A DNA stretch of 32,058 nt. Origin: Pirellulales bacterium (GTDB taxonomy: Bacteria; Planctomycetota; Planctomycetia; Pirellulales; Lacipirellulaceae). Below, one piece after another: positions 1-32,058 of the stretch (position 1 is its first letter; every line of letters begins with the position of its first letter). The notes beneath the pieces were generated by a model, which saw only the letters and a list, made by a program, of their open reading frames with translations, did no database searches and was not told the DNA's origin. Location: the NCBI GenBank assembly GCA_022448265.1, contig JAKVCC010000018.1, forward strand, positions 1 to 32,058, read 5' to 3'. A program made the position numbers and the translations under genes.

Positions 1-869
1 TGGCCCGCAGGGCTATTGCGCATGGGATTGATGTGTTCGATGTGTTGCAAGCCGCCTGCCTGAATCCGATTGACCACTACGGTTTGGAGGTAGGCCAACT
101 TCGCGTGGGTGACCCGGCTGATTTTATTGAGACCAGTTCGATTACCCAGTTTGATGTTCTACGGACCTGGATCGACGGCCAGATCGTGGCGGAGAATGGG
201 GCGTCGACCCTCCCGCGACATGTCCCGGAAGTTGTCAATCAGTTTGAGGCAACCTACGTGGATCCCGAGCAGCTCGTTGTCGAAAACAGTGCGGACCGGT
301 TGCAGGTGATCGAAGCGGTGGATGGTCAATTGATTACCAGCAGCCTTCTTTTGGAGCCCGCAGTGGTCGCTGGGCGGGTGGTAAGCGACGTGCAGCGCGA
401 CATCCTTAAACTGGTGGTGGTCAATCGTTATCAGGCGGCGCCGCCTGCCGTCGCATTCATTAAAAATTTTGGCCTCCGCCAGGGGGCCATGGCTTCGAGT
501 GTGGCTCACGATTCCCATAACGTCATTGCTGTGGGCGTCAACGATAGTGACCTGGCAGAGGCGATCAATGCGATTATGAGCGCCGGTGGAGGTCTGAGTG
601 CTTGCTGCCAAGCCGACCGTATCGCCCAACTCTTGCCCTTGCCGATTGCCGGTCTGATGGCAACCGGCACGTGTGCCGAGGTCGGCGCGGCGTACCAGCA
701 GTTGGACGGGATCGTCAAGCGTTGGGGGTCGCCGCTGCGGGCCCCTTATATGACGTTGTCTTTTATGGCGCTGCTGGTGATTCCCAACCTCAAACTGAGT
801 GACCGTGGCTTGTTTGACAGCGCGAAATTCGAATTCACACCTTTATTTTCCGGGAGTGCAAGTGGATAG
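1..869 (+). CDS. ade: Adenine deaminase, C-terminal part (5' end outside window)
   Basis: Adenine deaminase hydrolyses adenine to hypoxanthine and ammonia in purine salvage. Only the C-terminal ~289 codons are present; the frame is open from base 3, so the gene begins upstream. The sequence shows the end of the amidohydrolase barrel (NPIDHYGL, then GQLRVGDPADFI), followed by the family's C-terminal domain with the signature SSVAHDSHNVIAVG and the typical ending DRGLFDSAKFEFTPLF. The metal-binding HxH of the barrel would lie upstream and cannot be checked. The stop (867-869) overlaps the inferred GTG start (862) of a broken cytosine deaminase gene, so the two probably formed a base-salvage operon. 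Family assignment is confident. Confidence 0.93.
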   Translation, partial: ARRAIAHGIDVFDVLQAACLNPIDHYGLEVGQLRVGDPADFIETSSITQFDVLRTWIDGQIVAENGASTLPRHVPEVVNQFEATYVDPEQLVVENSADRLQVIEAVDGQLITSSLLLEPAVVAGRVVSDVQRDILKLVVVNRYQAAPPAVAFIKNFGLRQGAMASSVAHDSHNVIAVGVNDSDLAEAINAIMSAGGGLSACCQADRIAQLLPLPIAGLMATGTCAEVGAAYQQLDGIVKRWGSPLRAPYMTLSFMALLVIPNLKLSDRGLFDSAKFEFTPLFSGSASG

Positions 870-1188
870 GCAGGCCTTGAGGCCGCCCTCGACGAGGCGC
901 GCCTGGGCCTGGCCGAGGGAGGTATCCCCATTGGATTAGTCCTGGTGATGGATGACCAGATTTTAGGACGCGGTCACAATCGGCGCGTGCAGCGGCACCG
1001 CCTTGTTGTTCGGCATCCCCACAATCATTGTTGGCGAAAACCGTACCTTCCAGGGGCCAGAGGCCTATCTCCGTAGCCGCCGTGTGCGACTGGAGGTTCT
1101 CGACAGTCCGGAGTGTATTCGTCTGATGCAGCAGTTCATCGCCGAGCACCCCGACCTTTGGAATGAGGACATTGGAGAGGTAGAATGA
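862..1188 (+). pseudogene. Cytosine deaminase (yeast-type zinc deaminase), broken by a frameshift and an internal deletion
   Basis: The two ends of a small cytosine/nucleoside deaminase are recognisable in different frames. The N-terminal part (about 879-995) reads EAALDEARLGLAEGGIPIG, then LGRGHNRRVQR. The C-terminal part (about 988-1188) reads CSGTALLFGIPTIIVGENRT and ends WNEDIGEVE, like yeast Fcy1. Everything between is gone, including the zinc-ligand HxE and the first Cys of PCxxC. The bases TGCAGCGGC (988-996) serve as the end of RVQR in one frame and the start of CSGT in the other, so a deletion between short direct repeats is likely (about 110 bases, judged from Fcy1). A second lesion, one missing base near 877, separates the GTG at 862 (GGGAG six bases upstream) from the rest. 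It cannot make an active enzyme. An assembly error is the alternative, but two independent lesions argue for real decay. Confidence 0.85.
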
Positions 1189-1367
1189 GGCGCCCAGCAG
1201 TACGAGCGCCAAGGCCACTTTGCCCCAGGCGTCGCGCCGACTCTTAGCTTCCTGGCTATCTTCTGGACCTCCTGATAGGCTAATTCACGTTGGATACGCC
1301 CCTTTTTGAGGGGGCCGATTCTTGGAGTCTAGCTCGAAACACGAAACACAGAACTTGAGATCCGCCC

Positions 1368-2429
1368 ATGTTCTTCGCCCCGCGCATACGTCTCAAGCCG
1401 CTCGCACAATTGTGCCATCGCCTATCAGTTGCGACCGGTGCCGGGCTTAAGGACCTGAAAATCTGGAAGGGCGAGTCCCAGCGAGGCTCGTGGGGGCAGC
1501 GACGCCAGATCGAGGGAGTGGCCAGCTCGTTGGCTGGCGGCAGTACGCTGGCCCAAGCTCTGCAGGGCACCGGCAATTATTTCCCCCCCCTGTTTCATCA
1601 AATGGTCGGTGTGGGAGAAGTGAGTGGGCAGCTCGATCGAACCTACGGGCGTCTGGCCGAGTACTACGACGATACATTGAAAGCGAAAAAAGCTTTTCTC
1701 GGTAAACTTGCCTGGCCGGCACTTCAGTTGGCGATGGCCGTGCTGGTGGTGGGCTTATTGATATTTGTAATGGGAATGTTGCCGGGTTTCCAACAGCCGG
1801 GAGGCGAAGGGGAGATGGCTGGCTTCGATATGCTTGGCCTGGGTTGGATTGGCACTGCGGGGCTTATCAAGTACGTCAATCTGTTGGTGTTTGTCGCAAT
1901 CGTCGGGCTCTTGTTGGTGGAGGCGATTCGCTGCGGAGTGGGATGGACGCGTGCGTTGCAACGATTCGTGCTGACGCTTCCGGTTGTAGGACCAGCTTTT
2001 CGAACGCTCGCCCTGTCGCGATTTGCCTGGGCATTCCAATTGGTGTTGGGCACGTCAATGGATTTGCGTCAGGCCTTGCCCCTAGTGCTCGATGCCACGG
2101 GGAACGACTACTTCGCTGGGTGGGGGCCCGAAGTGGCGCTACGCATCGAACAAGGCCAGGATATTCACACAGCCCTCTCAGCGACGGGTGTGTTTCCTAC
2201 GGAAATGCTCGATAACATTGCCGTTGGTGAGCAGAGTGGCCGGCTAGCCGAGACGATGGAGCGTATGGCACGGGAGTATCAGCAGCGTGCGGCCACGGCA
2301 ATTTCGGTCCTCGCACAGATCGCCGGCTATGCGGTTTGGATCTTGGTATCGGCCCTGATCATCGCGCTGATTTTCCGCTTGTTTTCAGCCTACGTTGGCG
2401 TGCTAAACGAGGCGTGGAAGCCGATTTAG
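1368..2429 (+). CDS. Type II secretion / type IV pilus inner-membrane platform protein, GspF/PilC family
   Basis: This 353-residue protein has the two-repeat architecture of GspF/PilC. The first T2SSF repeat (about residues 10-115) contains LSVATGAGL and the hallmark MVGVGEVSGQLDRTYGRLAEYY. Two hydrophobic segments follow (about 118-142 and 165-187). The second repeat contains LVLGTSMDLRQALPLVL and the matching IAVGEQSGRLAETMERMAREY, and a final membrane segment lies near 320-345. GspF-type proteins anchor pilus or pseudopilus assembly in the inner membrane and contact the secretion ATPase. No ATPase, pseudopilin or secretin gene is adjacent, so its machine must be encoded elsewhere. At 353 residues it is somewhat shorter than the usual ~400. 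The ATG at 1368 begins just before the first repeat; the ribosome-binding site is weak. Confidence 0.85.
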   Translation: MFFAPRIRLKPLAQLCHRLSVATGAGLKDLKIWKGESQRGSWGQRRQIEGVASSLAGGSTLAQALQGTGNYFPPLFHQMVGVGEVSGQLDRTYGRLAEYYDDTLKAKKAFLGKLAWPALQLAMAVLVVGLLIFVMGMLPGFQQPGGEGEMAGFDMLGLGWIGTAGLIKYVNLLVFVAIVGLLLVEAIRCGVGWTRALQRFVLTLPVVGPAFRTLALSRFAWAFQLVLGTSMDLRQALPLVLDATGNDYFAGWGPEVALRIEQGQDIHTALSATGVFPTEMLDNIAVGEQSGRLAETMERMAREYQQRAATAISVLAQIAGYAVWILVSALIIALIFRLFSAYVGVLNEAWKPI

Positions 2430-2491
2430 ACGCGTCACAGATTTACTGGGCGAAACGCGAACGAGGTGCGTCTTGGACCTCTGGGTAACGT

Positions 2492-2513
2492 GGGGCTATC
2501 GTGGGTTAGCCCC
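2492..2513. terminator. Stem-loop between convergent genes
   Basis: A perfect 7-bp inverted repeat, GGGGCTA (2492-2498) and TAGCCCC (2507-2513), encloses an 8-base loop. It lies between the stop of the GspF-like gene (2429) and the stop of the convergent peptidase gene (2559). There is no U-tract directly after the stem, although a run of six T occurs about 20 bases on. It may act as a terminator for one or both genes; its position is the main support. Confidence 0.35.
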
Positions 2514-2558
2514 TCGGTCCTAGAGATAGGTTTTTTGCCAGCGCGGGCCGTCTTTTCG

Positions 2559-3404
2559 CTAACGCACCGTTTGCAGATATTCCGCCAGTGTAAGCTCAGG
2601 GGTAGCCAAGCGTTTATGGAGTCGCTTGCTCAGTGTGGGCCCGCTGTTACCTTGGCTTAAATCGGCTAGGTAATCGGTAAGGAGCGATTGCCGATCATCG
2701 GCCGACTCCAAGAGGAAATAAACCCAAGCCCAGGATTCGGCGTAGTCCTCTTGGGTCATGTCTTCGGCAGAGGTGAGCTTTTCCAATCGAGCCAGATCGA
2801 ACGACTCACCCCTCCTGTCGCGGAGAAACTCAACGTGCGATTCATTGAGTCCATGCCGGCTGCGGGCGACCTCAAAGTATTCGGCTAATCCTTCATCGAG
2901 CCAAAGTGGCAGGTTGGGCACTGCCGCGTGAAGGTATCCATGGACGACTTCATGCCTTAGGTCTTCCGCGACGTGGTCGCCCCAATGCGCGTAGACCGAC
3001 AGGGCAATATTGGTTTCTACAAAAAGGGCCCGTCTGTTCATAAAACCGGGGAAATGAATTTGTAGGTAGTCGTAATACGCTGCTTTCTCCGCAAAGAGAT
3101 AGATATGAACCGGTTCCTCATTGGGCGTGAGGCCCAGCTTGAATTGCACCTGGTGGCGGGCAGCGACCAGGTCGTTGATGAGGCGGTGCTCCTGCGGCAG
3201 GGGGAAATCGCTGTGCAGCACCAACTGTCCGCGCACGATTTCGTGTTGGAAGGGGAGCGACTTGGTTTGGGTCAAGAGGGTTTGGCAGCCACACAAGGCG
3301 ATGCTGACCAGCCAAGAGCCAGCCACCCAGGTGGGCGATCGCCAAGGGCAAGTCGGCGCTCGGCCGATTGACGGAAAAATCGCCAGGGGTACTTGCCGTG
3401 GCAT
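2559..3404 (-). CDS. Putative lipoprotein with gluzincin-type HExxH metallopeptidase domain
   Basis: From the ATG at 3404 this is a 281-residue protein. A signal-peptide region (about residues 24-39, GSWLVSIALCG) ends in a lipobox-like LCGC, predicting lipidation at Cys40. The metallopeptidase motif RHEVVHGYLH (H151, E152, H155) is followed about 15 residues later by WLDEGLAEYFE, the usual position of the third zinc ligand (Glu) in gluzincin-like peptidases. This arrangement resembles DUF1570-type proteins common in planctomycetes, but I cannot confirm the family. An in-frame ATG at 3476 would add 24 residues; neither start has a good ribosome-binding site, and 3404 gives the better signal peptide. 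It is convergent with the GspF-like gene and divergent from the SelW-like gene. The substrate is unknown. Confidence 0.72.
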   Translation of the reverse strand: MPRQVPLAIFPSIGRAPTCPWRSPTWVAGSWLVSIALCGCQTLLTQTKSLPFQHEIVRGQLVLHSDFPLPQEHRLINDLVAARHQVQFKLGLTPNEEPVHIYLFAEKAAYYDYLQIHFPGFMNRRALFVETNIALSVYAHWGDHVAEDLRHEVVHGYLHAAVPNLPLWLDEGLAEYFEVARSRHGLNESHVEFLRDRRGESFDLARLEKLTSAEDMTQEDYAESWAWVYFLLESADDRQSLLTDYLADLSQGNSGPTLSKRLHKRLATPELTLAEYLQTVR

Positions 3405-3549
3405 CGGCTTGGGATTGACTGAATAGGGTTGGTGGTGACAAAAGGCGGACCCCCCACCCTTGCCGAAGCGCGGCATTGTAGCGATGGGCGTGGCATAGCC
3501 GAAGGTCAGTTTTTAGCGCACACGTGCAACGGGGCGCTGCGCATGTTAG

Positions 3550-3583
3550 GATGGGCACCTGTCCGCATGGGGTGCCTGCCATC
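3550..3583 (+). other. Candidate leader hairpin upstream of the SelW-like gene
   Basis: GATGGGCACC (3550-3559) pairs with GGTGC (3571-3575) plus CCATC (3579-3583), giving ten base pairs with an 11-12-base loop and a three-base bulge on the 3' side. It ends about 50 bases before the ATG of the SelW-like gene and could be part of its 5' untranslated region. No known RNA family was recognised, and a chance structure in GC-rich DNA is possible. Confidence 0.25.
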
Positions 3584-3633
3584 GCGCGTTGGTTTGACTG
3601 GTCGCGACAGTGGGCCGCTGAAAGGAGCTACAA

Positions 3634-3849
3634 ATGAAGATTTCGATCGAATATTGCGTGCAGTGAAACTATTCTTCACAAGCCGTCAGTTTGGCGGATG
3701 CAATTGAAGGCGAGACGGGGGCGGAAGTCGCGTTGATCCGAGGTGGGGGTGGCATCTTCGACGTCAAAGTCGATGGCAAGCTCATTTATAGCAAACACGA
3801 CACGGGCCATTTTCCCACCGATGCCGAGATCCTCGCTGCGCTCGGCTGA
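3634..3849 (+). CDS. SelW-like Rdx-family selenoprotein (in-frame UGA read as selenocysteine)
   Basis: Reading from the ATG at 3634 through an in-frame TGA at 3664-3666 to the TGA at 3847-3849 gives 71 residues that match the Rdx (SelW/SelT/SelH-like) fold throughout. The start MKISIEYC-V-Q-U-NYSSQA puts the UGA exactly at the second position of the CxxC/CxxU redox motif (Cys8, Sec11). After it come the family hallmarks VALIRGGGGIFDVKVDG, then LIYSKHDTGHFP, then DAEILAAL. Rdx proteins are small thioredoxin-like oxidoreductases of uncertain substrate. A strong ribosome-binding site (AAAGGAG) lies seven bases before the ATG. A stop-respecting gene finder would miss or truncate this gene. A plain nonsense mutation is the alternative, but intact conserved sequence on both sides and the location of the UGA favour selenocysteine. 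It depends on selA, selB, selC and selD elsewhere in the genome. Confidence 0.85.
3682..3695 (+). promoter_or_regulatory. Candidate bacterial SECIS stem-loop
   Basis: Inside the SelW-like coding region, GCC (3682-3684) and GGC (3693-3695) form a short stem with the 8-base loop GTCAGTTT. The loop starts 18 bases after the UGA and begins with G. This fits the loose consensus for bacterial SECIS elements: a small hairpin roughly 16-37 bases downstream with a G among the first loop bases. The stem is only three clear pairs, so the structure supports the selenocysteine call but would not stand alone. Confidence 0.4.
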
Positions 3850-4046
3850 CCGGCGTCGGTGGATTCGGTTTGGGAGCCATTAAATCATATTGCCATGTTC
3901 CCGCGAACAAGAACTGCTTCAGGTTCGGGATATCGCCTGTTGTAACAGCTGCCCTCAAATTAGCCGACGGTGCTAGAAGCGGGTAAATAATCAGAACGGA
4001 TCACGGCTCCTGGAGTGGCGAGAAACGAATGCGTGATCAGTGTTTT

Positions 4047-5192
4047 TCAATCTCGGTCCCGATGTTCCCTAATTAACGCATCCAGTTCGCTCTTGAGACG
4101 CGATAGGATTTCATCATACGGATATTGGCCCATCGCTTCGCTGCCCCGTTTGAGATTGACGTATTGCGGTCCGCACCAGAGGCCCAGGTCGGCGTCGTCC
4201 GTTTCGCCGGGGCCGTTGACGCGGCAGCCCATCACCGCGATGGTGATCGCATGCTCGGCCGCATAGCGGGTCATCTCTTTTACCTGCTCGGCCAGTTCGA
4301 TAAACGCTTCATTTTCCACGCGTGAGCAACTGGGGCAGCTGATGATATTTAGCGTGTCGAGTCCGTAGTCGACAACCGAACGGACTCGTCCCATTGCGAT
4401 ATCCGCGAGGATTTTTCGGCCGGCAACAATCTCTTCAGGCTTTCGGGGGTTCGACACGGTCAACGACACCCGAATCGTGTCGCCAATGCCGCGACTGATG
4501 AGCTGCTCGAAGGCTATGCGGGTCTTGATGACGCCATCGGGCGGCATGCCGGCTTCGGTCACACCCAGGTGGAGTGGTACTTCCGGTCGCTGTGCCGAAA
4601 AGCGTCGATTAACATCGATTACTTTTTGGGGATTGGAGTCCTTGAGCGACACGCAATAGCGCGTAAAACCTAGCTCGTCGAGGGCGGCACAATGTTCCCA
4701 AGCACTGTCGAGCATGGGACGGATCGTATCGTCCCCAGCATATTTTGTTTTTTTATCGGGATCAACGCTGCCACAATTGACGCCCACGCGCATCGCGCAG
4801 TCGTGGTCGGCAGCGACCTGTGCCAAATAGGCAACTTTTTCTTGCCAAGATTTTTGCCGTTCGTGGTGATAGAGGTGGCCGGGGTTGTAGCGAATTTTGT
4901 CTACATGCGGGGCTACCGCTTCGGCCAAACGGTAGTTTTCTTGCAAATCAATTGCAAGGTTGGCCTTGGTCTGCCGGCGAATCTCGGGCAGCGCGGCAGC
5001 GTCTTGATTGCTATCGACGGCGACCCGCACGACATCCGCGCCAGCGTCGGCGAGGTCGTTGATCTGTCCGACTGTAGCGTCAATATTCTTTGTCTGCGTA
5101 GCGGTCATGCTTTGCAGCGCAATCGGGTGGCCGGCGCCAATCTTAGCAGTGCCGATACGGACTTCACGGGTCGGATTGCGGTCGATATTCAC
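4047..5192 (-). CDS. ispG: 4-hydroxy-3-methylbut-2-en-1-yl diphosphate synthase (MEP pathway)
   Basis: IspG (GcpE) converts 2-C-methyl-D-erythritol 2,4-cyclodiphosphate to HMBPP in the isoprenoid MEP pathway, using a [4Fe-4S] cluster. The 381-residue protein has the typical N-terminus ([20 protein letters not shown]), the barrel segments [10 protein letters not shown] and KIRYNPGH, and the cluster-binding motifs [10 protein letters not shown] (C286, C289) and [11 protein letters not shown] (C323, with the glutamate that completes the cluster). The length matches the compact bacterial form, without the long insert seen in plant and some other enzymes. The start is GTG at 5190-5192, with GGAGG about a dozen bases upstream. 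It is the last gene of a minus-strand run, after a ~150-base gap from the CPBP protease gene. Function is very secure. Confidence 0.97.
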
Positions 5193-5340
5193 AGCGGCGA
5201 AGCCTCCGAGAGTAGGCGGTTCGTTTCACAATTGTAGTTTGACATTGCTTTACATGGCTGAAACGACATCCCTCCTCCGTTCTCTCTGCTGGCGCCCGTT
5301 CAAGCAACCCCCGGGCCGGCCCGATTCTTGGGCACCGGCC

Positions 5341-6318
5341 TCAAGAGGCTGGGGAGCCCTGCAATTGCAGTCCAAGCAGGAGCATGGAACTGGCATTGAA
5401 GACCATATGGGCGACGATACAAGGGAGTAGGCGGTGCGTGCGTTGGTAGACGTAGCCCAGGACGATCCCAAAGAGGGTCAGCGCCACCGGAGCCACGCCT
5501 TGGCCCGCATGTGCCAGACCAAACAGAAGGCCGTTGGCCAGCACAGGCGTCCAGCCATGGGGCAATTCAGCAATCATGCCGCCTGCGGGCCGCGACGATT
5601 CGGCAGGGATCGCTGCCGGCGATACTTCTAATTCGTCTTCAGCGGCCAGTGTTTGCCGGCAGGTGGGGTGATAGCCTACGAGTTTGTCTTCCCATTTCTC
5701 TAGCCAACCTTGAAACAGCAGGCGAAAAGCGAACTCTTCATACACAGGGGCAACGACCACCGTGAGGACAATTGCCATGACCACCAACTGGGGGCTAAAG
5801 GAATCGTGCAACTGCTCAATCAAGGGATGGCCTTGCGTCGAATCAAGGGCATTGGTCAGGACCCCTTGAACCACATAGATGGGTAGCAGTGAAGCCAGGC
5901 AGGCGAGCAGACCGAGCCAGCAGTCCTTGGCTGCTTGCCGCAACCCTAGCGGTAAGCCCAGATCCCTGCGGTCGGCGCCAAAAAAAGTTGCCAATGAGGC
6001 CGCGCCTAGTACCACAGCACTCAGGTTGACAATTGACTGTAGCCAACCTGCATAAATAAAGTCAGCCGGTTCCAACTCTTCAATCGAGGTATCGTGGGAG
6101 TTGATCAACGTCAACGACAGTGTCACCAAAAGCAAGGGAACCGTTAAAACCAACAGGCCGGCCATGGGACCCCAGGGAACTCGTTTACGTGGCTCGTACG
6201 CTAACAGGGGCCGACCGGACGCATGTTTTTGCCACAAGCCGTAGAGAACCATAAGGCTTAGGAACATGGTCGCGGCCATGGCTACGTAGACAGCACTCGT
6301 CGGCTCGTGCGGCATCAA
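5341..6318 (-). CDS. CPBP-family intramembrane glutamic endopeptidase
   Basis: This 325-residue, mostly hydrophobic protein carries the three core CPBP (Abi/Rce1-like) motifs: EEFAFR (E194, E195, R199), FGLAH (F266, H270) and HMVFN (H304, N308). Family members are membrane-embedded proteases that cleave near the bilayer; Rce1 processes prenylated proteins, while most bacterial members have unknown targets. Hydrophobic segments lie at about residues 8-28, 50-72, 92-112, 133-152, 178-192 and 260-310. A hydrophilic insert of about 45 residues (206-255) sits between motifs 1 and 2. Its start lies 13 bases after the pgsA stop, suggesting co-transcription with that phospholipid gene. The substrate cannot be inferred. 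Confidence 0.88.
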   Translation of the reverse strand: MMPHEPTSAVYVAMAATMFLSLMVLYGLWQKHASGRPLLAYEPRKRVPWGPMAGLLVLTVPLLLVTLSLTLINSHDTSIEELEPADFIYAGWLQSIVNLSAVVLGAASLATFFGADRRDLGLPLGLRQAAKDCWLGLLACLASLLPIYVVQGVLTNALDSTQGHPLIEQLHDSFSPQLVVMAIVLTVVVAPVYEEFAFRLLFQGWLEKWEDKLVGYHPTCRQTLAAEDELEVSPAAIPAESSRPAGGMIAELPHGWTPVLANGLLFGLAHAGQGVAPVALTLFGIVLGYVYQRTHRLLPCIVAHMVFNASSMLLLGLQLQGSPAS

Positions 6319-6331
6319 TTTTTATCCGCCG

Positions 6332-6928
6332 CTATTTGGCTGAACGGAATGCAGTGATCGCAGTACGCACATAAATCCACCCTGAATAAAGTGTCAGCAA
6401 GACAGCTCCCCAGGCGACTACCGTCAGGCCGTGCGTCATCCACTCTGGGGGAGCGGCGGAGCGCCAGGCCAGATGCGACCCATCCACGTAGGACAGGTGA
6501 ACAATGCTCCAGCCGGCGGCTAGGCACTGCAGCGCCATTTTCCACTTGCCCGTCCAGTTTGCTGAGAAATCGCCCCCCCGCTGTTCGACGAATGTGCGAA
6601 GCGCGGTGACCAGAAGTTCTCGGCCTAGGATGACCACAGCCATCCCAGCGGTAATTCCCGCAGGAGCAGACCCGTCCGCCAGACGAGGCGCCGCTGCCAG
6701 AAAAACAAAGGTGCCGCAAATGAATAATTTGTCAGCGAAGGGATCCAGCACCCGCCCCAACTGGGTGATTTGCCCGTACTTGCGGGCCCAGTAGCCGTCG
6801 ATCCAATCGGTCAAGGCAGTCAGCACGAACAGCACGAGGCTGATCTTGTACCAACCGAGGGCCAGGAAAAAAAATAGCACCACCGACATCATGATTCGTG
6901 AGATGGTGACCTGATTCGGGATGTTCAT
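6332..6928 (-). CDS. pgsA: CDP-diacylglycerol-glycerol-3-phosphate 3-phosphatidyltransferase
   Basis: PgsA makes phosphatidylglycerol phosphate from CDP-diacylglycerol and glycerol 3-phosphate in the inner membrane. The 198-residue protein has the full CDP-alcohol phosphotransferase signature D-x2-DG-x2-AR-x8-G-x3-D-x3-D: D41, D44, G45, A48, R49, G58, D62 and D66. It starts MNIPNQVTISRI, the classic PgsA N-terminus, so the ATG at 6928 is preferred over an upstream in-frame start at 7003 that would add 25 non-conserved residues. Several hydrophobic segments follow. It lies between rimO (upstream) and the CPBP protease gene (13 bases downstream). Other CDP-alcohol transferases such as PssA are possible, but the N-terminus and length fit PgsA best. 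Confidence 0.92.
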   Translation of the reverse strand: MNIPNQVTISRIMMSVVLFFFLALGWYKISLVLFVLTALTDWIDGYWARKYGQITQLGRVLDPFADKLFICGTFVFLAAAPRLADGSAPAGITAGMAVVILGRELLVTALRTFVEQRGGDFSANWTGKWKMALQCLAAGWSIVHLSYVDGSHLAWRSAAPPEWMTHGLTVVAWGAVLLTLYSGWIYVRTAITAFRSAK

Positions 6929-7043
6929 GGCAGCCCTGCTCCGCATCGAAGCGGTTGAGTCCAGGTGGGCCGGAACGAGCGAATCGCTGTTCGGCAGGGC
7001 CACGGTCTTGCGGTGCTAATGCCGCAATGGCGCGTGGCTTGCC

Positions 7044-8483
7044 CTAGCCTGGGTTATCCTGTTGTTTGCATGGAATTCCAATGAGATCATAGTCTCGGCG
7101 AGCGACGATTTCACAGCGCTCGATCGCGCCGGTCGAAAGTCCCTGGCCGGTTACATAAACTAGACCATCTACATCCGGGGCGTCCGCATACGATCGACCG
7201 ATCCAGGCAGCTGTTTCGCCCGGCACTTGCGAGTCGATAATCACGTCAAGCTTCCGCCCAATCTGGGCATCGTTCCAGGCAAAGGCGAGTGCCTGCTGCT
7301 CGGCCATGAGTCGTTGGCGCCGCGACTCCTTTACGTCTTCCGCTATCTGATCGGGCAGTCTGGCCGCGGGTGTGTCGGGTTCGTAGGAATACGTAAAGAC
7401 ACCTAGCCGCTCGAACTTTTGATCGCGGACAAACTCGACTAGTTCTTCGAACTGCGCTTCAGTTTCACCCGGAAAACCCGTAATGAAAGTCGTGCGCATT
7501 ACCAGGCCGGGAATCCGCGCACGTAATGTGTCCAGCAGGCTTTCGGTATCGGCCCGATTGACACGACGCTGCATTCGTCGCAGCATTTGATCGTTGGCAT
7601 GCTGCAGTGGCATGTCAAGATACGGCAAAATCCGCTTGCTCGAGCCAAGGACTTCGATCAGGTCATCGGTGACGTGCATGGGATAGAAATACATCAGCCG
7701 GATCCAGTCGATGCCTGCGACTTTTTCGAGCTCGACCAGCAGCTCGGCCAGCCGGGGCCTCCCATACAAATCCATACCATAATACGTGGTGTCTTGGGCG
7801 ACGATGACCAATTCACGCACGCCATCGGCAGCCAGTTCTTGCGCTTCGGCGACTACTTTTTCGATGGGCTTGGTCGCATGGCGGCCCCGCATCATGGGAA
7901 TCGCACAAAATGTGCAGAGCCGGTCGCATCCTTCCGAGATTTTCAGAAATGCAAAATGTTGCGGCGTGATACGAAGCCGCGAAGTATCGGGCAACGGATG
8001 GGTGGGTGCGGGTTGGAATAAGGTCCGTTGTTCGTCTAAGCCGCCGATCAGGCGATCGGCAACTTTGGTGACTTCCTCCCGGGCAAAGACGCCTACCAAA
8101 TGGTCGATTTCCGGCCGCTCCTCCAAGAGAGATTCCTGCTGGCGCTCGGCAAGACACCCCGACACGATTACGCCGCGCAACTCACCCCGGCTCTTGAGCG
8201 CGAGCATCTCGTCGATCACGCCAAATGATTCTTGCCGGGCCTCTTCGATGAAGCCACAAGTATTAACGATCGCAAAGTCGGCGCCTCGCGGGTCGTCCAC
8301 CAACTCATATCCGTCCAGCTGCAACATGCCGAGCATGCGCTCGCTATCCACGAGATTTTTGGGACAGCCCAAACTGACGAAGGCATACTTGCCTTTGACG
8401 TTGGCCCGCCCGGGCGTTGTCGCGTAGGAGTCCCCAGAAGACGGTGTCGAAGAGACGGTGGTGGAAAAAGTTGGCACAGGCAC
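7044..8483 (-). CDS. rimO: Ribosomal protein uS12 methylthiotransferase RimO
   Basis: RimO is a radical-SAM enzyme with two [4Fe-4S] clusters that methylthiolates a conserved aspartate of ribosomal protein S12. The 479-residue protein shows the N-terminal UPF0004 domain with cluster cysteines C40 (SLGCPKNLVDSE), C76 (VNTCGFIE) and C110 (VSGCLAER), then the radical-SAM CxxxCxxC at C186, C190 and C193 (ISEGCDRLCTFCAIP). A C-terminal TRAM-like region begins near residue 410. The GCPKN(L/M)VDSE motif separates RimO from MiaB. The start is GTG at 8481-8483 and precedes a Ser/Thr-rich 30-residue extension; no good ribosome-binding site is seen, so the start is uncertain. It heads a minus-strand run with pgsA about 115 bases downstream. 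Confidence 0.95.
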   Translation of the reverse strand: MPVPTFSTTVSSTPSSGDSYATTPGRANVKGKYAFVSLGCPKNLVDSERMLGMLQLDGYELVDDPRGADFAIVNTCGFIEEARQESFGVIDEMLALKSRGELRGVIVSGCLAERQQESLLEERPEIDHLVGVFAREEVTKVADRLIGGLDEQRTLFQPAPTHPLPDTSRLRITPQHFAFLKISEGCDRLCTFCAIPMMRGRHATKPIEKVVAEAQELAADGVRELVIVAQDTTYYGMDLYGRPRLAELLVELEKVAGIDWIRLMYFYPMHVTDDLIEVLGSSKRILPYLDMPLQHANDQMLRRMQRRVNRADTESLLDTLRARIPGLVMRTTFITGFPGETEAQFEELVEFVRDQKFERLGVFTYSYEPDTPAARLPDQIAEDVKESRRQRLMAEQQALAFAWNDAQIGRKLDVIIDSQVPGETAAWIGRSYADAPDVDGLVYVTGQGLSTGAIERCEIVARRDYDLIGIPCKQQDNPG

Positions 8484-8631
8484 GTCGCAAGGCTTGGTAA
8501 ATAGTGGGGCAAGGCAGCCGAACGATCGGAGGATTGCCCCTCAAGGTCAGCCCCCCATTCTAGCCCATTGCCGGCAGCGTGACGACCTGGGCAAAGACGC
8601 GTAGTGGGCCCCGTTTGGTGATTACCACCGT

Positions 8632-9474
8632 CTAGCCAAAGGCATCGGCGATTTCACTGACTATGTAGGGTTTTCCATAAATTGCCTGTGCGCCCGCTTG
8701 ACGCGCCTGTTTGCCGTGCTCGACTCGTGGGAAGTCCAGTAGGGCGACGACTGGGCTGCCATGGCGTTCCATCTCTTGACAAAAAGCCCTTAGCTGCCGG
8801 TACTGCCTGTCGTCGAGCTGCCCTCCATCCCAAATTCCACCGCGGAAATTGCCCGCCAGCTCTCGATCGTCCCAGTCGCGGGCCCACACAGCAGTCAACC
8901 CGTAGGACGGCAGTGCAGCGGCAAAAGTGGCATAGACCGAATAGTCGAGTGCTGAAATAGCAATCGCACCGCGGAGGGCGACCTGGTGGCTTGCCGGTTC
9001 CGTAACGAAACGGCCCGCCTGCGCAGAATCCAGCGGGATGGACCAGTGCGGGTACAATCCGGCCGAAATCCGGCTCAGGGCCGCCGCCCACCAGGGGGCG
9101 AACTGATACCAGTACAAACGCAGCACGCCCGAGAGAGGCTGGCCGGTGCGCATTTCACCTTCGCACCAGCTACCTGCCACGATCACAATCCGCGTGAGCG
9201 GCGCCAGTCGCTGAATTTTATCGATTGCTTCCTGCAGAATTTGGCCTGGCAAGGGCTGTGCCACCAAGATGAGATCCGGGGCAGTCTGATCGGTGTCGAG
9301 GGTCTCGATCACTTCTTGGACATCGTCGAGATGGCACCACGATTCCGACTCGGCCACCGCCATGCGCAGTTCGCTAAATTCTGGCGCGTGCCAAGGGCCG
9401 GCTGCCAGGACGTGCACTTGGCTCCCGACGGAGTCGACCGGTGTGGAGGCAAGCCGAGGAAATGTGCTTTTCAT
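8632..9474 (-). CDS. Hypothetical protein with two degenerate receiver-like domains
   Basis: From the ATG at 9474 this is a 280-residue protein that appears to contain two diverged CheY-like folds in tandem. In the first, QVHVLAAGPW, DLILVAQPLPG and TRIVIVAGSW resemble receiver strands 1, 3 and 4, but the phosphoacceptor Asp is replaced (DLILVAQ). In the second, AIAISALDYSVY, GGIWDGGQLDD and SPVVALLDFP are followed by AQAIYGKPY, where the KP resembles the conserved receiver Lys-Pro. Neither half has a full acidic pocket, so phosphorylation is unlikely. A TTG start at 9519 is possible. It lies about 150 bases upstream of rimO on the same strand, with no kinase gene nearby. The fold assignment is inference from the strand pattern. 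Confidence 0.6.
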   Translation of the reverse strand: MKSTFPRLASTPVDSVGSQVHVLAAGPWHAPEFSELRMAVAESESWCHLDDVQEVIETLDTDQTAPDLILVAQPLPGQILQEAIDKIQRLAPLTRIVIVAGSWCEGEMRTGQPLSGVLRLYWYQFAPWWAAALSRISAGLYPHWSIPLDSAQAGRFVTEPASHQVALRGAIAISALDYSVYATFAAALPSYGLTAVWARDWDDRELAGNFRGGIWDGGQLDDRQYRQLRAFCQEMERHGSPVVALLDFPRVEHGKQARQAGAQAIYGKPYIVSEIADAFG

Positions 9475-9938
9475 ACTCCACCAAAGATGGGCGACTTCGC
9501 AACGTGCCGATATCGGCAATCCGCTCTCTGAATGCCAGCCTCAAGTGTCTGCGCTAGCGCTGCCAATGGCACGGCATTGTTGACGCTAGAGCGCAACCAT
9601 GTCCAGGCCGAATGATCTTATGGGCGTGCTAGCAGTCGGGTGCGGCAGCCGGCGCAATGAAAAGCCAAGCAAGCGCGCTCATCGTTCAACTTCCCGAACC
9701 TCTCTTCATTTCTACTCGTCATTTATGGAACTGCCATGATGTATGTCAAATCCCGCCTTGACACGTTTTTTTATATCGACACAATTTGCCTTGCCTTGCT
9801 TCGGAATTTTCCATGCCGAATTGCAGTGGCAAGCCGTGAGAAAACGGAATTTCACTCGGCGAAGAGCATCCTAAACGGCGTCGCAGCGTTCCCGCTTGTA
9901 GTGTTGCGAGCGCCCACCCCTGGGCAAGGAGGCCTAGC
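9475..9938. other. Intergenic region between divergent genes
   Basis: This 464-base stretch separates the pseudo-receiver gene (minus) from the MurE-like gene (plus). I see no convincing gene in it. It holds a plausible plus-strand promoter (9758-9785) and the strong ribosome-binding site AAGGAGG about seven bases before the ATG at 9939. Confidence 0.5.
9758..9785 (+). promoter_or_regulatory. Candidate sigma-70-type promoter for the Mur-like genes
   Basis: A perfect TTGACA (9758-9763) is followed, after 16 bases, by CACAAT (9780-9785), which matches TATAAT at four of six positions. Transcription from here would give a leader of roughly 145 bases before the MurE-like gene. Planctomycete promoters are poorly conserved, so this is only a candidate. 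Confidence 0.3.
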
Positions 9939-11423
9939 ATGTTGGACGCGTTCCGCTCCGGCGAAGCGAGTGCTGTTACGCTCGGTGAACTTTTTCCGAC
10001 CGCGACGCGCACCGGCGCCGGTGAGGTAAGGGCCACTTCTTGCTGCAGCGATTGGCGGCAAGTCGAACCAGGTGATGTGTACGTCGCTCTGCCTGACATG
10101 GCACAGGCAGGCCTTTCGCAGGATGGACACATTCACGCTGCTCGAGCAGTCTCCCATGGTGCGATAGCCGTCGTGTGCGAACAGCCGGTACCCGTATTCG
10201 ACGTGCCAACGTATCTGGTTTCCGACAGCCGGGTCGCTTTGGGCCAACTGAGTCAGGCCCTGGTGGGCATGCCCACTCATGATATGCCGGTAATTGGAAT
10301 TGGAGGGACACACGGAAAATCGACCACTCTGGCCCTCATAGATTCCATCTTTAACCAGGCCGGAAAAAGATGTGGCAAACTGAGCACCCTTGGCTGCTAC
10401 GACGGCATCTCGTATAGCGGAGGACTAAGCGCGGCTCCCAGTGCGCCCTCGCTCGCTGCCCGCATGGCGAACATGGTGGCAAGCGGGTGTACGCATGCCC
10501 TGTTAGAGGTTTCGTGCAAGTCACTAAGTCAGAACTGCTTCGCCGGTATGCGGCTCGACGCGATCTGTGTAACGCATGTCACTGGCGGGGACTTTGCCTG
10601 GTGTAACTCGGTGCAAAGTTATCGTGATGTCCAGCAGCGAATTTTTGACCATCTTGCACCGGAAGGCGTGGCAATTCTCAATGCCGACGACCCCGTCAGC
10701 ATGCAATGGCTTGACCACGTGAAGGGCCCCCTGCTGACCTTCGGCATGGGAACCCAGGCTGAAATATCGGCTCGAATTATCGAGCAACACGCCAATGAGC
10801 AGCTACTGCTGCTAACCGCTGGCAGCGAATCTGCCATGGTGCGCACCGCTATCATTGGCGAGCACCACATTTCCAATAGTTTGGCCGCTGCAGCGCTCAG
10901 CCTGTCTTATGGGATTGACTTGCAGTCGATTGCTGCGGGAATCGAATCGCTGGAAAGGCTTCCGGGTCGGATGGAACGCATCGACTGTGGGCAAGGATTT
11001 CCCGTTTTTGTCGATGCCGCCAGCACGCCCGACGCCTTGTGCGCAATATTGCGGACTGCCCGGCGACTGTCTGCGGGGCGGGTGATCTGTGTGTTGGGGG
11101 ATCAGGCCGCCAGTACGACGGCCGCTCAGGAATATGCCGTATCCCAGGTTGTGCAGCGGATGGCGGATCTGGCCATCGTTGCCGCGGCAGTGGCGCCCTT
11201 AGAGACCGGGTCTGCAGGTAAGCAAGCAGCACACGTGGAAATCGTTGCCAGTCGTGCAGAAGCTATTGCATGCGCGGTGGGTATCGCGGTGCCGGGCGAT
11301 GTTGTTGTCATTGCCGGTAGCCAAATGCGGCCACAGCTAGCTTTTGGAGATGGCGATGGCGACGCTGAAATAACACGGCAGTTACTTTCTGTCCGCAATG
11401 AACTAATTCCCCTGGCGGCCTGA
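9939..11423 (+). CDS. Diverged MurE-like Mur ligase, probably not catalytic
   Basis: The 494-residue protein follows the MurE layout. The N-terminal domain contains CCSDWRQVEPGDVYVAL, the P-loop is GTHGKST (residues 123-129), the central domain contains LLEVSCKSL (188-196), and the C-terminal domain contains the LERLPGRMERI segment and VDAASTPDAL. Genuine MurE adds the third stem amino acid to UDP-MurNAc-dipeptide. Here key sites are altered: EVSSHxL reads EVSCKSL, the region normally reading NLxxDHLDYHG reads THVTGGDFAW, the carbamylated lysine motif (AKxxLF) reads DVQQRIF, the DYAHTPD histidine is lost, and no DNPR motif is seen. I infer a paralogue that may bind nucleotide or substrate but probably does not ligate. 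A strong ribosome-binding site precedes the ATG. Two more Mur-like genes follow on the same strand. Confidence 0.75.
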   Translation: MLDAFRSGEASAVTLGELFPTATRTGAGEVRATSCCSDWRQVEPGDVYVALPDMAQAGLSQDGHIHAARAVSHGAIAVVCEQPVPVFDVPTYLVSDSRVALGQLSQALVGMPTHDMPVIGIGGTHGKSTTLALIDSIFNQAGKRCGKLSTLGCYDGISYSGGLSAAPSAPSLAARMANMVASGCTHALLEVSCKSLSQNCFAGMRLDAICVTHVTGGDFAWCNSVQSYRDVQQRIFDHLAPEGVAILNADDPVSMQWLDHVKGPLLTFGMGTQAEISARIIEQHANEQLLLLTAGSESAMVRTAIIGEHHISNSLAAAALSLSYGIDLQSIAAGIESLERLPGRMERIDCGQGFPVFVDAASTPDALCAILRTARRLSAGRVICVLGDQAASTTAAQEYAVSQVVQRMADLAIVAAAVAPLETGSAGKQAAHVEIVASRAEAIACAVGIAVPGDVVVIAGSQMRPQLAFGDGDGDAEITRQLLSVRNELIPLAA

Positions 11424-11473
11424 CGCCAAATCAGCTAATAGCATGGCTCTCAAATAACCGCCAAATAGAAATT

Positions 11474-11977
11474 ATGGACTGGGCAGGTACGCAGATGCTG
11501 GAATCAACTCGCCGTTTTTCGGTCTCCGACACGCAAGAATTAGTTTCTTGCGCGCGACTGATGACTACACAGGGTGTAACGCTGCTGCAAGTGGAGGCGA
11601 AATCCGGTTGTGAGATCGAGTCGGCGCTGGCCGTGCTTCGCCGATTTCGCGCCATCGGTCGACGTGTTGTCCTTTGCGATACGTCGAATTTGGTGGTCGG
11701 AAGGCAGTTCGGCTCCAGCGTTGTTACGTTGGGGTGCGCTGAGCTATTGATAAGTTGCGGGCTGAGTGGTCGTGAAATTGCCATTGGTGCGCGGGATGCC
11801 GGATTGTCACTGGCCAATGTTATGGTTTGCGGCCAGGCCGCTGCTGCTGGCGACGTGCTGGCAAGCCACCTGGTAGCAGGCGACACGGCGCTATTGTTGG
11901 GGATAGAAGACAAGGTGTGTAATAGTTTGGTCGCTGCGCTGGACCGACGCTTATCCGCCAAGTTGGCGGCTGCTTAG
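11474..11977 (+). CDS. Free-standing MurF C-terminal-domain-like protein
   Basis: This 167-residue protein has no P-loop or central ligase domain. Its order of segments resembles the C-terminal domain of MurF: IESALAVLRRF (compare MurF's PxSMxAAL), GRRVVLCDTSNLVVG (compare GRRVAVLGDMLELG), ELLISCGLSGREIAIGARDAG (compare the LIxVGxxAxxIAxGAxxAG stretch), and GDTALLLGIEDKVCNSLVAAL (compare GDVVLVKGSRxMxMExVV). The usual GDM and KGSR residues are changed. It sits 50 bases after the MurE-like gene and upstream of murG, where MurF would be expected in a dcw-type cluster. It may be a shrunken MurF relic kept for a structural role. An in-frame ATG at 11495 is an alternative start. The resemblance was judged by eye and is the main uncertainty. 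Confidence 0.5.
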   Translation: MDWAGTQMLESTRRFSVSDTQELVSCARLMTTQGVTLLQVEAKSGCEIESALAVLRRFRAIGRRVVLCDTSNLVVGRQFGSSVVTLGCAELLISCGLSGREIAIGARDAGLSLANVMVCGQAAAAGDVLASHLVAGDTALLLGIEDKVCNSLVAALDRRLSAKLAAA

Positions 11978-12049
11978 GGGTGAATGGGCACCCTAGTGTG
12001 TGTCAGCGGCAAGGCAAGGCCGGTTACCAAACAAGAGCCAAACTAGAAG

Positions 12050-12077
12050 AAACCATTTGAAGCTTCATCGTTGGTTT
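12050..12077. repeat. Nested inverted repeat in the murG leader
   Basis: AAACCA (12050-12055) and TGGTTT (12072-12077) flank TGAAGCTTCA (12058-12067), itself a perfect 10-base palindrome. The segment AAGCTTCATCG (12060-12070) reappears as its exact reverse complement at 12179-12189. These could be operator sites or paired arms of a leader RNA. Confidence 0.45.
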
Positions 12078-12121
12078 GTTGGATTGCGGGATCTGACAGG
12101 TCGCCCTCCCTGGGGTCGGAG

Positions 12122-12169
12122 CACAATTACTCGCCTGCGAGCAACTTCTGGGTCAGTTGCTCCATTGTG
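12122..12169 (+). other. Two-tier stem-loop in the murG leader
   Basis: GAGCAACT (12139-12146) pairs perfectly with AGTTGCTC (12155-12162) around an 8-base loop. Directly outside it, CACAAT (12122-12127) pairs with ATTGTG (12164-12169), leaving an 11-base internal loop on the 5' side. The outer 11-base repeat (12060-12070 with 12179-12189) could enclose the whole element. No known riboswitch class was recognised. Confidence 0.4.
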
Positions 12170-12194
12170 AGCGCTTCACGATGAAGCTTATGTC

Positions 12195-12234
12195 TGAGCA
12201 CTGGGACGACGCTTGTCGTCGTCCCAGTGACTCA
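12195..12234 (+). other. Strong hairpin just upstream of murG
   Basis: CACTGGGACGACG (12199-12211) and CGTCGTCCCAGTG (12217-12229) form a perfect 13-bp stem with the loop CTTGT. TGAG and CTCA extend it to 17 bp with one bulged A (12230). It ends 33 bases before the murG ATG and 20 bases before its ribosome-binding site. No U-tract follows, so it is not a standard intrinsic terminator; a regulatory or mRNA-stability role is possible. Confidence 0.5.
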
Positions 12235-12267
12235 GCGGAACCTACCAACTCCTACGGAGTTCCCGCC

Positions 12268-13452
12268 ATGTCTGCTTCTGCTCCGCCTCATGTAATGTTT
12301 GCCGGTGGAGGTCCAGCAGGGCACCTCTATTCTGGATTGGCGGTTGCGGCACATCTTGCCGAGGCGCATCCCCAGCTACAGATTAGTTTCGCTGGTCCGG
12401 GCAAACCTCGCGAAAAGCACGCGGTACGTAGGGCCGGTTTCAATTATACGATGATTCCCTCGCATCCCGTGCCGCAGAACCCACTGCAGGCGTTGCGATT
12501 CGTGACGGACAACCTCGCCGGCTATTGCGCCGCCCGCTGGATGCTTGGTGAACAACGAGTTTCGCTTGTCGTCGGATTGGGTGGCTATACCAGCACCGCC
12601 GTGGTGCGGGCAGCCCAATCACGGAGAGTTCCCTTCATGCTGTTGGAGCAGAACTCGCGGCCAAGTCGTACGACGAGATGGTTTGCCAAAGAATCAGCAC
12701 TGGTTTGTGCGGCGTTTGAAGAACTTCGCCCCCATCTTCACGTGCAGGCACTGGTGACCGTAACGGGGAGTCCGGCGCAACCCGCATTTGAGCGGTTTTA
12801 CAGGCGGAGGGCTGCTCGAGTTGCATCCGTCAAGGCCACCGGTAGTTGCGTCGCGCCTCGTGTACCTGCTTCCCAACCACCGAGACGGCTCATCGTGCTC
12901 GAGGATGGGGGGAGGGCCTGTTCGCTCAACCAGTCAATGCCTCGCGCGCTGAGACTTTTAGGCGGTGCTATTCAAGATTGGCAGATTATCCACCAGACGG
13001 GGGAAGGGCAACTCCAGGAAACTGAATCCCGTTATCACAAGTCGGGCGTGGCCGCTTTGGCAGTGAGCTTCATCGATGAGATCGCGTCGGTGCTGTTTGC
13101 TGGCGACCTAGTGGTATGCCGTTCGGGAGGCACCTGTTTGGCTGAATTGGCACTGGCCGGCGTACCAGCCGTACTCGTTCCAGATCCCCATGCCAGTGAC
13201 GACCACCACCTTGCCAACGCCAAAGTCATTGCCTCGGCGGGTGCTTGTCGCTTAGTGGACGAAAGGTCCCAAACCGGCGCGCTGGACACGGCCCTAGCCA
13301 AGGAATTGCTGCCCTTGGTCACCGAAGCGGAGACCCGGCAAGAAATGGGCCGCAGGATGCACAGTCTGGCACGTCCGCAGGCCTCGGCAGAAATTGCGGC
13401 GGCCATTGAAAATACCCTCTTTGGCGACCGTCGCAGATTGTTGGCAGCGTAG
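12268..13452 (+). CDS. murG: MurG-like UDP-GlcNAc:lipid I N-acetylglucosaminyltransferase
   Basis: MurG adds GlcNAc to lipid I to make lipid II at the cytoplasmic membrane face. The 394-residue protein shows the N-terminal glycine-rich loop GGGPAGH (13-19), the acceptor-side VVGLGGYTS (101-109) and LEQNS (126-130), and the donor-site segments CRSGGT (284-289) and VPDPHASDDHHLANA (304-318), close to the usual VPYPHAADDHQxxNA. The C-domain loop that normally reads GGSQGA is altered (LEDGGRACSL, 211-220). A linker (180-205) is longer than usual. The ATG at 12268 is chosen because CGGAG lies nine bases upstream and conservation begins there; an upstream start at 12157 would run translation through the strong hairpin. 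It follows two diverged Mur-like genes, so it could be a paralogue rather than the essential enzyme. Confidence 0.82.
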   Translation: MSASAPPHVMFAGGGPAGHLYSGLAVAAHLAEAHPQLQISFAGPGKPREKHAVRRAGFNYTMIPSHPVPQNPLQALRFVTDNLAGYCAARWMLGEQRVSLVVGLGGYTSTAVVRAAQSRRVPFMLLEQNSRPSRTTRWFAKESALVCAAFEELRPHLHVQALVTVTGSPAQPAFERFYRRRAARVASVKATGSCVAPRVPASQPPRRLIVLEDGGRACSLNQSMPRALRLLGGAIQDWQIIHQTGEGQLQETESRYHKSGVAALAVSFIDEIASVLFAGDLVVCRSGGTCLAELALAGVPAVLVPDPHASDDHHLANAKVIASAGACRLVDERSQTGALDTALAKELLPLVTEAETRQEMGRRMHSLARPQASAEIAAAIENTLFGDRRRLLAA

Positions 13453-13700
13453 GACCTATTTGCGTCAGCAACGGTCGCTCCGGGCGCGACAGAAATTTTT
13501 CCTGTCCGTCGGCCGATGCCGTGGAAGCGCAGCTCCGCACTGCGCTGAGCATGGCCGGAAATTGGACTTTCACACCGTCCTAAGACGCCTGGCAAGTGTC
13601 TTGCAATGTCCTGGCAAAACGTTACGGTGGACGGTAGCTATGGGTCTTGGATGGGCCTAGGGGCGGAGCCCTCTTCTTTTTATTGAGAGCCAATTATACT

Positions 13701-14084
13701 ATGGCAAAAACTTCGGAAAAAAGCAGCAAACGTATTCTGCTTGTCGATGACGATGCTGAAATTATTGAATCTCTTCGCCTGGCATTGGAGGCTCATGGCT
13801 ACGAAGTACTGATCGCCCGCGACGGCAATCAGGGTTTGGCACTGATCGAGCGGGAGGCACCCGACCTGATCATTCTGGACATGATGATGCCTAAGCGAAG
13901 CGGCTTTTTGGTCTTGGAACGCTTGAAACGCATGGGCGAAAAGAGGCAGCGCATCATCATGATCACTGCTAACGAAGGCGCTCGCCACAAGGCCTACGCT
14001 GAGATGCTTGGTGTAGACGACTATGTGACCAAGCCATTTCCGATGGACCGGTTAATCCAAAGCGTGCAGAGACTGGTGGATTAG
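13701..14084 (+). CDS. Single-domain response regulator (CheY-like receiver)
   Basis: A stand-alone receiver domain of 127 residues with every phosphorylation-site residue in place: the acidic triplet D16-D18 (LLVDDDAE), phosphoacceptor D60 (LIILDMMMP), the switch Thr89 (IMITANEG) and K111-P112 (YVTKPF). It has no output domain, so it probably acts by protein contact or in a phosphorelay. The N-terminus MAKTSEKSSKR is short and basic. The ATG at 13701 is preferred over an upstream in-frame start at 13647, which would add 18 unrelated residues. No histidine kinase is adjacent. It is separated from murG by about 250 bases without a recognisable gene. Confidence 0.92.
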   Translation: MAKTSEKSSKRILLVDDDAEIIESLRLALEAHGYEVLIARDGNQGLALIEREAPDLIILDMMMPKRSGFLVLERLKRMGEKRQRIIMITANEGARHKAYAEMLGVDDYVTKPFPMDRLIQSVQRLVD

Positions 14085-14292
14085 AAAAAGCTGCAGGCGG
14101 CTGTGGGAATTGGGGGCGGTTTGGTGGTGCTTTTTTCTGCAACGTCCTGGTGTAACGTAGCAGACTGATTTCTTCTTCCAACACCCAGTCGGCCGTGCCC
14201 TGGACCGATGCAGCTTTCATGATGGCCTGGATTTTCGTGTTGACGAAACGTTTCTTGATTTCCACAAGATGGTTGATGTTCTTCTCGGTCAC
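13969..14292 (-). CDS. Doubtful small ORF, antisense to the response-regulator end
   Basis: From a GTG at 14292, preceded by AAAAGGGA, the first ~55 residues look protein-like: charged helices such as TEKNINHLVEIKKRF and WVLEEEISLLRY, then a Pro-rich stretch. The last ~38 codons run antisense through the real response-regulator gene and look like out-of-frame sequence. Either this is a small gene whose natural end was lost by a frameshift near 14090-14120, or the ORF is spurious. I recognise no family. The rest of 14293-14580 shows no gene. Confidence 0.3.
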   Translation of the reverse strand: MTEKNINHLVEIKKRFVNTKIQAIMKAASVQGTADWVLEEEISLLRYTRTLQKKAPPNRPQFPQPPAAFSNPPVSARFGLTGPSEMAWSHSRLHQASQRRPCGERLR

Positions 14293-14580
14293 AGATTCCC
14301 TTTTGCCGCCTTGCGCGCACATCGATTGGTTGAATTACGTCGAGGCAATCTAGAATATACGTCTGCGACGTTGCATGCCGCGCGCCACTCGATCAGAAGA
14401 TTCACTGTCATCCGCTACCTTGCTAAGCGAATCACTCAACTTTAATTCATAACCGGAGGGCTCAGCTCCTACCGTGTTCATGGGCGGCCAAAGATTAGCT
14501 CGCACTAAAAAATGCCGCGGAATTAACACGTGAGGCGATACGGTGCGCGCTTAAGGGTGATTGAAGCTGCCGCTGAAGGC

Positions 14581-15366
14581 CTACTCCATCGCGATCGTAC
14601 GGGCCAAGGGTTGCAGCACGGCGTCGGCTACGTAGCTGTCGATCATCTCCAGGCATACTTTGTGAAGCCTGTCGAGGGTGTCGACGTAGGTTTGGTCGGC
14701 TGCCAGGCTGCCGTATTGTCGCGCGGTGACGTAAACGCTGATTTGCTCTTCTTGGTATTCACCCGTCCGAACTTGAAATGCGTTGGTGCGTGGCTCAATG
14801 CTCAGCCGGCACTGCAAGCGGCACTCTTCGTCCAGTGCCAAGGTAATGTTGGGTTCATTGTTGAGGATTGTTGACCCCGGTATGCCGCTGAGACCCTCCA
14901 TAGCTGGAGAAACTCCCAGCGCTTCGGCAACCAATTGGTTTTGGTTGCCACGGTAATTAAAGTCAAAACCAATCAATAGATCGAGAGCCTCGCAATCAAG
15001 GGGGCTGATCGACAGGGCATAAGGCGCAATTTCCAAGGCGTGGCGATGTAAATCGAGTGCGTCGGATACTTGGCTGGGATTGACTTGCCCCGAGCAAAAC
15101 CGCCGTGGCTCCACCGAGCACCAACTATAGCTACCGCTGTCTTTGTCTTCTTCCAGGACAAAATTGCGTTTTTCACGGGCGTAGAAATTTCGCAGTTCGG
15201 GATACTTCTTTTGCATCTGCTCGAAGAAGTGTAGGACAGTTTCCCGGTTGCCTGGTAGCTCCATCTCAGTGCTGAGATTCATGTTGACGTAGTAGTCGTC
15301 CGAAAGAGAGCTGTAGCGGTGCATGGAAAAAACAGGTGCTGAGCGATAGGTGGATAGACGGTCCAT
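14581..15366 (-). CDS. Conserved-looking hypothetical protein
   Basis: From the ATG at 15366 this is a 261-residue soluble protein with no signal peptide, membrane segment or catalytic motif that I recognise. It begins MDRLSTYRSAPVFS. Notable segments are REKRNFVLEEDKDSGSYSWC, a Cys/Arg cluster (VEPRRFCSGQVNP), FDFNYRGNQNQLVAEALG, and a C-terminal region rich in acidic residues and Tyr. The open frame continues upstream to 15594, but the first 76 codons look non-coding and overlap the divergent ogt start. A good promoter (15410-15437) sits just upstream of the in-frame ATG at 15402, which is an alternative, possibly leaderless, start. The function is unknown. Confidence 0.65.
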   Translation of the reverse strand: MDRLSTYRSAPVFSMHRYSSLSDDYYVNMNLSTEMELPGNRETVLHFFEQMQKKYPELRNFYAREKRNFVLEEDKDSGSYSWCSVEPRRFCSGQVNPSQVSDALDLHRHALEIAPYALSISPLDCEALDLLIGFDFNYRGNQNQLVAEALGVSPAMEGLSGIPGSTILNNEPNITLALDEECRLQCRLSIEPRTNAFQVRTGEYQEEQISVYVTARQYGSLAADQTYVDTLDRLHKVCLEMIDSYVADAVLQPLARTIAME

Positions 15367-15409
15367 GAGCGCGGGCCCATTTTTCGGGCGGTGCGCGATC
15401 ATGATTAAA

Positions 15410-15437
15410 AGTATAAAGTGTTGGTGTAAGAGTTCAA
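15410..15437 (-). promoter_or_regulatory. Candidate promoter for the hypothetical gene at 14581-15366
   Basis: On the minus strand, TTGAAC (15437-15432) and TATACT (15415-15410) are spaced by 16 bases; they match the -35 and -10 consensus at four and five of six positions. Transcription would start within a few bases of the ATG at 15402. This supports a start well inside the long open frame. Confidence 0.4.
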
Positions 15438-15580
15438 AGACCTTGTCGAATTTGTAGGCGAGATTAGACTGGCAGACTACAACTAAATAGCTCTCGATGA
15501 AGAGACTAAAGAACGAGACTGGAGGACTGGCGTAGATGGACCGAGGCGTGCGGCGCCGCAGATTAAGTATCGGAGGCGTA

Positions 15581-16111
15581 ATGATCGAACGCATCGTTTT
15601 TGAGACGGCACTGGGACACGTGGCGCTGGCCCGCAGGGGTGGGGTGCTCGTCGCTCTTTCGTTCGGGTACCCATGCCAGCAGGCTGCCGGGATAGCCCTT
15701 CTTGCTTGCGCTAGGCTCGGCGGTGTTGATAGTTGCGGCGTAGGGTTTTGCTGCGTAGAGCCTGGGGAGGACCGCCTGGCCGATCGAATTGGTGCCTATG
15801 CCCGGGGTGAACCAGGTATGCTGGACGACGTGATCATTGACATGCGGGTAATGACACGTTTTCAGCGACGGGTTGTGGTAGCCTGCCGCGCAATTCCGCA
15901 CGGAAAAACTTGCACCTACGGGGAATTGGCCGAGGCCGCCGGGCGGCCTGCAGCGACGCGTGCTGTGGGTACGGTCATGGCTCGCAATCGTTTTCCGCTT
16001 GTCGTTCCCTGCCACCGGGTCGTGCCAGCGGCGGGTGGCCTTGGCCGTTATTCGGCTTTCCAGGGCGTGGCGATGAAGGGCCGCTTATTGGAATTGGAGC
16101 AGCGCGCTTAG
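15581..16111 (+). CDS. ogt: Methylated-DNA-[protein]-cysteine S-methyltransferase
   Basis: This suicide repair protein transfers the methyl group from O6-methylguanine to its own cysteine. The 176-residue protein has the C-terminal DNA-binding and active-site region complete: IPHGKTCTYGELAEAAGRP (recognition helix region), AVGTVMARNRFPLVVPCHRV with active-site C144 in PCHRV, then GGLGRYSAFQGVAMKGRLLELE. The N-terminal domain is less conserved, as is usual. The ATG at 15581 is chosen because GGAGG lies five bases upstream; an earlier in-frame ATG at 15536 adds a short basic stretch. It is divergent from the hypothetical gene. The specific name Ogt against Ada C-domain or AGT rests on size and absence of an Ada N-domain. 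Confidence 0.92.
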   Translation: MIERIVFETALGHVALARRGGVLVALSFGYPCQQAAGIALLACARLGGVDSCGVGFCCVEPGEDRLADRIGAYARGEPGMLDDVIIDMRVMTRFQRRVVVACRAIPHGKTCTYGELAEAAGRPAATRAVGTVMARNRFPLVVPCHRVVPAAGGLGRYSAFQGVAMKGRLLELEQRA

Positions 16112-16521
16112 CGCGACCGGAAGCCTATTCGCCCCGGGCTGGCCAGTCGCCTTAGGCAGGCTGGTTGCTTCGAGGAGCTAATATCTTCCGCCGCGGCTCA
16201 AATTCCGCGGGACCTCTGTGAGCTCTAGCACTGCCGTGTCAGCTAGCCATTCTGGGGCTTCTGCCTCATTATTAGGCGTTTTGGGGCCATCAGGATCACT
16301 TTTTTATGCCGTTTTAGCGGATTTGTGCCAGCGGATCCGCCCGCCCCAATTGTGGAAACTGTGGGACTTTGACGATTCTGGTAAGATTTCCGGTTACAGT
16401 CCGACGATGGATTGTTCCAGAGACTACCGGTTCGTGCTGGGGGCGGTATGGACGTCCCCCCCAGGACTGGATTGCTAGCACGCAGCTTTTCTCCGTGACC
16501 TGATCTATCGCCAAGAGATTC
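16112..16521. other. Intergenic region upstream of the RND operon
   Basis: About 410 bases without a recognisable gene; the ORFs in it have no family resemblance. It holds a small CCGCGG-CTCAAATT-CCGCGG stem-loop (about 16191-16210) about 80 bases after ogt, and a G5/C7 stem about 60 bases before the RND start that could lie in its leader. No clear promoter or regulator-binding palindrome was found. Confidence 0.4.
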
Positions 16522-19500
16522 ATGACTCACGTCGTTCTCAAAAATCCGTACCTGGTCGGTGTGTTGGCGGCGGCCATTTTGGTGCTGGGGATCTTTACCT
16601 ATCCGAAGATCCCCAAGGATTTGCTGCCCATTTTCGAGACATCGGCGGTGCAGATAGTCACGTTCTATCCTGGCATGCCGCCGGAGATTATGGAAAAGGA
16701 CATCATGAGCCGCATGCAGCGATGGACCGGTCAATCGGTTGGCATCGAGCATCAAGAAGCCAAGGCAATGACTGGCGTCTGTATCGTGAAGGATTTTTTC
16801 CGAGAGGGGATTTCGCTCGACACGGCCATGGCCCAGACCACTAGCTACGCCATGAGCGACATGTTTTACCTGCCGCCGGGTACGATCCCTCCGATGTTGA
16901 TGCCCATCGATCCAACCGCGTCCTTGCCCCTTTGTTTGGTGGTGGTAGATAGCCCGGGCATGAATGAGCAGCAGCTTTACGACATTGCCTATTACGAGCT
17001 CCGGAACAAGCTGCAGTCGATTCAGGGCGTTATTTCTCCGGCAGTATTCGGCGGCAAGCTCCGGCGCATTTACGCTTATATGGATCCGCACAGGCTGGAA
17101 GCCTATGGCCTTACCTTGATGGACGTCCAAAACCAGTTGGCCAAATACAATGTGCTTATCCCAGCCGGCAACATGAAGGTTGGCGAACAGGATTTTCAGC
17201 TCTTTACCAATGCTGTTCCGGAAACGATCGACGATCTCAACGACTCGGTGATCAAAACTGTCAACGGCATCCCGGTACGAATCAGCGATATTGGCCGAGT
17301 GGAGAATAGTTCGCAGATCCAGTCAAACATTGTACGCATTAATGGTGGCCGAAAGGCGTATATCCCCATTTACCGCCAACCGGGCGAAAACTCGATTAGG
17401 ATCGTGCAGACCATCCGCAAAAATTTGAAAAACATTCTGGACCGCCTGAAAAATGAGCGGGCGGGCGATGTTGGCATGGATGAACTGGTGCTGTCGGTGG
17501 CGATGGACCAGTCTGGGCCGGTGCAGCAGAGCATCAAGGGCCTGCAATTTGCCGCCGGGTTGGGCGGTCTGTTGGCGGGCGCAGTGGTGCTGGTGTTCCT
17601 GCGCAACCTAGCCTCGACATTTGTCGTGGTACTGGTGATTCCTCTAGCCGTGTTGGCGGCGGTGGTGGGAATGTACTTCACCGGAAATACAGTTAATTCG
17701 ATGACGCTTGGCGGATTGGCTTTGGCGATCGGTATTTTGGTTGATCAGTCTATCGTCGTGCTGGAAAATATTGTCCGTCATGTCAAGATGGGCAAAGCCC
17801 CCATGCAGGCGGCGCTCGAGGGAACCCGCGAAGTTACAGTGCCGATTTTCATCTCCACGGTAACCTTTGCGGTCGTTTTTTTTCCTACGGTATTTTTGAG
17901 TGGTCTGGCATCGTACCTGTTCACGCCACTTGCGCTGGCCACGATCATGGCGATCGTCGTATCGTTCATTTTGTCGATTACCCTGGTTCCTGTTTACTGC
18001 GCTCTATTTTTGAAGCCGGAAAATCAGGCATCTGTTGCTGAATCGTCGACAGCACTTACTCGGGCAGTCGGAAGCATTGTCGCAGGCTGCCTGAAAATAC
18101 GCTGGCTGTTTGCGCTGAGCGCGGCCGCAATCTTTGCGGTGGCCGCTTATGTTGCTACGCATATGGGCCAAGAACTTATTCCTCCAATCGATGCGGGGCA
18201 GTTTACGGTCTACGTACGCATGCCCTCTGGCGCAAATATTGACATGACCGATCGCCGCATCCAGGAAATAGAGAATGCGATTATCGAGGAGACCGGCGAG
18301 GCGGACCCCAGCTTTGCTCTGGGTATAGAAAAAATTGCCGAGTCCGACCTGCAGATTCTTATCTCCAATATCGGCGTGCTAAACGATTGGCCCGCCGCCT
18401 ACACGCCGAACATAGGCCCAGGCGATGCATTTATGTTGGTTCAGCTCAAGGGAAAGTCGGGTCAGCGCGGAGCGTTCGACTACGTGGAGTTGCTCCGCAA
18501 GAAACTGAATGCGCAGTTTCCTGATATCGAATTTGCTTTTGACACGGGGGGCATGCTTACCAGTGCACTCAACATGGGAGAGCCTTCGCCGCTTCATTTT
18601 CAAGTGAGTGGCGCCAAGCTGGAAGAAATGCGCGAGATTGCTGAGCATGTGGAAGACGCCGTCCGCTCAGTGCCGGGTACGGTGGACGTGCGAATTGCGC
18701 AGCGACTCGACTATCCTACGCTGACGATCACCATGAACCGCGACAAAGCTGCCCGCATGGGGCTGACCCCGGAAAAGGTGATGCAGAATCTTGTTTCGGC
18801 TACCAATAGCTCGGTGGGCTTCGATCCGGCCTTTTGGGTCGACAAATCCAAGGGCAATCATTATTTCATTGGAGTTCAATACCCCGAGGAACTGCTGACC
18901 AACCTGGAGACGATCCGCAACATTCCCATTGGTGTAGTGGATGGTGTGTCGATTCGTCTCCGCAATGTGGCGGAAATTGAAAAGGGCCAGGGCCCGGGCG
19001 TTGTGAATCATCGTAATATTGGCCGCGTGATGGATGTCTATGCGAATGTCCAGCGCGACCACGATGCGGGGACCATCATGAGCGGTATCGAAGCGAAGTT
19101 GCTCGCGGAGGCAAATCCGCTGGGCGCACGGCGCGAAATCGACGATCGGGGCGAGGTCTATCGGCTGGACGCATACCCGGGTACGGCACTCCGCTCACAG
19201 GGTGAGGTGAAAGAGATGCGCAATTCCTTCCGTCAGTTTGCGGCTGGTTTTGCGATCGCGGCCGTACTCGTCTATCTCGTGATGGTCGCCCAATTTCGTA
19301 GCTTGCTTGATCCTCTGATTATCTTGCTTACCGTGCCCCTTGGGTTTGTGGGTGTGGTGGTAATGTTATTAGCTACGAATACAAATCTTTCGATCATGTC
19401 ATTTATGGGTATCATCATGATGGTTGGTATCGTCGTTGAGTACTCGATTGTGCTCGTCGATTTTGCGAATCATCGTCTGGAAGAGGGTTTGGGCGTGCAG

Positions 19501-19755
19501 GAGGCGATCATTGATGCGGCAAAGGTTCGAGCCAGGCCGATTCTAATGACTTCGCTCACGACTTGGCTCGCGCTGTTGCCGATGGCTATTGGCCGTTTTG
19601 GTGGTGACGCCAACGCGCCGCTGGCCCGCGCGATTATCGGCGGTGTGATCGCGGCCACCTTCCTGTCGCTATTTGTGGTGCCCTGCTTGTATGCGATCCT
19701 CAAACGACCGACATCCTCTTCTTCTTCAGGCAAAGCTCAGTGGGCGGTAATATGA
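16522..19755 (+). CDS. RND-family efflux permease (AcrB/HAE1-like) with altered proton-relay residues
   Basis: A 1077-residue inner-membrane RND transporter with the usual duplicated plan: TM1 (about 9-27), a large periplasmic loop, TM2-TM6 (about 340-500), TM7 (about 530-550), a second loop, and TM8-TM12 (about 910-1065). It should export small molecules together with the adaptor and outer-membrane partners encoded next. The TM4 motif reads AIGILVDQSIVVLEN: D408 matches AcrB Asp407, but AcrB Asp408 is Gln409 here. In TM10, VGIVVEYSIVLVDF puts E973 where AcrB has Lys940. So the canonical Asp-Asp-Lys relay is replaced by Asp-Gln-Glu, and coupling may differ. The ATG at 16522 has a weak ribosome-binding site. 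The stop overlaps the adaptor ATG by four bases (ATGA). Confidence 0.93.
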   Translation: MTHVVLKNPYLVGVLAAAILVLGIFTYPKIPKDLLPIFETSAVQIVTFYPGMPPEIMEKDIMSRMQRWTGQSVGIEHQEAKAMTGVCIVKDFFREGISLDTAMAQTTSYAMSDMFYLPPGTIPPMLMPIDPTASLPLCLVVVDSPGMNEQQLYDIAYYELRNKLQSIQGVISPAVFGGKLRRIYAYMDPHRLEAYGLTLMDVQNQLAKYNVLIPAGNMKVGEQDFQLFTNAVPETIDDLNDSVIKTVNGIPVRISDIGRVENSSQIQSNIVRINGGRKAYIPIYRQPGENSIRIVQTIRKNLKNILDRLKNERAGDVGMDELVLSVAMDQSGPVQQSIKGLQFAAGLGGLLAGAVVLVFLRNLASTFVVVLVIPLAVLAAVVGMYFTGNTVNSMTLGGLALAIGILVDQSIVVLENIVRHVKMGKAPMQAALEGTREVTVPIFISTVTFAVVFFPTVFLSGLASYLFTPLALATIMAIVVSFILSITLVPVYCALFLKPENQASVAESSTALTRAVGSIVAGCLKIRWLFALSAAAIFAVAAYVATHMGQELIPPIDAGQFTVYVRMPSGANIDMTDRRIQEIENAIIEETGEADPSFALGIEKIAESDLQILISNIGVLNDWPAAYTPNIGPGDAFMLVQLKGKSGQRGAFDYVELLRKKLNAQFPDIEFAFDTGGMLTSALNMGEPSPLHFQVSGAKLEEMREIAEHVEDAVRSVPGTVDVRIAQRLDYPTLTITMNRDKAARMGLTPEKVMQNLVSATNSSVGFDPAFWVDKSKGNHYFIGVQYPEELLTNLETIRNIPIGVVDGVSIRLRNVAEIEKGQGPGVVNHRNIGRVMDVYANVQRDHDAGTIMSGIEAKLLAEANPLGARREIDDRGEVYRLDAYPGTALRSQGEVKEMRNSFRQFAAGFAIAAVLVYLVMVAQFRSLLDPLIILLTVPLGFVGVVVMLLATNTNLSIMSFMGIIMMVGIVVEYSIVLVDFANHRLEEGLGVQEAIIDAAKVRARPILMTSLTTWLALLPMAIGRFGGDANAPLARAIIGGVIAATFLSLFVVPCLYAILKRPTSSSSSGKAQWAVI

Positions 19756-21038
19756 TAAACGCTCTGAAGAAAAAAACGCTTTGCTTGGTTGCCATGCTCC
19801 TGGTCTTTGTAGCACTATTGGTTTCCGTGGGTTGTCAGCGGAGGGCGGCTGTTCCTGGCGGGACGCTGGCTCAACCCGTCCTGCCGGCCAAAGTTGTGGT
19901 GGGCATGGTCCGGACACAAAAGATTGAAAAGAAAGAGAGCTTGCCGGCGACGATCGAAAGCGACGAGACAGCCATGCTAATGCCGCGCATCGAAGCCTAT
20001 GTGGAGAGTGTCCTGGTCGACATTGGTGATGAAGTGGTGGCCGGTCAGGTGCTTGTGCGGCTGAGTGCCCCCGAGGTTGAGCAAGAGGTTGTGGAGCAGG
20101 AGGCCATGATCGGGGAGTTACTGGCCAACGGGCAAGTAATGCGGGCTGAGATGGCGTCGGCCAACACGCAACTCGAGGTGGGGCGAGCGCAGCTTGATTT
20201 AAAAGACTCAGAGCGCAAGCGGCTGGCAAAATTGGTAAGCCAAGGTGCGATTGCGCGGCAGCGATTGAAGGAAGCCAACTCAGCAGCCCAGTCCACCCGC
20301 GCGATGCTCGAACAATATCGTCAGGATGTCGAGGTGATCCAGGCCAGGATTCGCAAGGGACAGGCGGAGGTGGTGGTCGGCCGGGCCAAGCTGGCGCGCG
20401 CCCAAACGCTGGCCAGCTACTTGGAAATTAGAGCCCCGTTCGCGGGCGCCGTCGCCGAGCGGAATGTCGACCCGGGCAACCTGGTTCGCCCGAGCAATCA
20501 GGGGAAAGACGTGTGCCCGCTTATTACGTTGGCAAAGATCGACAAGTTGCGTGCGGTATTCTATGCAACTGTGGACGTTGCGGGGCAGTTGGCAGTTGGC
20601 AGCACCGTAGTTTTTGTTGCCGACGACATGCCAAGTGGGCCGCTCGAAGGGGAGCTCTCGCGTTTGGCGGGCACCTATAACGAGCAGACACGGATGATGC
20701 GTGCGGAAATGGATATCGAAAACGCAAAGGATCCAATTAGCGGTAGTCGCCCGCTGCGGCCAGGCAGTTACGGTTCGGCGTCGATTACTTTGCAATCGGC
20801 GACGTTGCCTGTGATACCCGCCAGCGCTTTGGTAGGCAAAGGTGACCGGCCGTCAGTGATGGTGGTGCGCGACGGTGTTTGCCAACTCAGGTCCGTTGAA
20901 ATTGCCTTAGAAGTCGACGGAGTGCTTGGTGTCGCGGAGGGCCTTAAGTCGGGCGACCACTTTGTGATGAAGGATGCGGAGAGAATTAATGACGGAGATA
21001 CGCTTGAGGCGTCGGAACAACAAATCGAACCATGGTAA
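19752..21038 (+). CDS. RND periplasmic adaptor subunit, lipoprotein (HlyD/AcrA-like)
   Basis: A 428-residue membrane-fusion protein that should bridge the RND pump and the TolC-like channel. A lipoprotein signal is clear: basic MINALKKKT, a hydrophobic core, then LVSVGC with lipidated Cys28. The barrel-sandwich half-motifs are visible (MLMPRIEAYVESVLVDIGDEVVAGQVLVRL and, after the hairpin, YLEIRAPFAGAVAERNVDPGNLV). Between them is a long coiled-coil hairpin (about residues 105-215) with heptad-rich Gln/Glu/Ala sequence. The beta-barrel and membrane-proximal domains follow. The ATG at 19752 overlaps the permease stop, implying translational coupling; a GTG at 19740 in the same frame is less likely. 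Confidence 0.93.
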   Translation: MINALKKKTLCLVAMLLVFVALLVSVGCQRRAAVPGGTLAQPVLPAKVVVGMVRTQKIEKKESLPATIESDETAMLMPRIEAYVESVLVDIGDEVVAGQVLVRLSAPEVEQEVVEQEAMIGELLANGQVMRAEMASANTQLEVGRAQLDLKDSERKRLAKLVSQGAIARQRLKEANSAAQSTRAMLEQYRQDVEVIQARIRKGQAEVVVGRAKLARAQTLASYLEIRAPFAGAVAERNVDPGNLVRPSNQGKDVCPLITLAKIDKLRAVFYATVDVAGQLAVGSTVVFVADDMPSGPLEGELSRLAGTYNEQTRMMRAEMDIENAKDPISGSRPLRPGSYGSASITLQSATLPVIPASALVGKGDRPSVMVVRDGVCQLRSVEIALEVDGVLGVAEGLKSGDHFVMKDAERINDGDTLEASEQQIEPW

Positions 21039-21095
21039 GAGATTGCGCAACACTCGGACGGAGCGCGCGAAGCGGCTACAGTCAAGGAAGGTCCA

Positions 21096-22772
21096 ATGGA
21101 AAAGTACCGATTAAACTCTGGTAAGCGGGTGGTGGGTTTACTGCCACTGGTCCTCGTGGCAGGCTGTCTCTCGGGCGGCGGCAAGGTGGCCGAGCTCCAA
21201 GACCCTTTCTTGGAGGTGGCGAAACAACACCACGTGATCCAGACCTCGTTTGAGCTGGCCGAAGGCGATGCTGAGGTCTTGCGCGATCCGTCAGCGGCGC
21301 CGCTGGAGCGAGTGGCGGCAGCTGAAGAAGTTGCTCCGCTGCTGGCGGACACGACGATCGACAGTGGCACTTATCCGATTGATTTGGCCAACGCGCTGGA
21401 ATTGGGCGGTGCCGACAACGTGCAAGTTCGACTTGCGCGCACTCGACTCTTTCAAGCCCAGGCGCGGCACTTGGACGCCAAGACGCTGTGGCTGCCCTCG
21501 CTTCGCCTAGGGATGAACTACAACAAGCACGACGGCCGGCTGCAGGAAACCTCGGGTAATGTGGTCGAGGTGGAGCGAAATAGTTTTTTTTATGGGGGTG
21601 GGCTCGGCTTGGGTGGAGCGCCTTTGGCTGGTGGTGCGGGTGGCCCGTTTCGCCTGATGGTCAATCTGTCGCTCGCCGACGCATGGTTTACGCCACTTGC
21701 CGCCTGCCAGGAAGTGGCCGCCTACAGTGCTGCGGAACGGGCGGCGACGAACGACTCGCTGGCCGACATCGCCATGGGATACCACAGCCTGGTAGAAGCC
21801 CATGGCATGCTGGCCAATGCCATGGCAGCACGTGATCTGGCAGAAAACATGGTGGATACGGTCGAAAAGTTTGAGCGAGAGGGTTTCAGCTCACAGGCCG
21901 AAGTCAACCGAGCCGGTATGCAACTATCAAAATGGCAACGCGATGTTGTAGAGGCCGAGCGCCTAACGGTCGTGCAAAGCGCTAAGCTGGCCCGCCTGTT
22001 GCGACTTCCAGCCCAAGTGCAATTGGTGCCGGTCGAGGAATTTGTGATTCCCATCGACTTCGTGGATGCGTCGCTGGACACGGATGCACAGGTCGCATTG
22101 GCCTGGCAGAGCCGGCCAGAGATTGCGCACCTCGTGGCTCGACGGGAGGCGGCATGTTTTCGTGTTCAGCAAGAAAAGTATCGACCTTGGATTCCCAATG
22201 TCCAGGCTGGAGCGAGTGGCGGTGGTTTTGGAGGTGGGGTTTCCAATCAGTTTCCTTCGGCGGCGTCGCGGAGCGACGTTGATTTACTTGCAGTTTGGGA
22301 ATGGCGGAATCTTGGCTTAGGCAATGTCGCGTTGCAGCGCCAGCGCCGCGGCGAGTTGCACGAGCGGGTCCTCGAACTGGAGGCCCTGCGCGAGCAGATC
22401 GCGGCGGAGGTCGTTGCCGCCGCAGCCGACGTGCGCAGCTATCGCCAGCAGATGGAACTTGCCCAGCAATCCATATCCACTGCGCAGCAGAGCTATCAGC
22501 TCAACGATCAGCGGATTCGCGCCGACGAAGGGCTACCGATTGAATTGCTGCAGTCGATCTCTGCTTTGGCCGAAGCGCGAACTGCCTATACGGCGGCCGT
22601 GGCCAACTACAATCGGGCCCAATACGGCTTGCTACGCGCCATGGGCAATCTGGCAGGGGTGGCGGCGGGACGTTCGTCTGATGCTGCATTTCTGGATAGC
22701 CAAGCGGCGAGTCAGGACGACTCAGATAAAAGGCCATTGCCGCCGCTGCGGGTGGTGATGGCGGGAGGTTAA
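21096..22772 (+). CDS. TolC-family outer-membrane efflux lipoprotein
   Basis: A 558-residue outer-membrane factor for the tripartite pump. It has a lipoprotein signal (GLLPLVLVAGC, Cys24) and the two structural repeats of the family: long helices rich in Ala, Gln and Glu (for example AVANYNRAQYGLLRAMGNLAG near the C-terminus and ANALELGGADNVQVRLARTRLFQAQA near the N-terminus). Between the helix pairs are Gly-rich segments at about residues 165-190 and 365-385 that would form the beta-barrel strands. The first ~80 residues are an acidic, family-atypical extension. It is 57 bases after the adaptor gene and completes the operon. OprM/CusC-type lipoproteins are the closest analogues. Confidence 0.9.
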   Translation: MEKYRLNSGKRVVGLLPLVLVAGCLSGGGKVAELQDPFLEVAKQHHVIQTSFELAEGDAEVLRDPSAAPLERVAAAEEVAPLLADTTIDSGTYPIDLANALELGGADNVQVRLARTRLFQAQARHLDAKTLWLPSLRLGMNYNKHDGRLQETSGNVVEVERNSFFYGGGLGLGGAPLAGGAGGPFRLMVNLSLADAWFTPLAACQEVAAYSAAERAATNDSLADIAMGYHSLVEAHGMLANAMAARDLAENMVDTVEKFEREGFSSQAEVNRAGMQLSKWQRDVVEAERLTVVQSAKLARLLRLPAQVQLVPVEEFVIPIDFVDASLDTDAQVALAWQSRPEIAHLVARREAACFRVQQEKYRPWIPNVQAGASGGGFGGGVSNQFPSAASRSDVDLLAVWEWRNLGLGNVALQRQRRGELHERVLELEALREQIAAEVVAAAADVRSYRQQMELAQQSISTAQQSYQLNDQRIRADEGLPIELLQSISALAEARTAYTAAVANYNRAQYGLLRAMGNLAGVAAGRSSDAAFLDSQAASQDDSDKRPLPPLRVVMAGG

Positions 22773-23007
22773 TCGCTGAAGACCAAAAACCGATGACGAG
22801 CCATCGATGGCCTGGTTCCCAATTCTCGTTCCTAATCCGAAATCCCGAATCTGACCTCCTTTGCAGGCGGTTTTGCAAAAACCTTTGGGAGAACTCAGCA
22901 CGGTTCGTTAGACTTGTAGACTGTAGGGTTTCCCCGGCCCGCGCTGCGGGGGAAGTGGGCCGCGGCCTGCGACGGGATTTGTCGAGTCAAGCGAAGAGGT
23001 TGGATTC

Positions 23008-24234
23008 ATGGGTTGCTTACGACTCGCGCGAGTCTGCTGTTGGGTGGCGACCCATCTTTTCTTGATCGGGTCTGCAGCTGCAATTAACCTCACACTGGAC
23101 TACACTTACGACACGAGCAATTTTTTTGGTGTGGGCAATCCCAGTGGGGCGACGGCCGGCGCGCAGGCCAAGGCCTCGCTCGAATCGGCGGCCGATTTTT
23201 ATTCGGACATTCTCTCCGACTCGTTTTCCGCAATTCAAACTCCGGCTCCGTTTTATAGCGACGTTTCTACTGGCTTGGTCACATGGAGTTGGTCGATGAG
23301 TTTCAACCATCCGTCGACCGGGGCCAACTTTTCGCTCGTCGATCCAACGATTGCAACCGACGAGTGTCGGGTTTTCGTCGGCTCCAGAAATCTCTCGGGG
23401 TCCACCTTGGGAGTGGGTGGTCCGGGAGGATTTAGCTGGAGTAGCACTCCGACGGGCCAATTCTCTCAGGAGGAAGTAGATCAAATCGAGCAAATCACGG
23501 ACGACTTTTCCGCGGCCGTCGAAGACCGCATGGAGACAAGCGGCTTTGCCCCGTGGGGCGGTGTCCTCTCATTTGACAACCTTGGCACGAATTGGCACTA
23601 CGATCATACAACGTTGCCGTCGGCTGGTGAAATTGATTTGTTATCGGTGGCAATTCACGAATTGGGCCATGTGGTTGGCCTCGGCACTGCCGATGAGTGG
23701 TCTAATTTGGTGCAGGGCCAGCTGTTTACAGGTTCTGCAGCGACGCTTGAGTATGGCGATTCGGTACCCCTCGATTGCGATGGTAGCTGCGGGCATTGGG
23801 ACACGAACACCCAAAGCGTCATTCTCGGCACCTCCACACCTCAAGATGTGTTGCTCGATCCCGCCATCGGCTTGGCTGAACGCAAACGGCTCACGGCCCT
23901 CGATGCAGCTGGGCTGACCGACATTGGTTGGAGTGTGATTACGCCGACATTGTCGCCGGCCGATTTTGACGGCGACCAAGATGTGGATGGAATGGACCTA
24001 GCCTTGTTGGAAGACGCCTTTGGCTTGAGCGGCAATGTGGACGCGGATGGCGACGCCGACGCCGATGGGGCTGATTTTTTTGTCTGGCAGAGTGAGTATG
24101 CCCCCGCGATCCACTTGGCGGCGACTGCGGTGGTACCAGAGCCCAGTAGCGCGACGGTGATTTTGATTGTGCTGATGGGTTTGCCAGCCATTTATCACCG
24201 TTACATCTGCTTAAGGGGGCGAGTCGGGGAGTGA
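23008..24234 (+). CDS. Secreted metalloprotease-like protein with dockerin-like repeats and PEP-CTERM anchor
   Basis: The 408-residue protein starts with a signal peptide (core CCWVATHLFLIGSAAA). A peptidase-like domain contains IDLLSVAIHELGHVVGLGT, with H217, E218 and H221 as zinc-site candidates. In matrixins and related enzymes the spacing HExxHxxGxxH supplies a third His, but here that position is Thr, followed by ADEW. The C-terminal part has two Asp/Gly-rich dockerin-like calcium motifs (DFDGDQDVDGMDLALLEDAF and DADGDADADGADFFVWQ). It ends VPEPSSATVILIVLMG plus a basic tail, a PEP-CTERM sorting signal that targets proteins to the cell envelope via exosortase. AGAGG lies about ten bases before the ATG. 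Proteolytic activity is uncertain because of the missing ligand. Confidence 0.85.
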   Translation: MGCLRLARVCCWVATHLFLIGSAAAINLTLDYTYDTSNFFGVGNPSGATAGAQAKASLESAADFYSDILSDSFSAIQTPAPFYSDVSTGLVTWSWSMSFNHPSTGANFSLVDPTIATDECRVFVGSRNLSGSTLGVGGPGGFSWSSTPTGQFSQEEVDQIEQITDDFSAAVEDRMETSGFAPWGGVLSFDNLGTNWHYDHTTLPSAGEIDLLSVAIHELGHVVGLGTADEWSNLVQGQLFTGSAATLEYGDSVPLDCDGSCGHWDTNTQSVILGTSTPQDVLLDPAIGLAERKRLTALDAAGLTDIGWSVITPTLSPADFDGDQDVDGMDLALLEDAFGLSGNVDADGDADADGADFFVWQSEYAPAIHLAATAVVPEPSSATVILIVLMGLPAIYHRYICLRGRVGE

Positions 24235-24321
24235 TGCCTGAAAAGCCTATATGCGGTGTGCAACCAACACAGTCAACTATGATGACCAACTGGCATTGGC
24301 TTGAGGCATAAGATTTGGCGA

Positions 24322-25287
24322 TTAACGGTTTAGGCCGGCCAGTTTAGCCGTCTCCGGGTAGCCGCGCACTGCAGTCGAAGCGCCGATCCCGGTGATGCAA
24401 TTGGCGGCGGTGGCCGCTGCCAGCTTGCCCGCGTCGGCTACCCGCAGGCCACGTAAGACACCTGCCAACAAGCCGCCGAGAAAACAATCGCCGGCGCCCG
24501 TGGTATCGACTATTTCACGAGGCGGCGGGACGATGGAAATGTCCAGGAACTCCCCCGTACGCGGACTGATGAGCGCGCCATCGCTGCCCAGTTTTAGACC
24601 TACCAGTCCGGTGGCTCCCGCCTGACGGTAGACGTCGAGGATTCTACGCGGATCTTGTTCTCCCGTTTGATGAACGGCTTCGGCCAAACTGGGTACGTAA
24701 TAATCCAAGTGGGGCAAACATGCCTCCAGCGGTTGCATTGTGCCTCCGTCTCCGGCGGCGTCGAGCGCAGTTTGGCACCCGGTCTTGCGAATGGCAGCCA
24801 GCACCTCGGGCAGGTCCCGCTGCAGGTTAGGCAGCAAAGGGTAGTAGCCCAAAAGCATGACCCGGCTGCGGGCAAAGAGGTCGAGATTGTCGAAAAAATC
24901 TCGTTTGTTGAGTTGCTTGGGAGCGCCAACTGCGTGCAAAAAACTCCGTTCCCCTGTCGCATCAATGAGCACGGCGGTGGTGCTGGTAGGCTCACTGGGA
25001 TGCGTGCGCAATTGCGACACGTCAATGCCCTCTGCCTCGTAGCGACTGCGAATCACATCCGCCCATGGGTCGGCGCCTACGAAAGTGAAGGCCGCAACCT
25101 GCATGCCCAGGCGAGCCATGGCGATACCGGTATTGGAAACAATTCCCCCGGTGGTGAGTTCGAGTGGCTCGGTCCGAATCAAAACCCCCGGTCTAATTGG
25201 CTGCAGGAGCTCAACGGGCCGGACCAACACATCCACCACGCAGGAACCGCAAACAACCGCATCCAAATTTTCGTTTCCGCTTGTCAC
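24322..25287 (-). CDS. PfkB-family carbohydrate/nucleoside kinase
   Basis: A 321-residue ribokinase-like sugar kinase. The first PfkB signature region reads ELTTGGIVSNTGIAMARLG with FVGADPWADVI following, and the second signature, IVDTTGAGDCFLGGLLAGVL, holds the anion-hole GAGD and the catalytic Asp. Substrate specificity cannot be read from sequence; fructokinase-, ribokinase- or adenosine-kinase-like roles are all open. The start is GTG at 25285-25287; its first bases overlap the stop of the M24 peptidase gene by four bases (GTGA), so the two are translationally coupled and probably one transcript. Confidence 0.92.
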   Translation of the reverse strand: MTSGNENLDAVVCGSCVVDVLVRPVELLQPIRPGVLIRTEPLELTTGGIVSNTGIAMARLGMQVAAFTFVGADPWADVIRSRYEAEGIDVSQLRTHPSEPTSTTAVLIDATGERSFLHAVGAPKQLNKRDFFDNLDLFARSRVMLLGYYPLLPNLQRDLPEVLAAIRKTGCQTALDAAGDGGTMQPLEACLPHLDYYVPSLAEAVHQTGEQDPRRILDVYRQAGATGLVGLKLGSDGALISPRTGEFLDISIVPPPREIVDTTGAGDCFLGGLLAGVLRGLRVADAGKLAAATAANCITGIGASTAVRGYPETAKLAGLNR

Positions 25288-26435
25288 GACCAGTCGAGTC
25301 CTTCGTGGAGTTGATTGAGATTTGTGGCAACCGTTTCAGTGACCACCAGCATGTCTTCCACACGCACACCGCCGTCGCGGCGACCGTACAGTCCCGGTTC
25401 CACGGTGAAAACTTCGCCAGCCAGAATTGCTTCGCCGCCTTCGTCCAGCAGAATCGGCTCATGCAGTTCCAGGCCCACGCCGTGTCCCGTGCCGTGCTGA
25501 ATCGTCGGGTCGTCGGACACGGTGCCGCGTGACGGTCGGAACTGATGCTCCAGTAGAACATCAATCGCCTCTTGATGCACGGCCGAGGCCAGGCGGCCTG
25601 CCCTCAGGCAGGCGATCGAGGCGGCTTTTGCCTCCAAGACGGCCCGGTGCATTGCCACTACTGCGGCACTTGGCTTGCCGTGGACCACGGTTCGAGTGCA
25701 GTCGCCCCAATAGCGCGACGCCTCGTCGCGCGGGAAAATATCAATGATTACCGGCTGGCCGGTGTGGAGTGGGCCTACCCCGCCATGGTGGCAGTCGGCC
25801 GAGTCCGGCGTGGTGGCGACGATTGCCCCATGTCCCATCGAGAATCCTTGGTCCAGCAGATTTCGCGCTATTTCGGATTTTACGCGTTCGCTCGTTAGGG
25901 GCGCACCGTCATGGCGGAGCGTGCCATCGGATTGTGCTTGGCTTCGGGCAATCAGAGAACAAGCCATTTGCATGGCCTGTTCGGTTACCTGTTGTGCCCG
26001 TGCGAGCGCTGCCTGTTGCTGTACGTTCTTGACCCGCCGCTCGAGGACTCCCAACTCAGAGTCGTAGTCCAGTGCGATTCCCAGTTGCATAACATGCCAG
26101 GCAAAAACGAAGGGCAGCGAACGGTCGGTCCGTACCCGCTCGACGCCCAGACTTCGCAAACACTGGGCCACAGCCTGCGCGGTGGCGGTTGTCCGATCAG
26201 GATCCAAACCTCCCGGCGGTTTAAAGTCGGCGGGGCACGCATAGCGATCGGCATCGCCCAGAACGCGCGCTCGATCAATTTCCACGTCGCGGAGAATTAC
26301 GGTTGACTTTTCTGCAACCGAGATCCAAGCGGCAGGATCCCCAACGGCCAGTCCAACTCGCAAAAACAAGGTTGGATTTTCAGCCGGAACGCCAGCGATC
26401 AAGACGGCCATTGCGCCACGATTTGCCATAGACAC
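25284..26435 (-). CDS. M24-family metallopeptidase, Xaa-Pro aminopeptidase-like
   Basis: A 383-residue peptidase with the pita-bread fold. The five metal ligands are visible in order: D232 (IIDIFPRD), D245 (YWGDCTRTVV), H318 (QHGTGHGVGLELHE), E346 (FTVEPGLYG) and E360 (GVRVEDMLVV). The N-terminal ~150 residues match the creatinase-like domain of aminopeptidase P and prolidase rather than methionine aminopeptidase. It should remove N-terminal residues preceding proline or cleave X-Pro dipeptides. The start is GTG at 26433-26435 with AGGGG just upstream; an ATG two codons in is equally possible. Its stop overlaps the PfkB kinase start. Confidence 0.9.
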   Translation of the reverse strand: MSMANRGAMAVLIAGVPAENPTLFLRVGLAVGDPAAWISVAEKSTVILRDVEIDRARVLGDADRYACPADFKPPGGLDPDRTTATAQAVAQCLRSLGVERVRTDRSLPFVFAWHVMQLGIALDYDSELGVLERRVKNVQQQAALARAQQVTEQAMQMACSLIARSQAQSDGTLRHDGAPLTSERVKSEIARNLLDQGFSMGHGAIVATTPDSADCHHGGVGPLHTGQPVIIDIFPRDEASRYWGDCTRTVVHGKPSAAVVAMHRAVLEAKAASIACLRAGRLASAVHQEAIDVLLEHQFRPSRGTVSDDPTIQHGTGHGVGLELHEPILLDEGGEAILAGEVFTVEPGLYGRRDGGVRVEDMLVVTETVATNLNQLHEGLDWS

Positions 26436-26722
26436 AAGCCCCCTATTTCAACACCAACAATCGGCAGCAAGATCCCGGAGAACTGCGGCCCCAAACCATG
26501 TTTTGAAAATGGTTCTATTGTATGTGGACAGTAGTTCGACGATTTTGTCTGGCGACGTCGCAGCCCGGACACATCATCAATTTCGTCACGAGAGGCCAAA
26601 AAGTCCAGTGTCTGCAAGGCAAACGGCCTTTTTAGGTGCGCGGAGTGTACCGGTTAAATTGCTACCTAACTCGGCAGACGCGGTACCTCGGACTCGTAGC
26701 AGAGGGGGAAGAAATACTCGGT

Positions 26723-27736
26723 CTAGGGCTCGGATCGAACCTCGCTCCAGCCTTCGGCGTCAATTTCAGCCTGGCTGCGATTTTCGCTGACCAGCTTGGT
26801 GGCCCCCTGCGAGGAATCCGTAACCGGCTTGCGGTAGACCGCGCTCCAGACATGGACGGTGGGCCCGTGCGCATCGCTTGGCTGGGCAGCCGTTTGGTCG
26901 GATGGGTCGAACAGATTGGGAGCTTTTAAATCGAAAAAAGTACTCGAATCCGAATCGTCCACAGAGCCTGGATGGTCCGACTTGCTGCCAGCGCTGCCAG
27001 TTCCATCCCCGTGGTTGCCGTTGATTGTTGTCGGACGGTTGGTGCGGAAGGTTTCGTTTTCCAGCAATGAGTGTTGGTCATTCAGCTCAGGTTGCCCTGT
27101 GGGTGGGCCTGTACTCGGCAAGCTTGGTGTGTTTGGAATTGAGCTTGGTGTGCTTGGACTCGAGTAAGTGGTCGCGCCGGCGGCGCAACTCGTACAGGGC
27201 GGAGCGCCGTAGACTGCTTGGCTCACACCGGCACAGGAGCTTGCGCAGCCGCAGGGATCACAACTGCAGGTCAAGCAGTTACCAACAATAACCGGGCTGA
27301 GTACCACGGGCCGGGTAACGGTTTGCGCACAGGTGTTGCCGGGTGATGTCAGCGGCGCGTAGGACGTTAGGTAAGGGGCATAGGCGGGAAGTCGGCGAGC
27401 GTAACCCACCGAGTAGGACGCGCACCCAGCGGTGTAAGGCGCATAGGCGGTCGTGTAGGGCGGATACGAAGCCGCATAGGTGGTAGGGCTCACTGCTCTG
27501 TCGATACGACGGGTAAGACCGCGCGCCCGCCAGTGGTCGAGAAGTTTTCCCAGATACCATCCCGTGTAGGGCCGATAGGCCACGACCGGTTGGGCAGGCT
27601 GATAAGCCACCGTGTGGTAGCCAACCGCAGGCGCGGGGCAGGTCGCACACTCAGCTGTTGCCCGTTCAGCAAAGAGGGCCGTCGTCGTACTTGCAACGAG
27701 GGCTACCAACATTAGTCGTATCAAACGGCGTTTCAT
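26723..27736 (-). CDS. Exported Tyr/Pro-rich and Cys-rich protein of unknown function
   Basis: From the ATG at 27736 (AGGA eight bases upstream) this is a 337-residue protein with a signal peptide (MKRRLIRLMLVALVASTTTA, then LFAERATA). Mature residues 30-130 are rich in Tyr and Pro, with YxPY-type repeats (VAYRPYTGWY, YPPYTTAYAPYTAG, AYAPYLTSYAPL). A short Cys cluster follows (NCLTCSCDPCGCASSC and PPCTSCAAG). The last ~140 residues are a low-complexity, polar, Ser/Thr/Pro/Asp-rich tail. Similar Tyr-Pro-rich exported proteins are, in my recollection, frequent in planctomycetes, but no function is assigned. A cell-wall or surface structural role with Tyr or disulfide cross-linking is possible. 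An in-frame start at 27769 would spoil the signal peptide. Confidence 0.7.
   Translation of the reverse strand: MKRRLIRLMLVALVASTTTALFAERATAECATCPAPAVGYHTVAYQPAQPVVAYRPYTGWYLGKLLDHWRARGLTRRIDRAVSPTTYAASYPPYTTAYAPYTAGCASYSVGYARRLPAYAPYLTSYAPLTSPGNTCAQTVTRPVVLSPVIVGNCLTCSCDPCGCASSCAGVSQAVYGAPPCTSCAAGATTYSSPSTPSSIPNTPSLPSTGPPTGQPELNDQHSLLENETFRTNRPTTINGNHGDGTGSAGSKSDHPGSVDDSDSSTFFDLKAPNLFDPSDQTAAQPSDAHGPTVHVWSAVYRKPVTDSSQGATKLVSENRSQAEIDAEGWSEVRSEP
27121..27162. repeat. Two tandem 21-base repeats in the exported-protein gene
   Basis: Copies at 27121-27141 and 27142-27162 differ at 3 of 21 positions. Within the minus-strand gene they encode consecutive Ser/Pro/Thr-rich heptads in its low-complexity tail (around SSPSTPSSIPNTPSLPST), consistent with local slippage duplication. 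Confidence 0.7.
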
Positions 27737-28141
27737 AATATCGTCCTGCAAAACACAGAAAAGGAACAAGGAAGCGCGCAGCCTCTCTACTCTGGTTTAA
27801 TCTGCCGACACCACTGTTGGCAATGATTTTCTAGTCAAAAACAAAATTTGGTTATGTTTTCAATTTGGGAAGACTTTATGACCTGGGGAAATGGCCGGAG
27901 GAGTAGGGCATTTTACAGCAGCTTGCTAGCCCCCAAGTTCGCCATTGCTGCCGCACGACCAAAGTCGATTGATCAACTCTACCTCACAGTTTGGCGCAGG
28001 GGATCTGGGCAAGGTGCCATGATGCGAAAAAACATCATGCGGTCCGCGGAGACCGGTCTGCTCTTAACTACGTACGCAGCTTCACCAATGGTTCGCCAAA
28101 GAATTTGGCCCCGTCGCTGTCGGAGCTAGCGTTTTGGGCCG
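27737..28141. other. Intergenic region upstream of the exported-protein gene
   Basis: About 405 bases between two minus-strand genes, relatively AT-rich at 27800-27870. It contains a perfect 7-bp stem-loop, CATGATG (28018-28024) and CATCATG (28033-28039), with an A-rich loop. An open frame on the plus strand (27848-28129, TTG start) has no recognisable family and is not called. No convincing promoter was identified. Confidence 0.4.
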
Positions 28142-28402
28142 CTAACGCGGCGCGGTTGGACGGCTGAAGCCAACCTTTTCCAGGGCCATGAAAACCTCAT
28201 CCAGGGTTTTCTCGCCAAAGTTGGATATACTCAAGAGGTCTTCCCGGGTGCAATGCAACAAGTCGTTGACCGTAAAGATGCCTTTTTCTTCTAGGCAATT
28301 GGTCGTACGCACGGCGAGGCCGATTTCGGCCGTGCTCATTTCAAGGCGATCTTGAAGACCTTGGTTGGTAAGTTCTGCCTGGTTGAGCGGAATGCGCGTC
28401 AT
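28142..28402 (-). CDS. Free-standing RNA polymerase alpha C-terminal-domain protein
   Basis: An 86-residue protein that is essentially one alpha-CTD (two helix-hairpin-helix units) with a 25-residue leader and none of the alpha N-terminal domain. The segment VRTTNCLEEKGIFTVNDLLH followed by NFGEKTLDEV aligns with the RpoA VRSxNCL and NLGKKSLxEI motifs. The residues that contact UP-element DNA in E. coli RpoA are kept: R32 (Arg265), N35 (Asn268), C36 (Cys269), G63 (Gly296), K65 (Lys298) and T66 (Ser299, conservative). It could bind AT-rich promoter DNA or compete for activators that touch alpha-CTD. AAGGAG lies seven bases before the ATG at 28402, so the longer frame to 28480 is rejected. It is divergent from the helicase gene. 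Confidence 0.88.
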   Translation of the reverse strand: MTRIPLNQAELTNQGLQDRLEMSTAEIGLAVRTTNCLEEKGIFTVNDLLHCTREDLLSISNFGEKTLDEVFMALEKVGFSRPTAPR

Positions 28403-28598
28403 GGCGGGCTCCTTCCCTAGGGTGATTGGCGAGTGGTTCAGATGGGCCGAAGTATACCTAATCAGGCCCCGTGAAGGCAATAATTACCCCAGACTCGCCG
28501 AATTTCCAGGGTTTCAAGGGTGGGGCGCTATCATTGGCGCGTGGAGAGCCTGGGGCGTAGGATGGACAGCAAAAGCATCTCGTCGGAAAACTGGTCGC

Positions 28599-30902
28599 AT
28601 GGATCCCCTGCTTACATCCCTCAACCGAGCACAGTGCGCTGCCGTTCAGCATACGACAGGCCCCATGCTCGTATTGGCGGGTCCTGGCAGTGGCAAGACG
28701 CGGGTGGTGACGCATCGCATCGCCCATCTGCTGCGCACAGGAGTTCCGGCAGCGCAGCTCTTAGCACTAACGTTTACTAACAAGGCTGCCAGCGAAATGC
28801 GCAGTCGCGTCGGGCAGCTTGCTCCCGGTGAGCCGGTTTGGTTGAGCACGTTTCACCGGTTTGGAGCGAAGTTGTTGCGGCACTATGCCGACCACGTGGG
28901 GCTATCGCCCAACTACACAATTTACGACACGGTCGACGCCAAGCAGGCACTTACCCGCGTGATCGAAGCGGGCAATTTCCAAACGATGCACTACACTCCC
29001 GGGCGCATCGGTCAGGCCATCAGCCGAGCAAAAAACAAGCTGATCGCTCCCGATCGTTACCAGCCGCGACCCGGGAGTCCGCTCAGTCACATTGTGGCGG
29101 AAGTGTATCCCGCCTACCAGCGGCGCCTGTTGGCCTCCTCGGCAGTTGATTTCGACGACTTACTCATGCATGTTGCCCAGTTGTTGTATGCCAATCCTGA
29201 CGTTCGAGCCACGTTGGATGAGCGTTTTCGCTATATTCTTGTCGACGAGTACCAGGACACCAACCACGCCCAGTATGTTATTTTGCGAGCCCTTTCGGCC
29301 GACCATCGCAATTTGGCCGTGACTGGCGATCCGGATCAATCAATTTACGGATGGCGCGGTGCCGATCTCAACAATATTTTGCAGTTTGAAACAGATTACC
29401 CCGACGCCCATGTCGTGCGCCTGGAACGTAACTATCGGAGCACCAAGCGTATTCTGCGTGTTGCCGACCAATTGATTGGCAATAATTTGCGCCGCAAACG
29501 GAAATCGCTGTTTACTGATAACGAGGAAGGTGGCGCGGTCCGATTGGTTGAGTACGTGACGCAGGACGACGAGGCGTCGAGCATTGCCACCCAGATTTCC
29601 GCGGCCATCAGCAGCGGTCAGCGCAGGGCGAGCGACTTTGCCATCTTTTACCGGGTCAACGCGCTTTCCCGGGGGCTGGAGAGGGCTTTTCGGCAGGTGG
29701 GGCTGCCGTATCAGATAATCCGAGGGCTAGAATTCTATCAGCGGAAAGAAATCAAAGACGTTTTGGGTTATTGCCAATTGATCAATAACCCGCGCGATGA
29801 CCAAGCGGTGCTCCGCACTATCAACACGCCCGCTCGCGGCATCGGCGCGAAAACAGTCAACCGGCTGGTGCAGCACGCCTATGCCGAGCGGATTCCGCTC
29901 CTGGACGCCGCTCGCCAAGTGGGCACGATCCAGACAACCTGGGCGTCGCGTTGCGCCAAGAAGGTTAGCGCCTATGTGAGTTTGGTGGATCGGCTGAGCA
30001 CTTTGGCCGATGCGGACATGGAGGAGATACTGGGGAAGATTTTGAGTGAAACGGGCTACCATGATCAGCTTCGGGATGGGGAGACCGAGGAGGACTTGAG
30101 TCGCCTGGCCAATATTGAGGAGCTGCTGACGGATGCCCGGCAGTTTGACGAAGAGTATCCAGGCGGGGGCTATCTGGAGTCGTACCTGGAAAACGCCTGG
30201 TTGGTGAATGAAACGGACGGCTGGGAGGCAGATACTGACAAAGTAACTTTGATGACCTTGCACGCTGCGAAGGGGCTCGAGTTTCCGGTTGTCTACATTG
30301 TGGCCCTGGAACATGGCGTATTACCGCACGAGCGAAGTACAAGCGACCCATCGCAACTAGAAGAAGAACGGCGTGTTGCGTTTGTGGGCATCACACGCGC
30401 CGAACAAGAATTGCAGATGAGCTACGCGGTCGAGCGCGATTTCCGCGGCCAACGGCGCCGCACCGTGCCCAGCTCTTTTTTGCTGGAAATGCCTCGGGAA
30501 GAAATGCAAGTTACGTTCCTGGAGGCCGTGGGGCCTGCGGTAACTTGCGTGGATGAATTTCGAGAGGATTTTATCGCGGACGACATCCCGAGTATCGACT
30601 TGGATTCGGGCTTGCCGGAAGCCAGTATTTCTGGCGAATCTAATTCTCCTTTGTCGCAGGGCGTTACGGCCTCAATCACCACAGCCGCTCAGATGGCAGG
30701 CGATGGAATTGACCGATTGGGCCATGTATCGCCCGATGCGTTTGCGCAGGGGATGGCCGTGGTGCATCCGGAGCATGGTCTGGGGAAGATTGTTGCTTTG
30801 TCCGGCTCGGGCAAGAATCGGCGCGCGACGGTGGGATTTGCGACTGCTGGTGAAAAGCGTTTTGTGTTGGTGCACAGCCCCTTGCGCCCGGCGGGACAAT
30901 GA
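28599..30902 (+). CDS. UvrD/PcrA-type superfamily 1A DNA helicase
   Basis: A 767-residue ATP-dependent 3'-5' helicase for repair and replication conflicts. Motifs in order: Q motif LNRAQCAAV, Walker A GPGSGKT (28-34), Ia ALTFTNKAASEMRSRV, Walker B VDEYQDTN, III TGDPDQSIYGWRGAD, IV NYRSTKRIL, V TLHAAKGLEFPVVYIVALE, and VI EERRVAFVGITRAEQEL. The C-terminus after residue 700 has GMAVVHPEHGLGKIVALSG, the Tudor-like PcrA/UvrD tail that in PcrA contacts RNA polymerase. The ATG at 28599 is chosen because family conservation begins there; the open frame extends to 28365 but that part overlaps the divergent alpha-CTD gene. The stop overlaps the start of the methyltransferase gene (ATGA). PcrA, UvrD and Rep cannot be separated with certainty. 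Confidence 0.93.
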   Translation: MDPLLTSLNRAQCAAVQHTTGPMLVLAGPGSGKTRVVTHRIAHLLRTGVPAAQLLALTFTNKAASEMRSRVGQLAPGEPVWLSTFHRFGAKLLRHYADHVGLSPNYTIYDTVDAKQALTRVIEAGNFQTMHYTPGRIGQAISRAKNKLIAPDRYQPRPGSPLSHIVAEVYPAYQRRLLASSAVDFDDLLMHVAQLLYANPDVRATLDERFRYILVDEYQDTNHAQYVILRALSADHRNLAVTGDPDQSIYGWRGADLNNILQFETDYPDAHVVRLERNYRSTKRILRVADQLIGNNLRRKRKSLFTDNEEGGAVRLVEYVTQDDEASSIATQISAAISSGQRRASDFAIFYRVNALSRGLERAFRQVGLPYQIIRGLEFYQRKEIKDVLGYCQLINNPRDDQAVLRTINTPARGIGAKTVNRLVQHAYAERIPLLDAARQVGTIQTTWASRCAKKVSAYVSLVDRLSTLADADMEEILGKILSETGYHDQLRDGETEEDLSRLANIEELLTDARQFDEEYPGGGYLESYLENAWLVNETDGWEADTDKVTLMTLHAAKGLEFPVVYIVALEHGVLPHERSTSDPSQLEEERRVAFVGITRAEQELQMSYAVERDFRGQRRRTVPSSFLLEMPREEMQVTFLEAVGPAVTCVDEFREDFIADDIPSIDLDSGLPEASISGESNSPLSQGVTASITTAAQMAGDGIDRLGHVSPDAFAQGMAVVHPEHGLGKIVALSGSGKNRRATVGFATAGEKRFVLVHSPLRPAGQ

Positions 30903-32058
30903 GCACAAAAGGAGATACAAAGGTGGCAGGCGGGTGGCCCTCTGAATTTTTGTTTGCCAGTTGTCAATGTGGGGCCGAGGCTACCCTTAAGCAGGAGCTT
31001 GCGCGCGGATCGCTCAAATTACGGCTGGCCTTTTCACGTCCTGGCTTCGTTACCTTTAAGCTAGCCGGTTCTTCGGTGCCGCCGGAACAATTGCAGTTGG
31101 TGTCGACATTTGCGCGCAGCTGGGGTTTTTGTCTTGGTCGAGTCCAAGGCACGCTTCTGGATGGATTGGCCGAGCAGGTTTGGAGTTGGCCGGCGGTTGA
31201 TGCGTTTTTGAAGTCGGAGCAAATTGCCGACTTGCACGTCTGGCAAAGAGATAGCCGTGTTCAGGACGAAAAGGCCTTAGGCCCCGGCCTCACTTGTTTG
31301 GCGCTGGAAGCCGAACAGGCGCTCCGCCGCGCCGCCCCAAGTTCCCTCCTGCGCAATATGCCCTGTGGTCCCCGGCAGCCAAGTCGGCGGAATCGTTGGG
31401 TGTTGGACGTGGTGCTGGTCGAGCGCGGGGAGTGGTGGCTCGGATGCCACCAGACTCGTCGCCGGCACGACTGCTGGCCTGGCGGGGTCGTGCCGCTGGA
31501 ATTGCCGACCCATGCCGTCAGCCGCGCCTATTTGAAGATGCAGGAAGCCCTGCAATGGTCGGCGCTGCCGCTGGCGCGCGGTGATCTATGCGCCGATTTT
31601 GGCTGCGCGCCGGGTGGTACGGCGCAAGTGCTGCTGGAAGCGGGCCTCCGCGTGATTGGGGTGGATCCGGCAGAAGTCGATTCGCGGGTAGCTCGGCATC
31701 CCAACTTTCAGCATGTTCGGCGCCGAACGCGAGACCTACCGTCCAAACGACTTCGTGGCGTGCGTTGGCTCGCGGCCGACATGAATGTAACGCCCAGTTA
31801 CACGCTGGACGCCGTGGAGGAAGTAGTCTCCCGACAAACTAGCTCGCTAAGAGGCTTAATTCTGACTTTGAAGTTTACCGATTGGAAGCTGGCAGAGAGT
31901 CTGCCCGAGTATGTCGACCGGGTGCGGGGCTGGGGTTTTCGAGACGTGCGTACCCGTCAATTAGCGTCGCATCGCCAGGAGATCTGTTTGGTAGCCTTGC
32001 GGAGCAGAACCCAGCGAAGGGTAGTACGCCGCGGCCGCCGACATCGGCGTGATGGACC
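30899..32058 (+). CDS. RlmM-like (FtsJ-fold) rRNA methyltransferase, 3' end outside window
   Basis: The frame stays open from the ATG at 30899 to the end of the window (386 codons), so the gene is truncated here. The N-terminus (FLFASCQCGAEATLKQEL) resembles the start of THUMP/RlmM-type enzymes. The Rossmann domain has the SAM loop LCADFGCAPGGTAQVLLEAG (D233), then VIGVDPAE, WLAADMNVTP, LILTLKFTDW and RQEICLVAL. These match RlmM's DLGACPGGWT, CDM, NLKLPM and REEVTV segments and supply a K-D-K-E-type catalytic set (Asp, Lys and Glu visible). RlmM 2'-O-methylates C2498 of E. coli 23S rRNA; the target here is inferred. The tail is very Arg-rich, which suggests RNA contact. The ATG overlaps the helicase stop, implying co-translation. 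There is no clear ribosome-binding site. Confidence 0.75.
   Translation, partial: MSTKGDTKVAGGWPSEFLFASCQCGAEATLKQELARGSLKLRLAFSRPGFVTFKLAGSSVPPEQLQLVSTFARSWGFCLGRVQGTLLDGLAEQVWSWPAVDAFLKSEQIADLHVWQRDSRVQDEKALGPGLTCLALEAEQALRRAAPSSLLRNMPCGPRQPSRRNRWVLDVVLVERGEWWLGCHQTRRRHDCWPGGVVPLELPTHAVSRAYLKMQEALQWSALPLARGDLCADFGCAPGGTAQVLLEAGLRVIGVDPAEVDSRVARHPNFQHVRRRTRDLPSKRLRGVRWLAADMNVTPSYTLDAVEEVVSRQTSSLRGLILTLKFTDWKLAESLPEYVDRVRGWGFRDVRTRQLASHRQEICLVALRSRTQRRVVRRGRRHRRDG

Follow-up and report, generated by a model that had tools for sequence, protein, structure and literature searches.

A predicted SelW-like selenoprotein with an in-frame UGA at its redox motif in a Pirellulales bacterium

Does a UGA codon inside a small open reading frame (ORF) of a Pirellulales bacterium end translation, or does it specify selenocysteine (Sec)? 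The ORF lies at positions 3634 to 3849 on the forward strand of the window, the 32,058-nucleotide stretch of contig JAKVCC010000018.1 analyzed here. An earlier note on this DNA had described a frame of 71 residues behind a ribosome-binding site, with a UGA at codon 11 as its sole internal stop, and reading of the sequence bore out each of these points: when this TGA is read as Sec (U), the frame yields 71 residues followed by a stop, and no other stop occurs between the ATG and the terminal TGA (Table 1). We predict, with a probability of about 0.96, that the ORF encodes a SelW-like protein of the Rdx family in which codon 11 specifies Sec. SelW-like proteins have been recognized as a bacterial selenoprotein family for some twenty years, and the protein described here is a new, otherwise ordinary sequence within that known family.

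Table 1. Positions of the features discussed, in the window or on contig C19 of the same genome
Feature	Position	Strand	Basis or remark
Ribosome-binding site AAAGGAG	3621-3627	+	6 nt 5' of ATG; sequence reading
Start ATG of SelW-like ORF	3634	+	Sequence reading
Cys8 codon TGC, first CxxU residue	3655-3657	+	Sequence reading; invariant in alignment of 26 sequences
In-frame TGA, codon 11, predicted Sec codon	3664-3666	+	Translation; TGA likewise in 72/92 Rdx loci including this one
Putative SECIS-type upper stem-loop	3683-3697	+	Covariation, third-position pair test, mostly missing in Cys forms, bSECIS model
Terminal stop TGA of SelW-like ORF	3847-3849	+	Sequence reading
DUF1570/peptidase-like gene	2559-3476	-	Flanks SelW-like ORF
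ispG/GcpE	4047-5192	-	Flanks SelW-like ORF on the other side
tRNA-Sec, anticodon TCA	C19 8522-8617	-	70.6 bits
Ndh-SelD fusion	C19 8849-11053	-	Profile match above cutoff
selB	C19 11157-13115	+	Profile match above cutoff
selA	C19 13152-14564	+	Profile match above cutoff

In a mechanically produced ORF list, the locus appears as a 52-amino-acid fragment with a TTG start (3691 to 3849) that contains no redox motif. The gene is plausibly unannotated; in epsilonproteobacteria, SelW genes have been reported as overlooked outright by annotation (PMC4607533). When the window was scanned for ORFs that continue through a TGA, carry a Sec-type motif, and extend at least 60 codons beyond that TGA, 17 candidates emerged, the SelW-like ORF among them. 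A search for a sigma-70-like promoter found none, and neither Rfam (at gathering thresholds) nor ARAGORN gave a match in the window.

The family assignment rests on profile matches obtained with C in place of U and of the final TGA. Residues 2 to 68 matched the Pfam family PF10262 (Rdx) with an E value of 6.7e-19 (68.3 bits; cutoff 22.6), and NCBIfam TIGR02174 was matched at 55.5 bits, above its cutoff of 34.2. The best NCBIfam match was the equivalog NF041051 (SelTWH_Campy), yet its 80.8 bits remain below the cutoff of 88, and the SelW-like protein is not filed under this equivalog. The UGA had been claimed to stand three residues after Cys8, at the redox position of Rdx proteins, and to be followed by conserved sequence in the same frame; the Rdx match agrees with both statements, extending over both sides of the TGA. 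This homology, together with 71 other loci that carry a single TGA at the corresponding motif position, puts the ORF far beyond chance. In an alignment of 26 sequences (A2), C8 is invariant and I5 and Y7 are nearly so, while identity of the SelW-like protein to its 25 relatives does not exceed 66%.

An AlphaFold2 model (with C for U; mean pLDDT, 95.4) has its first strand at residues 3 to 8, ending at Cys8, and its first helix at residues 14 to 28, with position 11 in the loop between them. The first structural match of the predicted fold was PDB 2fa8 (TM score, 0.92; rmsd, 1.0; 35% identity), and the TM score against mouse SelW (2npb) was 0.66. The model thus predicts, for the C-for-U sequence, a thioredoxin-like fold of the SelW family. 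The 2fa8 entry is Agrobacterium Atu0228, a "putative Selenoprotein W-related" protein that also matches in sequence (E value, 3.7e-08) but has a longer chain of 105 residues.

For comparison among relatives, 92 Rdx loci were assembled: a phylum sample of 392 genomes supplied 30, named genome contigs 32, and a set of 59 relatives 30, with the window gene included as L111. In this set, which consists of best-scoring or query-chosen rows and is not a random sample, the second motif position is TGA (CxxU) in 72 loci and Cys (CxxC) in 20. The TGA loci stem from several phyla, and the five best Rdx matches on named contigs belong to records labeled Planctomycetota, Phycisphaerales, Phycisphaerae, or Phycisphaeraceae, which agrees with a planctomycete source. 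None of the 72 TGA frames has a second TGA or any other stop; with the starts chosen, the TGA falls at residue 11 in 66 frames and at residues 10 to 17 in the remaining six. A tree of the 90 distinct proteins (80 columns), in which many forks are unresolved, places 19 of the 20 Cys rows in one separate subfamily (support, 100/99). The homologue comparison that the earlier note had proposed thus came out in favor of Sec.

Downstream of the UGA, at +17 to +31 (3683 to 3697), lies a candidate SECIS-type hairpin, CCGUC/AGUUU/GGCGG. It has 5 bp and a 5-nt loop, AGUUU, that begins 22 nt after the UGA and has G at its second position. The bSECIS model, as given in PMC13188914, describes a stem of 4 to 16 bp, an apical loop of 3 to 9 nt with G among the first two positions, and a distance of 16 to 37 nt from the UGA; the hairpin fits this shape, with a spacing of 21 nt between UGA and loop. 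The energy limit stated with the model is -7.5 kcal/mol or lower, and the folding energy here varies with the stretch folded (-10.8 for 3667 to 3712; -7.2 for 3664 to 3705), which makes energy the weakest side of the comparison with the model. Single-sequence folding after the UGA was no better than that of shuffled sequences (z scores of -0.34, -0.75, and -1.08 for 42 to 56 nt and +0.70 for 107 nt); for 3660 to 3715, the optimal fold is a structure different from the hairpin. Since folding of the single sequence carries no signal, the case for the hairpin rests on comparison across relatives.

In a set of 68 distinct sequences (A1), 90.3% of the alignment cells in the stem are paired versus 78.4% after shuffling, and both sides of a pair have changed in 30 cells versus 7.2, such changes occurring in four of the five pairs. 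The covariation score was 0.410, compared with 0.173 for shuffled alignments and at most 0.200 for slid versions; relatedness is kept by the slid control and is not kept by the shuffles. Without guidance, RNAalifold found the same stem, with an A-U pair added on top and the lowest pair omitted. At +18/+30, where both partners are third codon positions, 49 of 69 rows have a Watson-Crick pair; shuffling gave a mean of 27.3 such rows and never more than 44 in 20,000 trials. All five pairs are formed in 41 of 68 Sec rows versus 1 of 20 Cys rows, and paired cells number 307 of 340 versus 54 of 100, although this control is weak, since 19 of the 20 Cys rows come from a separate subfamily whose residues differ at these codons. 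The loop G alone fails to separate Sec from Cys forms, since G at +23 also occurs, from a Trp codon, in 19 of the 20 Cys rows. Of the 68 Sec rows, 54 have AGT or GGT as the loop codon (+22 to +24), although outside this position these ORFs use AGT less often than any other serine codon (16 times, against 93 for TCG, 79 for TCC, and 76 for AGC). Taken across these alignments, the pattern indicates that the hairpin is kept by selection.

The earlier note had called for a search of the same genome for Sec machinery, and this search was successful: selA, selB, selD, and a tRNA-Sec were found, each above its curated cutoff and all on contig C19 (Table 1). The selD frame of 734 amino acids combines a pyridine nucleotide-disulfide oxidoreductase domain with AIRS and AIRS_C domains. 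A CGGC precedes the AIRS domain and, judging from its place, is probably the SelD active-site motif, so that SelD looks Cys type. A CxxC-type Ndh-SelD fusion described in PMC2398784 has the same domain order and the same CGGC, and we saw no difference between the two. A second tRNA-Sec match, on contig C6 (47.7 bits, over the gathering score), was identified by ARAGORN as a tRNA-Leu and discarded.

Because the assembly is a draft in 87 contigs (completeness, 97.28%; contamination, 3.16%), both contigs were checked for their genus. The ispG of the window finds its best matches in the genus-mates G393 and G401 (86% identity); the other long matches are at 72 to 83%, among them the same-family genome G410, which ranks third (82%). 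The best matches of selB on C19 are the genus-mates G398 (56%) and G399 (54%), and GC contents are similar (0.573 for the window versus 0.551 for C19). By these comparisons, the window and C19 appear to fit one genus. In the selB alignment, a single TGA had been flagged in the gene of G433; it lies outside residues 5 to 643 of the aligned gene and was dropped.

Genomes with a TGA-containing Rdx gene also tend to carry selA. Among the 59 relatives, selA was above the cutoff in 17 of 17 genomes with TGA-Rdx, in 1 of 13 having only Rdx without a stop, and in 9 of 29 that lack Rdx. Of the 392 genomes in the phylum sample, 138 have an Rdx match bearing one internal TGA, and selA exceeded the cutoff (taken as an E value of 1e-80 or lower, which reproduces the tally of 239) in 125 of these versus 111 of 249 genomes without Rdx. 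The other 13 TGA-Rdx genomes are drafts, 59 to 92% complete; in G176, selA is narrowly under the cutoff, and G061 has a weak match. Five of the 143 genomes with Rdx show no TGA row among the matches listed: G004 and G340 have only rows without a stop, and the Rdx rows of G139, G169, and G291 are not among the matches listed.

A TGA at the place of a redox Cys could also arise by decay, as a single base change turns TGC or TGT into TGA, and Cys-type Rdx does exist (the 20 loci above); the ORF would then be a pseudogene. This is hardly credible when the same TGA recurs at the same place in loci of several phyla, each frame with that one TGA and no other stop. No frameshifts or additional stops were seen in the 72 frames, and both the covarying hairpin and the presence of selA in all 17 TGA-Rdx relatives argue against decay. 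The frame would likewise be open if UGA had become a sense codon in this lineage or were read through as another residue, e.g., Trp, to which we assign a similarly negligible probability. The SelW-like ORF itself terminates in UGA, and of 21 further ORFs inspected on C19 and in the window, 7 do so as well, including ispG and Ndh-SelD (selA and selB on C19 end in TAG). The tRNA with a TCA anticodon on C19 is a tRNA-Sec, and the combination of a Cys partner, selA, and the hairpin is the pattern that fits Sec.

A start farther downstream, at TTG 3691, where the mechanical 52-amino-acid ORF begins, would leave the upstream part untranslated. We regard this as very unlikely, if slightly less so than decay or reassignment: the product would have no redox motif, a ribosome-binding site stands at 3621 to 3627, and upstream residues are conserved in A2, with Cys8 invariant and Ile5 and Tyr7 nearly so. 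Sec at codon 11 is thus the favored reading, and the claim that this planctomycete decodes UGA as Sec is supported by the machinery, by the 72 frames with a single TGA, and by the covariation of the hairpin.

If codon 11 is decoded as Sec, it would be served in the cell by SelB carrying Sec-tRNA-Sec, with SelB presumably recruited by the hairpin at 3683 to 3697. Insertion of Sec would create a Cys8-x-x-Sec11 redox pair in a protein of ~8 kDa, and this pair would sit in the loop leading from the first strand to the first helix of the thioredoxin-like fold. Because of the CxxU motif, the SelW-like protein is most likely a thiol/selenol oxidoreductase; a redox role of the family has been deduced from the same motif (PMC1088965).

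This result is of low surprise, since SelW-like proteins are established and abundant in bacteria and the Sec machinery of planctomycetes has already been published. Reports of SelW-like proteins as a Sec-containing bacterial family include PMC1794560, PMC1088965, PMC2398784, and PMC13188914; the family tops the prokaryotic table given in PMC2398784, with 427 selenoproteins versus 56 Cys homologues, and very few or no Cys homologues were reported in Sec-containing organisms (PMC1794560). The protein described here shares the Pfam family PF10262, the CxxU position, and the SECIS-type hairpin with these bacterial proteins, and we found no substantial difference. For Campylobacter jejuni SelW, encoded on CJnc60, reading of UGA by tRNA-Sec and a full-length product detected by Ribo-seq and proteomics have been reported (PMC11955535). 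That protein is likewise small and UGA containing, and NF041051 is the best NCBIfam match of the window protein; however, C. jejuni belongs to another phylum, and its SelW has ~80 residues, compared with 71 in the window protein, which stays under the NF041051 cutoff.

Sec machinery and selenoproteins of planctomycetes are described in PMC4807772, the main text of which does not contain "SelW" or "Rdx". A thin literature search on SelW in planctomycetes gave, among the papers listed, PMC1794560 and a paper on Archaeplastida (PMC6627142), and the SelW and planctomycete terms sought are absent from PMC5029168 and PMC9312934. The spread of the SelW-like gene through the phylum may perhaps not be in print, which is a small point. 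Knowledge of selenocysteine is unchanged by the finding. What the analysis adds is confirmation of a gene that simple ORF calling truncates, from a lineage that commonly carries the family (138 of the 392 phylum genomes), and a clear comparative case in which compensatory changes, located at third codon positions, appear to maintain a SECIS-type hairpin.

The other selenoprotein families searched in this genome gave little. An FdhA profile search returned one weak match (C67:187749-188045; 40.9 bits versus a cutoff of 666.25), and the usual formate dehydrogenase selenoprotein seems to be absent from the draft genome; none of 12 AhpC-TSA matches had an internal stop. With a Cys-type SelD, FdhA below its cutoff, and AhpC-TSA without stops, it is tempting to suppose that, among the families searched, the SelW-like protein is the main, perhaps the only, reason for which the small genome has kept its Sec machinery, but we consider this unlikely.

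Two further placements were noted in the Rdx tree. The 20th Cys row, L028 (G340, 1501 to 1710), is nested in an otherwise Sec-containing group (100/96). It keeps one of the five stem pairs and lacks the loop G, and G340 has selA; this pattern is as expected if a switch from Sec to Cys had freed the hairpin. Another Rdx match occurs in G340, so that L028 may instead be a paralogue. The window SelW, for its part, stands apart from the copies of four genus-mates (L109, L114, L115, and L116) and groups weakly (91/43) with the Phycisphaeraceae sequence L058, a hint of gene transfer for which the support is too low.
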